Position numbers and translations under genes: made by a program. Of a stretch of 64,000 nucleotides of DNA, positions 1 to 64,000 are shown one piece after another (position 1 is the stretch's first letter; each line of letters opens with the position of its first letter). The stretch spans positions 1 through 64,000 of the forward strand of contig JABZFO010000186.1 of assembly GCA_014237405.1 (NCBI GenBank), written 5' to 3'. The notes beneath the pieces were generated by a model. It had not been told where the DNA came from. It did no database searches and worked only from the letters and a program-made list of their open reading frames with translations. Source of the stretch: Desulfosarcina sp. Its GTDB lineage: Bacteria; Desulfobacterota; Desulfobacteria; Desulfobacterales; Desulfosarcinaceae.

Positions 1-1166
1 AAAACCATTCGTCCGGGTCCACCTGCTTCACCCCGCGAATGTAGCCCAATCCTGAAGCACCGCCGTCCGGCAGGTGGGCGTCGATGCGGTCGATCATCAG
101 CAGGGCTTTTCCGGGCAGGGCCAGTCTGTCGACAGACACAGACGTGTCGGCGGCCGCATCCGGCATGTGGGGTGGATCCATGGATAACGGGTGCGCCCCG
201 TCGGAACGGTCGGCCCAGGCAGCCATGGCCTTGACCATGGGATCCGCATGCCCCATGCCATTTTGCTGATTCAGCGCCTCGGCGGAGAAGAACCCGAAAT
301 AGGTGTCGCCGGTATAGATCGGTTCGCCGCCGGCCAGCACCTGGAAATCGAAATTTTCGATGATCATGTCCGCCGCCTCGCTCACCTTGGTTATGCGGCA
401 GCGCATGGTCAAGGTGCCGGTGTCGGGCGTCACCTGCCGGTGCAGGACAGCGCTGCCTCCAAGGTTGCGGAACTTCAGGTCCTGCTGGCTGCGCAGTGCG
501 GACCCGGCAAAGGCCGCCAGCCACCCGCAGGGCTGCAAGGCGATTTCCAGCAGCACGCAAAAAGGCATGACGCCGGAGCGGTCGGCGGCAAAATACCATT
601 CGTTTTCAGGGATGTCGTACTGGGCAGTCACCCACCCGTCGGCTGCCAGCACCCATGGTTCGGGCTCTGCGCGGGTCACTCGGTCCATGAAACAGTAGGG
701 CGGTCCCGGAAGCCGGGCAATTTTGCGGACTTCGTCGAAGATGCGGTAGGGCTCTCCAAAGGCCTCGGAAGGATTTCCAACGGCAAAGGAGAGGATGGAC
801 GCCCGGTCGTACAGGGGGGCAGCGGGTGGTGCCGGTTCATCAGCCACCGCCGGCCGGCTGCTTTGTTGACGCCAGAGGGCCTCGATCTCCTCCCGACCGA
901 TCCCGGTCATCTTCATGGACATATCCTTGAAAAAGACGATGGACCGGCCGTCGGCGAACATGTGGGCGTCGGCAATGGCGTAGGGTTCGGGGCCGTATCC
1001 GATTTCGCTGATCTGGATTTCGTAGTGCACGTGGCGGGTGGCCGGGGTGACCGGTCCGCGGCACTTGAGCCGGGCACTGTTGCCGATCACCGGTTCGTAG
1101 CACACGCCGCGCTTGTCCGTCACCCAGCCCATGCGCTGGAGAAAGACCCGCAGGGTGTGGGCGCAT
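1..1166 (-). CDS. pfaC: PfaC-like lipid synthase, C-terminal dehydratase part (partial, third frame)
   Basis: This is the continuation, in a different frame, of the giant lipid synthase to its right. The minus-strand frame is open from about 1166 to the window edge. It begins with CAHTLRVFLQRMGWV, the end of the first FabA-like dehydratase. It then has a linker and a second hot-dog dehydratase containing GVMPFCVLLEIALQPCGWLA and FRNLGGSA, typical of PfaC dehydratases. A further dehydratase-like start (KALLMIDRID) follows before the edge. The role would be dehydration of 3-hydroxyacyl-ACP during PUFA or other secondary-lipid synthesis. Seen: the frame and motifs. Known: these motifs belong to Pfa dehydratases. 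Inferred: it is one polypeptide with the two frames upstream, broken near 1165, where the segment carrying the first dehydratase active site appears to be missing. Confidence 0.8.
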
Positions 1167-1941
1167 CGGGGTTCAGTTCGAGGATGCGGTGGATCAGGCG
1201 CATGCGGCCATCGGGCAGATGCAGGGAGGCAGACAGTCCGATGCCGGCGAACCACTGGCCGAAACAGCCGGCCAGGTCGCCGCGGCGCAGGGCGTCCACT
1301 TGATCGTCCGAATAGGACTCCCTGGCCATGGGCACTGTTGGCTGCCAATTGTCCGGACACTTGCCGGGAACGGGCTTTCCCTCCTGTTCGGTGAGGATGA
1401 TACCGCCGGAGCTGTTGACCTCGTCCTCGGTGAAAAAACCTGCGCAGCCATCGCGCATGGTAATCAGATGTTCGTCGCCGATATAGCCCTCGAAGCGGAA
1501 AAAAAACATCCAGGTCTCTCCCTGGCGCACGAACCGGTCGATGGCGATCTCGTAGCGAATGGTCTCCCCGGGCCTGGGCAATCCCCGGTGGAAGGTGACC
1601 ACCGCGTCCAGCAGGCGGTAGGACCGCTCCCCCTTCACCTGGTGGTCGATACCCAGGTAGGCACTTAAAAACAGGTCCGCCTGACCGGCCTCCACGCTGA
1701 TGCACACCGGGGCGCGGTCACCGTCCAGGTACCAGGCTCCTGGCAGAACGTCGTGCTCGGTGACCACCTGGCCCGATCCCATGGAGAGCTTCTCCCCTTG
1801 CACGGAGACGATGCGGTCCACCAGCATCAACGGTTCGTCGGGCAGGCGAACCCGCACCCGGTAGGTGTCCACCACGTCGAAGGCCGGTCCCAGCATGCGG
1901 CCCACGCTGCCGATGGCGAACTGCATGCACATCTCGATCAT
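1120..1941 (-). CDS. pfaC: PfaC-like lipid synthase, first dehydratase domain (second frame)
   Basis: This 273-codon minus-strand frame starts MIEMCMQFAIGSVGRMLG and carries PLMLVDRI, TEHDVLPGAWYLDG and VEAGQADLFLSAYLG. These are hallmarks of the dehydratase region that follows the acyltransferase in Pfa-type lipid synthases. It overlaps the out-of-frame tail of the upstream frame by more than 200 bp, so the two are best read as one gene with a frameshift near 1940. The coding signal ends near 1165 with MRLIHRILELNPDA; the last residues before the TGA are out of frame. The family normally continues with a conserved stretch containing the catalytic dehydratase residues, which is absent here. 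A separate translationally coupled gene starting at the internal ATG is possible but less likely. Confidence 0.75.
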   Translation of the reverse strand: MIEMCMQFAIGSVGRMLGPAFDVVDTYRVRVRLPDEPLMLVDRIVSVQGEKLSMGSGQVVTEHDVLPGAWYLDGDRAPVCISVEAGQADLFLSAYLGIDHQVKGERSYRLLDAVVTFHRGLPRPGETIRYEIAIDRFVRQGETWMFFFRFEGYIGDEHLITMRDGCAGFFTEDEVNSSGGIILTEQEGKPVPGKCPDNWQPTVPMARESYSDDQVDALRRGDLAGCFGQWFAGIGLSASLHLPDGRMRLIHRILELNPDAPTPCGSFSSAWAG

Positions 1942-4900
1942 CCTTCACGCGGGCACCCAGCCCCAGCAGGCGGTTTTGCAGGTCGAAGGTTTCGGCAAAG
2001 GTCCGGGTCAGTTTCTGGGACAGGTCGAGGAACTGCTGGTGGGTGCTGGCCGTGGTTTCCATGTTCTGGCGGGCAGTTTCCAGTAATTGCGTCCAAGGGG
2101 CATAGGATGACCGGCCTTTTGCGGATAGCCATTGAGATTCCTGTGGTTGCATTTTTTCTGACGTGACAAACGGCGCTGCCGGCTTTTCAGGCGCAGGCGA
2201 CAATGGTTCAAGCGGTTTTTCCTTGGTCAACACCTCGGGCAGTGTGGGGCAGAGCATGTGACCGCCCACGGCAATTGATACGACCTTTCGCGCACTGACC
2301 GGCGCCGGCATAGTGGATGTTTCAAGGCCCGCATAAAGGGCGTTTAAATCCACGGACACCCGCTCGGCGGCAAGCCGGGCCAGGCATCGCAGAAGCGAAG
2401 CGATTTCGTCCTCGTTGCCGTGATTGGCGGCAACGGCCAGGTGGGGCTTATCATTTAAGATCTGATCGATCATGCGGGTGCACGACGCCCGGGGACCGGC
2501 CTCGATGAATACGCTTACCCCATCGGCGTATGCACGGTTAATCGTCCGGGTGAAGTCGAAGCCTTCAACCGCTTGTTTTACAATAGAATCGGCAGTTCGA
2601 TCCGTGGTTACATCGTAGGGGGCGGCCCAGCTGCAGCTGTACACATCAAGCCCCGGTTTCGCTGTCGTCGGAAAAACATGCAGATCCCGGTAGGCGTCGG
2701 CTACGGGGCGGGCCGTATCGCAGTGAACGGTCACCACGCCGTCCAGGACCACCGCCTGACAGCCCATGGCCGCGATGGCCTGGTCTACCGCCTGTTCCAA
2801 TCCGCCAATGACACATTCGTTGGGCGAATTGACAATGAGCAGCCGTACCCGGCGAATGTCCGAAATGATGTCTAGAACGCTTTTCGCCGGCCGGTTGACC
2901 ACCGCCACCCGCCAGGCCACGGGCGCACTGTCCGGAATCTGCCAGGCCTGACGAAGAGCCATACATGGGCCGGAAAGCTGTGTGGTGAACAGGTCGGTGG
3001 CTTGCATCCGCGCTAACATGTCGCCCCGGTCCGACCATACCCCCTGGGCGAACAGGGCAGCGGATTCACCGAGGCTGTAGCCTATGATTGCATCGGCACG
3101 GATGGAAAACCGGTTGAGGAGGCGGGTCATGAGATCACCGAAGACCACCTGCCCGAAAATCATGTTCAACGGATCAACCTTGAGGCGGGAAATGGCATCA
3201 TCTTCCCATCCGGGTAGCCATGCCTCTCGCCAGGGCATCAGGTTCCAGGGGCGGCACTGGGTCTTCAATTGCGCGGTATCCCGGTCCATCTGCGCCATAA
3301 CCCCGGGAAAACGAAGGGCCAGGTCGCGCCCCATGCCCAGATAATGGTTGCCCGAGCCCGGGTAGACCATGGCAATCCGCGCGTCGGGCCCGATGGGGTG
3401 ACTGCGGTAACATACCTGCTTGGAAAGCGGATCGGATCCACCGGATTCGATGGCTTGTCGGGCTTCGTTCAGAACCGGACCGGAATTGTGACCCGGTTTC
3501 AGGATCAGGGCGACGGCCAGCCGATGGTTGGGTCGCGCCGGGTGGGTTTTCATCCATTGGCCGGCGGCCGATTCAACCGGGACCTGACCGAGGGTGTTCT
3601 TTAAAACGTCATCCAGCGTCGAGAGGCCTTCAATCAGCTGTGGTTGCGTGTCTCCGGTGACCACGAAAAGACCGGAACGGGCATCGAAGTTGTGCGCCGG
3701 ATATGCGGTTTCGATCCGAGACGGGTCGTTTTCATTTTCCTGAAGCAGCACATGGCTGCAGGTGCCGTCCATGGTGATCGATGCGCAGCAGGCGGTTCGT
3801 GGACCGCGTTCACGGTCCCGATACCAGTGCTGGGCCCGATCCGGCATGTGAAACAAATCCGGCCCATCCGATGGATCAGGTTGCCGCGTATACCCGGCAA
3901 GGGGCGGCAGGATGCGATGATGCAGGCACAGAGCGGTTTTGGCCAGGGATGCCAGGCTGTCGGCAGCACCTGTATACCCGGTGACGGGCTTGGTGGATCC
4001 CAGGGCAATGGCCTTTGACGGATCGGCCTGACCGTGCTCGGAAAAAAAGCCAGCCAGGGCGGTAAGCTCCATGCGGTCCCGGACCGACACACCGGCACCG
4101 TGGGCTTCCACATAAGACACCGAACCGGCAGAGACATCGGTCTGGCTGAAGCATTGGGACAGTGAGCGGCAGTAGGTCGATTCGCCGACACCGCTGTTTG
4201 CCGGATCATCGCCGCCGGCGCTGCCGATGCCGCGGATGACGGCATAGATCCGGTCCCCGTCGATCCGGGCCTGCGCCAGCGTTTTGAGCAGCAGTGCCAC
4301 GGCTCCATCGCCGGGAAGGGTGCCGTCGGCCGAGGCATCGAAGGGACGGACCGCATTGGTTCGGGAAAGGGGCATAAACCGGTCCATGCGAACCACGCTA
4401 CGCCCTTCGCCGGCAAGGTCCACCGCACCCACCAGCATGGCATCGACTGCGTTCTGTTGCAGCAGGTCCACGGCAACCTGAAGCGCCTTGATCCCCGAGT
4501 CGGCATCGGCAGCGACCACGAAACTGGGGCCGCCGAAGCGAAATTCCCGGGCCATGCGACTGGCGACGATACCTCCCAGGGCCCCCATGACCCGCGGAGG
4601 GGTAAGGGGCGGGCCACACTGGTCCCGCAGGTTTTCCAGCCATTGATCCATGGTCCTGTCGTCCAGTTTCAGGCCATGCAGCGCATTCCAGCGCTTCACC
4701 GCTGTGAAAAGCTGCCAGCGCAGATGAAAGTTGGTGGCCTCGAAATCGAATCCGATGCCAAACACCACCCCCATGCGCTCACGAGGCTCACGCAGCGACA
4801 GGCCGGCATCGGTCAGGGCGCCGGCACCCACTTTGAGGGCCAGCAGCTGCTGGGGCAGGATGTCGTTGATTTCGTTGGGTGGGATCTGAAATTCGCCGAT

Positions 4901-6358
4901 GCCGACTGGAAGGCTGTCGATAAAGGCCCCTTTGGGGTTGAAGCCATCCAGGGCACCGATAAACGTTGCGTCTGCCCCTTTCCAGCGGCCATGGGGCCGA
5001 TCAGCGATGGCGCTGTGAGCTTGGAATATCGCTTTTTCGAATGATTTCAAATGACTCAGCGATCCCAGTGTTACATCCATGCCCACGATGGCCACCAGGG
5101 CGGGGGGCTCATCCGAAGGTCGTTCATAGACGGATATTTGTTCGGAATCGACGGATTGGGCCGAGAATGACGGCATCCGCCATTCTTCGAAAAGGATATG
5201 GGCATTAATGCCACCGAATCCGAAGGCGCTGACCGCTGCCCGCCTCGGGCTATTGGAAGCGCGGACTTTCCAGGGCATTGCCGTTGTTTGCACGTTGAAA
5301 GGACTGCCCTTCAGCGGGCTGCTTTGGGGAGCCTGCTCAAAATTGATGGAGGGCGGCAGGGTTTGATGCTTCATGGCCAGCAGGGTTTTGATCATGCCGG
5401 CCGCGCCGGCAGCGGTCAACAGGTGGCCGATCATGGATTTAACGGAGCCGATGGCACAGACACCCGCGGTTGCGCATACGCCCTCCCAGAGTTGAATCAG
5501 GCTCTCGATTTCGGTGGTGTCGCCGGCGCGAGTACCGGTGCCGTGGCATTCGATGTGGTCTACATCAGCGGGTTGCCAGCCGGCCGACCGGTAAGCCTGT
5601 TGCATGGCGCGGACCTGGCCGCGGCTTTCCGGGGCCAAAAGATTTCCGCGCATGTCATTGGATAGCCCGATGCCGTGGATCACGCCGTGGATGGTATCAC
5701 CGTGTTCGAGGGCATCGGACAGGCGTTTCAACACCAGAATGCCCACCCCTTCGCCCACCACCAGGCCGTCTGCCTGCCGGTCAAAGGGAGCGCAACGGCC
5801 CGATGGTGACAGGGCCTGGAGCTGGCTGAAGCCGGTCTGGGTATAGAGGCATTCGGGTCGTGACACCCCGCCGGTCACGACCATGTCCGCCCGGTTTGCA
5901 GTCAGCGCATCGCAGGCCAGTTTTACTGCGTAGATGGAGGAAGCGCAGGCCGCATCCAGGGTGAAGCCGTCACCGCCAAATCCCATTTCAGCGGCCAGAA
6001 GCGCCGCCGGCAGACCGTCCACCCGGCTGGCCAGAGCCTGGGCCTGTGTCACAGGTATCGGAGACGTTGAACTATGGGGAAACAGGCGATTTTCAATGGC
6101 CTTGCCCAGGGTTTGCCGGGAAAAGGCGGAGGCGCTGTCCGTGGGCAGGGCAATGGCTGCCAGAATGGTGTGGACGCGGCGCTGGTCAACCGGAGCGGTG
6201 ATGCAACCGTTGACGGCCCGTTTCCCGGCAATGAGCGTCAGCTGGTGGACCGGGTCCAGATGGCGGGTCAGATCCGGATCCAGAGAAAAGTCATCGGGAT
6301 CGAAGGTGAAATCATTGATCAGGCAGGCGTACCGAGAGTAGGGGCGATCCGGCACCAA
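1718..6358 (-). CDS. pfaC: PfaC-like lipid synthase: KS - chain-length-factor KS - AT
   Basis: A 1546-codon frame with three large domains. The first is a ketosynthase with active-site Cys in DAACASSIYAVKL (about residue 138), then HGTGTRAGD and SMIGHLLTAAGAAG. The second is a KS-like domain whose Cys is replaced (VVAADADSGIKAL, about residues 625-640), as in chain-length factors. The third is an acyltransferase with PGSGNHYLGMG and GYSLGESAALFAQG. This is the KS-CLF-AT arrangement of polyunsaturated-fatty-acid and secondary-lipid synthases. The last ~75 residues, downstream of about 1941, are out of frame; the dehydratase resumes in another frame. The listed start is a TTG. The real start is probably the ATG at 6434, which opens MNRDPLIAVVGM, a typical KS N-terminus, in a different frame, so a third break lies near 6370-6410. 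The exact lipid product cannot be read from sequence. Confidence 0.88.
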   Translation of the reverse strand: MVPDRPYSRYACLINDFTFDPDDFSLDPDLTRHLDPVHQLTLIAGKRAVNGCITAPVDQRRVHTILAAIALPTDSASAFSRQTLGKAIENRLFPHSSTSPIPVTQAQALASRVDGLPAALLAAEMGFGGDGFTLDAACASSIYAVKLACDALTANRADMVVTGGVSRPECLYTQTGFSQLQALSPSGRCAPFDRQADGLVVGEGVGILVLKRLSDALEHGDTIHGVIHGIGLSNDMRGNLLAPESRGQVRAMQQAYRSAGWQPADVDHIECHGTGTRAGDTTEIESLIQLWEGVCATAGVCAIGSVKSMIGHLLTAAGAAGMIKTLLAMKHQTLPPSINFEQAPQSSPLKGSPFNVQTTAMPWKVRASNSPRRAAVSAFGFGGINAHILFEEWRMPSFSAQSVDSEQISVYERPSDEPPALVAIVGMDVTLGSLSHLKSFEKAIFQAHSAIADRPHGRWKGADATFIGALDGFNPKGAFIDSLPVGIGEFQIPPNEINDILPQQLLALKVGAGALTDAGLSLREPRERMGVVFGIGFDFEATNFHLRWQLFTAVKRWNALHGLKLDDRTMDQWLENLRDQCGPPLTPPRVMGALGGIVASRMAREFRFGGPSFVVAADADSGIKALQVAVDLLQQNAVDAMLVGAVDLAGEGRSVVRMDRFMPLSRTNAVRPFDASADGTLPGDGAVALLLKTLAQARIDGDRIYAVIRGIGSAGGDDPANSGVGESTYCRSLSQCFSQTDVSAGSVSYVEAHGAGVSVRDRMELTALAGFFSEHGQADPSKAIALGSTKPVTGYTGAADSLASLAKTALCLHHRILPPLAGYTRQPDPSDGPDLFHMPDRAQHWYRDRERGPRTACCASITMDGTCSHVLLQENENDPSRIETAYPAHNFDARSGLFVVTGDTQPQLIEGLSTLDDVLKNTLGQVPVESAAGQWMKTHPARPNHRLAVALILKPGHNSGPVLNEARQAIESGGSDPLSKQVCYRSHPIGPDARIAMVYPGSGNHYLGMGRDLALRFPGVMAQMDRDTAQLKTQCRPWNLMPWREAWLPGWEDDAISRLKVDPLNMIFGQVVFGDLMTRLLNRFSIRADAIIGYSLGESAALFAQGVWSDRGDMLARMQATDLFTTQLSGPCMALRQAWQIPDSAPVAWRVAVVNRPAKSVLDIISDIRRVRLLIVNSPNECVIGGLEQAVDQAIAAMGCQAVVLDGVVTVHCDTARPVADAYRDLHVFPTTAKPGLDVYSCSWAAPYDVTTDRTADSIVKQAVEGFDFTRTINRAYADGVSVFIEAGPRASCTRMIDQILNDKPHLAVAANHGNEDEIASLLRCLARLAAERVSVDLNALYAGLETSTMPAPVSARKVVSIAVGGHMLCPTLPEVLTKEKPLEPLSPAPEKPAAPFVTSEKMQPQESQWLSAKGRSSYAPWTQLLETARQNMETTASTHQQFLDLSQKLTRTFAETFDLQNRLLGLGARVKDDRDVHAVRHRQRGPHAGTGLRRGGHLPGAGSPARRTVDAGGPHRLRARGEALHGIGPGGHRARRSARSLVPGR

Positions 6359-6434
6359 GGTGGTGCTTAACCGATCCTGCCATGGAGCGATCCATCGGCA
6401 TCCCGACGACGGCGATAAGGGGGTCTCTATTCAT

Positions 6435-6701
6435 ATCAGGAAAATTCGCGATTTTTCAAAAGGGCCTGAGGTGGGCCGCGGAAATATTAGCCTTGATGGT
6501 ATAGTTTTCAGTTGATTGTCAAAAGCACAAATACATACTCGCTTCATGGATATAACGCAAGAATCAATAGACAACCATCACGGGTTTGGGATTTGCTTTG
6601 ACAGCGGTCAGAGTTGCCGATATTGTAACTCTATCGATAGCTCACATCGATCATGCGGCCAAATAGGATTTCTGGTAAAGCGACAAACAAGGAGGTGAAC
6701 C
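6435..6701. other. Divergent intergenic region
   Basis: This gap lies between the start of the lipid synthase (minus) and the universal stress protein gene (plus). It must hold the promoters of both. I see no convincing sigma-70 or sigma-54 promoter pair. The only clear signal is the very strong Shine-Dalgarno AAGGAGGTGAA at 6689-6699. A short open frame across it (6516-6698) has no protein-like features and ends inside that ribosome-binding site. Confidence 0.5.
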
Positions 6702-7607
6702 ATGAAAATCCATTTTCGGCGTATCCTCTGTGCCACGAACCTTTCTGATTTTTCCAATTCAGCCGTTATTCAAGCCATCGGCATGGCCAGGGAATTCGGA
6801 TCGACACTTTTCATCTGCCATGTGGTCGATCTGCCCATGGTCACCATGCACGGGGCGGCCTTTGTTTACCCGGAGGATCAGATCGAGGAGATGAAAACCA
6901 GCGCCATGGATCAGATCAAAGGGTTGGTGACGGACAGCGCACTGAATTGGGAACCCGTGGTGGAAACCGGTCCCGTCTCCAGCACACTGTGCCGTCTGGC
7001 CGTTGAAAAACAGGCGGACCTGGCCATCGTATCCACCCATGGCCGCACCGGGCTCAGGCGACTGTTCCTCGGCTCGGTCACCGAAAGGCTGCTGCGAACC
7101 ATCGCCTGTCCGCTGATGGTGGTCACTCCGCCCGAAAAAGCGGGGAGGGTGGAAAAGCAGTTTAAAGGATTCGGCTTCAAACAGATTATGGTGGGATGCG
7201 ATTTTTCAGCAGATTCAGGACGGGCGGTGGAATACGGGTTCAGCCTGGCCCAGGAGTTCGAAGCCGCCATCCACCTGGTACACGTGGTGGAGTCTTTTGT
7301 CTACCAGGACACCATGCTGCCGGAAGCCGCGAAAACAGAGGCGCTTACCGAGATGACGACGGGTTGCCGAGAGCGCCTGGAGGCTCTGGTACCGGCGGAC
7401 GCCAACAACTGGTGCAAAGTTCAGATCGCCTGCGAGGCCGGTAAACCTTTTCAGGCACTAAAAAGGTACGCCGAGACCCACCAGGTGGACCTTATCGTAC
7501 TTGGCGTGCGGGGCCATTCCCTGGTGGAGACCATGTTCTTGGGCTCCACGACCGACCGGGTGATCCGGGGGGTAGCCAGCCCGGTGCTTTCCGTCTGTCC
7601 GCCCTAG
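6702..7607 (+). CDS. Tandem universal stress protein (two UspA domains)
   Basis: A 301-residue protein made of two UspA domains of about 145 residues each. Both halves keep the ATP-binding Gly-rich signature: STHGRTGLRRLFLGS in domain 1 and GVRGHSLVETMFLGS in domain 2. The protein is expected to be cytoplasmic and nucleotide-binding, acting in stress or energy-limitation responses. The start is well supported by a near-perfect Shine-Dalgarno (AAGGAGGTGAA) a few bases upstream of the ATG. It is monocistronic: the lipid synthase lies divergently on the left and an MFS gene convergently on the right, with 78 bp between the stops. The strong ribosome-binding site suggests high expression. Confidence 0.93.
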   Translation: MKIHFRRILCATNLSDFSNSAVIQAIGMAREFGSTLFICHVVDLPMVTMHGAAFVYPEDQIEEMKTSAMDQIKGLVTDSALNWEPVVETGPVSSTLCRLAVEKQADLAIVSTHGRTGLRRLFLGSVTERLLRTIACPLMVVTPPEKAGRVEKQFKGFGFKQIMVGCDFSADSGRAVEYGFSLAQEFEAAIHLVHVVESFVYQDTMLPEAAKTEALTEMTTGCRERLEALVPADANNWCKVQIACEAGKPFQALKRYAETHQVDLIVLGVRGHSLVETMFLGSTTDRVIRGVASPVLSVCPP

Positions 7608-7685
7608 CCATGTCCGATTGCAAACGGCTTGTTTTCTGGATCTGTGTTGCCGAAACCGCATCAACGCGTCAGCCGCACGCCTGGT

Positions 7686-8885
7686 TTAGCGATCCCTGTT
7701 CCTCTCGTCTGCGGGCAATTTCATGACAAAGAACAGGCCCATGAATCCAACCAGTGCAAAAATGACATAGGTGTTCTTCAACCCGATCAGATCCCCTGCC
7801 ATGCCGACGATTACCACCACTGCCGACCGTGACAGAAATGAAATCATCATGAACAGTCCGTTGGCGGCAGAGGGGCTCTTTTCGGCGTTTTCCTGCACCA
7901 GCGCCAGCATCACCGGCGTGGTGGACAGCAGGGTGAAACCGGTGAGGGCCAGCAGGGCGTAAGCCGCCCAGCCATCCACCCAGACAAACGCCAACAGGGA
8001 TACCGGTGCACCCAGAAGCGACAGGGTCAGCATCCGTCGGCGTCCAAAACGGTCGCTCAGGGTGCCGGCTACCATGACTCCCGCGACACCGGCGGTTTCA
8101 AAGATGGTCAGCCCGGCCCCTGCCAGCCACAGGTTCCCCGTGTTCATGGCGATAAAGGTGGGCAGAAACACAGCCATACAGCCGTGCATGAAGCCCCTGG
8201 CCACCAGGATACCGGTAATGGGCATCAGGATATGGCGCATGCCGCGCCACGTCTGAAGCAGCGGAACCGGCGCCGTGCCTGTTTTGGTCACCGGAAAATC
8301 TCGGGTGGTAACGAAAAGCAGGGCGGAACAGACGAAACTTACCACCATTACCGGATAAAAACCGTCAAGCCCCATCAGGGCAACGATGCCCACCGCCACC
8401 ATCGGCCCGACCGCACGGGCCGCTTCCCCACCGACCATGAAAAAAGACATGCCCATGCCTTTTCGTTGACCGGACATGCGGGCCACCACCACCGGTGCCG
8501 GCACATGAAACACGGACACGCTGATGCCGGCAAACAGCATCAGGATCAGCAGCATGCCATAGGTGGGCGCCATACCGATCAGGCTCATGGGGACGGCGGT
8601 GAGCGCCGGCGCCAGAATGAGAAACCAGCGCACGCTGATTCGGTCTGCCAGGGATCCGATCCACGGGTTGATCAACGCGGGAAGCTGCATCACCGTGGAA
8701 AGCAGGCCGGCTTGAGTCAGGGTCATGGAGAGCTTTTCGATGAGTAGCGGCAGCAGTGGTGCCAGAAAGCTGGAATAGACGTCGTGGATGAAATGGCCGA
8801 GGGAAACGGCGATAACGCCCGGCAGGTTGAACCGGTCGGGCGGCAAAGGTGTCCTGGTTGTCGTAGATTCAGCGCTTCTTTGCAT
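7686..8885 (-). CDS. Major facilitator superfamily transporter (FSR-like)
   Basis: A 399-residue, very hydrophobic protein with about 12 predicted transmembrane segments. The N-terminal region GHFIHDVYSSFLAPLLPLL resembles the fosmidomycin-resistance (FSR) type of MFS drug/metabolite exporter. The loop motif GTLSDRFGRRRM is the classical MFS cytoplasmic signature. The protein acts in the inner membrane; its substrate cannot be predicted. It is transcribed towards the universal stress protein gene and appears to be a single-gene unit. Confidence 0.88.
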   Translation of the reverse strand: MQRSAESTTTRTPLPPDRFNLPGVIAVSLGHFIHDVYSSFLAPLLPLLIEKLSMTLTQAGLLSTVMQLPALINPWIGSLADRISVRWFLILAPALTAVPMSLIGMAPTYGMLLILMLFAGISVSVFHVPAPVVVARMSGQRKGMGMSFFMVGGEAARAVGPMVAVGIVALMGLDGFYPVMVVSFVCSALLFVTTRDFPVTKTGTAPVPLLQTWRGMRHILMPITGILVARGFMHGCMAVFLPTFIAMNTGNLWLAGAGLTIFETAGVAGVMVAGTLSDRFGRRRMLTLSLLGAPVSLLAFVWVDGWAAYALLALTGFTLLSTTPVMLALVQENAEKSPSAANGLFMMISFLSRSAVVVIVGMAGDLIGLKNTYVIFALVGFMGLFFVMKLPADERNRDR

Positions 8886-9113
8886 GATGGCCCGCTGTTG
8901 TCACGAAAGATTGATGGCTTCGTAAAATTGTTTTTTTACCACAGAGACCACCGAAGATACAGGAATAGCATTGATCAAGAGATCGTTACCGCTGTGCTTG
9001 CTGTGTGCGTTCTGGTGAATTCAGGCTTCTGCAATTCCGTCATGGTTGTCTTTCTCAGGAAAACGGTTATCTTCGATGTTACAACCGCATGGTGTAGATG
9101 AGGACGCAGCCTT

Positions 9114-10112
9114 ATGTATCTTGCCCGATTGCCAGATAAAAAAAACGGCCGCCGGTACATGATCCGGCAATCCTATGCAGATGGCGTCTGCTATCGGAGC
9201 CGGGACTTGTTTGATCTGGGTGATGACCCGTCGCGTTTTATCGTATATCCCGGCGGAAACAGTTTTTACATCGATACGGCGGTGGAAGACGCCATTGCCG
9301 ATAAAGGGGTCCCTGTTTCACAGGACGATTTGGAGCCGATTTTCATGCCTTTCTTAGATCCGCGCATCCGGCGGGTGATTGATGGGTTTGATCGAAAATC
9401 GCGCTCCAGCCCGCCTTCCGATACGTGTACCCCGGCTGATTCCATTAATCTGTTTGACCGGTGCCGTCTGCATTATCTCAAATTGGGACGGGTTGATCAC
9501 AGGGATATGGGATGCACGCCGGATCGGTTCTATTCAACCCTTCAGGACAAATCCAGGGATGAGATCGAATACGATTTTATTGCAGCAGAACGATGCCTCA
9601 AGCCTGCGGAACTGGCCCACTACACGTACCAGATTTTCGACCTGCAACGATACTTCAGCGAACATTATGCGCGCAACCATCCCGAAGGTCTCGATCAGGA
9701 CCGCATGGACCGGTTTTTCGTGAAGGCCCTGTGTCAACTCAACCGGAATGAAACCTTCTGGATTGGCAGTGATAAGGAGCCCGGCCTGCGACAGCATCTG
9801 GTGCGCTACGCGATCATGTATTTTGACAGTTGCTTTCCCGCTCGCGATCCGTTCCGGGATTTTCTTCAGGATTTCATGAACCGCCACCGGATCCACCGGC
9901 CGCCGGAAAGTGTTCAAATCAGCCTGGCTGAATCCGCACGGTTATTTGGCGTGACTGTGGATGCGCTGAAAAAAATGGATTGCCGGGCGTTGACGCGACT
10001 ATACCGTAATCTGGCCCTGAGGCATCACCCGGACAAAGGCGGTGAACAGGAGACCTTTGTCAGACTCACCGCGGCTTATCATAAATTGTTGAAACGTAAA
10101 TCCAGGAATTGA
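9114..10112 (+). CDS. J-domain protein with C-terminal DnaJ domain
   Basis: A 332-residue protein whose last ~60 residues form a J domain with the essential HPD tripeptide (LRHHPDKGG, about residues 303-311). This would stimulate the ATPase of an Hsp70 partner. The first ~260 residues are unrecognised, hydrophilic and mostly helical in composition, with no membrane segment or zinc-finger cysteines. It is therefore not a canonical DnaJ, which has its J domain at the N-terminus followed by G/F and CxxCxGxG regions. An atypical Hsp70 gene lies 6 kb downstream, but nothing in the sequence links the two. A strong stem-loop terminator follows its stop. Confidence 0.85.
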   Translation: MYLARLPDKKNGRRYMIRQSYADGVCYRSRDLFDLGDDPSRFIVYPGGNSFYIDTAVEDAIADKGVPVSQDDLEPIFMPFLDPRIRRVIDGFDRKSRSSPPSDTCTPADSINLFDRCRLHYLKLGRVDHRDMGCTPDRFYSTLQDKSRDEIEYDFIAAERCLKPAELAHYTYQIFDLQRYFSEHYARNHPEGLDQDRMDRFFVKALCQLNRNETFWIGSDKEPGLRQHLVRYAIMYFDSCFPARDPFRDFLQDFMNRHRIHRPPESVQISLAESARLFGVTVDALKKMDCRALTRLYRNLALRHHPDKGGEQETFVRLTAAYHKLLKRKSRN

Positions 10113-10136
10113 TTTAAAATCCTTTCCGATGGAATA

Positions 10137-10178
10137 AAGAACCGAGGTGCCGGTGCGTTCACCGACACCTCGGTTCTT
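10137..10178. terminator. Bidirectional stem-loop terminator
   Basis: AAGAACCGAGGTGCCGGTG pairs with CACCGACACCTCGGTTCTT around a CGTT loop: a 19-bp stem with one mismatch, with A-rich and T-containing edges. It lies between the convergent ends of the J-domain gene and the small membrane-protein gene, so it can serve both. Confidence 0.85.
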
Positions 10179-10195
10179 ACTTGGATGGCAATAGG

Positions 10196-10777
10196 CTACA
10201 CCTGCGGAGGTGCCGGGGGCGGGGTAATACTGATTTTTTCCTCGTAGGTGGATAGCAGAAAAAGGGTCGCCAGCGGCTGGGTGAACAGCACGCCGATAAA
10301 GACCGTCCCCCCGATCATGGTAATGGCCATGAAGATAATCACCACCACCACGTGATCCACCAACTCTCCGCGTCTGCCCATGGCATAGCTCTCCTTTACT
10401 GCATCAACGATGCCCATATTCTTGTCGGTCATCAGCGGCATCATGTAGATGCAGCAGAAGGTGACCGCCACGATGATGATGATGCCGGGCAGAAAGAGCA
10501 GCATGAAGCCGATGGCGGTGGCCACGAAAACCGCGATGCCGAATCCCAGTAACGGCAGAAACAGATTCATGTAGGAAAACAGGTCCTGGACCTTGGGTTC
10601 CCGGCCGTTTCGGATAAGCTGGAGCAGACTCTGGGTGTAGCCGGCCATGGTGACCGGGGCAAGAATGCCCAGCGTTAGGGAACTCACCGCCACCATGACC
10701 AGGGTCACGATAATCAGTGAGACGACATTGCCAAGGGTCAGGTTCCAGGCGGTTTCGATGTGGCGCTTAAAATTCAT
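10196..10777 (-). CDS. Small multi-pass inner-membrane protein
   Basis: A 193-residue protein with about four to five hydrophobic segments and a proline-rich C-terminus (TPPPAPPQV). The start at 10777 (MNFKRHIETAWNLTLG) is preferred over an upstream ATG at 10807 because AGGAG sits a few bases before it. It resembles membrane proteins of the DUF975/glycerophosphodiester-phosphodiesterase membrane-domain type in its central 'GRRGELVDH' loop and repeated helices, but I cannot assign a function. It ends against the stem-loop at 10137-10178. Confidence 0.75.
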   Translation of the reverse strand: MNFKRHIETAWNLTLGNVVSLIIVTLVMVAVSSLTLGILAPVTMAGYTQSLLQLIRNGREPKVQDLFSYMNLFLPLLGFGIAVFVATAIGFMLLFLPGIIIIVAVTFCCIYMMPLMTDKNMGIVDAVKESYAMGRRGELVDHVVVVIIFMAITMIGGTVFIGVLFTQPLATLFLLSTYEEKISITPPPAPPQV

Positions 10778-10812
10778 GGGTTCTCCTGAACGGGTAAATG
10801 TTAACAATATAG

Positions 10813-10831
10813 TTGACCAAAACGGTCTTAA
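10813..10831. promoter_or_regulatory. Possible operator dyad upstream of membrane-protein gene
   Basis: TTGACCAAAACGGTCTTAA contains the inverted repeat GACC-N5-GGTC and lies about 36-54 bp upstream of the start of the small membrane-protein gene. It resembles sites bound by Rrf2/IscR-type regulators, but the outer halves of the dyad do not match each other well. No regulator gene is nearby, so this is tentative. Confidence 0.25.
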
Positions 10832-10983
10832 CCAACTTTAAAAAAAACAAAATTTGTATTTTCCGGGTAGCAGGTTTTCGGTTGGAACAGATGGTGGCAT
10901 ATACCGGTTTTTAGCGGGTGTTGTCAACCTTCATCGATGTCAACAATCGATGCAAACGATCCATTGTCGCGCTTTTGCCGGCC

Positions 10984-11163
10984 TCACCGGTCCAACCGAC
11001 CATCCAGCATCCGTCTCACCTGGTCCCGTTCGGTTTTTGCCCTGGTGAGTTTCAGCTTCAGCTCGTCTCGTTTGGCAGACTGGGAAGCAGCCAGTTCTTT
11101 TTCCAGGCGATCCACCTCCTGTTGAAGCCGGTACAGATCCCTGGCAATCAGTTGCAAAGACAT
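10984..11163 (-). CDS. Small coiled-coil protein (59 aa)
   Basis: A 59-codon frame, MSLQLIARDLYRLQQEVDRL... ending MLDGRLDR, with a strong heptad pattern and about 45% charged residues, so almost certainly a single coiled coil. An AGGAA sequence lies about 9 bases upstream of the ATG. It is the last gene of a tight minus-strand run (118-aa, 80-aa, possible 22-aa, 59-aa), which supports it as real. Function unknown. Confidence 0.6.
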   Translation of the reverse strand: MSLQLIARDLYRLQQEVDRLEKELAASQSAKRDELKLKLTRAKTERDQVRRMLDGRLDR

Positions 11164-11172
11164 GGCGGTCTA

Positions 11173-11241
11173 TTCCTCATCTACCTGCTCATCCAGATCC
11201 AGTCCCTGTTCGGTGATACTGCCGATGTGAATTCGAAACAT
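11173..11241 (-). CDS. Very short open frame (22 aa) between two small genes
   Basis: MFRIHIGSITEQGLDLDEQV plus two residues, then TAG. The opening resembles the start of DUF177/YceD proteins, but it stops after 22 codons. It may be a remnant or a leader. It starts 4 bp after the 80-aa gene stops and ends 9 bp before the 59-aa gene starts, so it fits the operon spacing. It lacks a clear ribosome-binding site, so it is low confidence. Confidence 0.25.
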
Positions 11242-11245
11242 TTTT

Positions 11246-11488
11246 TTAAACAGGTAATGATATTATCGGATTATCTTTGAAACAGGTCAACTGCCAGATG
11301 TCCTGGTGGGAATCATGACGGATGATGTAAAGGCCCCCGTCGTCGCCGATGATCTTAAAATATCGGTGATCCGGTGCCAGCCACCGGTCCTGGACCGCGA
11401 CAACGTTGATGTGGCGTGCGCCCATGGTCAGTCGCCGCGGGGTCTCTTCGCCCCGGTAGCCGGCATAACAATCGACCTGGATCTCCAT
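11246..11488 (-). CDS. Conserved hypothetical protein (80 aa)
   Basis: A compact 80-residue soluble protein (MEIQVDCYAGYRGEETPRRL... WLAPDHRYFKIIGDDGGLYI) that starts exactly where the preceding gene stops. The pattern of a small beta-rich domain with RWLAPDH and a C-terminal WQLTCF is one I associate with small deltaproteobacterial conserved proteins that accompany a 'cytoplasmic protein' like its upstream neighbour. No catalytic motif is visible. Function unknown; the two probably act together. Confidence 0.7.
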   Translation of the reverse strand: MEIQVDCYAGYRGEETPRRLTMGARHINVVAVQDRWLAPDHRYFKIIGDDGGLYIIRHDSHQDIWQLTCFKDNPIISLPV

Positions 11489-11845
11489 CTATCTGCCGGG
11501 AACGATGATTCGTGCGTCATCTCGTTGTTTTTTCTGCTCCTCCTCTTGCATCTTCCTGATTTGTTTTACCATCTGGGCCATTTCCTGTTCCATGGCCTCG
11601 GGAAACGCCTCCATGGCTTCGGTCAGGTTGTTAGCCATCAGCCTGGCCTGCAGTGGGAGCGGCCCTTGCGGAGTGAGGATTTGCGTGTGGCCGAAAAAAG
11701 TAGGCGTGCGACTGGGGTCGTCTTTGCCATCCGCGGTGATCGGTATCATCCGCCGAATGGATGCCACTTTGAGATCGGTGATTGCATCCTCCCGGTATAG
11801 GTTATTTGTATCCACTATAAAGTCAATCTGTTCCTGTTCTGTCAT
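11489..11845 (-). CDS. Conserved cytoplasmic protein (118 aa)
   Basis: A 118-residue protein. The N-terminal half (about 1-70) carries VDTNNLYREDAITDLKVASI and TPQGPLPLQARLMA. The C-terminal half is a long charged helix rich in Met, Glu, Gln and Lys (MVKQIRKMQEEEQKKQRD). No signal peptide or membrane segment. It heads the small-gene run ending at 10984 and touches the next gene end to start. The family appears conserved in deltaproteobacteria but is uncharacterised as far as I know. Confidence 0.75.
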   Translation of the reverse strand: MTEQEQIDFIVDTNNLYREDAITDLKVASIRRMIPITADGKDDPSRTPTFFGHTQILTPQGPLPLQARLMANNLTEAMEAFPEAMEQEMAQMVKQIRKMQEEEQKKQRDDARIIVPGR

Positions 11846-11946
11846 GAAAGCTCTCCATTAGTTATGGGTGTTTGGCCATTGGGTAAAAAAGCTGGATCAC
11901 CGTAGCTGATTTTCATCCGGGTGTCACGGAGTTTATCGAAAAAGGA

Positions 11947-13035
11947 ATGAGTAACATTTTCATATTTCCCGGTGTTGAAGTTTCGGGTCACCCGTCATAT
12001 AATCGAACTGAAATGGCAACTGGAGACAACTCAAATCAACAGAGCGGAAACCATTTTAAGCTCCGCATGACAGCCATCGGCATCTCCCTTTTTGTATCAG
12101 TGGTGTTGATGGCCGCCAAATTCTATGCCTTTCACCTGACCCGGTCATCGGCGGTACTGTCCGACGCGCTGGAGTCCATCATCAACGTGGTGGCTGCCGC
12201 CTTTGCCGTGGTGAGCATCTGGATGGCCGCACAGCCGCCGGATTTGGATCATCCTTACGGACACGGTAAGATCGAATACTTTTCCGCAGGTTTCGAAGGG
12301 GCGCTGATCATCTTTGCCGCCATCGGGATATTCAAAACCGGTATCTCTCACCTGCTGATGCCAAAGCCCCTTGCCAACCTGCAGGCGGGCCTTGCCATTC
12401 TGGTGGCGGCATCAGTGGTTAACCTGCTCCTTGGGATCGGTCTGTTGCGGGTCGGGAAAAAGGTTCAATCCCTGACCCTGATCGCCGATGGCAAGCATGT
12501 GCTCACCGATGTGTACACGTCGGTGGGGGTAGTGGTCGGCCTCTTTTTGGTTCAATATACGGGCTGGTTCTGGCTGGACGGTGCCATTGCCTGTCTGGTG
12601 GGCGTCAATATTCTACTGACCGGCACCCGATTGGTGAGCCAGAGTTTTTCTGCTTTGATGGATGCATCCGACCCCCAACTTCTGGACGAGATATCCCGGC
12701 TGCTTGAAAAACACCGCAAGGAGGTTTGGATTGATATCCATCAGCTGCGGGCGTGGCGGTCCGGCAATTTTGTCCACATCGACCTGCACCTCGTGCTGCC
12801 CAGGGATTATCTGCTTGATGTTGCCCACGCCGAAGCCAAGGAGTTGGAACAGTTGCTCATCGGTCATTTCGAAGGCAATGCCGGCGTTCTGGTCCACATG
12901 GACCCATGCGAATGGCCGGAATGTCCCGTATGCCGACAGTATCGCTGCAGCCATCGCACTCGGGAGTCTATCGCGACCCTGGCCTGGAACCGTCACCAGC
13001 TAACCGTGAAAAAAGCCAAACGAAAAACGGATTGA
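11947..13035 (+). CDS. Cation diffusion facilitator transporter with Cys-rich tail
   Basis: A CDF-family divalent metal/proton antiporter of up to 362 residues. It has six hydrophobic helices; the metal-site motifs SDALES (TM2) and HVLTDVYTS (TM5); the loop HPYGHGKIEYFSAG; and a cytoplasmic C-terminal domain with VHIDLHLVLP. The C-terminus ends in a cysteine/histidine cluster (CEWPECPVCRQYRCSHR), which could be an extra metal-binding site. Two starts are possible: 11947, with AAGGA directly against the ATG, or 12013 (MATGDNSN...), which gives a more usual length. The substrate (Zn, Fe, Mn or Co) cannot be decided. Confidence 0.9.
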   Translation: MSNIFIFPGVEVSGHPSYNRTEMATGDNSNQQSGNHFKLRMTAIGISLFVSVVLMAAKFYAFHLTRSSAVLSDALESIINVVAAAFAVVSIWMAAQPPDLDHPYGHGKIEYFSAGFEGALIIFAAIGIFKTGISHLLMPKPLANLQAGLAILVAASVVNLLLGIGLLRVGKKVQSLTLIADGKHVLTDVYTSVGVVVGLFLVQYTGWFWLDGAIACLVGVNILLTGTRLVSQSFSALMDASDPQLLDEISRLLEKHRKEVWIDIHQLRAWRSGNFVHIDLHLVLPRDYLLDVAHAEAKELEQLLIGHFEGNAGVLVHMDPCEWPECPVCRQYRCSHRTRESIATLAWNRHQLTVKKAKRKTD

Positions 13036-13048
13036 ACGCTTAGGCGGG

Positions 13049-15781
13049 TCATTGTGCCGAATTTACTGTCATGCGTTTCAAGGGCAGGGTAAAATAAAAA
13101 GTGGCGCCTTTTCCCGGTGTGCTTTTTACTTTCAATTCACCGTGGTGGTGCCCGATGATCTGGCGAGTGATGGAAAGCCCCAAGCCGGTGCCCGGCGGAC
13201 GGCCGCGGGACGGATCCACTACCTGCTGGAACTTGTCAAAAATCTGTTTCTGGTCCGCCTCGCTGATGCCGATGCCGTTGTCCGTGACAGAAACAGTCAG
13301 CCGGTCGGCGGCGTATTCCAGTCGGATGTCAATCTGTCCATGGTCCGGGTTGCAGAATTTTACGGCATTGGAAATCAGATTCACCATGGCCTGGATCAAC
13401 TGGTCACGGTCCCCTTCAATGGACCGTGACTCGTCAGGCAGGTGAACCTGCATCCGTATTTGTCTGTCTGCCACCAACTGGCCGGTGGCGCTCACCGCAT
13501 CTTTTACCACATCCTTCAAATCCACCGATGTGATATGCCAGCGCATGCGATCCGATTCCAGCTTCTGAAAATCCAGCACCTGGGTGATGAGCCGGGTGAG
13601 CCGCTGGGTTTCACGAATGATAATGCTGGAAAATTCACGTTGACGGTCGGGGGTCGTATCCGGGTAGTCGTGGAGGATCTCCGCAAGGGAGCGGATGGCC
13701 GTCAGCGGGGTTCGAAGCTCATGGGAGACCGTTGATATGAATTCGTCTTTCAGTCGATCCAGCTCCTGAAGACGCTGGTTGGCCGCCCGGAGTTCCGCCG
13801 TGGCCCGTTCCAGTTCATGGCTGTAGATGATGGCCTGGCGGGTTTCATCCAGGATGTCCATTACCTCTTCGATACCCAGGGGTTCCTCTTTGACCAAAGA
13901 GGCAACCATCACCCGTGCCGATGCCGACCCAATGGCCCCGGCCAGCAGTTTTTCAATATGGTTGACCAGCCCGGGGTCCCGGGTGAGGGACTGGTCCCAG
14001 TCGATGCCATACGCCATGGCATAATTATCCAACGCTGCTTCGGTTCGCTCTCTCCCCAGAAAACGTTCCAGCATGGAGATCAGATCGGGCAGGTAGGCGG
14101 TCCCCCGCCAGACGGAAGAGTCATGAACCCTGCCCACATACCGGTATACATCCACGAACATGGCCGCCTGAGTGTGCTCCATGGCCGATGGCCTGCTGAA
14201 CAGGGATCCGGCCATGTAGCACCCCACGTTGGCAAACATGCTCCAGAACACCGCATGGGTGATGCGGTCGAACACATCCAGCCCGAACAGTTCGAACGGC
14301 TTTAAAAAAGCGATGCCAAAGGGTCCATGCTCCAGAAAATCCTGGGGGATCAGTCCTGCGCCGGCCAGGGTGGGCAAGAACAGCGTGTAAAACCAAATGG
14401 AAAAACCTGCCACCAGCCCCATCAAGGCGCCGGTCCGAGTGCCGCCTTTCCAGAAGATACCGATCAACAGGGCCGGGGCAAACTGGGCCACGGCCGCGAA
14501 GGAGACCAGGCCGATGGAAACCAGCGTGTAATATTCACCAGCAAAGTGAAAATAGGCATAACCCATGAGCAGCACCAGGATAATGCCCAGCCGCCGAATG
14601 GATAACAGAATACTGCTCAAATCCTCACGCTGGGCCAGCTTCAGAGACGGCATGTGAAGCAACACGGGCATTACCAGATCGTTGCAGATCATGGTGGACA
14701 GGGCCACGGTTTCCACGATGACCATGCCTGTTGCCGCCGACATGCCGCCGATAAAGACCAGCAGTGTCAGAAAGACCTGTTTGTTGGCCATGGGAAGGGT
14801 CAGTACGAACATGTCTGCGTCATGGCTGCCGGAACCGAAGGAGAGCATGCCGGCAATGGCCACCGGCAGGACGAAGATGTTGATGGCCACAAGATAAAGG
14901 GGAAAAAGCCAGATCGCCTTGTTCAGGTGTGTTTCGTTGACATTTTCCACCACCATGACCTGAAACTGGCGAGGAAGAAAGACGATGGCCATCATGGATA
15001 GGAAAATGTGGGCCAGCCAGCTGGAAAAGGCACCGGTATTCGTGGGCAGCGTCATTAAAAGACGAAGTTCAGGTGATGCAAGGGCCTTCCGGCTGAGATC
15101 GGCAAAACCGTTGTAGATGAAAAAGGTGACGAATGTTCCCACCGCCAGGACCGCCACCAGTTTGACGATGGATTCAAAGGCAATGGCCGCCACCAGGCCT
15201 TCATGGCGTTCGGTGGCCTCGAGATTCCGGGTGCCGAAAAGCGTGGCGAACACCGCCAGGAACAGGGCCACGTAAAAGGTGGTGTCGCTCAAGATTCCGA
15301 TGCCGCCTGGATAGGACAACGGTTTCAGCGACGGGTATTGATGAATCAGGAGGAAACTGGTGGATATGGCCTTCAGTTGAAGGGAGATGTAGGGAATGAT
15401 GCCCAGCACGGCGATGACCGTTACCACACCCCCCAGCGTCATGCTTTTCCCGTAGCGTGAGCCGATGAAGTCGGCAATGGACGTAATACGGTGAATCTTT
15501 GAAATGCGGATGATTTTTTTCAATACCAGCCAGCCCAGCGTGGTCATCAGCGTGGGTCCCAGGTAAATGGTGAGAAAGGCCGGTCCTGCTGAGGCGGCTC
15601 GCCCAACGCTGCCGTAAAACGTCCAGGCGGTACAGTATACGGCCAGCGACAGGGCATAAATATAGGGGTTGCTGATAATGCTCCTGCCGGTGTCGGCGCG
15701 CTTGTCGCCGTAATAGGCGATACCAAACAGCACCCCGATGTAACACAGGGAAACGAAGATGACGGTTTCCGTCGCCAGCAT
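13049..15781 (-). CDS. SLC5-type sodium:solute symporter fused to sensor histidine kinase
   Basis: A 910-residue fusion. The first ~510 residues form a 12-13-helix sodium/solute symporter domain (YIYALSLAVYCTAWTFYGSVG...). Residues ~640-680 are a coiled-coil linker. A HisKA domain carries the phospho-acceptor in TVSHELRTPLTAIRSL (about residue 688). The HATPase domain has NLISNAVKF, DNGIGIS and GTGLGLSI boxes. The layout matches CbrA-like kinases that couple substrate uptake to signalling. There is no receiver domain or adjacent response regulator, so its partner lies outside the window. A 74-aa membrane protein is encoded immediately upstream. Confidence 0.93.
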   Translation of the reverse strand: MLATETVIFVSLCYIGVLFGIAYYGDKRADTGRSIISNPYIYALSLAVYCTAWTFYGSVGRAASAGPAFLTIYLGPTLMTTLGWLVLKKIIRISKIHRITSIADFIGSRYGKSMTLGGVVTVIAVLGIIPYISLQLKAISTSFLLIHQYPSLKPLSYPGGIGILSDTTFYVALFLAVFATLFGTRNLEATERHEGLVAAIAFESIVKLVAVLAVGTFVTFFIYNGFADLSRKALASPELRLLMTLPTNTGAFSSWLAHIFLSMMAIVFLPRQFQVMVVENVNETHLNKAIWLFPLYLVAINIFVLPVAIAGMLSFGSGSHDADMFVLTLPMANKQVFLTLLVFIGGMSAATGMVIVETVALSTMICNDLVMPVLLHMPSLKLAQREDLSSILLSIRRLGIILVLLMGYAYFHFAGEYYTLVSIGLVSFAAVAQFAPALLIGIFWKGGTRTGALMGLVAGFSIWFYTLFLPTLAGAGLIPQDFLEHGPFGIAFLKPFELFGLDVFDRITHAVFWSMFANVGCYMAGSLFSRPSAMEHTQAAMFVDVYRYVGRVHDSSVWRGTAYLPDLISMLERFLGRERTEAALDNYAMAYGIDWDQSLTRDPGLVNHIEKLLAGAIGSASARVMVASLVKEEPLGIEEVMDILDETRQAIIYSHELERATAELRAANQRLQELDRLKDEFISTVSHELRTPLTAIRSLAEILHDYPDTTPDRQREFSSIIIRETQRLTRLITQVLDFQKLESDRMRWHITSVDLKDVVKDAVSATGQLVADRQIRMQVHLPDESRSIEGDRDQLIQAMVNLISNAVKFCNPDHGQIDIRLEYAADRLTVSVTDNGIGISEADQKQIFDKFQQVVDPSRGRPPGTGLGLSITRQIIGHHHGELKVKSTPGKGATFYFTLPLKRMTVNSAQ

Positions 15782-15792
15782 GGGGGCTTCCT

Positions 15793-16017
15793 TTACTCGC
15801 TATGGCCCGGAAACTGGGTATCCGGGTTGGAGCGGCTGATGATCAGCGTCAGGAAAATAATCAGCAACCAGGTGGCGAACAGGTAGAGGTAGAAAACGGG
15901 AACGCCCAAGGCCAGCACCGGTCGGTTGAACAGGGACATCAAGGGAAAGTTGAACAGCAGCGTGCCCAGTAAAAAAAGCCCCACCAGTCGCCTGCCGTTG
16001 ATGTTTTCGCGGGTCAT
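15793..16017 (-). CDS. Small two-helix membrane protein paired with symporter-kinase
   Basis: A 74-residue protein with two hydrophobic segments (GLFLLGTLLFNFPLMSLF and VFYLYLFATWLLIIFLTLII). It ends 11 bp before the symporter-kinase start, so the two form an operon. A small membrane subunit encoded next to an SLC5-type symporter is a recurring arrangement, as with YhdT/PanF and DUF4212 proteins. Its role is probably assembly or modulation of the transporter. A GGAGCT ribosome-binding site precedes the ATG. Confidence 0.75.
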   Translation of the reverse strand: MTRENINGRRLVGLFLLGTLLFNFPLMSLFNRPVLALGVPVFYLYLFATWLLIIFLTLIISRSNPDTQFPGHSE

Positions 16018-16165
16018 GGGTCAGCTCCTTTCGACCGGAAGATCGATTAAGGTGCACCGTTTTGGGGGGATTCTCTCTTTCACACCAAGATCGGTAAGGA
16101 TAAATCATCCTATCACCGGGGCTATGGAATGTCCAGAAGGTGAGCGCTGGTTAGGTAGTTCAAAG

Positions 16166-16431
16166 CTGAACGTCCAACATCGAACATCGAACGTCCAACG
16201 CCGAATGAAAACCAATCGCCATGGCGATGTTGCTGCATAGGGCGCACCATGGTTCGGATCAACTCACGTCCCTGCGCTGACCCATGCCCCCAAAGGGGGT
16301 TGCCCGTTTTGGTTTTCTTGCGTCGCCCAACTATCTTTATGATCGGCGACGCATACGCGAATAATCTCTTTTCTAAACCTTACGGCTGTTGCTCATCGTT
16401 CCCATTCACCATTCGATGTTCGATGTTCATT
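16166..16431. repeat. Dispersed fold-back repeat, TCGAACATCGAAC family (copy 1)
   Basis: This lies in the 497-bp gap between the small membrane-protein gene and the Hsp70 gene. The left arm (16166-16210) is built of TCGAACAT/TCGAACGTCCAAC units. The right arm (16410-16431) is ATTCGATGTTCGATGTTCAT, the inverse complement. The ~200 bp between the arms holds no protein-like frame. A second copy of the same arms occurs at 57745-57876. Confidence 0.65.
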
Positions 16432-16514
16432 TTTCTTCATTCCTTTTGCGTATTCCAATGCTTGTTCGACGTTTCATTTCCGATCAAACCAGCCCGAGGC
16501 CGGCGGCTGCGCTG

Positions 16515-19304
16515 TCATCTGTCTTCCAGGATCAGGCCGGCGGGCAGGGCTTCACCGAAAATGGCGTTCTGTTCTTTCTGCTGTCTCGGGGATTGCCGGG
16601 TGATGCGCGTCATCTGTTCGGAAAAGTCGCCTGCCGCGGCGATCCATTGAGCGGCCTTACCGCAGGTTTCCGGAGCGATATCGCGCAGCGGATCGCCGGT
16701 TCTCCGGCACAGCTGGGAGAGCATCTCCACCACCGGTTTGGGATTTTTCCAAGTCAGGGAAAGAATCGTCTCGACCCAGCCGGCTACTTCAGCAGGCGGC
16801 GGGACCCGATCGATGGAACCGTAAAGCAGGTCACGGGCGCCGATGCGGGACAGGGCCCACAGCAGCTGAGGTTGAGGCTTTTTGGCTTTGAACTGGCTGA
16901 TCAGCTGGCGTCCCAAGGTGATTTTATCCTTGACATTGAGGTGCTCCATGTTGGCCATTGCCATCCATATTTCCGTGAACTCCTGACGGGGAATGCGTGA
17001 TCCTTTTTTCAGCACCAGCGACGGTGACAGGTCTTGGAAGAACTGGCGCTGCTGGCCGGGATTGAGACCGGCGGCCACCCGCCTCCACATGATCCACCAC
17101 TCCGAGCGCACTTGGGGGGCGTTGGCGTGGCTCGGCCCTTTTTTATAGATTTTCCATAGTTTTTTAACGCGATGGGGATCAAAGCCTTCCCCCATCCCCG
17201 GCCTCAGGCAAAATCCAAGCAGGTTCATCCACCGACTTTCATCTTCGGCAGACACGTTTTTTGCCGCCATGCCATCGAGCAGGGTGTCGGCCAGATCCCG
17301 CAGCAGGCTCAGCGGCCACCTATCCCGAGGGCAACCAAGGGTATCGGCAATATCCGACATCAGGTGAGGCAACCGTGATTTGTCACGACCTGATGCAAAT
17401 GCCGATTGAACCACCTTTTTGGCCTGTTCGACCAAGGATGCTTCGAAAATTTCTCCCTCGGCCACCTCATCGGGCGTGTCAGTTCCCCGCAGCTGAAAAC
17501 GAAGCTGCCACCGGTGAGGCGTAGTCAAGGACTGGCACCAGATCTCAAGGGTACCCACCTCGGTGTAGGCAGCCTCCAGGCGAACGGGGATTTCGGACCG
17601 AACGCCCTTGTCGCCAAACTGGATGACCGTATTCAACGACGGCAGGGCGGTGAGGGTTTCGTCCACATCGACAAGATCACCACTCCGATCGCCGGATCGG
17701 AAACTGGAGCTGAACAGATCGATGGTCACTGGCTGGTTGGCCAGAACTTTGAACGCACGGTCCGGCAGCATGATGGGACTGCCTTCCTCCAGTCCACGCT
17801 CCACAAGGCACACTGCCTGCTTTTCACCGCCGGTGTCTTGCGCAGCGATAGTGGCAACGCCAATGTAGAAACTGCGGGGACTTCCGCTTCCGACCCGGAC
17901 GCCGATGCCGGCCTTGACCATCCCATAGTAGGATGCGCCCAAGGATACGGCCAGGTCCATCTCCCGGTTTTCCAAGCAAATGGGGCCTGTCCCGCGGTCG
18001 CGGGAAAAGCGATAGCGAACCGCCTTCTGGATGCGGTCTTGGACCACTTGTGATTTCAGTGCCCCTCCGTTGAAGAGGATCAGGTCCGGGCAGGGGATAC
18101 AGGCCCCGATGGCGGCTTTTACATCCGTCTGATGCCGGTCCAGGAAACCGCCCAGGTGGCCGGTGATGGCGGTGTCCGCTTCATAGGGAAGCCCCCATGA
18201 GGCATTCCCGTCCGATGGTTCCGTTTCGGCACAGGAACCGGAAAGAGGAAAAAATTGTTCCAGAACGATCGTTTCGATCTCCTGGCGGTTGATCTGGGCG
18301 GTCATGGTGCCGGCAATCAGGCTGGAACCTGCGCCCACCAGAGTGACCCGGCCGCTGTCCGTGATCCTGTCCAGAATTTTCTCCTTGACCTGACGACACT
18401 GGTGGCAAAGGGTTTTCCAGGCGTCCTTGCCCATGGCAGCCGGTGATTTGCCCAGCCGGCGGGCAACGCTGCGGGCGATGGCAAAATCCATGTTGTCGCC
18501 CCCCAGGATCAGATGATCGCCCACGGCAATGCGCTCGAAACGGGGGCTGCCGTTTACCTCCCGCAGGGAAATAAGGGTGAAGTCCGTGGTACCGCCACCC
18601 ACGTCACACACCAGGATCAGTTGGTTGGGGGCCACATAATCGGGCCAGTCTTGTTCGTGCCGGATCAGCCAGCTGTAAAACGCAGCCAGAGGCTCTTCCA
18701 GCAGGATGACGTCGGGAAGGCCGGCCATACGAGCTGCTTCCAGCGTCAGGTCCCTGGCCACCTCGTCAAAGGAAGCGGGAATGGTGACGACCACCATCTG
18801 GTATTCCAGATAACGCTCCTCATCCTCCCCCATGGCCACGTTCCATGCCTTGCGGATGTGTTTGAGATAGGCGGCCGCGGCGTGGACCGGCGACACTTTG
18901 AATACCTCGTCCCCAGCGCCCCAAGGAAGAATTCTGGCACGGGTATCCACACTTTTGTTACACAGCCAGCTTTTGGCCGAAGAAACCAGTCGTGCCGGTA
19001 CCTTGGCGCCATGGTCCCGGGCAAACGCGCCCACAAAATTCCGATCATCGCGGCTGCGCTGGTCGATGGTCCAGGGCGCGGCCATGTCCTGATCGGCGAT
19101 GTCAAATTTACCGGGGGTGTATAAGAATGAAGGGAGAACGGAAAGGGGGGCAAATTCGCCCGGACCAGTCAACTGGGGGACGGGAAATTTTGTGATGACA
19201 GGGCGGCTGTTGTCGACAGACGCCATATTCACATAGGAAACCGAGCTGTTGGTGGTTCCCAGATCAATGCCGACGACAAAGCGACTTTCCGAAGTCAAGA
19301 ACAA
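16515..19304 (-). CDS. Hsp70-family protein with long C-terminal extension (DUF3731-like)
   Basis: A 929-residue DnaK relative. The N-terminal actin-like ATPase has VGIDLGTTNSSVSYVN (about residues 11-26), CDVGGGTTDFTL (232-243) and FNGGALKS in the second phosphate region. The region from about 550 to the end is not a canonical peptide-binding domain plus lid. It is a long, mostly helical extension with WWIMWRRVAAGL, typical of the large DUF3731-containing Hsp70s. It probably acts as a specialised chaperone ATPase, with no DnaJ or GrpE beside it. The DUF2760 gene lies 53-54 bp upstream on the same strand, a pairing known for this family, so the two probably work together. Confidence 0.9.
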   Translation of the reverse strand: MFLTSESRFVVGIDLGTTNSSVSYVNMASVDNSRPVITKFPVPQLTGPGEFAPLSVLPSFLYTPGKFDIADQDMAAPWTIDQRSRDDRNFVGAFARDHGAKVPARLVSSAKSWLCNKSVDTRARILPWGAGDEVFKVSPVHAAAAYLKHIRKAWNVAMGEDEERYLEYQMVVVTIPASFDEVARDLTLEAARMAGLPDVILLEEPLAAFYSWLIRHEQDWPDYVAPNQLILVCDVGGGTTDFTLISLREVNGSPRFERIAVGDHLILGGDNMDFAIARSVARRLGKSPAAMGKDAWKTLCHQCRQVKEKILDRITDSGRVTLVGAGSSLIAGTMTAQINRQEIETIVLEQFFPLSGSCAETEPSDGNASWGLPYEADTAITGHLGGFLDRHQTDVKAAIGACIPCPDLILFNGGALKSQVVQDRIQKAVRYRFSRDRGTGPICLENREMDLAVSLGASYYGMVKAGIGVRVGSGSPRSFYIGVATIAAQDTGGEKQAVCLVERGLEEGSPIMLPDRAFKVLANQPVTIDLFSSSFRSGDRSGDLVDVDETLTALPSLNTVIQFGDKGVRSEIPVRLEAAYTEVGTLEIWCQSLTTPHRWQLRFQLRGTDTPDEVAEGEIFEASLVEQAKKVVQSAFASGRDKSRLPHLMSDIADTLGCPRDRWPLSLLRDLADTLLDGMAAKNVSAEDESRWMNLLGFCLRPGMGEGFDPHRVKKLWKIYKKGPSHANAPQVRSEWWIMWRRVAAGLNPGQQRQFFQDLSPSLVLKKGSRIPRQEFTEIWMAMANMEHLNVKDKITLGRQLISQFKAKKPQPQLLWALSRIGARDLLYGSIDRVPPPAEVAGWVETILSLTWKNPKPVVEMLSQLCRRTGDPLRDIAPETCGKAAQWIAAAGDFSEQMTRITRQSPRQQKEQNAIFGEALPAGLILEDR

Positions 19305-19357
19305 CTCCTTTGCTGGCCACAGGATGTGGCCGATAGCTGATTTAATATTACGCGAAA

Positions 19358-20050
19358 TTACTGGATTTCAACTTCTGCAGGAGCGATGATGTTCGGGTTC
19401 TCCGTGTCGGACAGTTTCGGCAGGGAAATAGACCGTAACTGCCAGCCCCGGTGGCGTAAAATGCCGGTAAAGGGCGGCTGGCCCACCACATTGCCTACCA
19501 GCTTGACGGCGTGCTGGTCGAACCCGGCGGCGATTTCGACGGTCTCGCCTTCAGCCTGCTTCATCACCGGTTTCGGCGAGAGATAACGGTCCACGGTTTT
19601 CCGGCAGTTCTCATGGATGCTGCGTACGGCGGCTCCAATTTGATCGTCTTCATAAAGGGAAAGGTCTTCCTGGAGAAAATCCATCAGTCGCCCCTGGCGT
19701 TGGAGCACGGCAAAAAGATGAATGAACAGGCGTTTTTCCTGATTTTTTCGTTTGGCCCGGTCCGCATCGGTTTCCAGTGCTTGAGGGGGTGACACCTTTT
19801 TCACTTGCGGCAAGTCGGGTTGGCCGGCCGCCAGTTTGGACAGGGTGTTTTTCACAAACATCCAGTGTAGAGTGCCGAAAAAAGTCAAGAAGACGAACAG
19901 CGACGCATAATCCATGACGTTGATCGGGAACCCCACGTCCCGAGATCGCCAGTAAAAACAAGCAATGATGGCAAACAGAAGTGTGGAAAAAAAGAGCGAT
20001 TGAAAGAACGCTCGTAAAGAAAAGGACTTTAGCAGTAAAGAGAGCTTCAT
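19358..20050 (-). CDS. DUF2760 membrane-anchored protein
   Basis: A 230-residue protein with two N-terminal hydrophobic segments (about residues 15-40 and 45-70). A charged linker follows, then a soluble domain ending in VKLVGNVVGQPPFTGILRHR, characteristic of DUF2760. The start at 20050 (MKLSLLLKSF) follows AGGTGG and is preferred over an ATG 48 bp upstream. It is co-transcribed with the large Hsp70 gene downstream. It may tether that Hsp70 at the membrane; this is inferred from the gene pair, not demonstrated. Confidence 0.82.
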   Translation of the reverse strand: MKLSLLLKSFSLRAFFQSLFFSTLLFAIIACFYWRSRDVGFPINVMDYASLFVFLTFFGTLHWMFVKNTLSKLAAGQPDLPQVKKVSPPQALETDADRAKRKNQEKRLFIHLFAVLQRQGRLMDFLQEDLSLYEDDQIGAAVRSIHENCRKTVDRYLSPKPVMKQAEGETVEIAAGFDQHAVKLVGNVVGQPPFTGILRHRGWQLRSISLPKLSDTENPNIIAPAEVEIQ

Positions 20051-20132
20051 CTGTCTTCCACCTGTCAGGTTGATGTTTGTTGGGGAATCTGTCGGCAAGG
20101 TAAATGGAAACCGGCGGCCGTGTCAAGTTAGC

Positions 20133-20280
20133 GCCCATCCATAAATCCAAGATTTCAGGATGGAGCTATTGGCTCTTAGCGGTTAGCAATTAGATAATAC
20201 CCTTTTTTTACCGTTTTATCTAAAACCTATATGGCTAAAAGCTATCACCTTCCATCCATGATTTCCAATCATGGATGGGC
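20133..20280. repeat. Fold-back repeat with ATGGATGGGC ends
   Basis: GCCCATCCAT at 20133-20142 is the exact inverse complement of ATGGATGGGC at 20271-20280. Inside lie partly matching segments (AAATCC/GGATTT-like, and TTAGCGGTTAGCAATTAG against GGCTAAAAGCTAT). It occupies the gap upstream of the DUF2760 gene and resembles a small non-coding palindromic insertion. Only one copy is seen in this window. Confidence 0.45.
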
Positions 20281-20396
20281 ACTAGTTAGGGCCGGGTTTT
20301 TTCTTGTGCAGATTAACGGGCTATGCTAATTATTAAAATAGAAAGATCAAGGGACGCGATCCGAATTGACTATACCAACGAGGGCGCTGCCGGCAA

Positions 20397-20648
20397 ATGA
20401 ATTATCGAATTGTATCGTTAACATCCATGGCAAACAACTACAGACATCGCTTTGACTTTGATATCGGCTACCTGGTGAAGAGTCCGTGCCGGGAGTGTTT
20501 CGACCGTTATCTTTTTCCCGATTGCATGGACAGTTGCCTCCCGCTGGACAAGATCCGTACGGTGCTGGCCAACAGCGTTTCCTGCTCACGTTCTTACTCG
20601 TCAATGGAATCCCACGCCATCTTTCAGGAATCCAGAGAGGAAAAATAG
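20397..20648 (+). CDS. Small Cys-rich hypothetical protein
   Basis: Up to 83 residues. The protein-like part begins at the internal ATG at 20427 (MANNYRHRFDFDIGYLVKSP) and has four cysteines in CRECFDRYLFPDCMDSC, followed by LPLDKIRTVLAN. The CxxC...FPxCxxxC pattern is one I associate with small conserved deltaproteobacterial proteins of unknown function that probably bind metal. Neither start has a clear ribosome-binding site. A stem-loop follows 42 bp after the stop. Confidence 0.5.
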   Translation: MNYRIVSLTSMANNYRHRFDFDIGYLVKSPCRECFDRYLFPDCMDSCLPLDKIRTVLANSVSCSRSYSSMESHAIFQESREEK

Positions 20649-20689
20649 AATAGCATCCGCGTCACCGTTCCAGATCCTCAGCCATTCGC

Positions 20690-20712
20690 CGGTGCCGAAA
20701 TCATCGGCACCG
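20690..20712. terminator. Stem-loop between small ORF and pgi
   Basis: CGGTGCCGA-AATCA-TCGGCACCG forms a perfect 9-bp GC-rich stem with a 5-base loop. No U-run follows, so it may be a weak terminator, an attenuator or an mRNA-end structure rather than a classical intrinsic terminator. Confidence 0.45.
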
Positions 20713-20803
20713 TTACCAATCAACTAAAAATCATCAAGAATTCATCGTGTTATACAAATTGCGTCGTCAGACATCGTTTGCAGCCTGAACCCTGGGAGGT
20801 TCC

Positions 20804-22432
20804 ATGGAAGAGTATCGTTTTCATCATCATCAACTGTATGATCGTCTGGTTCATCATGCCCAATCCATGAATGGAGATGGCTACCATCTCCGGCACCTCA
20901 TCCGTGCCGATAGCCGGATGGCCGCGTTCAGTGCCATCGGCGGCGGCATATTTTTCGATTATTCACGACAGCGGGTGGACGTAACCACCATGGAACTGCT
21001 GTCAGCACTGGCTGACGCCGCTGCCGCCATGGATCAGTTTGCCGACATGGCTACCGGTAAAAAGGTCAATGTCACAGAAAACCGGGCCGCCCTTCACATG
21101 GCGGCAAGAAGCTTTTCGGATGTGCCGGTCAGGGTGGACGGCCGGGACGTCAAACCGGATCTTAAAAGCGTACTATCGCAGATTCGCACATTTTCAGAAA
21201 CGCTTCATCGGGGAGAGGTGACCGGTAGCACCGGCCAGGCATTTCGGCATGTGGTGGTGGTGGGCATCGGCGGCAGCTACCTGGGTACGGAATTTGTGGC
21301 AAGGGCGCTTGAGGCGTTTGCAGATAAAAGCATATCACTGGAATTTTTGGCCAATGTGGATATCCATAACTTCGGGTGCATCTGGTCACGCATCGAACCG
21401 GAACGGACCTTGTGGGTGGTTATTTCCAAAAGCTACACCACCGCCGAAACCATGGCCAACGAAGACCTGATCCGCCGTTATATGGATGCCAACGGGCTGG
21501 ATCCGGCAAAACACCTGGTGACGGTCACCAGCAAGGGGAGCCCCGGCGATCAGGGTGCCGACCAGGGGTTGGCCGCATTTCACATGTTCGATTTCATCGG
21601 CGGCCGTTACAGTGTCACCTCCGCGGTAGGCGGGGTTCCGCTGAGCCTGTACCTGGGGTATGAACGATTCGAACGGTTCCTGAAGGGCGCCGAAGAGATG
21701 GACAGGCACGCCATAGAGGCTGCGCCAACGGAAAACATTCCCCTGATTGCCGCCCTGCTCACCGTATGGAACACCAGTTTTCTCGGCTACCCTCAAACCG
21801 CCATTATTCCTTACGCGTCACCGCTGTCCAAACTGGCTCCCCATGTCCAGCAGTTGAACATGGAAAGCAACGGAAAGTCGGTGAATGCAGCGGGCCAATT
21901 TCTTGCCGAACCGGCCGGTACGGTCATCTTCGGGGAGCCGGGCACCAATGCCCAGCACTCGTTCTTCCAGCTGGCCCATCAGGGAAAAGCGGTTCCCATC
22001 GACTTTATCGGGGTGCTGAATCCGCAGTATCAGATGGACGAAGGGCGCTTTAAGGGTGTGGGGCACCAGCAGGAACTGTGGGCCAACATGCTGGCCCAGG
22101 CAACGGCCCTGGCCGTCGGGCGAGAAAGCAAGAATCCGGCAAAATCCTTTTCAGGGAATCGGCCGTCCTCTACCATCGTCCTGGAAAACCTGGAGCCGGA
22201 AAATGTGGGCCGGTTGCTGGCCTTTTACGAAGCCAGGACCATTTACGAGGCCTTTATCTGGGGGATCAATCCCTTTGACCAGTTCGGCGTCGAACTGGGC
22301 AAGGTGACCGCCGGCACGATTCGCAGCGAGATGGCGGCCTGCAACGAAAATTCGGACTATGACTTTAACGCGGTCGATTCCATCAACCGCAAATATCTCC
22401 AGATGCTGTTCAGCGGTAAGCTTCCCGGATGA
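20804..22432 (+). CDS. pgi: Glucose-6-phosphate isomerase
   Basis: A 542-residue enzyme, normal length for the family, interconverting glucose-6-phosphate and fructose-6-phosphate in the cytoplasm. Seen: GIGGSYLGTEF in the first SIS domain; the PGI signature FIGGRYSVTSAVGG; MESNGKSVNAAG; and the C-terminal signature NPFDQFGVELGK. The ATG follows GGGAGG. It is a single-gene unit; a fold-back repeat fills the gap to the convergent fabH-like gene. It contrasts with many genes in this window in showing no internal gap. Confidence 0.96.
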   Translation: MEEYRFHHHQLYDRLVHHAQSMNGDGYHLRHLIRADSRMAAFSAIGGGIFFDYSRQRVDVTTMELLSALADAAAAMDQFADMATGKKVNVTENRAALHMAARSFSDVPVRVDGRDVKPDLKSVLSQIRTFSETLHRGEVTGSTGQAFRHVVVVGIGGSYLGTEFVARALEAFADKSISLEFLANVDIHNFGCIWSRIEPERTLWVVISKSYTTAETMANEDLIRRYMDANGLDPAKHLVTVTSKGSPGDQGADQGLAAFHMFDFIGGRYSVTSAVGGVPLSLYLGYERFERFLKGAEEMDRHAIEAAPTENIPLIAALLTVWNTSFLGYPQTAIIPYASPLSKLAPHVQQLNMESNGKSVNAAGQFLAEPAGTVIFGEPGTNAQHSFFQLAHQGKAVPIDFIGVLNPQYQMDEGRFKGVGHQQELWANMLAQATALAVGRESKNPAKSFSGNRPSSTIVLENLEPENVGRLLAFYEARTIYEAFIWGINPFDQFGVELGKVTAGTIRSEMAACNENSDYDFNAVDSINRKYLQMLFSGKLPG

Positions 22433-22614
22433 CGGAGGTCAGAGGTCGGAAGACAGAGGTCAGAAGTCAGAAATCAGATGTCGGAGGTCAGCGGATGGGG
22501 TGATGCAGCTGTGAAGGTTAGGTCTGCGTGTGGTACTACTGCCCACATTCATAATTCAAAATGGTTTTCCGACCTCGGTCCTCCGTCTTCAGTCTTCTGT
22601 CATCAGTCCTCTGG
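22433..22614. repeat. Fold-back repeat, GAGGTCAGAAGTCAG family
   Basis: The left arm (22433-22493) is a run of GGAGGTCAG/GAAGTCAGA units. The right arm (22569-22614) is CGACCTCGGTCCTCCGTCTTCAGTCTTC and onward, its approximate inverse complement. It fills the space between the convergent pgi and fabH-like genes. A shorter related fragment (AGAAGTCAGAATC) occurs near 57611. It encodes nothing convincing. Confidence 0.6.
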
Positions 22615-22617
22615 ATT

Positions 22618-23553
22618 TTAAGCGGCAAACCGGTAAAGCACCGCTCCCCAGGTAACCCCGGCGCCAAGCCCTAGAAACATGACCGTGCTGCCGGCACCCA
22701 CGAGGCCCTTTTCGATGGCCTCATCCAGTGCCAGGGGAATGCTGGCCGCCGTGGTGTTTCCGTATCGCTGGATGTTGTTGTAGACTTTGGATTCCGGAAG
22801 ATCCAGGGCCCTGGCGAACGCCTGGTTGATCCCCACCTCCGGAAGCCGCCGAACGGCATTTTTGAAGATACTCCTGCCGTCCATGGTGGGAAAGTGTTTT
22901 CCCTCCTGAAGCATCTTTTCATCCAGTCGGGGGTTTTCACGGGAAGCCGGCGCGAAGGTCATCAGGCTTTCGGCCAGGGAACCGTCGGCATGAAGGCATG
23001 AGGCGAGAACACCGGCCTTGACATCCGTTTCCATACGTTCCAAGCAGACCGCAGCCGCACCGTCTCCAAATATCACGGCCACATCCCGGCCCTTGGTTGA
23101 AATATCCAGACCGGTGCTGTGAACCTCGGCACCCACCAGAAGCACACGCTTGGCCAGGCTGCTGCGAATGTAGGCATCGGCGGTGGCCATGCCATACAGG
23201 AAACCGGTGCACTGCTGACGAATGTCCAGCGCCGGTGTGGACGTGAGGCCAAGCTTGTGGGCCAGAAGGCAGCCGGAACCCGGGAAAAAAAGGTCCGGAC
23301 TTAAAGTGGCAAAAATGATCAGATCAATCTCTTCAGGCTCCCAACCGGCACGGCCCATGGTGATTTTTGAGGCTTCAAATCCCAAATCGGAGACACCGAC
23401 CCCACCCTCTTCGGGGATCCAGTACCGCTGTTCAATGCCTGTGCGCTGAAGGATCCATTCGTTGGTGGTGTCCATCCATTGGGCTAAATCTTCATTGGTG
23501 ACAAGGCGGGATGGCAAATAACGGCCGGTTCCTTTAATGACGGTTTTTTTCAT
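22618..23553 (-). CDS. fabH: 3-oxoacyl-ACP synthase III-like protein lacking the catalytic-His segment
   Basis: A 311-residue FabH-type ketosynthase. The start at 23553 (MKKTVIKGTGRYLPSRLVTN) follows AAGGAGAG; a longer frame to 23613 has no such site. The active-site Cys is present in DIRQQCTGFLYG and the catalytic Asn in YGNTTAASIP. Family members carry the third catalytic residue in an HQAN..R motif about 30 residues before that Asn. Here the protein passes directly from FKNAVRRLPEV to GINQAFARAL, so about 25-30 residues including that His are absent, with the frame kept (junction 22831-22838). As written, it should not perform decarboxylative condensation. It could be an assembly gap or a thiolase-like variant. 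Confidence 0.85.
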   Translation of the reverse strand: MKKTVIKGTGRYLPSRLVTNEDLAQWMDTTNEWILQRTGIEQRYWIPEEGGVGVSDLGFEASKITMGRAGWEPEEIDLIIFATLSPDLFFPGSGCLLAHKLGLTSTPALDIRQQCTGFLYGMATADAYIRSSLAKRVLLVGAEVHSTGLDISTKGRDVAVIFGDGAAAVCLERMETDVKAGVLASCLHADGSLAESLMTFAPASRENPRLDEKMLQEGKHFPTMDGRSIFKNAVRRLPEVGINQAFARALDLPESKVYNNIQRYGNTTAASIPLALDEAIEKGLVGAGSTVMFLGLGAGVTWGAVLYRFAA

Positions 23554-23880
23554 GGTTGTTCTCTCCTTGGTGCAAACCTCTCCAGTTTTTCGGCTGCCAC
23601 TATTTCTGCTCAATGTGTCGGAAAAATATACCTCTGGTTTGAAAAATGATCAAGGAATTTATCCGGTTATATGCCATCGATCCTATTTTATCGACCCTTT
23701 TGGACCCGATCAGAGAAACGGACAAATCCACAATCCCGGATATGGGGCCAACAGTTCCTGAAATATCAGAAAACAGATAAAATCCTTAAGTTTGGTGGAC
23801 ATTCGTCGATATCTTAACTGAAACAGACAAATCACGACGCTACCGTGCGAGAATCCAGATAAACAACCACGGGTAAAGGT
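23554..23880. other. Divergent intergenic region
   Basis: A 327-bp gap between the fabH-like gene (minus) and the large acidic membrane-protein gene (plus). I see no clear promoter consensus, repeat or RNA fold. Only the AAGGAGAG ribosome-binding site of fabH, at its left edge, is convincing. Confidence 0.5.
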
Positions 23881-25722
23881 GTGGCAGAAATCGATCATCA
23901 GGAAAAAAGCAGCGACGAGAACGACACGGGTGCCGATGTTCCCGATTCCATAATTGCAGAAGCTTCCCCGTATGACGGTACCGGCGATGAAATCCTTGAC
24001 GAGGACCAGCAAAAAGCATTCCAGAGCATCATGGCCCAAGTTGAAGGCAGCAACACTGAGAAAACTGCGTCGGATCCTTTAAAATCAGCGTCAACAGATC
24101 CGAAACCGGGGGAAACGTCTGAGGATCAATCGGAAATAGCAGCCGGGCTGACAATTAATGAAGCAGATGAGGACACACAGGATATTTCCGACGATATCGG
24201 CGACATCCTGAAAGAGATTACCGACAGCGACGATGAATCTCTTTTGCCCGAAACCACTGCCGATGAACCGGTTACGGCGCCGGTCAGCGATGATGCGCTC
24301 GAAAAAACCGTCGTTGACGATGATATCGTTGCACAAAACAAAGAAAATGCCGGCCCTGCGCAGGAAGACATAATCCAAGCCTCACCACCGGCCGGTAATA
24401 AAGCGAAACACTCCGAGCCGGAAGAAAAGCTCCCAGAAAAAGATCAGCCAGACCATAAGCATGCCGATAAAAAGCCGATACCAGTCAGCCTGAAAACCGC
24501 GCAAAAGGCCAAACCATTGCGTGAAGCCCCGAAATCGACCGGAGGCAGGAAAAAGAAGGCCATCCTGATATCCGCGGTCGTCATGCTTTTTCTGGCTCTG
24601 GCATGCTATTTTTATTGGGCACCAGAAGGCGCCGTCGATTCAAAGGCGCCTTCTGGTGCCGCAAAAACAAACTCTACGGGGGATATCGTAGAAACGGCTC
24701 CGGCCTCCCAGCCGCAGGAACCGGTGGCTGTCGCTTATGGCCCTTCCGATGAATCACGGCTGAAAATGGCTGCTGAAAAACTGGACCGGCTTCGAAACGA
24801 ACTGATCGAAAAAAAAGCGGCGATCGAGGAACTGCGATTCTATTACCAGGCGGGAATCGATGCGGAAATCCGAGATATCGTTAAAACGGTTCGGGAAACA
24901 GGCAAAGGCGCAATCACATTTAAATCCGCGATGGCGAATCCGCGTATCAGTCTGGGGCTCGCGGCGATTCAACGGCGCGATACCTATACTAAAAAGCTGG
25001 AAGCCCCGGTGAATACCCTTTTCTGGAACAGCGAAGCGCTGCTATTTTTCTTCCGTAAGGCCGGTTTGCTGGCCCTGATGGCCGTCAAGACCAGTGATAT
25101 CGACATCGATGGCTTCATTAAACAGACAGATGAAATACTGGAAGTCAATCGCAGCGCTCTGGCGCAATTGAACATCGATGCGGTTCCGGCATCACCGCTG
25201 GCCCTGGAACCCATCTGGCAGGATATCGAAAAGCGCCTGGTAACGACACCGGTCAAACGCGAAAAAAACAATACTGCCACAAAGACAGACAACGCGGCCA
25301 TCTGGAAAAATATCTGCGAGGGTGATTTTACCCGGAAACACAGGTTGACCGCGTTGTCACCGGAGGCTGCCCGCTGTCTGGCCACATGGAAAGGCAAGGA
25401 TTTGTTCCTCAATGAGTTGACCGACATGTCTCCTGAAGCGGCCCGTCAGATGGCTGCCTGGGAAGGGGATTGGCTGGGGTTGAACGGGCTCAAGGACCTC
25501 CCTCCTGAAGCGGCCATGCACCTGTCTCGATGGAAGGGGAAAGGGCTTTCACTGAACGGCCTCTCCCGTCTCTCGCCCCGGGTTGTGGCCATATTGTCCG
25601 AATGGCAGGGGGATCAGATCGAACTGGTCAATGTGAAGCACATCGCCCACTGGAAAAATCCCAAGACCCGGCTGTTTCTTTCCGAGGCCCTGAGTGAAAC
25701 TCCGCAAGGAAATAAACCGTGA
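23881..25722 (+). CDS. Acidic single-pass membrane protein with tandem leucine-rich-like repeats
   Basis: A 613-residue protein starting with GTG (VAEIDHQEKSSD). Residues 1-~220 are disordered and very acidic, turning basic just before a transmembrane segment (KKKAILISAVVMLFLALA, about 224-246). Then come a ~40-residue linker, a coiled coil (about 285-320) and a helical domain. The C-terminus (about 480-590) has at least four ~23-residue repeats of the form LspEAAxxLaxWkGdxLxLNGL, which resemble bacterial leucine-rich-like repeats. The repeats would lie outside the inner membrane. Not recognised as a known family. It overlaps the next gene by 4 bp (GTGA), so the two are translationally coupled. 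A perfect 16-bp inverted repeat lies within it. Confidence 0.75.
   Translation: MAEIDHQEKSSDENDTGADVPDSIIAEASPYDGTGDEILDEDQQKAFQSIMAQVEGSNTEKTASDPLKSASTDPKPGETSEDQSEIAAGLTINEADEDTQDISDDIGDILKEITDSDDESLLPETTADEPVTAPVSDDALEKTVVDDDIVAQNKENAGPAQEDIIQASPPAGNKAKHSEPEEKLPEKDQPDHKHADKKPIPVSLKTAQKAKPLREAPKSTGGRKKKAILISAVVMLFLALACYFYWAPEGAVDSKAPSGAAKTNSTGDIVETAPASQPQEPVAVAYGPSDESRLKMAAEKLDRLRNELIEKKAAIEELRFYYQAGIDAEIRDIVKTVRETGKGAITFKSAMANPRISLGLAAIQRRDTYTKKLEAPVNTLFWNSEALLFFFRKAGLLALMAVKTSDIDIDGFIKQTDEILEVNRSALAQLNIDAVPASPLALEPIWQDIEKRLVTTPVKREKNNTATKTDNAAIWKNICEGDFTRKHRLTALSPEAARCLATWKGKDLFLNELTDMSPEAARQMAAWEGDWLGLNGLKDLPPEAAMHLSRWKGKGLSLNGLSRLSPRVVAILSEWQGDQIELVNVKHIAHWKNPKTRLFLSEALSETPQGNKP
24618..24660. 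repeat. Perfect 16-bp inverted repeat inside a coding region
   Basis: GGCACCAGAAGGCGCC at 24618-24633 is the exact reverse complement of GGCGCCTTCTGGTGCC at 24645-24660, separated by 11 bases. It lies directly after the transmembrane-segment codons of the acidic membrane protein and codes for APEGAVDSKAPSG, a flexible linker, so it is tolerated in the protein. The mRNA would form a very stable hairpin. Confidence 0.8.
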
Positions 25723-26297
25723 AACCATCGAAGATCACGCATCGATCACTGATGTTAGTCATTGTTCTGGTGTTGATGGCACTACCCTCCACCGTGACGG
25801 GCAATGCCAAAGGAGAACGGTTGCGTCAGACCATGGCGGACATCTCTTTGCTCAACAGCCAGATGGCCCAGCGAAAAACGGATGCTGCCGGAATCCGGGA
25901 TTCACTGTCGACACGGCTGGAAGAGATCAAGACCGAAGCGTTACGCGAATTGCGGGAAAAGGGAATCAGAACCGAAGCAGATGCCTTAGGGAACCCGAGG
26001 CTTTTATACGATTTGAAGCTGATGGCCGAAATCCAGGCCTACATCGATCGATACACGGAAAAGATGGGCTACTACCGTGTGGCATGCGACCGCCTCAGCT
26101 ATCTATATCAGCAGGCAGACGATGACCTGAAAATTGTAAGCACCCTTTCCGGCATGAAAATCGGCGAACTCATTTCACAGGCTGAAAAAATCCTCGAGGC
26201 CTATCTTCCCGACGCTCAGACCATCGCCATCCAGCCCGACACACTGACCATTGAACCCCCGGAAAAAATCTGGAAAACTTTCAGCAAAGGCAGATAA
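25719..26297 (+). CDS. Exported coiled-coil protein
   Basis: A 192-residue protein starting with GTG, which overlaps the previous stop. An N-terminal signal peptide (SLMLVIVLVLMALPSTVTG) is followed by a predominantly helical, charged region (about 30-150), probably a coiled coil. The C-terminus is rich in Pro, Ile and Thr. No cysteine follows the signal peptide in a lipobox. It is probably periplasmic and a partner of the upstream repeat protein, whose repeats would lie in the same compartment. Function unknown. Confidence 0.7.
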   Translation: MKPSKITHRSLMLVIVLVLMALPSTVTGNAKGERLRQTMADISLLNSQMAQRKTDAAGIRDSLSTRLEEIKTEALRELREKGIRTEADALGNPRLLYDLKLMAEIQAYIDRYTEKMGYYRVACDRLSYLYQQADDDLKIVSTLSGMKIGELISQAEKILEAYLPDAQTIAIQPDTLTIEPPEKIWKTFSKGR

Positions 26298-26312
26298 TCG
26301 ACATCATCTGAT

Positions 26313-26363
26313 CCCGGTTATCCGATGGACGGCATCAAGGCCCATCGGATAACCGGGTTTTTT
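26313..26363. terminator. Bidirectional terminator overlapping the sixA 3' end
   Basis: CCCGGTTATCCGATGG (26313-26328) pairs perfectly with CCATCGGATAACCGGG (26342-26357), followed by TTTTTT. It terminates the plus-strand operon ending at 26297. The left arm and loop also encode the last residues and stop of sixA on the minus strand. Confidence 0.88.
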
Positions 26364-26779
26364 ACTTCCGAAACGCGGTCAAGGCAGAGAATGCCGCTGT
26401 TTTGCAGTTTAAAAACCGTCTGGTTCGGATTGCCGCATACCAGCAGGCCGATCAGCCGTTCTAAAAACGGCAGATGCCCAACCAGCATGATGTCATCATC
26501 CAAACTGCGACGGTCCGCAAAAGCGCTGATATCATCCAGGGGATTCATCCCGTCGCACGGTGCACTCCCATCTGTCGGTGACAGCCGCATGGTGATTATT
26601 TCAGCCGTTTCCCGAGCCCGTTTTTTCCCGCTGTGAAGGATGCGCGACACGCGCACCTGATACCCGCTCGCCACCTCGGCAATTCGCTCGGTCTCCATCT
26701 TTCCTTCTGCGGAAAGTCCTTTTTCAGGATCTTCGGCTTTCGGCAGGCTCTTTCCATGCTGAACCAAATATAACGCCAT
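26318..26779 (-). CDS. sixA: SixA-like phosphohistidine phosphatase
   Basis: A 153-residue histidine-phosphatase-superfamily protein. The catalytic His lies in YLVQHGKS near the N-terminus, with Gln where many relatives have Arg, and the second conserved His in DIMLVGHLPFLERL. Length and layout fit SixA, which removes phosphate from histidine of phosphotransfer proteins. It lies 9 bp downstream of the glycosyltransferase gene on the same strand, so the two are probably co-transcribed. Its last codons fall inside a terminator hairpin. Confidence 0.85.
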   Translation of the reverse strand: MALYLVQHGKSLPKAEDPEKGLSAEGKMETERIAEVASGYQVRVSRILHSGKKRARETAEIITMRLSPTDGSAPCDGMNPLDDISAFADRRSLDDDIMLVGHLPFLERLIGLLVCGNPNQTVFKLQNSGILCLDRVSEVKNPVIRWALMPSIG

Positions 26780-26788
26780 GATGCCACC

Positions 26789-28126
26789 TCAACTTTTTTT
26801 TCCCCGCGGCCCTTGTATTCGATGCCTATGGTTAAATTCACTTTCAGCTGAAACCGTGCGCTTAATCATCAGGCTCATCAATTTATCTTGAAGCACCTCA
26901 TAGGAATAGAATTTTTCGCCGAGCGCATAGTTGGCCTCTACCATTCTTTCCCGAATCTGTGCGTCCTGGAGCAATGCCCGGGTCTGATCGGCCGCTTCAT
27001 CGGTCACATATCCGTCGATTTCAACGGCTGTAAATCCTTTGGGTTTGATGTCGAAGGTATAGATCGAATAGCAATTGACCATGATCGGTTTGCGATAATA
27101 AACCGCTTCTAAAAAGGCGTTACCGAACCCTTCGATGGTGGAGGGATAAGTGATGAAATCGGCGTGGTGATAGATGTCGTAGAGGGTGTAGATTTTACGC
27201 CCGTCCGGCGTCGTTCCACGGCGGTCGTTGATGATGTCCGAGACGAAAAGGGTGTTGACCTGCATGCGCCGGGAGTAGTCGATGATGCGCTGTTCGTAGT
27301 CGTGCCCCTCGTCTCCGGAGGCATGGGAGATGACCAGACGGGCTTTTATTCCCAGCCGACTGACCAATTCGATGGCATTTTCGATTCCCTTTCGTTTGAC
27401 CACCCGGGTGGGCTGGAGAATCAATTTTTCATCCGGATCGAGCCCCAGGGCAGCACGGACATCACCGGCATAAGCATCCGGTGGGGGTGGCGGGTTTTTG
27501 AAATCCATCACATTGGGAACAGTGGTGGCAGAAATCCCGGTCCTGAGACTGAGCTGATTGTCGGCCGATGAACTGATGACAACATGACGGATGGTCGGCA
27601 GATGCGGGGGGAAGGCCATGTTGAGATAATCCCACACCGCATTGGTTTTGAACTGTTGCCGCTCCCAGAAAAAATCGTGGTGGTGCGCGATGGTCTGCAA
27701 GCCGGTTTCCGCGATGACTTGGGTGATGGCCAGGCCGAGGGGGATGTTGAGGGGGATGGTCACTGCGTTTTCGAGAACGAGAAGGTCGATGTTGAATTTT
27801 TCAATGAAATCGTATAGCTTATCCTTCAGATGCTCCTTGATTTCATGAATTGTATTGGTCAGCCTGCGCTCCCGCACACTGTTGACGCGAGAACCAAACG
27901 CGGTGTTAAAGATCGACCGGATTTCCGTGTCCATGAAGTGGGCTTTGGGAACCGGGAAAGCGTGTGCCGGGTCCCGGTCCAGTTCTCCGGCGAAGTAGAA
28001 GCACTCAAGCCCCTCTTTTTCGAATACCCGGGCCCATTTTTCCGTTTCCAGGGACACACCGTCGGTTCCTGCGAATCGGGTGGAGATGAATCCAATGTTA
28101 TGAACCTTATCAAAAGGGATATACAT
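26789..28126 (-). CDS. GT4-type glycosyltransferase of the glucosylglycerate-type cluster
   Basis: A 445-residue glycosyltransferase. The N-terminal Rossmann domain has FISTRFAGTDGVSLETEKWA and AHHHDFFWER. The C-terminal GT-B domain has LQPTRVVKRKGIENAIELV and the donor-binding YPSTIEGFGNAFLEAVYY. The protein resembles the GT4 enzymes that extend glucosylglycerate or its phosphate with mannose (MggA/MggS type) in anaerobes. That substrate is inferred from similarity remembered and from gpgS 4 kb away, not proven. It is divergent from the second glycosyltransferase gene, with a 457-bp gap holding a repeat. Confidence 0.82.
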   Translation of the reverse strand: MYIPFDKVHNIGFISTRFAGTDGVSLETEKWARVFEKEGLECFYFAGELDRDPAHAFPVPKAHFMDTEIRSIFNTAFGSRVNSVRERRLTNTIHEIKEHLKDKLYDFIEKFNIDLLVLENAVTIPLNIPLGLAITQVIAETGLQTIAHHHDFFWERQQFKTNAVWDYLNMAFPPHLPTIRHVVISSSADNQLSLRTGISATTVPNVMDFKNPPPPPDAYAGDVRAALGLDPDEKLILQPTRVVKRKGIENAIELVSRLGIKARLVISHASGDEGHDYEQRIIDYSRRMQVNTLFVSDIINDRRGTTPDGRKIYTLYDIYHHADFITYPSTIEGFGNAFLEAVYYRKPIMVNCYSIYTFDIKPKGFTAVEIDGYVTDEAADQTRALLQDAQIRERMVEANYALGEKFYSYEVLQDKLMSLMIKRTVSAESEFNHRHRIQGPRGKKS

Positions 28127-28387
28127 TTCAACACCTGTACGTATGGAAAAAAAGCGGACATTTCAGGGCAAACGGTCAGTTAAAACAATGTTTTTTTAAA
28201 AAACATCAAAAGACCGACGATGTCAACGGCATAATTCAGAACCTATGCGTGGTTCCCGCCTTCTTCCAGGATAAACGGAATGAAATCGATTGTAAAGATT
28301 GCCACCGGCAGTTGACAAACCGCTTTTATTTCTAAAGAATAGCGGTACACTCCGATTGTTATGAAACCGTAAGCAGTCAAACATCGT

Positions 28388-28503
28388 GTCACTCCCGCAT
28401 ACAGCCTGTCCTCGCGAAGGCGGGGGGCAGGAGTCCGGAACCGACTGAAAACACTGGATAGCGCTGATGCTTCACTACGTGTTCTGCCCGCGCGGGAATG
28501 ACA
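28388..28503. repeat. REP-like fold-back repeat (GTCACTCCCGC...GCGGGAATGAC)
   Basis: GTCACTCCCGC near 28388 and GCGGGAATGAC near 28492-28502 form the ends of a palindromic sequence with internal GGGGGGCAGGAGTCC and GTTCTGCCCGCGC segments. It resembles the widespread REP-type GTCATTCCCGCG elements of proteobacteria. It lies in the 457-bp gap between the two divergent glycosyltransferase genes. The rest of the gap shows no feature except the GGAGG ribosome-binding site at its right end. Confidence 0.6.
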
Positions 28504-28583
28504 ATGAATAATAATTTCCGGCTTACACGAATTCATCAATCTTAACACACGGCTTTGGATCCTTTGTTCGTTGTGGAGGCATC

Positions 28584-29902
28584 ATGAAGATCGCCTTTGT
28601 CCACTACCACCTTAAAACGGGAGGCGTTACCACTGTTTTAAAGGGGCAGATCGCAGCCATCCAAGGGATGTGCGATGTCCTCGTTCGGCACCGGCGATGG
28701 CTGCCGACAAGGTGCTCAAGGCGCTGTCGGATGCTTGGCCGGGCGGATGCGACGTACTGCATATCCACAACCCGACGTTGGCCAAAAATCGGCAATTCCT
28801 CCAGATCATTAAACGGCTGCAGCAGTCCGGGGCCAACCTTTTTCTGCAAATTCACGATTTCGCCGAAGACGGCCGGCCCGGTGCCTATTTTAAGGAGGAC
28901 TATCCAGCGGATTGCCATTACGGCGTCATCAACGGCCGGGATTTCAGAATTCTTGTGGAAGCCGGGCTCGACGTTTCCGGCCTCCACCATATTCCCAATG
29001 CCGTCCATTTTCTGCCTGTCGATGGTCGTCAGCGTCCAAAACCGCTGGTCATATACCCGGTGCGCGCCATTCGACGCAAGAACCTGGGCGAGGTCATTTT
29101 GTTGTCCATGTTTTTAAAGAACGATCGACGAATTGCCATCACCCAGCCGCCGAACAGTACTCCTGACATGGCCAGCTACATCGACTGGAAAGCGTATGTG
29201 AAGAAAAACCGCCTACATGTGGATTTTGACGCCGGGCAAAACGTCGAGTTCTCATTATTAGTGGGTGTTTCGGAATCGATGGTTACCACGAGCATTACCG
29301 AAGGGTTCGGGTTTTCCTTTCTCGAGCCGTGGACAGCCGGCAAGCTGCTGTGGGGACGACGACTCGATGATATCTGCGAGGATTTCGATGGCAAAGGGAT
29401 CTGTCTAAACTCCCTTTACAACCGTATCGATGTCCCCTTGAACTGGATGGACACGGATGCCTTTGCCCGTAGTTGGCGCACTGCCGTTTTCAGTGCTGCG
29501 GATGCATACGATTACAACGTGACGCCGGATGTCGTGGATTGTTTCGTTGCCCGTTTAACCCACGGAGCAAGCGTGGATTTTGGTCTCCTGAGCGAACGTT
29601 TTCAAAGGCAAATCCTCTCACACCTGTTGTCAGAACCGACGGCCAAAGCGGATCTGGCTGCTCTGAATCCCTGGCTGTCACAACCCGGGGTGGTGCCGAA
29701 CGCATCGGCGATGATCGAAAACAACCGCAGGGCCGTTACCCGACACTACAATCCGGAACGGTATGGGCAGCAGCTTTTGAAAATATATAGGCAGGTCGTC
29801 CACCATCCGGTTCGCCATCGGATTGACAAACGGGTGCTGCTGGACGCGTTTTTCGACCTCGACCGCTTCCCGCTGCTCAAATGGGGCGCATATGACGGGT
29901 AG
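28584..29902 (+). CDS. Glycosyltransferase, frameshifted near its N-terminus
   Basis: The frame opens at 28584 (MKIAFVHYHLKTGGVTTVLK) after a GGAGG ribosome-binding site. It then shifts near 28675-28700 into the frame running to 29902. That frame has DVLHIHNPTLAKN, LQIHDFAEDGRPGAYF, HYGVINGRDF and a GT-B donor site TEGFGFSFLEPW. The N-terminal Rossmann motif and the HNPTLAKN region are closer together than expected, so about 40-50 residues are probably missing at the frameshift. It lies in a run of four plus-strand genes with HAD hydrolase, peptidase-like protein and gpgS, so a role in glucosylglycerate-type solute metabolism is likely. The last 11 bp overlap the HAD gene. Confidence 0.75.
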
Positions 29903-30746
29903 AGACGCCATATTCGAGCGGTACATCCGCCCCCTTGACCCGATCCCCACCGGGGTTGTCCCGGACCTATCGAAAATGCAGCGGTTTTCGGCCATGCTCT
30001 TTGACGTCTACGGCACCCTGCTGATCAGCGGGGCAGGAGGTATCGGATACAAACAGGCGCCAACGGAAAGTGTGGACGAAGTGAGGAATCTGTTGAGGCG
30101 TTACGGCATTAACCGTTCGCCTGGCAGTTTTGCAGATGCCCTGAATCGGGTTATTGGGCGAGCCCATGAAATCTCCCACAAGCAGGGAATCGATTACCCC
30201 GAGGTGGATATCGTCCGGATCTGGCAGCAGGTACTTGGTTCAGATGACATGCCCTTGGTGAAAGATTTCGCCCTGGAGTACGAACTGATTGTAAACCCAG
30301 TCTATCCCATGCCCGGTCTTGAGGATCTGCTGTTGGCATGCAGCACCCGGAACATACCGATGGGAATCATCTCCAACGCTCAGTTTTACACCGTTTATGT
30401 GCTTGAGCAGTTTTTCGGGGCGACCCTTGAGGAGAGGGGACTTGATCAGCGGTTGCTCTTTTTCTCCTGGCGAGAGGGACATGCGAAACCATCGACCTTC
30501 ATGTTCAACCGGGCAAAAGCGATCCTCGTCGGCATGGGCATTCCTGCTGCGTCTGTCCTGTATGTGGGAAACGACATGCGAAACGACATGCTGTCGGCCA
30601 AGGCTGTCGGGTTCAAGACCGCCCTTTTTGCCGGGGACCGGCGATCGTTGCGGCAAAGAGAAGCCGATGACCGGTGCAGGGATCTGTCGCCGGATCTGAC
30701 TGTCACCGATCTTCGGCAATTGATCGCCGCAACCGTTAATTCTTAA
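29892..30746 (+). CDS. HAD-superfamily hydrolase
   Basis: A 284-residue HAD phosphatase. The nucleophile motif is MLFDVYGTLL (about residue 37), motif II GIISNAQ, and motif III/IV GHAKPSTFMFNRA and YVGNDMRNDM. The start at 29892 (MTGRDAIFERYIRP) overlaps the preceding stop by 11 bp. In this cluster it is a good candidate for the phosphatase acting on glucosyl-3-phosphoglycerate or a mannosylated derivative, but that is inference from position. A longer frame from 29823 is an extension into the upstream gene. Confidence 0.82.
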   Translation: MTGRDAIFERYIRPLDPIPTGVVPDLSKMQRFSAMLFDVYGTLLISGAGGIGYKQAPTESVDEVRNLLRRYGINRSPGSFADALNRVIGRAHEISHKQGIDYPEVDIVRIWQQVLGSDDMPLVKDFALEYELIVNPVYPMPGLEDLLLACSTRNIPMGIISNAQFYTVYVLEQFFGATLEERGLDQRLLFFSWREGHAKPSTFMFNRAKAILVGMGIPAASVLYVGNDMRNDMLSAKAVGFKTALFAGDRRSLRQREADDRCRDLSPDLTVTDLRQLIAATVNS

Positions 30747-30759
30747 TCGAGAGGTTGTT

Positions 30760-31834
30760 ATGAAAAAATATCTCGACGTGCTGCCGACGTTCGTGGACAA
30801 GATCCGCAAGATTCGTGAGATTATTATCAGCAATATCGTACTCATCGGGCAGATTTCAGCACCGACCTTCCACGGGCGGCGGCGGGCGGAGTGCCTGGTG
30901 GAGCGTTTTTCAGAAGCTCAGATGGATGAATGCGTCATCGATGATTTCGGTAACCCCATCGGGATAATCCATGGATCGTCGACAGAAAAACAGTCCATTT
31001 TTGTCGTCGCCCATCTCGACACCTTTTCAAAGATAGAAACCGACCAGCATTACGAGGTGACGGATAAAATCATCAGCGGCGTCAGTGTTTCGGATAACTC
31101 GGCTGCCGTGGGCATCCTGGCCTCCCTGCCGGAAATTTTCAGGCGGCTGGGGCTGGCGTTTGAATCGGACATTGTTCTGGTTGCCCCCGATCAATGCCTG
31201 GGACGGGGAAACCTGAAGGGCATCCGCCAACTGCTCAAGGCCTGGCCGACACCCATCCGGGGCGCCATCTGCCTGGAAAGCGTGGATCTCGGCCGGCTCA
31301 ATTACTATTCCGACAGCATGATCCGGGGCGAGATCAATTGCACCGTCACCGCTGCCCCAGAAACCCCGGACCCAGATCGTCATCGGAAAAGTCACAGGTG
31401 GGTTCAACCATGGGAACATCGCATATAACGCAAAGATCGGTTTCGAAATTCGGAGCGATTCCGATGGCATGGTCAAAGAACTCTACAGAGACATCAGGGA
31501 TATCGTCGATGGAATCAACAAGACTTTCGCCGTTAAGCTGAAGCTCAACCGCATCAGCAATCTGAACGCCACGCATCTGCGGTACAACCACCCGATGGTT
31601 AAATGTGCCTCCCGAATTTTGAATCGGTTGGGTGTGGAAGCCGTGAGTGAACCTAGTGAAACGGCCTTGTCGATCTTTTTGCATCGGAAGATCCCGGCAG
31701 TCACTATAGGATTGACCCGTGGAGACAATTTTCACCAGGATGGCGCCAGGATCGAAATCGAACCGATGTTCAAAGGCATATCCCAGATTCCGGCACTACT
31801 CATGGCCATGGACAATGGGGTGTGTGATGAATAA
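30760..31834 (+). CDS. M42/M20-like metallopeptidase homologue, frameshifted
   Basis: The N-terminal frame (from 30760, MKKYLDVLPTFVDKIRKI) has metal-ligand motifs VVAHLDTF and VSVSDNSAAVG of the M42/M20 fold. The usual Glu-Glu catalytic/metal pair is replaced by PDQCLGRG, so it may not be a working peptidase. Coding continues to 31834 in a second frame (PRTQIVIGKVTGGF, HPMVKCASRIL, IPAVTIGLTRGDNFHQ, ending MDNGVCDE). The switch is near 31345-31370, where about 25-30 residues seem missing. It overlaps the gpgS start by 8 bp, so the two are translationally coupled. Proteins of this type recur next to gpgS as far as I recall; their function is unknown. Confidence 0.75.
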
Positions 31835-32810
31835 AAAATGGATCGAATCGAACACCTTTCACCATTCCGAATTCAATGACCTCGATGGTCTGGTTAAAGC
31901 AAAACAGCGGAAAAAACTTTCCATTTCCCTGTGTTTCCCCACGCTGAACGAGGAAAAGACCATTGCCAAAGAGATCATCATCATGAAATCTGAACTCATG
32001 ACCCGTCACCCGCTATTGGACGAGATTGTGGTCATCGATTCCGGCTCGACGGACAAGACCCGTCAGATCGCCCGATCCTACAATGTGAAGGTTTACGAGG
32101 CCGATGACATCCTGCCGCATCTGGAGAAATTCAAGGGAAAAGGGGAAAACCTGTGGAAGGCGCTCTATGTGACCCGGGGAGATATCATTATTTATATTGA
32201 CGCGGACATTAAGAACATTCACCATCGCTTTGCATACGGGCTGTTGGGACCCCTGCTGGTTTCGGATCATATCCGGTTTACCAAGGCGTTCTACGACCGG
32301 CCTATCGCCGTAGGGAAAAACAAGTGGCGTCCCACCGGCGGCGGTCGGGTGACGGAACTGGTGACCCGACCGTTTTTTTCGATGTTCATGCCGGATATGA
32401 CCCAATTCCTGCAGCCGCTTTCCGGTGAGTATGCGGGGTTTCGCAGCATCTTCGAAACCATCCCCTTTCAAATCGGCTACGGCGTGGAAACCGGCATGCT
32501 GATCGACATCCATGAAAAATGGGGCATCGATGTCATGGCCCAGGTCGACCTGGACCGGCGGGTGCACAAGAACCAGGATACGAAGGCGCTGGGGCGTATG
32601 GCCTTCGTAATCATCAAGACCTTCTTGGACCGTGCCCAGAAGCTGAAACGGGTGGAGATCAAACAAGATCTTGTCGATGAGATGATCCAGTACCGCCTGG
32701 TCCGGGGCACGCTTCAACCTGAAATCCATGTGATCGAGCAGCATGAGCGGCCGCCAATTATCCAGATCCCTGACTATCAGGAGAAATTCTCATCGATGGA
32801 GCGAAAATAG
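31827..32810 (+). CDS. gpgS: Glucosyl-3-phosphoglycerate synthase
   Basis: A 327-residue GT-A-fold glycosyltransferase (GT81 type). Seen: NTFHHSEF near the start, SLCFPTLNEEKTIA, IDSGSTDKTRQIA, GKGENLWKAL, the metal-binding IIYIDADI, GGGRVTELVTRPFF, QPLSGEYAGFRS and YGVETGMLIDI. These are the diagnostic blocks of GpgS, which makes glucosyl-3-phosphoglycerate from NDP-glucose and 3-phosphoglycerate, the first step to glucosylglycerate compatible solutes. Length is normal. The ATG at 31827 overlaps the peptidase-like stop. It is followed 3 bp after the stop by a copy of the 165-bp fold-back element. Confidence 0.93.
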   Translation: MNKKWIESNTFHHSEFNDLDGLVKAKQRKKLSISLCFPTLNEEKTIAKEIIIMKSELMTRHPLLDEIVVIDSGSTDKTRQIARSYNVKVYEADDILPHLEKFKGKGENLWKALYVTRGDIIIYIDADIKNIHHRFAYGLLGPLLVSDHIRFTKAFYDRPIAVGKNKWRPTGGGRVTELVTRPFFSMFMPDMTQFLQPLSGEYAGFRSIFETIPFQIGYGVETGMLIDIHEKWGIDVMAQVDLDRRVHKNQDTKALGRMAFVIIKTFLDRAQKLKRVEIKQDLVDEMIQYRLVRGTLQPEIHVIEQHERPPIIQIPDYQEKFSSMERK

Positions 32811-32813
32811 TTT

Positions 32814-32977
32814 AGGGCCTCGGAAAAAATAAAATACACAGAAATGACGCAAGGATTTTTGTTCGTGTTAAAGGCGCGTCTAAGGGCGCAACCTTGTTGG
32901 TTGTAACCTTAGATGCAACGCAGAACACGGGCAAAAAGACAAGTAAGATCGTGGATTTTATTTTTGCCGCGGCCCTT
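32814..32977 (+). repeat. 165-bp covarying fold-back element, copy A
   Basis: It starts 3 bp after the gpgS stop with AGGGCCTCGGAAAAAATAAA and ends TTTTGCCGCGGCCCT. The outer ends pair. The inner arms pair as TTTTTGTTCGTGTT with AACACGGGCAAAAA. The central hairpin is GCGTCTAAGGGCGCAACC against GGTTGTAACCTTAGATGC. Three other copies are at 34153, 38024 and 47953. Confidence 0.85.
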
Positions 32978-33030
32978 ATTTTCAAACACACACAATTGAT
33001 ATGTGTGCTTCATGATAGGAGCGGATAGGT

Positions 33031-33633
33031 ATGGGCGAAAAAAAAATACCCGGATATGTCAAATCTGAAAATGTGATCTGGTTTGTGGTGGCGTCTCTTC
33101 TGATCGGATTTGTGGCGGGCGTGGCCTTCGGCATTTACAAAAGCGGATCCATCGCAGATCCCCATCAATCGGCACCGCCGGCCGTCATTGATGAAGAGCG
33201 GCAACAAGAGATCGAAGCGTTGAAGGCGCAGACCGAGCAAAACCCCCAGGATGTCGCTTCATGGATTCAGCTGGGCCACCTATACTTTGGCGCCAACCGA
33301 CCGAACGATGCCATAGAGGCCTATGGAAAGGCGCTGGCCATCGAACCTGAAAACGCCAATGTCTGGACGGATCTGGGCATCATGTACCGAAGAAGCGGCA
33401 GCCCGGAAAAAGCGGTGGAGGCCTTTGACCGGGCCATGAAGATTGATGCCACCCATGAGATTTCGCGTTTCAACAAGGGGATCGTCCTTTTCCATGACCT
33501 CAAGGATGAGACGGGCGCCCTGGCGGCCTGGGAATCGCTGCTGGCCATCAACCCGAATGCGAAGTCGCCCGGCGGCCAGACGGTGAGAGAACTGGTCGAC
33601 CACATCAAAGAAAATCACCAGGACAGAAAATGA
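33031..33633 (+). CDS. Membrane-anchored TPR protein
   Basis: A 200-residue protein with a short cytoplasmic N-terminus, one transmembrane helix (VIWFVVASLLIGFVAGVAFG, about 17-36) and roughly three tetratricopeptide repeats (about 70-175), with typical positions in GHLYFGANRPNDAIEAYGKA and DLGIMYRRSGSPEKAVEAFD. It is probably a periplasmic-facing scaffold. It overlaps the next gene (ATGA), so the two are coupled. Resemblance to the TPR part of cytochrome c-type biogenesis protein CcmI/NrfG is only general. Confidence 0.85.
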   Translation: MGEKKIPGYVKSENVIWFVVASLLIGFVAGVAFGIYKSGSIADPHQSAPPAVIDEERQQEIEALKAQTEQNPQDVASWIQLGHLYFGANRPNDAIEAYGKALAIEPENANVWTDLGIMYRRSGSPEKAVEAFDRAMKIDATHEISRFNKGIVLFHDLKDETGALAAWESLLAINPNAKSPGGQTVRELVDHIKENHQDRK

Positions 33634-34172
33634 ACAAAGCGGTCTGCAACCGATCCACACTGATCAGAAAGGGCAGGGTGTTTGATTTCTACGCTGAGAA
33701 TATCACCCTGCCCAACGGCGTTACCATGGATATGGAGATCATCCGGCATCCCGGTGCGGCTGCCATTGTGCCGTTAATGGATGACCATACTGTTTTACTC
33801 CTCAAACAGTACCGTCATGCGGTGGATGGCTTTATCTGGGAAATTCCGGCAGGCACGCTGGATCCGGGGGAAGATGCCCGCCGGTGTGCCGAACGCGAAT
33901 TGACTGAGGAAACCGGGTACGCGGCCCGGCATTTTGAAAAGCTGGCCGAAATCACCCCTCTTCCGGCTTACTCAGACGAACGCATTCACCTGTTTTTGGC
34001 CACAGGTCTCACCAAGGCGGCACAGAATCTGGATGAAGACGAACTGCTCTTTGTTCATCGAGTAGACTTGAACCAGGCCATTGAAATGGTCGCTGAGGGG
34101 GATATCCAGGACGCCAAAACTATTGCCGGTCTGCAACTGGCTGCAGGCCTTAAGGGCCTCGGAAATAATTAA
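33630..34172 (+). CDS. NUDIX hydrolase, ADP-ribose pyrophosphatase type
   Basis: A 180-residue protein with a complete Nudix box: GTLDPGEDARRCAERELTEE followed by TGYA (G-x5-E-x7-REL-x-EE-x-G). The C-terminal part resembles ADP-ribose pyrophosphatase (PLPAYSDERIHLFLATGL). It is translationally coupled to the TPR gene. Its last six codons (KGLGNN and stop) are encoded by the end of fold-back element copy B, so the native C-terminus has probably been altered by that insertion. Confidence 0.92.
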   Translation: MNKAVCNRSTLIRKGRVFDFYAENITLPNGVTMDMEIIRHPGAAAIVPLMDDHTVLLLKQYRHAVDGFIWEIPAGTLDPGEDARRCAERELTEETGYAARHFEKLAEITPLPAYSDERIHLFLATGLTKAAQNLDEDELLFVHRVDLNQAIEMVAEGDIQDAKTIAGLQLAAGLKGLGNN

Positions 34173-34271
34173 ATCCACGATCTTACTTGTCTTTTTGCCC
34201 GTGTTCTGCGTTGCGTCGATGGCCACATACAACCAGTATGAAACCATCGACGCGCCTTGCCTGATCTTATA
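34153..34271 (-). repeat. 165-bp covarying fold-back element, copy B (truncated, inverted)
   Basis: It begins AGGGCCTCGGAAATAATTAA and contains CTTACTTGTCTTTTTGCCCG in the opposite orientation to copies A, C and D. The central hairpin is GCGTCGATGGCCACATAC against GTATGAAACCATCGACGC. The far end is missing: it stops at about 34271, where the convergent MFS gene ends. It supplies the NUDIX stop codon on one side and abuts the MFS stop on the other. Confidence 0.8.
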
Positions 34272-35385
34272 AAACGCCTGTGGCAAGGATGCCGCCGGCA
34301 TGCCACACCGCTCCGCCCATCAGCGCCCCGAGCACCCTCCCGATGCCTGCTGCGGCAAAAAAACCGGACATCATGGTCGCCCGGAAACCCGGCAGCATTT
34401 CGGTGCACAGGGAGAGGCTGGTGACTATGGTGAATTCGAAGGTGAAGAAAAGAATGGCCAGGCCGGTCATTGCCGTCGTCAGTGACATATCCAGAAAAGG
34501 CAGTGCGAAATAGCTCAGTATTGACAGGATTAAACCGGTGATCACCGCGCGCTTCAAACCAAAGCGGTCAGAAATCGCGGCGGTGAGACCCTCCCCCACC
34601 AGTTCCGCCACGCCGATAAGGCTGGTTCCCAACCCCAGTGCCACGATGCCGAGGCCGAAACCTTTTTCCAGCCACGCCCCGTAAACCACGAATAGATTGT
34701 CGTTGGCCGCACTGATAAAAAACGCGTAACCCAGTGCACCCAATGCGGGTTTGTTGGAAATCAGGCGCGAATAGGCGCCAAGGTATTCAGACGGTGATGC
34801 TTTTGGATGGGCGATATCAGGCTCTTTGGGAATGATGAAAAACAGGACGATGGCACCGATGCATCCCAATCCGCCCATGACCAGAAATGGCGATCGCCAT
34901 CCATACCTGTCAATGAGAATGGCCACCAGGGGGATGCCGATCAGCGTGCTGGCCGACCATGATGTCTCCAGAAGGCCGATCACCAAAGCCCGCCGGTTAT
35001 ACGGCACCCGGTTGGAGGCCCAGGCCTGCATTGCCGGATCGTAAATGCTTTTTCCCAGTCCGGCCAAAAACAGGGCCACCAGGACGACTGCATAAATGGG
35101 GAAAAATGCGGCGGCCAGCATACCGATTCCCGCCATGGCCAGCCCGGCGATCATCATTTTGCGGTAACCCAGCCGGTCGGACAGGGGACCGATAAGGGCG
35201 CCAAGCAGGGAGGTCACCTGATTGATGGCGATCAGGGAGGTGATGGACGACAGGGAGACGCCAAGCCCGCGGCTCAGAACCGGTGCAAAGGGGTAGACAA
35301 AGCGCCTGGCGGTATTAAGCACCAGCCGGAAAAAGGTGGTGCCGGCAATGGGCAGAAAGATGTGTGGTGGCTGACTATTGGACAT
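34267..35385 (-). CDS. Major facilitator superfamily transporter
   Basis: A 372-residue hydrophobic protein with about 11-12 membrane segments. The MFS signature between TM2 and TM3 is visible as GPLSDRLGYRKMMIAGL, and a repeat of it as TAAISDRFGLKRAVITGL in the second half. The N-terminus (FFRLVLNTARRFVYPFAPVL) is typical of uncharacterised MFS permeases. Substrate unknown. It is slightly short for the family and ends at the fold-back element, so a few C-terminal residues may have been lost. Confidence 0.86.
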   Translation of the reverse strand: MSNSQPPHIFLPIAGTTFFRLVLNTARRFVYPFAPVLSRGLGVSLSSITSLIAINQVTSLLGALIGPLSDRLGYRKMMIAGLAMAGIGMLAAAFFPIYAVVLVALFLAGLGKSIYDPAMQAWASNRVPYNRRALVIGLLETSWSASTLIGIPLVAILIDRYGWRSPFLVMGGLGCIGAIVLFFIIPKEPDIAHPKASPSEYLGAYSRLISNKPALGALGYAFFISAANDNLFVVYGAWLEKGFGLGIVALGLGTSLIGVAELVGEGLTAAISDRFGLKRAVITGLILSILSYFALPFLDMSLTTAMTGLAILFFTFEFTIVTSLSLCTEMLPGFRATMMSGFFAAAGIGRVLGALMGGAVWHAGGILATGVL

Positions 35386-35472
35386 AAAAAAGGGTTTATT
35401 GAGTTTATTGGGTTGTTGGGTTTATTGGATTCTTGCGCCCTTCCAACGGAAAATTCATCGGAAATGATCTAC

Positions 35473-35797
35473 TCATTTCAGCCCCATTATTTTTCGTGCA
35501 CTGTCAATGCGGCTTTTCACCTGTTCCTGATCCCGTATTTTGGACAGGTTGGTGAGCAGGCCCGACGCTTCGGTGGGGGACTCTTTCCGACTGTCCAGCA
35601 AGAGGCGGTACCAGTAGGGAATGTCCGCACCGTAACGTATCATCCATTTGTGCCAGATGTCGGGTCAGTTCATGATCGAGCTTGCGCTTGGTGATGTTGT
35701 AGCGAACGATGGGTTTGATCCACAGCCTGGCGATGACATATCCCAGTAGACCGGCGACGAAACTGGCGGCGGCGGCAATGAGCAATGATGAATCCAT
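35473..35797 (-). CDS. Small membrane-anchored protein, frameshifted
   Basis: The first ~50 residues (MDSSLLIAAAASFVAGLLGY... KPIVRYNITKRKLDHELT) are an N-terminal membrane helix and a basic helix. Near 35655-35668 the coding frame shifts to WHKWMIRYGADIPYWYRLLL... IDSARKIMGLK, ending at a TGA at 35473. Both parts look protein-like, so this is one gene of about 108 codons with a frameshift. It lies 8 bp upstream of the acyl-CoA synthetase stop on the same strand and could share its transcript. Function unknown. Confidence 0.6.
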
Positions 35798-35805
35798 TGA
35801 CTTCC

Positions 35806-37863
35806 TTAACCGGTGTGCCGGGAGCGATACCGGTGATACTCGACCATGCGCGCCACCGCCTTTACCGCCCGTTCCGGCGTTTCGTAGAACACGCCCTTCA
35901 GATCGTGGCCTTTCACCCGATAGACCGTGGTATCTTTCTCATCGGTGAGCAGGCTGACCCCAAAGACCGGTTTGCCGTGTTTTTCCATCAGGCGGACAAT
36001 GTGTTCAATGTAGGCGTTTTCGAAATCGGAAAAGGTCTTTACGGCGTCATCCAGAAATTCCCGCGTATATGACGGATCCGCGTTTTCAACCGAGTCTGCC
36101 AGACGCTTGAGAAAAATTCGGCGACCGAGAATCCCAAGATTGATCACCGCATCGCAGCCGTTCCATTGAAGCAGCGTCTCCATGACTGTCAAGGGAATTG
36201 ATGGGTCGTTTTCCCCCACCAGATCGATGGGGTTGGACCGGCTCCAATAGGGCGGCAGAATCTGGTCGATGCGGGCAACCAACTCTGGAGAGAGCTCCGG
36301 CACATCCAGGCCGAACTGGTTGCATAGATCGGCGGTGACCACGCCCCATCCGCCACCTAATGTCATGATGGCAATGCGGTTTCCTTTGGGAAGGGGCAGG
36401 GAGGAGAAGGCGGCGGACAGGTCCAGCAGTTCCATGGGCTGATCCACCTTGACAATGCCCGCCTGCCGGCAGACCGCGTCGAACAGCCGGGTGTCGGATG
36501 CCATGGCTCCCGTATGGCTTAAGGCCGCCCGGTTTCCCGCCTGGGTCTGGCCGCCTTTGAGCAGCACGATGGGCTTTTTTCGACTCACCCGGCGGGCGCT
36601 TTCGAAAAAGCGTCGGCCCTGCTTGACGCTTTCGATGTAAAGCATGACGGTTCGGGTGAGTTCGTCCACCTCGAAGCCTTCCATGTAGTCCTCGATGGTT
36701 GGACGGACTGCTGTTCCCGTACAGAAAAAATTGATATGGGGGTTGCAGATGCCCATGGTGTTGGGTCCGAGGATAAGAATGCCGGCGGCCCGCGCCTCTT
36801 CGACCAGCTGCCTTTCCAGCGTTTTGCCGTCGACGCCGGTTTCTCCGAAACCCGATGTGATCAGCACCACGTTTTTAACCCCCTTCGCTTTCAGCTGAGG
36901 AATCAGGTCCATGATGCCGGCGACAGGCACGGTCACCACCGCCAGATCTACTTCTCCGGGAATCTCAGCCACCGTTTTAAAGGCTGGTTTTCCGGCGATT
37001 ACGCCGCCCTTGGGATTGACGGAATAGACCTCGCCCTGGTAGCCGCCGCTGATGGTGTTGCAGACCAGCATATGCCCCCATTTGCCCATTTGGGAAGAAG
37101 CGCCGATAAATGCCACCGAACGGGGATAGAACAGTGAGTGGATGGACGGTGGCGGTACCGGGTGGGACTCCGTTGTCACACGATCGGGTCGGGTCAGGGT
37201 AATCAGGGCGTCCACGGCTATGAGTTCTCCAGTGGCCGTGGCAATGAGGGGATTGATGTCGATCTCGGCAATCTCCGGAAAATCTGCGGCGATGGCGGAC
37301 AACCCCATCAATGTCTGCAACAGGGCTTGCCGATCCACCGCATTTTCTCCCCGAAAAGGCCCTATCAGCGACCGGGATCGGATGGATTCGATCATGTCCG
37401 CCGCATCTTGACGGGTGAGCGGTGCCAGTCGAAAGACGACGTCAGACAACGCTTCGGTGAAGATGCCGCCTAATCCGAAAAGAACCGCCGGACCAAAATG
37501 GGGGTCACGGAAAAGGCCGGCCACGAACTCCCGATTCCCACGAATTTGAGGCTGCACGAGAAGTTGCGCTCCGGGTGCAGCTATAAGAATCGTCTCCGCC
37601 ACATGCGATACGGCTTTTTCATCCGCCAGATTCAGGTGGACCAGACCGCTTTCGGTTTTGTGCAGCAGGTTTTCGCCAAGCCCCTTCAGCACCACGGGAA
37701 AACCCAGATCAGCCGCTGCTGCAACAGCGTCGGCGGCCGTGGAAACAACCGTTTCAGCGACCACCGGCACGCCGTATTGCCCCAATATCGTTTTTGACTC
37801 CGCTTCTGTTAAAGCGGTTCTGCCGGATTCGACGGCCTTTTTAATAAACACGTTAAGATTCAA
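35806..37863 (-). CDS. ADP-forming acyl-CoA/acetyl-CoA synthetase, with internal gap
   Basis: A 685-residue fusion of beta and alpha parts. The N-terminal ATP-grasp domain (about 1-225) is followed by a CoA-binding domain (SVAFIGASSQMGKWGHMLV), GPNTMGICNPHINFFCTG and a C-terminal ligase domain with the phosphohistidine motif ALSHTGAMA and MTLGGGWGVVTADLC. It would convert acyl-CoA + ADP + Pi to acid + ATP + CoA, or the reverse. Between CTGTAVRP and TIEDYMEGFEVDEL (junction about 36700, residue ~388) a segment of about 35 residues that usually carries SQSGN..G is absent, in frame. The start is a TTG with TAGGAGA upstream. Confidence 0.88.
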   Translation of the reverse strand: MNLNVFIKKAVESGRTALTEAESKTILGQYGVPVVAETVVSTAADAVAAAADLGFPVVLKGLGENLLHKTESGLVHLNLADEKAVSHVAETILIAAPGAQLLVQPQIRGNREFVAGLFRDPHFGPAVLFGLGGIFTEALSDVVFRLAPLTRQDAADMIESIRSRSLIGPFRGENAVDRQALLQTLMGLSAIAADFPEIAEIDINPLIATATGELIAVDALITLTRPDRVTTESHPVPPPSIHSLFYPRSVAFIGASSQMGKWGHMLVCNTISGGYQGEVYSVNPKGGVIAGKPAFKTVAEIPGEVDLAVVTVPVAGIMDLIPQLKAKGVKNVVLITSGFGETGVDGKTLERQLVEEARAAGILILGPNTMGICNPHINFFCTGTAVRPTIEDYMEGFEVDELTRTVMLYIESVKQGRRFFESARRVSRKKPIVLLKGGQTQAGNRAALSHTGAMASDTRLFDAVCRQAGIVKVDQPMELLDLSAAFSSLPLPKGNRIAIMTLGGGWGVVTADLCNQFGLDVPELSPELVARIDQILPPYWSRSNPIDLVGENDPSIPLTVMETLLQWNGCDAVINLGILGRRIFLKRLADSVENADPSYTREFLDDAVKTFSDFENAYIEHIVRLMEKHGKPVFGVSLLTDEKDTTVYRVKGHDLKGVFYETPERAVKAVARMVEYHRYRSRHTG

Positions 37864-38023
37864 TATATTGTCTCCTAAGTACCACCGGTTTAAAGTTCAG
37901 TATCCAGAATCCTAAAAAGCAGGCCCATATCTACTCGAGGCAGTTGGACAAGGTCAAGGTTTAGTTGAATCGAAGACAATTGATTGTGGGTCCGTGATGG
38001 AAATGAACGGTGAAAAATTGTTT

Positions 38024-38186
38024 AGGGTCACGGAAATAAAAAATTGACCTGAGATTGCGCCGGATATTGGTTCAGATACAAGGCGCGTCGATGGCTCCAT
38101 ACTTGGTTGTATGGGGCCATCGACGCAACGCCATAGCAGGACCAAGAGACAAGCAAGATGGGGCAATTTATTATTTCCGAGGCCCT
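38024..38186 (+). repeat. 165-bp covarying fold-back element, copy C
   Basis: AGGGTCACGGAAATAAAAAA to TTATTTCCGAGGCCCT. The inner arms pair as TTGGTTC with GGACCAA. The central hairpin is GCGTCGATGGCTCCATAC against GTATGGGGCCATCGACGC, nearly perfect over 18 bp. Its right end directly abuts the TGA stop of the minus-strand pilin-fusion gene. Upstream, 37864-38023 is featureless. Confidence 0.85.
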
Positions 38187-41100
38187 CAATACTGTAAGGG
38201 CTGGCTGATGGCCACAGGCTGGTCGACGAAAGACTGGTAGCCGAAATCATCGAAATAGATATTCAGGGAGCCGTTCCCGAAAGTGTGGAGACCGAGGGTG
38301 GAACCAATGCCCATCAGCGCTGCCTCTGAACTGCGGATGAGGGTGTCCGGTTCATCGATCGAGCTGACGATATCGACGGTTCCGACAGCACCGTTAATTG
38401 CGTCCCATTGAATCAACTGGAAATGGTCCTTGTCAACCGTCCAGGGATCACCCTCATCCGGGGGCCAGTTCCATTCCGCCGGATCTATTGGGTTGGGGTG
38501 CTTTTCACCATCTAAAGGGTCTGTGTTCGGTGTACCGCATCCGGTTTCGGTACCAAAAAAAGCTTTAATGAAATGATCCTGTGCGCTGAAGCCGGTGAGT
38601 GTCGCCAGTTCGGATTTGCCTGGAACTGACAGTCGTTCATTTATCTGGAATACGCCATTGACATTATCCAGAAGCAGGGTGCCCGCGGCATTGGAGGCGT
38701 CCCAAGCGCCGCTTTGAAGCACCGGCGGGCCGTAAACGGTTCCCGCGGCGCCGCTGATACTGCCGATAATACGATCGCCAGATTCAATGAAATCGGATCC
38801 ACCGGTATCAAAGGTGATTGAGGCCGATTCTTTGAAACGTGCCAGAAGAGTCGATTGATCTACGGGATAATCAACCAGGATGCGGATGTTGTCTACATAC
38901 CAGCCTTCCCAATCGTTATTCTGAGCATCCCGGGTATCGAAGCGGAAGCGGATAATGATAGTCCGGCCGGCATAAGCGGAGAGGTCCACCTGAATATCCT
39001 GCCATGATCGCATGTCTGCATCCGGGGAGTTGATGTCCGCAGTGATTTGATAGACCGGCGGCGTATCCCAGGTGGCTCCGTTATCCATTGAAACGTCAAC
39101 GTATTTATAGTCAGACGTATTCACATATGTGGGGTTGGGCTCGGTTTCATACCAGCTTGAAAAGAGAAGGCGAACATCACTGTAGTCGCACAGGTCCACA
39201 GGTGGCGATATGAGCATACCGAAGTTCCTGTTGCCGGTATTATAGGTGCGGGTGGCGTTTAGGCCGTAGTACCACGCATGGCTGCCGTCTGCATATGTCG
39301 GAGGATGGGAATCAATATGCCATAGATTATTCCCGCTCACATCCCCAGCGGTGGTCCATCCGTTGGCCCCGTTTTCCACATCTTCATCCAGGACAAGCAC
39401 ATCGTTGATCTGCTTGTAGGCCAGCCACCGTTTATCGGCGCCGTTATTGGTGGCCTGCCATAAAACAATGGCGTGCATGTCGTCTGCCGGAATCAAGTCG
39501 TTCTCAATATTGTCAAGAGGTGAAGCAGAAGCGTTCCCTCTCTGAAATGATAAACCATAGGTATTGCCACCCCCGAAAAGACGAAAGCACAGCCCGGCCG
39601 AGTAATATTTGGGAATGGGCAAGGGGTCATAGCCATGGATCGGTGGGGACGGTGTTTCTATATACCCGATTTTCACCTGAGTATCGAAATGGTTGGGATT
39701 GAATTGTACGGCGCCGGTATTCATCGGGATCAAACTGGCGCTGGGAGTGTCGACACTGGACTGGGTGACTCCAGTGACCCTGAGCACATTGTTTCCACCA
39801 AGATCGACTATTTCATGCGCGCCAAGCACAGATTCATTCCACTTGTCCAGATCGTCGAATCTCTCATGAAAAATGACTCGCTGGGGTTCTTTTTCCTCTG
39901 GGATTTGGACGCGATACACGATATCGCGGGATGCCATCATATCGCCGCTGCCCACAGAACCGGTGGATGTAATTTTAGCAAATTTTTTCAGCCGGATATC
40001 TTCGTTTGCGGTTAAATGAAAATCTGAAAAATAAGATCCATCGGTTCGTTTAATGCCAACAAGGGAATTTGTATTGCGGTTATTTTCTCGGTAGGTATAG
40101 GTGTTTCCACTCAATACAAAGGCGCCGTTTCGGTCCGGAAACATATCGCCGGAACCTGGCGACAGGAAAAGCGCACCGCCATTTGAAACGGTCTGGCCGG
40201 CGAGGGCCTGGGCGACCGGATAAACCGGTGTTTGCACAGGTACCGTCAGCGATGATGATATGCTAAAGGTGATCTGCTGTCCCACAATTGAAGCCGATGA
40301 AAAAGAATAAACGGTGTCATCGATACTCAGGCTGCCGCCTCCGGAAAGAATCGGATAATCAGATGCCAATTGCCCATAAATACGCGTTACCAATGTTGTT
40401 GTGTTCGCGGGGTCAACGTCAACGGAAAAGTAATACGGGTTGACAGACAGGGTGAATTCTCCCTGATTGGCCTGCAGTCGGTGGGTAACACCGTGGATGT
40501 TGTCCAGCGCCGCATATTTGGCGGTTTCATTTGCTGCATTGAGATATTGGCTGGCTGCGTAGCGCAAACCGGATTCTGCCAGATAATAGGCTTGGGCGGA
40601 CCTGCCGGCGGCGGTTCGATGCAACTGGGAGGAGCTGATCATCGGCACGATGGCCGCACCCAAGGCTGCAAACACCATGATGGTGATGATAATTCCAATC
40701 AGCGCGCTGCCATCATCTTTTTTGCTGAACAGGATTTGCGTTTTCGTAGGAATAACCGATTTTTTTTGATTAAAACGCTGAACCACACATAATAGCGTTG
40801 TCAAAATAAAAGCCAATATTATTAACTTCCGGGTGCGTGTGCAGCCAAAGCAAACCGGACTAACCAGCGTTGTTGAAATGAAGCAGGAATATTGATCGCT
40901 GGTGGGTGGGGCAACGGGCAGGGTGGCGGCACTGCCTCCATAGTTGTCGTTGTTCCTGAGGTGAACCAGCGTGGTTAAATTCACCGTGCTGCCGGCAATG
41001 TCCTTTCGGAACAGATTTAATGAAAATTGAATGGTGGAAAGTTCGCGGATGTCTGTTCCATCCCAATTATTGCCGCCTTGAAAATAATTCAGGGTGAATG

Positions 41101-41536
41101 AATCAACACTGTCGGTCAGAATGTCACCGTTGTTTTCCAGATAGGTATCTGAAATCGGTTCTGCCGGATCGGCATACAGCCTGATCGTATCATTCACTTT
41201 AGCGATGGCCTGATGCTGGCCGGTTGCAGAATAGTAAACGATATAAGGACGTGTATTGTCTCGGTCGCTGATGGCCGTTAACTCTAACAATTCTCGATTG
41301 ATTCTTGTTGCCGCGAGCTGAATTTTCTGGGACAGGCCCACGTTTTCTTTGACAACGGCATAGCCGCTGATGGCAGACACGATCCCCATTCCGGCGATGG
41401 ATGCGAGAATTCCGGCAACCACTAACGAAATGATTATTTCTATCAGGGTAAAACCGGCATAACATCTCAATCGGTGCTGTCTTGGAATTGCCGTTGCTGC
41501 CGGTTTCATCTGGTTCCTCGGATCATTATCGGGCAA
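38186..41536 (-). CDS. MshO-MshP-MshQ-like fusion: minor pilin with large extracellular domain
   Basis: A 1116-residue protein. It has a prepilin N-terminus with cleavage/methylation motif YAGFTLIEIIISLVVAG (about residues 26-42) and a PilW/MshO-like pilin domain to about 215. A second hydrophobic segment then follows, and a PilX/MshP-like region (DDGSALIGIIITIMVFAALG, about 270-290, then AYYLAESGLRYAASQYL). The last ~600 residues are beta-rich with jelly-roll/LamG-like features (ISPPVDLCDYSDVRLLF, WEGWYVDNIRILVD), like MshQ. Three neighbouring genes of the classic MSHA locus therefore seem to be one reading frame here. It could sit at the pilus tip as an adhesin. A lost stop or start between MshO and MshP parts (about 40750-40870) cannot be excluded. 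Confidence 0.8.
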   Translation of the reverse strand: MPDNDPRNQMKPAATAIPRQHRLRCYAGFTLIEIIISLVVAGILASIAGMGIVSAISGYAVVKENVGLSQKIQLAATRINRELLELTAISDRDNTRPYIVYYSATGQHQAIAKVNDTIRLYADPAEPISDTYLENNGDILTDSVDSFTLNYFQGGNNWDGTDIRELSTIQFSLNLFRKDIAGSTVNLTTLVHLRNNDNYGGSAATLPVAPPTSDQYSCFISTTLVSPVCFGCTRTRKLIILAFILTTLLCVVQRFNQKKSVIPTKTQILFSKKDDGSALIGIIITIMVFAALGAAIVPMISSSQLHRTAAGRSAQAYYLAESGLRYAASQYLNAANETAKYAALDNIHGVTHRLQANQGEFTLSVNPYYFSVDVDPANTTTLVTRIYGQLASDYPILSGGGSLSIDDTVYSFSSASIVGQQITFSISSSLTVPVQTPVYPVAQALAGQTVSNGGALFLSPGSGDMFPDRNGAFVLSGNTYTYRENNRNTNSLVGIKRTDGSYFSDFHLTANEDIRLKKFAKITSTGSVGSGDMMASRDIVYRVQIPEEKEPQRVIFHERFDDLDKWNESVLGAHEIVDLGGNNVLRVTGVTQSSVDTPSASLIPMNTGAVQFNPNHFDTQVKIGYIETPSPPIHGYDPLPIPKYYSAGLCFRLFGGGNTYGLSFQRGNASASPLDNIENDLIPADDMHAIVLWQATNNGADKRWLAYKQINDVLVLDEDVENGANGWTTAGDVSGNNLWHIDSHPPTYADGSHAWYYGLNATRTYNTGNRNFGMLISPPVDLCDYSDVRLLFSSWYETEPNPTYVNTSDYKYVDVSMDNGATWDTPPVYQITADINSPDADMRSWQDIQVDLSAYAGRTIIIRFRFDTRDAQNNDWEGWYVDNIRILVDYPVDQSTLLARFKESASITFDTGGSDFIESGDRIIGSISGAAGTVYGPPVLQSGAWDASNAAGTLLLDNVNGVFQINERLSVPGKSELATLTGFSAQDHFIKAFFGTETGCGTPNTDPLDGEKHPNPIDPAEWNWPPDEGDPWTVDKDHFQLIQWDAINGAVGTVDIVSSIDEPDTLIRSSEAALMGIGSTLGLHTFGNGSLNIYFDDFGYQSFVDQPVAISQPLQY

Positions 41537-41939
41537 ACAGTGACGTCAATGAATGGTCGCCCATGGAAATCGTAACTTTCAATATTTTGCAATCCGTATT
41601 GGTTGTGTCGCAGGGAGCTTCTATCTGGTTGTTGTCGAATATGATGTAATCGCTTTCGGTTACCGTATAGGTGCCGTAAAAACCGCTATCCACTCTCGTT
41701 TTAAACGTGTTGAGTGGCGAAATGCCGGTGAGAAGCAACTGCTTGTAGCCCGCATTCATGTTTTCAAAGACACCTTGCAGCGCCATCCCTTCCTGTATGG
41801 ATAAAGTTGGCTCTGCACTTCTTGTTATGCTGGTTCCTATGAACTGCACCAGCATGACCGATAGGATGGCGGCAACGGTCAGCGTGACGATGATTTCGAT
41901 CAGGGTGAAACCCGACTCTTTTGACAGGGTCAAATTCAT
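41526..41939 (-). CDS. Minor pseudopilin (MshD/PilV-like)
   Basis: A 137-residue prepilin-like protein. The N-terminal motif KESGFTLIEIIVTLTVAAIL, with Gly-Phe cleavage site and Glu at +5, is followed by a hydrophobic helix and a small globular domain with two cysteines (APCDTTNTDCKIL) that could form a disulfide. It overlaps both neighbours by a few bases, so the three pilin genes form one translationally coupled unit. It would be processed by a prepilin peptidase encoded elsewhere and assembled at the pilus initiation complex. Confidence 0.86.
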   Translation of the reverse strand: MNLTLSKESGFTLIEIIVTLTVAAILSVMLVQFIGTSITRSAEPTLSIQEGMALQGVFENMNAGYKQLLLTGISPLNTFKTRVDSGFYGTYTVTESDYIIFDNNQIEAPCDTTNTDCKILKVTISMGDHSLTSLFAR

Positions 41940-42424
41940 GGGACAAATCCCGTGTTTCGGGTAATGGTGATCGTTGTGGTCGATCCACTGTCTGCCGACA
42001 GTATCAGTGATAAATCGTTTGCCCGTGGTGTCGTTCCGTCGTTGCCGGAGCAGGGGCGGCCCCGGTCATCAAAGGAAAGGGTTGTCGGCGTCAGCGTCAG
42101 CTTATATTTGATAAGGTTGACGGTGTCGGATTCCTCGCCAGGCAGTTTCCGTTTTTTATTAACGGGGTCGCCGTCGACAAAAAGCCAGTAAAACTGTGCG
42201 GAGGCATCGCACCGTATTCCCCAACTTCGATCAGAATTCATGGCCCGGGACTGGGCATAGCGGATATGTGACTTGATGACTTCGGTCTGGGCTAGAAGAT
42301 CGGTCTGGCCAATAGTGCTGCGGCCGATCACAATCACGCTGATGATGCCGATGATGATCAGCACGAGCAGCACTTCCAGAGGAGTGAAGCCGCTGCTCCG
42401 ATTTGTTTCTCCGCAGTGGACCAT
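41936..42424 (-). CDS. GspH/FimT-type pseudopilin (MshC-like)
   Basis: A 162-residue protein with prepilin motif SSGFTPLEVLLVLIIIGIIS, Glu at +5, then IRYAQSRAMNSDRSWGI, the helix typical of GspH/FimT pseudopilins. The globular domain has a proline-rich turn and a single disulfide candidate. It is the first gene of the minor-pilin operon and overlaps the second by 4 bp. It would act in pilus initiation or priming. Confidence 0.87.
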   Translation of the reverse strand: MVHCGETNRSSGFTPLEVLLVLIIIGIISVIVIGRSTIGQTDLLAQTEVIKSHIRYAQSRAMNSDRSWGIRCDASAQFYWLFVDGDPVNKKRKLPGEESDTVNLIKYKLTLTPTTLSFDDRGRPCSGNDGTTPRANDLSLILSADSGSTTTITITRNTGFVP

Positions 42425-42593
42425 GAAAAATCAATACCAGATCTAAGGTCCTAATAAAACCTTAAATACGTGATGTAGGGAAAATTCCATGCTATTCCTG
42501 TATTGATTCAACTCATTGAGATTGCTATAGCTTTACCGAATTGGCGAGAATGGGTGTCTGTGGTTTGCGCTATATCATGGTTGGAAAGATTCC

Positions 42594-44867
42594 TTGAACG
42601 ACTCAAAATTAAAAAGAGAAAACGACGGTCACGGCCTCTATCTTGACCCGAGATGGGATAGAATGATCTTTTCTATCCTGCTATATCTGGTCACCCTTGC
42701 CGTTATATACTGGCCGTCGTTCGCCGGAGGCTGGCACTATGACGATTATTTCAACATTGTTCGAAACAAAAACATTCAGATTCAGTCGCTTGATAGCGAA
42801 TCGATAATAAATTCATTTTACTCAGAAGATCCGCGGCGGGGAGGACGTATTAAGCGGCCTTTGGCATACTTGAGTTTCGCATTAAACTATTATTTCAGCA
42901 AAGATCGCGTCCGGGGTTATCATCTCGTCAATTTTTTCATCCATTTGATATCGTCCTGTTTCCTTTATCTGTTCATAAGAAACACGCTTAACCTGCCGTT
43001 GTTGAAACCACGGTATGGCAACCTTTCGCACCCGATTGCGATGTTGTCCACGTTCATTTGGGTCATTCATCCCATTCACGTCACGGCGGTCACCTATATC
43101 GTTCAACGAATGGCCTCCATGGCAGGGATGTTCTATCTGATGTCGTTGTATTTTTACAGCTCGGGCAGGATGACCAAAGGGGTCGGGGGGAGATGGTTTT
43201 GCCTGGCCTTGTGTGGCCTGGCTGCCCTAGGGGCCATGGCAACAAAAGAAAACAGCGCCATGTTGCCCGTGTCCCTGGCTCTATATGAACTACTCTTGAT
43301 TCAAGGATGTAATCGTTTCGATTGGAAAAAAACGGCCGCCTTCGGGCTGCCTGCGGTTTTTTTGGTGCTACTGTTGGGGATGCTCTACATTGGCCCTGAT
43401 GCCTTCCTCGACGGATATGACAACCGACCCTTTACCCCTTTTCAGCGGGTGATGACCGAACAGCGGGTGGTCCTTTATTATCTAAGTTTGCTGTTTTATC
43501 CCATTTCGTCAAGGCTGACCCTGCTTCATGATATCGACCTATCCACAACCCTCTGGGTGCCGTGGACCACCCTGCCTTCATTTATACTGGTCTCTGCGTT
43601 GTTTCTTTTTTCGCTGTTGGTCCTGTCCAGAAAGGATCCACTGATTGCCTTCATCATCCTTTTCTTTTTTATCAATCATGCCATCGAAGGATCCTTCGTG
43701 TGTCTCGAACTGATTTTCGAACATCGCAACTACATCCCTTCGATGCTGCTGTTCATCATACCGTCCATCGTTCTGGTCAGGGCGCTGGAATACTTTTCAT
43801 ACAGCCGGAAGTTTCAAGTTTTCATTATTTTCTGCACAGCGCTGACCCTTTCGGCCGTCGGTCACACGACCCACGCTTACAACACGATTTTTGGGAATGA
43901 TCTGATGCTTTGGGCAGACAATCGAAAAAAATCAGCCAGTTTGAGCATTGTGCATAACAATTACGGGAATCGGTTGTGGGAGGAGGGGCAGTTCGAACCC
44001 GCCTATGACGTTTTTCTGAAGGCAAAACAACTGGACCGATATCAGAACCTGATCCAACGTGGACTCGTCCTCTACAATATCGGGCTCTATCATTCCCTTC
44101 GCCAAAACGACCCGAAAACGGCACTGTACTATCTAAACGCAGCCAGGGAAATCTCTCCGGGCTATTGGGAAATCTGGTACGAAACCGCCAGGGCCCATTG
44201 TCAGATGGGGCAATATGCCCAAGCGGAATCCGTGTTGACTGCCGGGCTTAAGTTTTGGCCGTCAGATCCTGCCCTTTTAAATGGCATGGCCATCGTCGCC
44301 GTAAGAAAAGACGAACTGCACAACGCATTCACGTACATCAGGAAGGCCCGCCGTATTGACCCTCAACTTCCGTCGGCCATGGCGGTGGAGGCTGAACTGT
44401 ACCGTCGGAAAGGCCTGTTGAAAAAAGCAATCAATTCATGGTCAGAATACCGGAATTATCACCCCACGGACGTTCGTGCCGATTTGGCCTTGCTTGAACT
44501 CTTTCATGACAGTCACCAGCACGGTAAACTTGCCGGCGTATTAGGGCGCCTCATGACCCACAGGGGGAAAAATTCCTGGGAAAATTTGATCATGGAGGCC
44601 GCACATCCTGGAAATTTCAAGGCTTATGTTCCTGCGCCGGACAAATTGATCCCCATTATAAAGATGGTCCTCGAGGTGGAAACACTGAAAGCGGAAGCAG
44701 CGATGGGAGAGAATCAGGGGGAACCGGGGCGGGGGATGGTGCGCACTTTGGTTTGTCCAGTTAAGGCCCCTGTGGTTCCAGTGACCGTCAGTGTGATGTT
44801 GTTGCCGGCTTGGGTGGTGTTGAGTGAAAAGTCGCCGAGGTCTGTCCCGATGTTAGTATCGTTGTAG
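42594..44867 (+). CDS. Multi-pass membrane GT-C-like protein with TPR domain (TMTC-like)
   Basis: A protein of up to 757 residues starting with TTG after GGAAAG. The N-terminal ~420 residues have about 10-11 membrane helices and the luminal acidic motif WHYDDYFNIVRN (about 46-57), plus ATKENSAMLPVSLALYEL, typical of TMTC/PMT-like GT-C proteins that O-mannosylate proteins. The rest (about 450-690) is a TPR domain. It lies inside the pilus locus on the opposite strand, so it may glycosylate the pilin; this is an inference. The last ~45 codons (after about 44720) are antisense to the pilin gene and do not look like native sequence, so the real stop is probably lost or displaced. Confidence 0.78.
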   Translation: MNDSKLKRENDGHGLYLDPRWDRMIFSILLYLVTLAVIYWPSFAGGWHYDDYFNIVRNKNIQIQSLDSESIINSFYSEDPRRGGRIKRPLAYLSFALNYYFSKDRVRGYHLVNFFIHLISSCFLYLFIRNTLNLPLLKPRYGNLSHPIAMLSTFIWVIHPIHVTAVTYIVQRMASMAGMFYLMSLYFYSSGRMTKGVGGRWFCLALCGLAALGAMATKENSAMLPVSLALYELLLIQGCNRFDWKKTAAFGLPAVFLVLLLGMLYIGPDAFLDGYDNRPFTPFQRVMTEQRVVLYYLSLLFYPISSRLTLLHDIDLSTTLWVPWTTLPSFILVSALFLFSLLVLSRKDPLIAFIILFFFINHAIEGSFVCLELIFEHRNYIPSMLLFIIPSIVLVRALEYFSYSRKFQVFIIFCTALTLSAVGHTTHAYNTIFGNDLMLWADNRKKSASLSIVHNNYGNRLWEEGQFEPAYDVFLKAKQLDRYQNLIQRGLVLYNIGLYHSLRQNDPKTALYYLNAAREISPGYWEIWYETARAHCQMGQYAQAESVLTAGLKFWPSDPALLNGMAIVAVRKDELHNAFTYIRKARRIDPQLPSAMAVEAELYRRKGLLKKAINSWSEYRNYHPTDVRADLALLELFHDSHQHGKLAGVLGRLMTHRGKNSWENLIMEAAHPGNFKAYVPAPDKLIPIIKMVLEVETLKAEAAMGENQGEPGRGMVRTLVCPVKAPVVPVTVSVMLLPAWVVLSEKSPRSVPMLVSL

Positions 44868-45109
44868 ATGATCTGCCCGGTCGTATCACCTGAAAGCAGC
44901 CTTTTTGCAAAGTACTGGTTAACTCGTCCTATGCCCTCGCCGAGTGCGGCTTCCAGTGCCTTCGTTTTGGCTTCCTCCTGAAGATCGAAATATTTAGGTA
45001 TTGCAACGGCTGCCAAAATTCCTAATATGACAAGTACGGCTATAATTTCAACGAGGGTAAAACCCTTCTGGTTGTCGACAATCTTTTTCATCTTGCGGTC
45101 GTCAGTCAT
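44714..45109 (-). CDS. Major type IV pilin-like protein (MshA/MshB-like)
   Basis: A 131-residue prepilin. A 14-residue basic leader ends in QKGFTLVEIIAVLVILGILAA with Gly-Phe cleavage site and Glu at +5. The helix continues into PKYFDLQEEAKTKALEAALG, and a short globular domain ends TIPRPGSP. The beginning is nearly identical in layout to MSHA-type pilins. The start at 45109 has GAGG about 7 bases upstream. A sigma-54 promoter lies 50-65 bp upstream and a sigma-54 activator gene directly beyond it. Its 3' end overlaps the opposite-strand membrane gene by about 150 bp. Confidence 0.88.
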   Translation of the reverse strand: MTDDRKMKKIVDNQKGFTLVEIIAVLVILGILAAVAIPKYFDLQEEAKTKALEAALGEGIGRVNQYFAKRLLSGDTTGQIIYNDTNIGTDLGDFSLNTTQAGNNITLTVTGTTGALTGQTKVRTIPRPGSP

Positions 45110-45160
45110 AAAACCTCATTTCAGCATGGGAGAAATAGTAAATTATCTAACGAGATAAGC

Positions 45161-45176
45161 AGCACATATGGTGCCA
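45161..45176 (-). promoter_or_regulatory. Sigma-54 (RpoN) promoter of the pilin gene
   Basis: On the minus strand the sequence reads TGGCACCATATGTGCT: the -24 TGGCAC and -12 GC elements have the exact GG-N10-GC spacing of RpoN promoters. It sits about 52-67 bp before the pilin ATG. The enhancer-binding protein gene next door is the natural activator. Confidence 0.75.
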
Positions 45177-45345
45177 ACATAAACAAAATGCCTTAATTTG
45201 CCTTAACTATAAGAAAAAATAAAAAATCAAACACCTCCAACTTGTTTACGACAATGATAACCCCTTAGATCATTTTGTTAAAAAAGACAAGCCCTACAAA
45301 TTTTGTAGCCAAAAACTTCAATATTTGATGGTCCTCGCGGCTCTG

Positions 45346-46689
45346 TTATGGTCTGAATTCGGCGATATTAATCTGGTGTTTTTTTATTCTGTGCCACAAA
45401 CTTCGTTCCTTGATACCAAGAATGGATGCTGCTTTGACTTGAACACCACCGGATTGTCGAAGGGCTTCAACGATGATTCTCCGTTCAAAATTTTTAATGC
45501 GCAGATCTAAGTCAGAATCATTACCGTTTAATACTCCCAACGATTCTTTCTGATGGATGCTTGAGCCATTTATTTCTTCATTTCGATTTACTGAAACCGG
45601 CAGGTTGGAAGGTAGAATTTCTTCCTCAGCAAGAACGGCTGCCGATTCCAATGCATTTTTCAACTCCCTCACATTTCCAGGCCAATCATTGGTCATCAGC
45701 AACTGAAGAGTTTCCGATGAAATGTGGCGTTCGTTGCCCATTTCACGCAGAAAATTTTCGGCAAGCAGGGGAATGTCTTCACGTCTGTGTCGCAGTGGCG
45801 GCAGAAGGATGGAAAAAACGTTGAGCCGGTAAAACAGATCTTGGCGAAAAAGGCCGACCTCGACCATTTTTTCAAGATTACGATTCGTTGCTGCAATGAA
45901 ACGGACATTGACTGTTATCAGCTTTATGGCGCCCACTCGCTCGATGGTATTTTCCTCAATGGTTCGAAGTACCTTGGCTTGGGTTACCAGTGGCATGTCG
46001 CCGATTTCATCCAAAAAAAGCGTGCCCCCATCGGCCAGTTCGACTTTTCCGGGTTTTTTCGTATTTGCACCGGTAAACGCCCCTTTTTCGTGGCCGAACA
46101 ATTCGCTTTCCAGCAAACCCTCAGGGATGGCGGCGCAATTGATGGCGACAAAGGGTTTGTTCTGCCGCTTGCTGTGTTGGTGAATACTTCGCGCAATGAG
46201 TTCTTTTCCTGTTCCGGTTTCCCCGGCAATCAGGACCGTGGATTCCTTGGGTGCCACTTTAACAATCTGGTTAAAGATCCCGCGCATAACTTTGCTCTGG
46301 CCGATGATGTCCGGAAACAGTTGACGGGCTTCAACTTTGCTCAACAGTTCCGTCACCTGGTCGAACACCATGGTGAACTTTCCCATGTCATCTTTGGCAA
46401 CGGCGGTATCTGTTGAAGGATGGACACTCTTAACAATGCCCAACTCTTTGGTCTTTATCACAAAACGTTTTACCGGATCGATCATGAATTTAACGATGAG
46501 AATGCCGCAGATCAATGTGAATGCGATCAGCAGCATCCCCCACTGAACCACCGGCCATTTGGGGTTCATGGATTTGAAAAGATAATACGTGGTCGTATTG
46601 TAGGTGACGATGATGGACAAGATGGCAATTCCGGCAAAAATAACCGGGATGATGATATACAGACTGATATTAAAGCGAATATCTTTCAT
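45346..46689 (-). CDS. Membrane-anchored sigma-54-dependent activator
   Basis: A 447-residue protein. It has two N-terminal transmembrane helices (about 9-30 and 49-66), a HAMP-like linker (DPVKRFVIKTKELGIVKS), a full AAA+ sigma-54 activation domain with Walker A GETGTGKE and the RpoN-contacting GAFTGA loop, and a C-terminal Fis-type helix-turn-helix (VKAASILGIKERSLWHRI). It has no receiver domain. It therefore seems to sense a signal at the membrane and activate RNA polymerase directly. The pilin promoter 170-185 bp downstream is the probable target. This differs from PilS/PilR two-component control of classical pilins. Confidence 0.9.
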   Translation of the reverse strand: MKDIRFNISLYIIIPVIFAGIAILSIIVTYNTTTYYLFKSMNPKWPVVQWGMLLIAFTLICGILIVKFMIDPVKRFVIKTKELGIVKSVHPSTDTAVAKDDMGKFTMVFDQVTELLSKVEARQLFPDIIGQSKVMRGIFNQIVKVAPKESTVLIAGETGTGKELIARSIHQHSKRQNKPFVAINCAAIPEGLLESELFGHEKGAFTGANTKKPGKVELADGGTLFLDEIGDMPLVTQAKVLRTIEENTIERVGAIKLITVNVRFIAATNRNLEKMVEVGLFRQDLFYRLNVFSILLPPLRHRREDIPLLAENFLREMGNERHISSETLQLLMTNDWPGNVRELKNALESAAVLAEEEILPSNLPVSVNRNEEINGSSIHQKESLGVLNGNDSDLDLRIKNFERRIIVEALRQSGGVQVKAASILGIKERSLWHRIKKHQINIAEFRP

Positions 46690-46696
46690 ATATACC

Positions 46697-47917
46697 TCAC
46701 TTAACCATCTTCACCATGTCCCACATGGGCAGATAGATGGCCAGTGCAAAGAACAGGACCACGGCCGCCAGGCACACCGTCAGTAACGGGCCGATGGAGT
46801 CGGATATCCGTTTCATGGCGAATTCGAGTTCTGCATCGTAGTGCGCGGCCGCCTCGTGGAGCATTTCATCGAGATTCCCGGATTCTTCACCGATGGCAAC
46901 CATATTGATAATAATCGGCGTGAAATACGGTGATGTGGCCAGCGGACCGGCGATTCCGTGACCCTCTTCCAGACGTTCCGTAATGTTCTCGAATGCTTTG
47001 GACAATACAGCGTTGTTGATGGTTTCAGACAGAATGGACATGGTCTCCAGCACGGAAATGCCGCTGGCTTGAAGAATGGCGAAAATACTAGCAAACCTGG
47101 CCATGGCCGCCTTGCGGACCATCACGCCCACCAGCGGCAGGTGAAGAATCAGCTTGTCGCGCCTGAATTGCCCGATTTCTGTGTTCAGGTAGATTTTAAT
47201 AATAATACCCACACCCACAGCCATGAGGAACAATGCCGGCCAGTAGGACGCCAGGATGGCGTACAATTTTATGCAGATCACCGTGGGAAGGGGCAATTGG
47301 AGCCCCGATTTGAGAAAAATACCGGCGAATTTGGGAATGACCAGGGTTAGCAGAATGATAAAGGCCACCAGCAGAGAGATGATGACGATCGCCGGGTACT
47401 GGAGTGCCGAACGGATATCGGAACGAATTTTATGGTCATGGTCCAGGATATAGATCAGGCGGTCCAGGATTTCGGGAAGGGCGCCGCTGGTTTCACCGGC
47501 ATGGAGCATGCTGCAGTACAAGGGTGAAAAAACGGAAGGGTATTTCCTGAACCCGTCATACAGGCTCCCGCCTTCCCGGATATCCTGGGAGATGGAGACG
47601 ATAATCCGCTTCAACTTGATGTTTTCGGTCTGATTTTCAAGCACCTGGAGGAGCTTGAGCATGGGGACACCGGCGCGGATCAGTGTCCTGAGCTGTTTAG
47701 TGAACAGGATCAACTCCGGCATTTTGACAGGTATGAACTTTTCCTGCAGTTCTGTCAGGAAGAAACCAATCCCCGATTTCGAGGTATCGGTTATTTTTTG
47801 TGGGATATAGCCCCGGGCCACGAGGGCACTGGTGGCGCCTTCCGCAGAATCGGCATCAATGGATCCGGATACGGAGCTGCCGTTTTCAGTAATTGCCTGG
47901 TAATAGTATTTGGTCAT
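46697..47917 (-). CDS. Type IV pilus inner-membrane platform protein (MshG/PilC/GspF)
   Basis: A 406-residue GspF-family protein with two repeated cytoplasmic domains (about 65-190 and 270-390) and three membrane helices. The conserved blocks LILFTKQLRTLIRAGVPMLK and GEESGNLDEMLHEAA are both present. It recruits the assembly ATPase and moves pilins. It is encoded 7 bp before the sigma-54 activator gene. A fold-back element separates it from the ATPase gene upstream. Confidence 0.92.
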   Translation of the reverse strand: MTKYYYQAITENGSSVSGSIDADSAEGATSALVARGYIPQKITDTSKSGIGFFLTELQEKFIPVKMPELILFTKQLRTLIRAGVPMLKLLQVLENQTENIKLKRIIVSISQDIREGGSLYDGFRKYPSVFSPLYCSMLHAGETSGALPEILDRLIYILDHDHKIRSDIRSALQYPAIVIISLLVAFIILLTLVIPKFAGIFLKSGLQLPLPTVICIKLYAILASYWPALFLMAVGVGIIIKIYLNTEIGQFRRDKLILHLPLVGVMVRKAAMARFASIFAILQASGISVLETMSILSETINNAVLSKAFENITERLEEGHGIAGPLATSPYFTPIIINMVAIGEESGNLDEMLHEAAAHYDAELEFAMKRISDSIGPLLTVCLAAVVLFFALAIYLPMWDMVKMVK

Positions 47918-47952
47918 GATAATGCGATTTCAATCGCTGATTATTACACCTT

Positions 47953-48115
47953 AGGGTCGCGGAAACAAATAAATCCACAAAGATTGCGCCGGATTTGGGG
48001 TCGCCTTCAAGGCGCGCCAAATGGAGCGTATTTGTTATACGTGACTTTTGGCGCAACGCTGAAGACGGGCCAAAAGACAAGCAAGACTGTGGATTTATTT
48101 ATTTCCGAGGCCCTT
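47953..48115 (+). repeat. 165-bp covarying fold-back element, copy D
   Basis: AGGGTCGCGGAAACAAATAAATCCACA to TGTGGATTTATTTATTTCCGAGGCCCT, with near-perfect terminal pairing of 25-27 bp. The inner arms TTTGGGGTCGCCTTCA and TGAAGACGGGCCAAA pair. The central hairpin is GCGCCAAATGGAGCGTAT against ATACGTGACTTTTGGCGC. Its right end overlaps the TAA stop of the minus-strand assembly ATPase gene. Confidence 0.85.
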
Positions 48116-49856
48116 ACATCATCACCGCTGACACGGCTTCGTCGAGCGTCGTTTCTCCATCGAGCACCTTTTGCGTGGCATCATCCTTCAAGGTGCGCAG
48201 GTTGCCGGATTCCCTGGCGGCCCGCATAATTTTCTGGGACGATGCCTGCCGAAGGATCATTTCCTGAACCATTTCGTCGATGACCAGTATTTCAAATATT
48301 CCGGTCCGTCCCTTGTAGCCCTTGTCCATACAGTTAAAACAGCCTCTTCCATGAACAAAATTGGCGCCCTGTATCTTGTCCAACCCCCAGTAGGAGAGAG
48401 CGGCCCGGGGGGGCTTCCAGGGCTTTTTGCAAAATGGGCAGACTTTTCGAACCAAACGCTGGGCAATGGAAACCAACATCACCGAAGAGACAAGAAAAGG
48501 CTCGATGCCCATATCAATAAACCGGGTGATGGCTCCTGCCGCATCATTGGTGTGTACCGTACTCAACACCCGGTGGCCGGTGAGTGCACTTTGAACGGCG
48601 ATACCGGCAGTTTCCGAGTCGCGAATCTCTCCCACCATGATCACATCCGGGTCCTGGCGCATGATGGAACGCAGACCGCTGGCAAAGGTCATCCCCGCCT
48701 TGCGGTTGAGCTGGATTTGACGGATCTTGTTGACCCGGTATTCAACGGGGTCCTCAATGGTAATGATATTGATATCCGGCTGGTTGATTTTTTTGAGTAT
48801 GGAATAGAGGGTCGTACTCTTACCGCTTCCCGTGGGCCCGGTGCTCAAGATCATACCGTAAGGTTTGTTGATGATTGGCTCCAGTTTGCGAATATCCGCT
48901 TCGCTCATGCCAAGGTGCTCCAGCGAATAGACACCGCCGCTGGTGTCCAGCAGCCGCAGAACCATGTTCTCCCCGTAGATGGTGGGAATGGTTGACGCCC
49001 GGATATTGATCTCCTTGTTGTCCATGCGGATCGTAAAGCGGCCGTCCTGGGGAATCCGAGAAAGGGAAATATCCATGTTGGATAATATTTTAAGTCTTGA
49101 AATAATAAGAAGAATCAATGACTTGGGCGGAGCCGGCACCTCATGAAGCTTGCCGTCCACCCGGAAGCGCACCTGGACGAAATCCTTTTCCGGCGAGATG
49201 TGGATGTCACTGGCGCCCTCGCGAACGGCCTGGGAAAGGATGGAGTTAACCAGGCGAATGACCGGTGCCTCTTCCGCCATATCGTGAAGGGAGCTGACTT
49301 CCACATCCTCTGTAATGGCGGCCGGTTCAGTATCTTCGCTCTCGATCTGCATCTCGCTCATGCCGTCCAGCACCCCGCCAATGGCGGAATAGGTGCCATA
49401 AAGGCTGGAAATCATATGGTTGAGTTCCTGATAAGTACAGATTACCGCTTCCACCTCGATATTTGTGTACACTTCAATGGCGTCCAGGGCGTTGATATCC
49501 ATGGGATCGGTCATGGCGATCTTCAGCAGATGATTGGTCCGATCGATGGGAACCAACTGATATCTCTGGCACATCTCCAGTGGAATGACATTGGACAGGG
49601 TAATGTCAATGGGGTAGGCTTCCGGCCTGTACTTTTCGATGGCAAGCTGCTGGGAGACCAGGTTCACGATTTCGGAACTGTTGACAATCCCTTCGCGTAC
49701 CAGATATTCACCCAGCTTGATATTGCTGCGCTTGTGATCGACAACGGCCTGTTTAAGCTGCTCTTCGGTCAGCAGGCCGCCGTCGATGAGCATTTCGCCG
49801 AGTTTCTTCTTTTCTTTCATGTTTTCAATATCCTTTCCCCAGAAAAGGATCGGCAA
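48114..49856 (-). CDS. Type IV pilus assembly ATPase (MshE/PilB/GspE)
   Basis: A 580-residue hexameric ATPase. An N-terminal MshEN-type domain (about 14-160) is followed by the secretion-ATPase core with Walker A GPTGSGKSTTLYS, the Asp box, Walker B and HTNDAAGAITRFIDMG. A zinc-binding tetracysteine site is formed by VCPFCKKPW and GCFNCMDKGYKG. It powers pilus extension. The start is probably the second Met (MKEKKKLGEMLIDGGLL), about 36 bp downstream of the listed one. Its stop abuts fold-back copy D. Confidence 0.94.
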   Translation of the reverse strand: MPILFWGKDIENMKEKKKLGEMLIDGGLLTEEQLKQAVVDHKRSNIKLGEYLVREGIVNSSEIVNLVSQQLAIEKYRPEAYPIDITLSNVIPLEMCQRYQLVPIDRTNHLLKIAMTDPMDINALDAIEVYTNIEVEAVICTYQELNHMISSLYGTYSAIGGVLDGMSEMQIESEDTEPAAITEDVEVSSLHDMAEEAPVIRLVNSILSQAVREGASDIHISPEKDFVQVRFRVDGKLHEVPAPPKSLILLIISRLKILSNMDISLSRIPQDGRFTIRMDNKEINIRASTIPTIYGENMVLRLLDTSGGVYSLEHLGMSEADIRKLEPIINKPYGMILSTGPTGSGKSTTLYSILKKINQPDINIITIEDPVEYRVNKIRQIQLNRKAGMTFASGLRSIMRQDPDVIMVGEIRDSETAGIAVQSALTGHRVLSTVHTNDAAGAITRFIDMGIEPFLVSSVMLVSIAQRLVRKVCPFCKKPWKPPRAALSYWGLDKIQGANFVHGRGCFNCMDKGYKGRTGIFEILVIDEMVQEMILRQASSQKIMRAARESGNLRTLKDDATQKVLDGETTLDEAVSAVMM

Positions 49857-51567
49857 AAAGAACCATCTCAGCCGGCCAGCCGGATGTGATTTCGGCGGAT
49901 CCGGAAAGTTCAGCGGGCAATTTCGTCATCATGGTGTTGGCGGCGGAATGGTTGAAAAAATAGCCGAAAACAAAGATCCCGTATCTCAAGCCGGTTTGAT
50001 GGTCCCAATCTGAAATAATCCGCATCAACGGCCCGTCAGTTTTTTGAGATGTCGAGATGGATTGTCGAAAAGCCGCTTCCAGTGATTTGGCTTCCCCCAC
50101 TTTGAGCCACCACAACGGGTAAGACCGTTGCACAAAGGACACCGGAATGGTCGGAAAGGCAATGGTATCGCCCACGCGAATGGCATCGGCATGGCCGATG
50201 TGGGGATTGGCATCCAGCACCGCCTTGAGGTAGCGGCTTCGAAAATCACCGTAAATGACCTTGACCATTTGGCCCAAGGTGTCGTTTCTCTTCACTGTCA
50301 ATGCGCCGAGCAGTGAAGGTGGGGCCGGTTTGACACCATCCACTTTCTCCGTTTGTGTGTCTGTGGTGGCCATTTCATAAACCGGATCCATGGTAACCGG
50401 CTCAACCGGCTGGTCGGGAAGGACAACAGCCATAACCGGGGAGGGTGATGATGCTTCCTTGACCGTGGTTGAAATGGTTTTATCCAATAGCGGAACCGGA
50501 TTTGAATTTTGAAAATTTTGCGGATTTTTCTTATGAAAGGCCATTGTTTCTGGTATTGGATCTGGATTTGGTTTAACTACCGGTTTCCCTTTGGGTACAG
50601 CCGTTGCCACCGGTGCTTTGTGGCCGATTGAAAGCGAAACCGATGGAAATAAACCAGGGGCCAACAGGTACAGCAGACCGATGGTGGCGAAAACCGCCAG
50701 TGCCGAAAAAACCAGTGAGTAAGATTTACGTCCAGTGTGTGAGTGCTGGGCCAGCGAGCGGTCCGTGCAGGACCGAACCAGCCGCCAGCCGACGCGGGTG
50801 CGGTTTTGGACAATAAGCGCCAGCATGCACTGGTGGCACAGGTTGATGATCTTTCGGGGGTAGCCGCCCGTTGCACGGTAAATGGCGCGCAGGGCCAGTC
50901 CGGTGAACAGCTTCGGCGGGCGGGGCTGGTTGCTGGCGTGTTTGATCCGGAAATTGATCATTTCTCCGGTGTCGGCAAAGTTCATCGGGCCCAGGAAATG
51001 GCTCAGATTCACCCGATCGGCAAGATTGGCGCGACGGTCGAGAATTTCCTGGAATTCCTCCTGGGCGAAAAGAACGATCTGAAGCAGTTTGTGTTCGTTG
51101 GTTTCGTAGTTTAAGAATTCCCTCAGGATTTCGAGGCAGAAGACCGGGAGTTTCTGTCCTTCGTCGATGATCAGAATGACGGTTTTCTTCTCATCCACGC
51201 CCTTTTTATACAGATGCTGCTTGATCTGCTCCTTGAATCGTTGCTCATTGCTGCCGGAGATGTCCTTGTCGACGATCATGGAACAGATGCTTTCCAAAAA
51301 GGCCAACGGGGAGTTGAATGAAGGATCCAGAATCAGGTGGGACTCGATGGTGCTGTCTGACGAGAATTTTTTCAGCAGTGTCCGGCAGAGCGTGGTTTTC
51401 CCGGAGCCCACGGCACCGATGACGATGCTGAGCCCCCGCTTCAGTCGAAGGGCCAGTTCAAGCTTCTGCAGACAATCCACATGCTGCCTGGACTGGAAAA
51501 AAAAATCCGGATCCGGAGAGTTGGAGAAGGGTTCCCGCTCTAAGTTTAGTATGGTGAAATAATCCAT
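49825..51567 (-). CDS. ExeA/MshM-like AAA ATPase with C-terminal LysM-like domain
   Basis: A 580-residue protein. The N-terminal AAA domain (FTILNLEREPFSNSPDPDFF, Walker A GAVGSGKTTLCRTLL, Walker B VILIIDEGQKL) is typical of ExeA/GspA/MshM ATPases. A transmembrane helix (about 290-315) follows, then a proline-rich periplasmic linker, a LysM-like module (VKRNDTLGQMVKVIYGDF, about 445-490) and a C-terminal domain. It would open peptidoglycan for secretin insertion. The start at 51567 (MDYFTILNLE) is favoured over one 33 bp upstream. It overlaps mshE by ~30 bp. Confidence 0.87.
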   Translation of the reverse strand: MDYFTILNLEREPFSNSPDPDFFFQSRQHVDCLQKLELALRLKRGLSIVIGAVGSGKTTLCRTLLKKFSSDSTIESHLILDPSFNSPLAFLESICSMIVDKDISGSNEQRFKEQIKQHLYKKGVDEKKTVILIIDEGQKLPVFCLEILREFLNYETNEHKLLQIVLFAQEEFQEILDRRANLADRVNLSHFLGPMNFADTGEMINFRIKHASNQPRPPKLFTGLALRAIYRATGGYPRKIINLCHQCMLALIVQNRTRVGWRLVRSCTDRSLAQHSHTGRKSYSLVFSALAVFATIGLLYLLAPGLFPSVSLSIGHKAPVATAVPKGKPVVKPNPDPIPETMAFHKKNPQNFQNSNPVPLLDKTISTTVKEASSPSPVMAVVLPDQPVEPVTMDPVYEMATTDTQTEKVDGVKPAPPSLLGALTVKRNDTLGQMVKVIYGDFRSRYLKAVLDANPHIGHADAIRVGDTIAFPTIPVSFVQRSYPLWWLKVGEAKSLEAAFRQSISTSQKTDGPLMRIISDWDHQTGLRYGIFVFGYFFNHSAANTMMTKLPAELSGSAEITSGWPAEMVLFADPFLGKGY

Positions 51568-51627
51568 GGAAGTACACTCTGACAACGCCGGCATTTCCAT
51601 TCATGCCGTTGGTGCCCCCCCGGGCCT

Positions 51628-53199
51628 TTATTCGACGGCCGCCGGGTTCATCTTGATTGCGGGAGCCACCGGCGCCACCGGCCGTTTTTCGAGAATATAG
51701 GGAGTGATAAATATTAAAAGTTCTTGCATCTGACTGTTTTTGGATTCACCTTTAAACAGATACCCGAGGCCTGGAATGTTTCTAAGCCAGGGTATGCCGT
51801 AGTCAAGATCCCGGTCGGTATGTTTGTTCAGCCCGCCGATAACGGTGGTCTGGCCATCAAAGACAACGACGTTGGTTTTGGCATATTTTGTAACCACGGT
51901 TGGATTTCCACTCACCGTTCGAGTAAAATCCGGTTCATCCTTGTTGGTGATGATATCCAGCCTCAAGGTATCGCCTTCGATAACGTGTGGGGTTACCTCC
52001 AGACGGAGCACGGCCTTTTTATATTCAATCTGCACTTTGTTGTCATCTACGGTCTGGAAGGGGATCTCATCACCGGCTTCTATAATGGCCGTCTGGTTGT
52101 CCAGCGTGGTAATAGACGGTTTTGACAATATATTGAGTTTGCCCTCCTCTTCCAGGGCATTGAGTTGTGCTGAGAGCAGCAGATCACCGGACTTGGCAAT
52201 CATTCCCAGGGTAAAACCGGAACCGGCAACCGCGGCGCCTGAAAGATCTGCCGGAAAGTTCGATGCCCAACCGGACGACGGATTAACCGGGTCTGAGCCC
52301 GTAATGCCAATCGCATCACCGGCATTGGGTGTAACCCAATAATCGTTTCCTGTGTACAGGCCGCCCCATTGAACCCCAAGTTCCCTGGCCGTTTGGCTGT
52401 TAGCCTCGATAATATAAGTCTCGATGAACACTTGGGCCGTAGGTTGATCCAGTTCGGTGATCATTGCGATCATCCGTTCCAGGTCGCTTCGGGTGGATTG
52501 GATAATCAACGCATTGTTGTGTTCATCCAACAAAACCGATCCAAGCACTTTCCCATTATCGGCTTCCGTCAGAAACTTCTCTAGATTGGTTTTCAACTTG
52601 CCTGCGTCGGCATAATCCACATGGATGATCTTCGTCAGCAGCGGTTCGGAAAGCGTCAGCTCCCTTTGTTTCGATAGAATCTGTTGGTCTGCCTCCAACT
52701 GCTTGATAATGTATGCTTTGTCCTCCAACGTGAGAATTCGGAGCAACTCTCCTTCCCAGGTGTAGGAGAGGCCATGGGTTTTCAGAATGCCTTCGAATAC
52801 CTGGTTCCAGGGAACTTTCTCAATACTGACACTGGTCTTGCCTTTGACATTGTTGTTGATGATGATGCTCACACCCATGGACCGTGCCAAGGCCCGAAGC
52901 AGCACACTCAAATCTGCCTGGTGCATCTTCAGGGTCACCGGCTGCACCGGCAACGGCTTATCGATGTCTCTCTCGAGTGCGGCAGGCTTCTCCAGATGCG
53001 GTTCGGCCTCGGGCATATCGATGATACGGTGCTGTTCCGGTGGGGAGAATCCTCTGGATTCGGCTGCCTTGGCTTTCCACTGGTCAAAGAAAGCATTTTC
53101 TGGCTTAGGCTGTTGCTGTGCGCATCCGTAAAAACAGGCCAGTAAAAAAATGGTTACCAACACTAACGATACCCATCGTTTGAGATAATTCAATAACAT
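51628..53199 (-). CDS. Outer-membrane secretin (MshL/PilQ-type)
   Basis: A 523-residue lipoprotein-type secretin. The signal peptide has a lipobox-like LLACFYGC. An N-domain with DLSVLLRALARSMGVSIII follows, then the secretin domain (about 250-500) with QVFIETYIIEANSQTARELG, VTPHVIEGDTLRLDI and the C-terminal PWLRNIPGLGYLFKG that defines the family. It forms the outer-membrane channel of the pilus. It is co-transcribed with the PilO/PilP-like and PilMN genes. Confidence 0.93.
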   Translation of the reverse strand: MLLNYLKRWVSLVLVTIFLLACFYGCAQQQPKPENAFFDQWKAKAAESRGFSPPEQHRIIDMPEAEPHLEKPAALERDIDKPLPVQPVTLKMHQADLSVLLRALARSMGVSIIINNNVKGKTSVSIEKVPWNQVFEGILKTHGLSYTWEGELLRILTLEDKAYIIKQLEADQQILSKQRELTLSEPLLTKIIHVDYADAGKLKTNLEKFLTEADNGKVLGSVLLDEHNNALIIQSTRSDLERMIAMITELDQPTAQVFIETYIIEANSQTARELGVQWGGLYTGNDYWVTPNAGDAIGITGSDPVNPSSGWASNFPADLSGAAVAGSGFTLGMIAKSGDLLLSAQLNALEEEGKLNILSKPSITTLDNQTAIIEAGDEIPFQTVDDNKVQIEYKKAVLRLEVTPHVIEGDTLRLDIITNKDEPDFTRTVSGNPTVVTKYAKTNVVVFDGQTTVIGGLNKHTDRDLDYGIPWLRNIPGLGYLFKGESKNSQMQELLIFITPYILEKRPVAPVAPAIKMNPAAVE

Positions 53200-53362
53200 G
53201 GCGCTCCCTGGTTATCAGTGTCCATCCAGAAACGGTCTTTTCGCCCAATCTCTGCGTTATGCTCAGAATTTTATCCTCGGAATATCAACTATATACCTGT
53301 GGTAAAATTTTTCGCAGGCCTTGATCTTGAACGAAAATCCTCGTTTCTGGACGGACACTACA

Positions 53363-53887
53363 TTAGTCCCCACTTATGTTTTCATGATCCGCCAGCTTCA
53401 AGATTATCACATCCGGTGCCTTTCGTTTGCCGATTTCCACCTGATGCGGCCGAATACGGCGAACGTAGTATCCTTCGCGGTTGATCGATTCGCCCGCTTC
53501 GTACTCAATTCCGTTTATTATGGCCAAACGCGTTGATCCGGCTTCGAGAAACCCGGTATAATTCAACTTTGACCGGGGGCCGTTGGGAACTGGGGCCTCC
53601 ACCTTGGCTTTGCGCTGTTGTGTATCCGACAGCGATGCGTCGTTTTTTAAAAACGGGTCCTTTCCCCATTTGCGTTCGGCGCTTCGGATGGTGAACAGGT
53701 CTCTTACCAGAGAGGTATCCTCCTTGAACTTCCGGATGATCTCCTGGGTAAAATCGAGATTCGGAGCGGCAGGTTGGTTTTCAACACCCCGTCGACCATC
53801 AGTCGTTCCTGGAATAAAATACAGATATCCTCCCAGCAACATGGTTGCCGCCATAACAGACACAATAATTTTTTCACGTCTATCCAT
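53363..53887 (-). CDS. PilP/MshK-like inner-membrane/periplasmic protein
   Basis: A 174-residue protein with an N-terminal membrane anchor (IIVSVMAATMLLGGYLYF) and a C-terminal small beta-domain with LNYTGFLEAGSTRLAIING and EAGESINREGYYVRRIRPHQ, like the HR domain of PilP/GspC. It would link the alignment complex to the secretin. A 163-bp gap separates it from the secretin gene; no feature is seen in that gap. Confidence 0.8.
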   Translation of the reverse strand: MDRREKIIVSVMAATMLLGGYLYFIPGTTDGRRGVENQPAAPNLDFTQEIIRKFKEDTSLVRDLFTIRSAERKWGKDPFLKNDASLSDTQQRKAKVEAPVPNGPRSKLNYTGFLEAGSTRLAIINGIEYEAGESINREGYYVRRIRPHQVEIGKRKAPDVIILKLADHENISGD

Positions 53888-53923
53888 GGATTCAGTGGAT
53901 CCTCATTGTGCTCCCACAGGAAA

Positions 53924-54448
53924 TCAACGGTGCAACAGAGACACTGAGAGCTTGATCCATTTGTTTTCCTTAGCAGTCCGCACCTGAATTTTTTGAAGCC
54001 GGTCCACAAAAGACTGCTCGCCGATGGTGTTGATGAGCGGTTGAACATTTAAAAAATCACCGCGGAAAACCACGTCCACCAGCAGGCGTCCGGTATTCTG
54101 ATCAAAGGCCTGCGCGTCGGGGATTACACTTTCCAGCGTCAGGCCGGCGGTTTTGGCAATATCCTGAAAGATCTGGGTCAGCCGACCGGCCTTCTCCATA
54201 TCCAGCGCCGTTTTTTTCGGTGATTTCAACTGCGTCGACGGCGTGATGCGGGCTTTTTCAACCAGCTTCCCGTAAATGGGCGCTATCGCCTGACGTAGGG
54301 CGATTTCTCCGTTGAGTGCCGAGATCTGCCGGTCGTATTCACTAATGGTGCGATAGTTCGGGTAGATCACCACAAGCAGAAAGGCGAGCAGGCCGAAGGC
54401 GCAAATAATCACGAGAATGGGGTTACTTTGGTTTTTGGGGGCGGCCAT
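53924..54448 (-). CDS. PilO/MshJ-like protein
   Basis: A 174-residue protein with a single N-terminal membrane helix (NPILVIICAFGLLAFLLVVI), a coiled coil (about 40-65) and a ferredoxin-like domain, matching PilO/GspM organisation. It sits 44 bp after the PilM-PilN fusion gene, the normal place for pilO/mshJ, and would complete the inner-membrane alignment complex. Confidence 0.82.
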   Translation of the reverse strand: MAAPKNQSNPILVIICAFGLLAFLLVVIYPNYRTISEYDRQISALNGEIALRQAIAPIYGKLVEKARITPSTQLKSPKKTALDMEKAGRLTQIFQDIAKTAGLTLESVIPDAQAFDQNTGRLLVDVVFRGDFLNVQPLINTIGEQSFVDRLQKIQVRTAKENKWIKLSVSLLHR

Positions 54449-54492
54449 CGCTTTATCGTGTCGGTCCTTATTATCTGTTCACCCGGTGCCGG

Positions 54493-56508
54493 TTATGCGA
54501 GCTCGAACTGTATGGAAAATCGCAGGACCTGTCGGTCATCCAGGAACTGAAGGCGCTTGTTTTTCATAACGGGTTTTTTAAACAGCGGTGACGATTCCAT
54601 GGTGAGCATGTAGCTCGCCAGATCTGTTTCGAATCGGATCTGGTCTCCGGTGACGATCCCTTCGATCACCATGATCGGCACTGTTTTTTTTCTCGACTTC
54701 TCCGAAGGTGCACCCATATCGGCACTCAAAGAGATCAACTGAATATTGGCCGGGGTGAGTTGGCTGACTTCTGCCATGACGGCGGAGCTGTAATAGCGCT
54801 GGCCGAGGGTGGTCACAAGGGATCGTTTCTGGTTCGCCTTGGCATAGAGCGCCATGACCAGATTCTGGGTCAGCGGCACATTGAATGAGTCCCGTTTTTG
54901 GGTCAGCCTGGCCACCTCGGCCGACTTGGCGGCGATACGGTTTTCCTGCCATAAAAAACCGCATAACAGCAAGGCCAGAAAACCGATGCTGGCAGCTGAA
55001 ATGCCAATTCGGATTTGGCGCGCCCGGTTCCTTCTCTCCCGATGTCGATAGGTGAAAAGGAAATTTGGGGTCAGGTCGTTTGAGGAAAGGCCGATTCCGA
55101 TGGCCGGTACGAAACTCTCTTTTATCGCCGGAAAGTCAGGCACAGTAACCTTCTGCGTAAAGGGATGCGGCTGCGGAAACGGGTTCAGAACATTGACGGG
55201 CACTCCCAATTGAGATCCGATGTGGGAGATGATTGCGGGGCTGGCCGTCACCTTCCCGGAGATGAGGATTTCACTGACGCCGGATCGCTTGAAATGCATG
55301 GAAAAGTGGGCGATGGTACGTTCCACCTGCTTGACAAGCCGTTTGATGGCGGGCAGGATGGTCTGGAAGATATCGATCGATTTCCCATCTTCCGGCAGTA
55401 TGGCTGCGTCGGTGGCGCTGTCGGCACCCAAAAACCGGTAAAAGTCGTCCTGGGCGGCGGCATAATGAGCATCCTGCTCATCGGGCGATTCCCCGTCGCG
55501 ATCCTCCATGGCCAGTGCCGGCGACGAGTCGTTTTGCAATGGTTTCCGATACTGCTCGGCGATAGCATCAATCATGCTGTGAATGCCGGCCTTGATCCCC
55601 CGTGACAGGATCAGGTCTCCGTTGGCGTATATGGTGATGCGTGACCAGTCTCTGCCAATAAACAAGCAACAGGTATCCTGCCCCGTTTCTTGAACAATAC
55701 CGGTCTTCAACAGGTTTTGAATGGCAAAGGGGACAATCGAAATGCCGGTGAGAGGAAAGCCGGCCCTGGTGAAGAGCCGTTTCAGGGCTTCGGTTTCGGC
55801 AATGGGAATGGTAAAGGTCATCACCTGGGTTTTGGTCATGCCATTTTCATTTACATCGCCCAATATCCTGAAATCCAGCAGCATCTCCTTGTCGCTGAAA
55901 GAGACCTCCTTTGAAAAGGTCCAGAACACCGCGTTGGGAATCTGCTTTTTCGGAAGTTTGGGAATGCGGATGCATCGAGTTTCCACCGCTGCCGATGCCA
56001 CGCAGCACCAGATCTCGTAACGTTTCAGGCCAGTGCAGAATCGGGACAAAATGCCAGCCAATGCCTTGGCCAGGCTCGGGGTATCGAATGTTTCGGCCGG
56101 CTCAATGGCAATAATATCGTAGTCCAGAAGTTCAAAGGATTTGTCCGAGATCCGGCTGATTTTGGCGATCTTGATATCGCTGATGCCGATTTCAACCCCA
56201 ATCCCGATGGATTTCTGGAAGGTCAGGGCATTGAACAGCGCAGGCTTTTGCGACGGTGCGGCAGGTGCGGTTTCATTGGTGGTGGAAGGGGATGAGGCGT
56301 TGCCACGGATCAAATCCAGCAGTTTTTCAGTGGAAGAGATCTCGTGCTTTCGTGCCAATTCAGTGCTCCGTATCGATGTGGCGGTTGTCGGATGAAAACG
56401 TACAGCAGATGCCTTCGGATCCCGTGCCTTTTCATGCAAGGGGATGCGCAACGCCGGTAACACGTTCAAACGGTTACCGTTTTGAACTATTTCAGCGGTG
56501 TTTGTCAA
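54493..56508 (-). CDS. PilM-PilN fusion (MshI-like)
   Basis: A 671-residue protein. An unusual ~100-residue N-terminal extension precedes an actin-like PilM domain (SIGIGVEIGISDIKIAKI, about 100-470). The PilN-type part follows: a transmembrane helix (IGISAASIGFLALLLCGFLW, about 500-520), a coiled coil and a beta-domain. It is the first gene of the pilus biogenesis operon. It would recruit the assembly machine. Divergent from the cyclase gene. Confidence 0.85.
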   Translation of the reverse strand: MTNTAEIVQNGNRLNVLPALRIPLHEKARDPKASAVRFHPTTATSIRSTELARKHEISSTEKLLDLIRGNASSPSTTNETAPAAPSQKPALFNALTFQKSIGIGVEIGISDIKIAKISRISDKSFELLDYDIIAIEPAETFDTPSLAKALAGILSRFCTGLKRYEIWCCVASAAVETRCIRIPKLPKKQIPNAVFWTFSKEVSFSDKEMLLDFRILGDVNENGMTKTQVMTFTIPIAETEALKRLFTRAGFPLTGISIVPFAIQNLLKTGIVQETGQDTCCLFIGRDWSRITIYANGDLILSRGIKAGIHSMIDAIAEQYRKPLQNDSSPALAMEDRDGESPDEQDAHYAAAQDDFYRFLGADSATDAAILPEDGKSIDIFQTILPAIKRLVKQVERTIAHFSMHFKRSGVSEILISGKVTASPAIISHIGSQLGVPVNVLNPFPQPHPFTQKVTVPDFPAIKESFVPAIGIGLSSNDLTPNFLFTYRHRERRNRARQIRIGISAASIGFLALLLCGFLWQENRIAAKSAEVARLTQKRDSFNVPLTQNLVMALYAKANQKRSLVTTLGQRYYSSAVMAEVSQLTPANIQLISLSADMGAPSEKSRKKTVPIMVIEGIVTGDQIRFETDLASYMLTMESSPLFKKPVMKNKRLQFLDDRQVLRFSIQFELA

Positions 56509-56723
56509 GACTTAAAAGCCGGTGGCATGGGGCTTATCATTTTTTTATTATTGGATATTTTCCGAATAGATGGGGACGTTCAGGTCAGAGTTGAAACCTG
56601 TTTATCCGGCGGTTCAATCTTGAAAAGTCCATCAAATGGTGCATTAAGTCTTGAAAAAAAGTGACCCGCATTTTATTTTCACCGCAACCGGTGCCCATTA
56701 AATTCCTTTCTGGAGAGCTGTCG

Positions 56724-57574
56724 ATGAAGATGCCCAACCGTTCCGTCCGCCTAACCGACCATATGATGCTGATCGGTTTTTCTCTGGCGTTGGTCTACTG
56801 GATCCTCGACTCTATTTTATCCATTTTTACCAGCTACGACAACTTATTCGACAATACACCATCAATGAACGGAAAAAAGCGGAAGCCAAGCTCGAACGTG
56901 ATGCCGCCACCCGTGAACGCTTTCAGCGGTTGCTCTCACCGGATCTTGCCGAACGGGTCGTTTCCGGCGAACTGAAGGTTGAAAAGGGGGGGAAAGACAG
57001 TGTGGCAACGGTCCTTTTTGTGGACATCCGAGGTTTTACCACCATGAGTGAGAATAACCGGGCCTCCGAAGTACTTCGACTGCTCAACGAGTACTACGAA
57101 GTGCTGGTGGAAGTGGTGTTTCGCCATGAAGGCACAGTGGATAAATTCATCGGCGATGAGATGATGGTAATCTGGGGGGCTCCGGTCGTTCACGACGACG
57201 ACCCCCACCGGGCCGTGATGGCCGCCCTGGACATGAAGGTGGCACTTGCCGAATTCAACCGTAAAATCCTTAACACGGGCCGAACGGAGATCCGGGTAGG
57301 CATCGGCATCAACACCGGTAATCTCATGGCGGGATATATCGGTTCTTCTCACACCATGAGCTACTCGGTCATTGGCGATACCGTCAATACGGCCTCCCGG
57401 TTATGCTCCTCGGCACAGCCCGATCAGATTTTAATTTCCGAGAATACGTGGATACGGGTCAAAGACCGGTTTGACTCCACCCCATTGGGTAAGGTTCAGG
57501 CCAAGGGCAAATTCAAACCCGTCAACGCCTTCGCAGTCACCGGCAAAAAACTGCCTGCCGATGGGTCTGGTTAG
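56724..57574 (+). CDS. Membrane adenylate/guanylate cyclase (class III), frameshifted
   Basis: The start at 56724 (MKMPNRSVRLTDHMMLIGFS) follows GGAGAG. A membrane helix is followed near 56820-56835 by a frame change; the continuation is RQYTINERKKAEAKLERDAA... in another frame. From 56930 the catalytic domain is intact: VLFVDIRGFTTMSE (metal Asp), VDKFIGDEMMVIWGAP, GIGINTGNLMAGYIGS and GDTVNTASRLCS. About 30 residues between the helix and the coiled coil appear missing. The product would be cAMP or cGMP. It is divergent from the pilus operon. Confidence 0.8.
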
Positions 57575-57744
57575 AGGCAGTAGGTTCTGCCGGAATAAGT
57601 CCGATAAAGAACCCAGAAGTCAGAATCAAGAATCCAGAATAAGGGTTTCGTCTTCAGCTCAGTTAAAAAAAATATTAAATTTGCCGGAGCGAAGCGACAT
57701 CCGAGTTCTTCTATTGTATGAAACTTCAATACCCGTAATTAAAC

Positions 57745-57876
57745 AGCTGAACGCCCAACATCGAACATCCAACGTCGAACGTCGAATAAGGTATTCTATC
57801 CTTTTCATAAATCGGTGAAGCGTAGCGACCTCATCATTCGATGTTCAACGTTCGATGTTCGATGTTCAATTTTTAA
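57745..57876. repeat. Dispersed fold-back repeat, TCGAACATCGAAC family (copy 2)
   Basis: The left arm (57745-57790) has CAACATCGAACATCCAACGTCGAACGTCGAAT. The right arm (57833-57876) has ATTCGATGTTCAACGTTCGATGTTCGATGTTCA. The two arms are inverse complements and share units with the copy at 16166-16431. They sit in the 429-bp gap between the cyclase and ispF. The left part of the gap (57600-57640) has a short AGAAGTCAGAATC fragment of the other repeat family; nothing coding is seen. Confidence 0.65.
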
Positions 57877-58003
57877 TCAAGACCACAGCTCAGCGTTCCG
57901 GGAATATGGGTTCATTTCCGATGCCAGGTGTGGCTTTACGGCGAACGCCAAGTGTGCTATGCGTTCTGCTCTCACAGCGGCGCGAAACGAGACATAACTC
58001 TTT

Positions 58004-58498
58004 ATGACACGCATCGGTTTGGGATATGATATTCATCGCCTGGTGCCCGGCAGAAAACTGGTGCTGGGCGGGGAAAGCATCCCTTTTGACAAGGGGCTGC
58101 TGGGGCATTCAGACGCCGATGTTCTGGTGCATGCTGTCTGCGACGCCCTTTTGGGTGCGGTGGGAATGGGGGACATCGGCGAACATTTCCCCGATACCGA
58201 TCCCCAGTACCGTGGTATCTACAGCATCGACCTGTTGAAAACAGTCTACCGCTTGGTAAAAGAACTCGGGTTTGCACTGGTCAACATGGATGCCACCGTG
58301 TTTGCACAAGCGCCCCGAATGTCGCCTTACAAAGCACGGATGGCGATCCGAATGGCCGACAGCATGTCCGTGGATCACCGGATGATCAACATCAAGGCTA
58401 CCACCACCGAAGGCCTCGGGATCATCGGCAAGGGAGACGGCATTGCCGCCATGTGTGTCGTCCTGCTTCAATCCACAACGCCGGAATTCGGCAAATAA
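58004..58498 (+). CDS. ispF: 2-C-methyl-D-erythritol 2,4-cyclodiphosphate synthase
   Basis: A 164-residue enzyme of the MEP isoprenoid pathway. It carries zinc-ligand motif GYDIHRLVPG and GHSDADVLVHAVCDALLGAV, FPDTDPQYRGI, and ATTTEGLGIIGKGDGIAA near the C-terminus, all diagnostic. Length is normal and no gap is seen. It lies 7 bp before the cysS frame, a common neighbour pairing. Confidence 0.97.
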   Translation: MTRIGLGYDIHRLVPGRKLVLGGESIPFDKGLLGHSDADVLVHAVCDALLGAVGMGDIGEHFPDTDPQYRGIYSIDLLKTVYRLVKELGFALVNMDATVFAQAPRMSPYKARMAIRMADSMSVDHRMINIKATTTEGLGIIGKGDGIAAMCVVLLQSTTPEFGK

Positions 58499-58522
58499 CC
58501 CATCGTGCGAGGGTCTTTACAG

Positions 58523-59959
58523 ATGGCTATGCGTATCTACAACACACTGACGAAATCAAAAGAGACATTTAAACCGGTGGCGCCCGGTCAAGTCAAGATG
58601 TATGTTTGCGGCCCCACCGTCTACGACTTCTGCCACGTGGGTCATGCCCGCTCGGTGGTGGTGTTTGACGTGGTGGTTCGTTACCTTCGGGCCATGGATT
58701 ATCAGGTCACCTACGTCCGCAATTTCACGGATGTGGATGATAAAATCATCAAACGGGCCAACGAGGTGGGCATGGATGCGCGCCGGCTGGCCGAAAAATA
58801 CATCGGCGAGTTCCACCGTGACATGGACGCGCTGAATGTGATGCGGGCCGACCAGGAACCGAAGGTCACTGATCACATCGACGACATTATCAATATCGTG
58901 AAGACACTGTTGGACAAAAAAGTCGGCTACCTGGCCGACGGTGATGTGTTTTATTCGGTGGAGACCTTCAAGGAATACGGGAAACTATCCGGCCGGAAAC
59001 TGGCGGATATGGTGGCCGGCAGCCGGGTCGAGATCAACGTAAATAAACGTAACCCCTTTGATTTCGTTCTGTGGAAAGCCGCCAAACCGGGTGAACCGTC
59101 ATGGCCGAGCCCTTGGGGCGAGGGGCGGCCGGGATGGCATATCGAATGTTCGGCAATGAGCAGGCGCTTTCTCGGTGAGACCTTCGATATCCACGGCGGC
59201 GGCAAGGACCTGATCTTTCCCCACCACGAAAATGAGATCGCCCAATCCGAAGCCGCCCACGGTAAAACCTTTGCCCGCTACTGGATGCACAACGGGTTCG
59301 TGAACATCGACAACGAGAAAATGTCCAAATCCTTGAATAATTTTCTGATGATCAAGGATATCCTGAAATCCTACCATCCCGAGACCGTCAGGCTTTTCCT
59401 GCTCTCCAGCCATTACCGCAGCCCCATCGATTTTTCGGACCGGAATCTGAAAGAGTCGGAAAAAGCGCTGGACAAAATTTATGGAGTGGTTAAACGGCTG
59501 GACCAGGAAGCCGGAATCGCCGACGCAGACGATACTTCGCCTACCGGCGCCAACTGGCGGGCCTTTTGCGAATCCATGGACGATGATTTCAACACGGCCA
59601 GAGGAGTCGGGATACTCTTTAACCTGGTAAAAGAGACCAATCGGATATTGGACGACGGCAAAACGTCACCGCAGTCGAGCGGCGAGTTGACGACCCTGAC
59701 CACCGACCTGATGCGGATGGGCAATATCCTGGGGATTCTCCAACAGCCGTGGCAGGCCTTCTTCGAGGAACGGGCTAAAAGCCGGCTCCAGGATATGGCC
59801 ATCTCTCCCGAAACCATCGACGAGCTGGTGGCTGAACGGACTGCTGCCCGCAAAAACAAGGAATGGAAACGGGCAGACGAGATCAGGGATCAGCTGGAAA
59901 AAGCCGGAATCACCCTCGAGGACAAAGCCGACGGCACCCACTGGAAAGTGGCAACCTAA
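58523..59959 (+). CDS. cysS: Cysteinyl-tRNA synthetase
   Basis: A class I aminoacyl-tRNA synthetase of about 478 residues. Seen: YVCGPTVYDFCHVGHARS (zinc Cys and HIGH-like HVGH), WHIECSAMSRRFLG with zinc Cys, FPHHENEIAQSEAA and KMSKSLNNFL (KMSKS). Met at 58523 (MAMRIYNTLT) is a better start than 58505. It follows ispF closely and precedes uvrB by only 6 bp, so ispF-cysS-uvrB probably form an operon. No internal gap. Confidence 0.97.
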   Translation: MAMRIYNTLTKSKETFKPVAPGQVKMYVCGPTVYDFCHVGHARSVVVFDVVVRYLRAMDYQVTYVRNFTDVDDKIIKRANEVGMDARRLAEKYIGEFHRDMDALNVMRADQEPKVTDHIDDIINIVKTLLDKKVGYLADGDVFYSVETFKEYGKLSGRKLADMVAGSRVEINVNKRNPFDFVLWKAAKPGEPSWPSPWGEGRPGWHIECSAMSRRFLGETFDIHGGGKDLIFPHHENEIAQSEAAHGKTFARYWMHNGFVNIDNEKMSKSLNNFLMIKDILKSYHPETVRLFLLSSHYRSPIDFSDRNLKESEKALDKIYGVVKRLDQEAGIADADDTSPTGANWRAFCESMDDDFNTARGVGILFNLVKETNRILDDGKTSPQSSGELTTLTTDLMRMGNILGILQQPWQAFFEERAKSRLQDMAISPETIDELVAERTAARKNKEWKRADEIRDQLEKAGITLEDKADGTHWKVAT

Positions 59960-59965
59960 TTCCAC

Positions 59966-61877
59966 ATGTCGTCATTTAAGCTCGTATCGGATTTTACACC
60001 CTGCGGAGATCAGCCTCCGGCCATCGATACGATCTCGAAAAAGATTCTCGACGGCACAAAAAGCCAGGTACTGTTGGGGGTTACCGGTTCCGGTAAAACC
60101 TTCACGATGGCCAACATCATTGCCCGAGTCAATCGCCCGTCGCTGATCCTGGCGCCCAACAAAACCCTGGCCGCCCAGCTCTACAACGAGTTTCGCCACC
60201 TGTTCCCGGAAAATGCCGTCGAGTATTTTGTCAGCTACTACGACTATTACCAGCCGGAAGCCTACCTTCCCACCACGGACACCTACATCCAGAAGGATTC
60301 TTCAATCAACGAGTTGATCGATAAAATGCGCCATTCGGCCACCCGCAACGTGCTGTCACGGACCGATGTGGTGGTGGTGGCCAGCGTGTCCTGTATTTTC
60401 GGCCTGGGTGCGCCTGAAGATTACCTGTCCATGCGTATCGATATCGCAGCCGGTATGGATCTGCCCCGGGAGCGGCTGCTCTATCAGTTGGTGTCCATCC
60501 ACTACCAGCGAAACGATATGGATTTCCACCGTGGCGTTTTTCGAGTGCGGGGGGACCGGGTGGAGATCTTTCCCGCCTACGAAGAGGACATGGCGGTTCG
60601 CATCGATTTTTTCGGGGACGAAATCGAGAATATCTTCGAGTTCGATCCGCTGAAGGGGACCACCCTCAGACGTGTGGACAAGGTCACCCTGTTTCCGGCC
60701 AGCCACTACGTTACCCGCAAAACGACTCTCGATCGGGCCACCAAGACCATTGTCCGGGAACTGAAAGATCGAGTAGATTTTTTCCGCAATGAAAACAGGC
60801 TCATTGAAGCTCAGCGTATCGAAGAGCGCACGCTCTTCGATTTGGAAATGATTCAGGAGATTGGTTACTGCAACGGCATTGAGAACTATTCCCGTCACCT
60901 CACCGGCCGCCTGGCCGGCCAGCCGCCGCCCACGCTGCTGGATTATTTTCCCAAGGATTTCCTCATTTTCGTGGATGAAAGCCATATCGCCGTATCCCAG
61001 ATTCGAGCCATGTATAAAGGGGACCGTTCCCGCAAGGAGACCTTGGTCAACTATGGTTTCCGGCTACCGTCGGCCCTGGACAACCGGCCGCTGAAGTTCG
61101 AGGAGTGGTCCAAACGTATCCACCGGATCGTCTATGTATCAGCCACCCCGGCGGAGTATGAACTGACAGCCTCCAAAGGCCGGGTCGTCGAGCAGATTGT
61201 CCGGCCCACCGGCCTCATCGACCCGGTGGTACATGTGCGGGGCGCCCGCAATCAGGTGGATGACCTGTATGGGGAAATTCGGAATCGGCAGCAGCGCGGG
61301 GAACGAATTCTGGTGACCACCCTGACCAAACGGATGGCCGAAGACCTCACCGAATATTATACGGACCTGGGGCTGGCCGTGCGTTATCTGCATTCTGACA
61401 TTCCAACCATGGAACGTATGGACATCATTAGGGATCTGCGAGTGGGTAAGTTCGATGCGCTGATCGGTATCAATCTACTGCGGGAGGGACTTGATATCCC
61501 CGAGGTATCCCTGGTGGCCATTCTGGATGCGGACAAAGAGGGTTTTCTGCGATCCACGCGTTCACTGGTTCAAACCTTCGGCCGTGCGGCCAGAAACATC
61601 AATGGCACCGTTGTCCTTTATGCCGACAAGGTTACCGCCTCAATGAAACAGGCGATGGAAGAAACCGACCGGCGGCGAGCCATCCAGCAGCAATACAACG
61701 AAACCCACCGCATCACCCCGCGAACCGTTCACAAGACCATTACGGATATCTTCGACACGGCCTATGAATCGCCGGAAACCGAACCGATGCAGGTCCAAGG
61801 ATTTGGCCTTTGAAAAGGCCGCCCGGATCCGGGACCGGATCAAGGCGCTTCGAAAACGTCTGTTGTTCGAGTCCTGA
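59966..61877 (+). CDS. uvrB: Excinuclease ABC subunit B, frameshifted near the C-terminus
   Basis: The nucleotide-excision-repair helicase. Seen: Walker [11 protein letters not shown], beta-hairpin [33 protein letters not shown] and [11 protein letters not shown]. The first frame ends at 61813 with an out-of-frame tail. The C-terminal UVR motif ([20 protein letters not shown]) lies in another frame and stops at 61877. The segment before it is missing, roughly 25-30 residues, with the break near 61780-61795. As written, the product would lack the UvrA/UvrC-binding UVR motif. Confidence 0.93.
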
Positions 61878-62086
61878 TCCCAGACCGATTCCCTGCTTAA
61901 GAATGGTGGGTCTTCCATGGAGGATCATCTTTAAAAAAGTTAGCCTGATCCAGAGGGTTCAAGGGGTCAAGGATTCGAGGATTCAAGTGATATACTGAAT
62001 ATCTTCATGGCGTTACAAAATTCAACACAGGCACTTTGCCGTGTGCTTAAAGATCTGTTTATTTGGCAAATCATCCGGAGACAGCG

Positions 62087-64000
<1,914 letters not shown>

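Follow-up and report, generated by a model that had tools for sequence, protein, structure and literature searches.

Explanations of bacterial MITEs usually rest on their ends alone. MITEs that form long stem-loops are well documented, and the part of PMC2229807 drawn on here covers several families that resemble the element reported below. ERIC (IRU/RU-1), Correia/NEMIS and RUP are likewise dispersed elements of ~100-200 bp with a target duplication, and their transcripts form long stem-loops; YPAL/RU-2 of Yersinia (about 168 bp) is alike in size, in being palindromic and in having filled as well as empty sites in relatives (PMC2229807). In the consulted sections of the D. multivorans genome paper, palindromes are mentioned only in connection with CRISPR (PMC5109826), and we found no description of the present element in the open-access literature.

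The window, by which we mean the whole 64,000-nucleotide stretch of the Desulfosarcina sp. contig that was analysed, belongs to a genome assembly of 4.9 Mb in 201 contigs (92% complete, 4.8% contamination). A sequence-only reading of the window had described a fold-back element in four copies. Read directly, all four sites are real, three of them complete and one a remnant (Table 1), whereas "four" proved an undercount of a family that is far larger genome-wide. The outer ends and the box are as that reading described them, and both are more frequent in the genome than their controls. The box GACAAGNAAGA has 76 occurrences, compared with 9 of the reversed pattern; for the end motif GGGYCNCGGNAA and its control the counts are 229 and 52. 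BLAST returned at least 41 matches to the element, and a covariance model built on 49 copies gave 82 matches at E <=0.001 among 94 candidates scored, some of them partial. Those 49 copies were what remained of 65 machine-found end pairs lying 150-200 bp apart once 16 overlapping or chance pairs had been removed by hand; aligned, they are 160-178 bp long, and thus too short to encode a transposase, their ends are paired throughout, and by eye they fall into at least four subfamilies, several of which include a form ~17 nt longer. The further statement that the middles of the copies differ completely did not hold, as GGATTTT-like, AAGGC and AAC blocks around the hairpin are common to the copies and the hairpin stem sequence is identical in two of the four in the window.

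Table 1. Features of the four element copies in the window.
Feature	Position	Strand	Basis or remark
Target duplication TTA, left of copy 1	32812..32814	.	direct reading and flank comparison
Copy 1, complete element, GCGTCTAAGG-hairpin subfamily	32815..32975	+	covariance model R1, 160.5 bits
Target duplication TTA, right of copy 1	32976..32978	.	direct reading and flank comparison
Copy 2, remnant with right end, box and hairpin; left part gone	34154..34275 (upper limit approximate)	-	
TTA left of copy 3; right flank TCA, flanks non-identical	38022..38024	.	
Copy 3 (feature under study), complete element	38025..38185	+	R1, 152.2 bits
Copy 3, left terminal inverted repeat / outer arm	38025..38050 (inner limit approximate)	+	
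Copy 3, conserved core (G-GA ... GA-C), the part common to elements with other ends	38062..38150	+	
Copy 3, central hairpin with adjoining AAGGC and AAC	38085..38126	+	
Copy 3, box GACAAGCAAGA	38148..38158	+	
Copy 3, right terminal inverted repeat / outer arm	38160..38185 (inner limit approximate)	+	
Target duplication TTA, left of copy 4	47951..47953	.	
Copy 4, complete element, GCGCCAAATGG hairpin	47954..48113	+	R1, 176.6 bits; site empty in relatives
Target duplication TTA, right of copy 4; doubles as stop codon of minus-strand ORF 48114-49856	48114..48116	.	

Partial and composite forms accompany the complete copies. Solo ends are frequent (L116, L124, L126-L128, L178, L179, L187-L190 and L439 3101-3135) and consist of TNA joined to about 13-31 bp from the outer edge of the element, beyond which the sequence is unrelated; several lie directly before a gene start. 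A 53-bp mini-element at L027 (about 1486-1538) has both ends and the box, with TAA on each side, and lacks the core hairpin. Another palindromic repeat, built on CCATAGAAAACC...GGTCAGAG or CCTGGCCCAGAGGACCAGG, accompanies broken copies, within or next to them, at L075, L117, L118 and L188, and in the window's genome the left flank of L078 holds a fragment of another end type (AGGGTTCGCGCAAAAATAA) that abuts a window-family copy.

The element is a non-autonomous DNA transposon (MITE) by its anatomy: it is short, has terminal inverted repeats, duplicates its target and is missing from corresponding sites in relatives, so that the "mobile palindrome (MITE)" of the sequence-only reading stands. 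Of the 49 hand-selected complete copies, 36 have the same 3 bp on both sides (20 TTA, 13 TAA, 2 TCA and 1 CAA), whereas the flanks of the other 13, window copy 3 (TTA/TCA) among them, differ. TNA is present on both sides in 39 pairs, and its middle base is common to the two sides in 35 of these, whereas 20,000 shuffles averaged 17.0 and never exceeded 27. Empty sites were sought with the joined flanks of eight of 14 prepared sites in 13 genomes, the element's own included, and four of the eight were spanned by single matches in relatives. An exact single TNA was found at four of the 13 aligned junctions, representing three sites: L045 in G002, L006 in G012, and window copy 4 in G009 and G008, both of which have a single TTA. 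A filled GTATAA-161 bp-TAAGCCC thus corresponds to CTATAAGCCC in G002, and a filled CTTTA-161 bp-TTA to CTTTAACA in G012. At the other nine junctions, including all four at the L011 site, the insert is absent and the junction is something other than an exact single TNA. At that site (G001:C1, about 7314744-7314917) G001 has a member of its own subfamily almost where G000 has an unlike copy, several relatives being empty; it is possibly an insertion hot spot. Finally, among neighbouring genes that point their 3' end at the element, seven of 34 have an ORF that stops exactly at the element boundary (counted from the listing). Since TNA always contains a stop codon on one strand, this suggests that insertion often meets, and rebuilds, a stop codon. 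Exact boundaries are seen at 48114-48116 in the window and at L001, L016, L018, L066, L074 and L095.

The interior of the element is not confined to this family. The same hairpin core of ~90 nt (AAGGC...AAC, with conserved U.G pairs) is present in sulfate reducers as well as in records from gamma- and zetaproteobacteria, bounded by roughly a dozen different types of ends. Genomes of the same genus or family have ends GGCTGGCGG, GGTTGCCGG, GGATTGGGG, GGCGATTGG or AGGGTTCGCGC, which the opposite side matches more or less fully. A core-only model at E <=1e-4, run with strict filters and 13 candidates scored per genome, found matches in at least 54 of 297 sampled genomes of the window's phylum and in at least 41 of 199 genera, and the exact core pattern occurs in at least 118 stretches of named genomes, with the best named matches in Desulfobacterales MAGs. 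Among the matches listed are Desulfobacterales, Desulfobulbaceae, a Syntrophobacterales MAG, Methylococcales, Bathymodiolus gill symbionts, Mariprofundaceae, Thiotrichaceae, Candidatus Venteria, Chromatiaceae and one Patescibacteria MAG; because most of these records are MAGs, isolated odd taxa may be contamination. Phages, plasmids and viral contigs gave no match to the queries used. A wider set of 109 further elements was assembled from 84 of 92 named-genome matches and 25 core-model loci. Of these, 95 match one of 20 typed ends with no more than 20% mismatch, although a few assignments look loose, the types having been named by eye and then matched, with script-drawn ends that sometimes overrun the true end into flanking dyads; 12 end groups contain at least two elements each when two GGARCGAGGAT types are merged. 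One element in G001 (L439 355-513) is, by eye, an apparent chimera whose left and right ends come from two different families, and ends are probably exchangeable at the core through recombination.

The consensus fold is one long hairpin with conserved internal loops, described here by eye. In the loop nearer the base, 5' GCC-G-GA lies opposite 3' GA-C-AA with a lone G-C pair in the middle, and in the loop nearer the tip AAGGC lies opposite AAC-GCN. The matched arm changes that had been noted between the window copies are a general property of the family: across the 49 own-genome copies, double changes that preserve pairing occur in one copy or more at 19 of the 45 predicted pairs. When 28 cores were compared across families whose ends differ, 26 of 32 pairs had changes on both sides and one U.G pair was kept in 25 of the 28. 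Double-change cells in these cores number 157, compared with 49.1 (sd 6.4) when partners are shuffled and 35-59 when the register is slid, although shared ancestry among copies means that cell and copy counts overstate independent events. In 92 model-aligned cores the corresponding numbers are 416 and 115.1 (sd 8.8), in an alignment that leans to the structure, in which most rows have the search pattern on the left side in common and three pairs are open in over half of the sequences. The claim of covariation beyond expectation across many copies therefore survived the shuffle and slide comparison.

The fold also distinguishes the two strands. RNA folding gave the plus strand the lower minimum free energy in 49 of 49 own copies (mean -76.8 vs -62.7 kcal/mol), in all of 28 others (25 from other genomes and three second-family copies of the own genome) and in 107 of the 109 further elements; with orientation set from plain sequence alone, the plus strand folded better in 94 of 103, with nine exceptions. 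The same asymmetry appears in mismatches counted with the arms paired by Watson-Crick rules only, which treats the strands alike. Isolated G.T mismatches exceed A.C mismatches by 68:29 in own copies, by 60:12 in the 28 others and by 165:53 in 101 of the 109 further elements (outer arms 88:27, core 77:26), and A.C prevails only in a minority of the untied sequences: 6 of 37 in own copies, 3 of 25 in the others and 11 of 76 in the wide set. On a tree of own copies, 38 Watson-Crick pair losses went to GU and 17 to AC, a count that rests on a structure predicted with GU allowed and so favours GU, whereas unpaired columns lean the opposite way, 39 to 52.

Could such a palindrome be a simple by-product of paired ends, whose arms are kept alike by template switching or gene conversion, with a fold that has no function of its own? 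MITEs are commonly palindromic, the ends of this family drift in concert, and correction of palindromes is a known process. Correction should clear both kinds of mismatch, however, yet G.T outnumbers A.C ~3:1 on one strand, an excess that is not expected of a palindrome kept only as double-stranded DNA and that is predicted by selection on a folded single strand rather than by arm-to-arm copying in double-stranded DNA. Nor would it account for the U.G pair conserved in most cores, or for the AAGGC and AAC blocks, which stay conserved while facing each other unpaired, and the unpaired sites of own copies show no matching mutation bias. We consider an ordinary MITE of this kind unlikely. Selection on the fold is well supported, and the proposal of the sequence-only reading that selection or copying acts at the level of structure is borne out by the covariation and the strand asymmetry together. 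That a core folded on one strand is common to elements with very different ends suggests that the fold itself is under selection.

An RNA-like, strand-specific pattern of conservation is also what would be seen if the element were a structured RNA that serves the host within nearby transcripts, in stability, processing or attenuation, and had been spread by transposition; Correia/NEMIS and YPAL are linked to transcript processing or stability in the part of PMC2229807 drawn on here. Across 91 places, however, the orientation of the element to neighbouring genes shows no overall constraint (sense 16, antisense 23, convergent 12, divergent 19, from crude ORF calls). The left neighbour is on the minus strand more often in the own genome (31 vs 10) and not in other genomes (18 vs 22), so this bias is not general. 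Searches of Rfam at the gathering score gave no match in the window and a single tRNA among 20 loci; weak matches to microRNA and snoRNA families were dismissed as chance. The emptiness of the checked sites in relatives also argues against a host RNA, and we regard it as somewhat less probable again than the ordinary MITE. With gene orientation unconstrained overall and a core that outlives changes of the ends, a role of the fold in the element's own spread is preferred over one in host transcripts. In the complete genome G001, 34 of 58 listed copies are co-oriented with replication for an origin at 0, and no assumed origin gave a significant result.

The searches for a mobilising enzyme covered PF01609, PF13586 and PF01797, and an autonomous partner with the same ends, which had been suggested as something to look for, was found for a second core-bearing family and not for the window family. 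No partner was recovered from the end motif around the six PF01609 loci of the genome, from inverted ends at 30 PF01609 loci of relatives (a single G001 IS accounts for 15), or from both kinds of scan at 20 more G001 places chosen for other transposase lengths, and PF13586 had zero matches in G000. Scanning the collected loci for TNA plus GG inverted ends 0.5-4 kb apart returned 15 pairs, the five best of which were examined. Pairs at L347, L011 and L016 are neighbouring elements or end remnants, and the intervals at L385 and L396, from one MAG, have only short repeats in common. A separate end pair, 2.78 kb apart in G001, consists of an apparent chimeric element and a separate end remnant. 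Twenty unpaired end motifs, some of them chance occurrences, showed no convincing second end within 2-7 kb of context each.

The sequence-only reading had also offered a REP with a TnpA-like partner. A REP/BIME-like or IS200/IS605-derived palindrome would travel as single-stranded DNA, mobilised by a Y1 HUH protein (RAYT/TnpA), and a strand-specific fold with conserved unpaired bases does resemble the substrates of such proteins. Transposition by Y1/HUH enzymes makes no target duplication, so the 3-bp duplication argues against this origin and, together with empty sites that hold one TNA, largely refutes it. None of the five PF01797 loci in the genome has a TNA-preceded family end in the sequence examined (up to 1.5 kb on each side). 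We judge this route very improbable.

The second family is ~143 bp long, with ends AGTGTCCGTCCAGAAAC and the same inner blocks as the window family. At L052 1072-1214 a copy with ATTT flanks is nested inside a member of the window family; a second copy has AGTT flanks, and a third (L069) is without a clear duplication. An IS in G007 (L198 469-2145) has ends AGTGTCTATCC / AGTGCCCATCC that match this family and a fitting 4-bp duplication, AATT, and its 452-aa ORF is an ISNCY-type transposase (NF033593, 430.7 bits vs a cut-off of 325). L137, in the own genome, is an IS with second-family ends at which a visible duplication is absent. The core is absent from the end stretches of L198 that were read. 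The likely enzyme for the second family is thus an ISNCY-type DDE transposase. We rejected the window family as an ISNCY-derived MITE: it has GGGYCNCGG ends and a 3-bp TNA, and the ends of L198 differ.

Several lines of evidence thus favour a reading, to which we give a probability of roughly 60%, in which these elements are MITEs with a covarying, strand-specific core under many kinds of ends, served by a trans-acting transposase and a functional folded single strand. A transposase encoded elsewhere would act in trans on the ends, and the folded single strand, either RNA or single-stranded DNA exposed during replication or movement, may itself be functional, most likely for the element's spread. 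If this is true, some small transposons carry a functional single-strand structure whose core is better kept than their ends. The core then offers a testable target for how MITEs attain high copy number, and the core family a marker for the movement of mobile elements among sulfate reducers, methanotrophs, and sulfur or iron oxidisers.

Comparison with known systems places the family among bacterial MITEs and sets it apart from each. YPAL, compared by description only, has internal inverted repeats and duplications of 3-26 bp, unlike the window family (PMC2229807, in the part drawn on). The MITEs of Ca. Thiomargarita nelsonii are similarly high-copy in a sulfur bacterium, but the part of PMC4853749 consulted gives them 10-bp direct repeats with 19-bp inverted repeats, or TATAG repeats, again a comparison by description only. 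Unlike ERIC, Correia/NEMIS and RUP, the window family has a 3-bp TNA duplication and ends that drift yet remain paired, and here one core is common to families with very different ends. Among eukaryotes, CORE, V and Deu-domain SINEs combine a conserved central domain with different ends that fit different mobilising partners. We raise as a tentative possibility that the core is a bacterial counterpart of such central domains: a portable mobility or persistence domain of MITEs that would be recognised as a folded single strand, combine with ends for different transposases, swap ends by recombination, and in this way have spread over sulfate reducers and gamma- and zetaproteobacteria. SINEs are retroelements, whereas the core-bearing elements described here look DNA-transposed, and the likeness is an analogy only.
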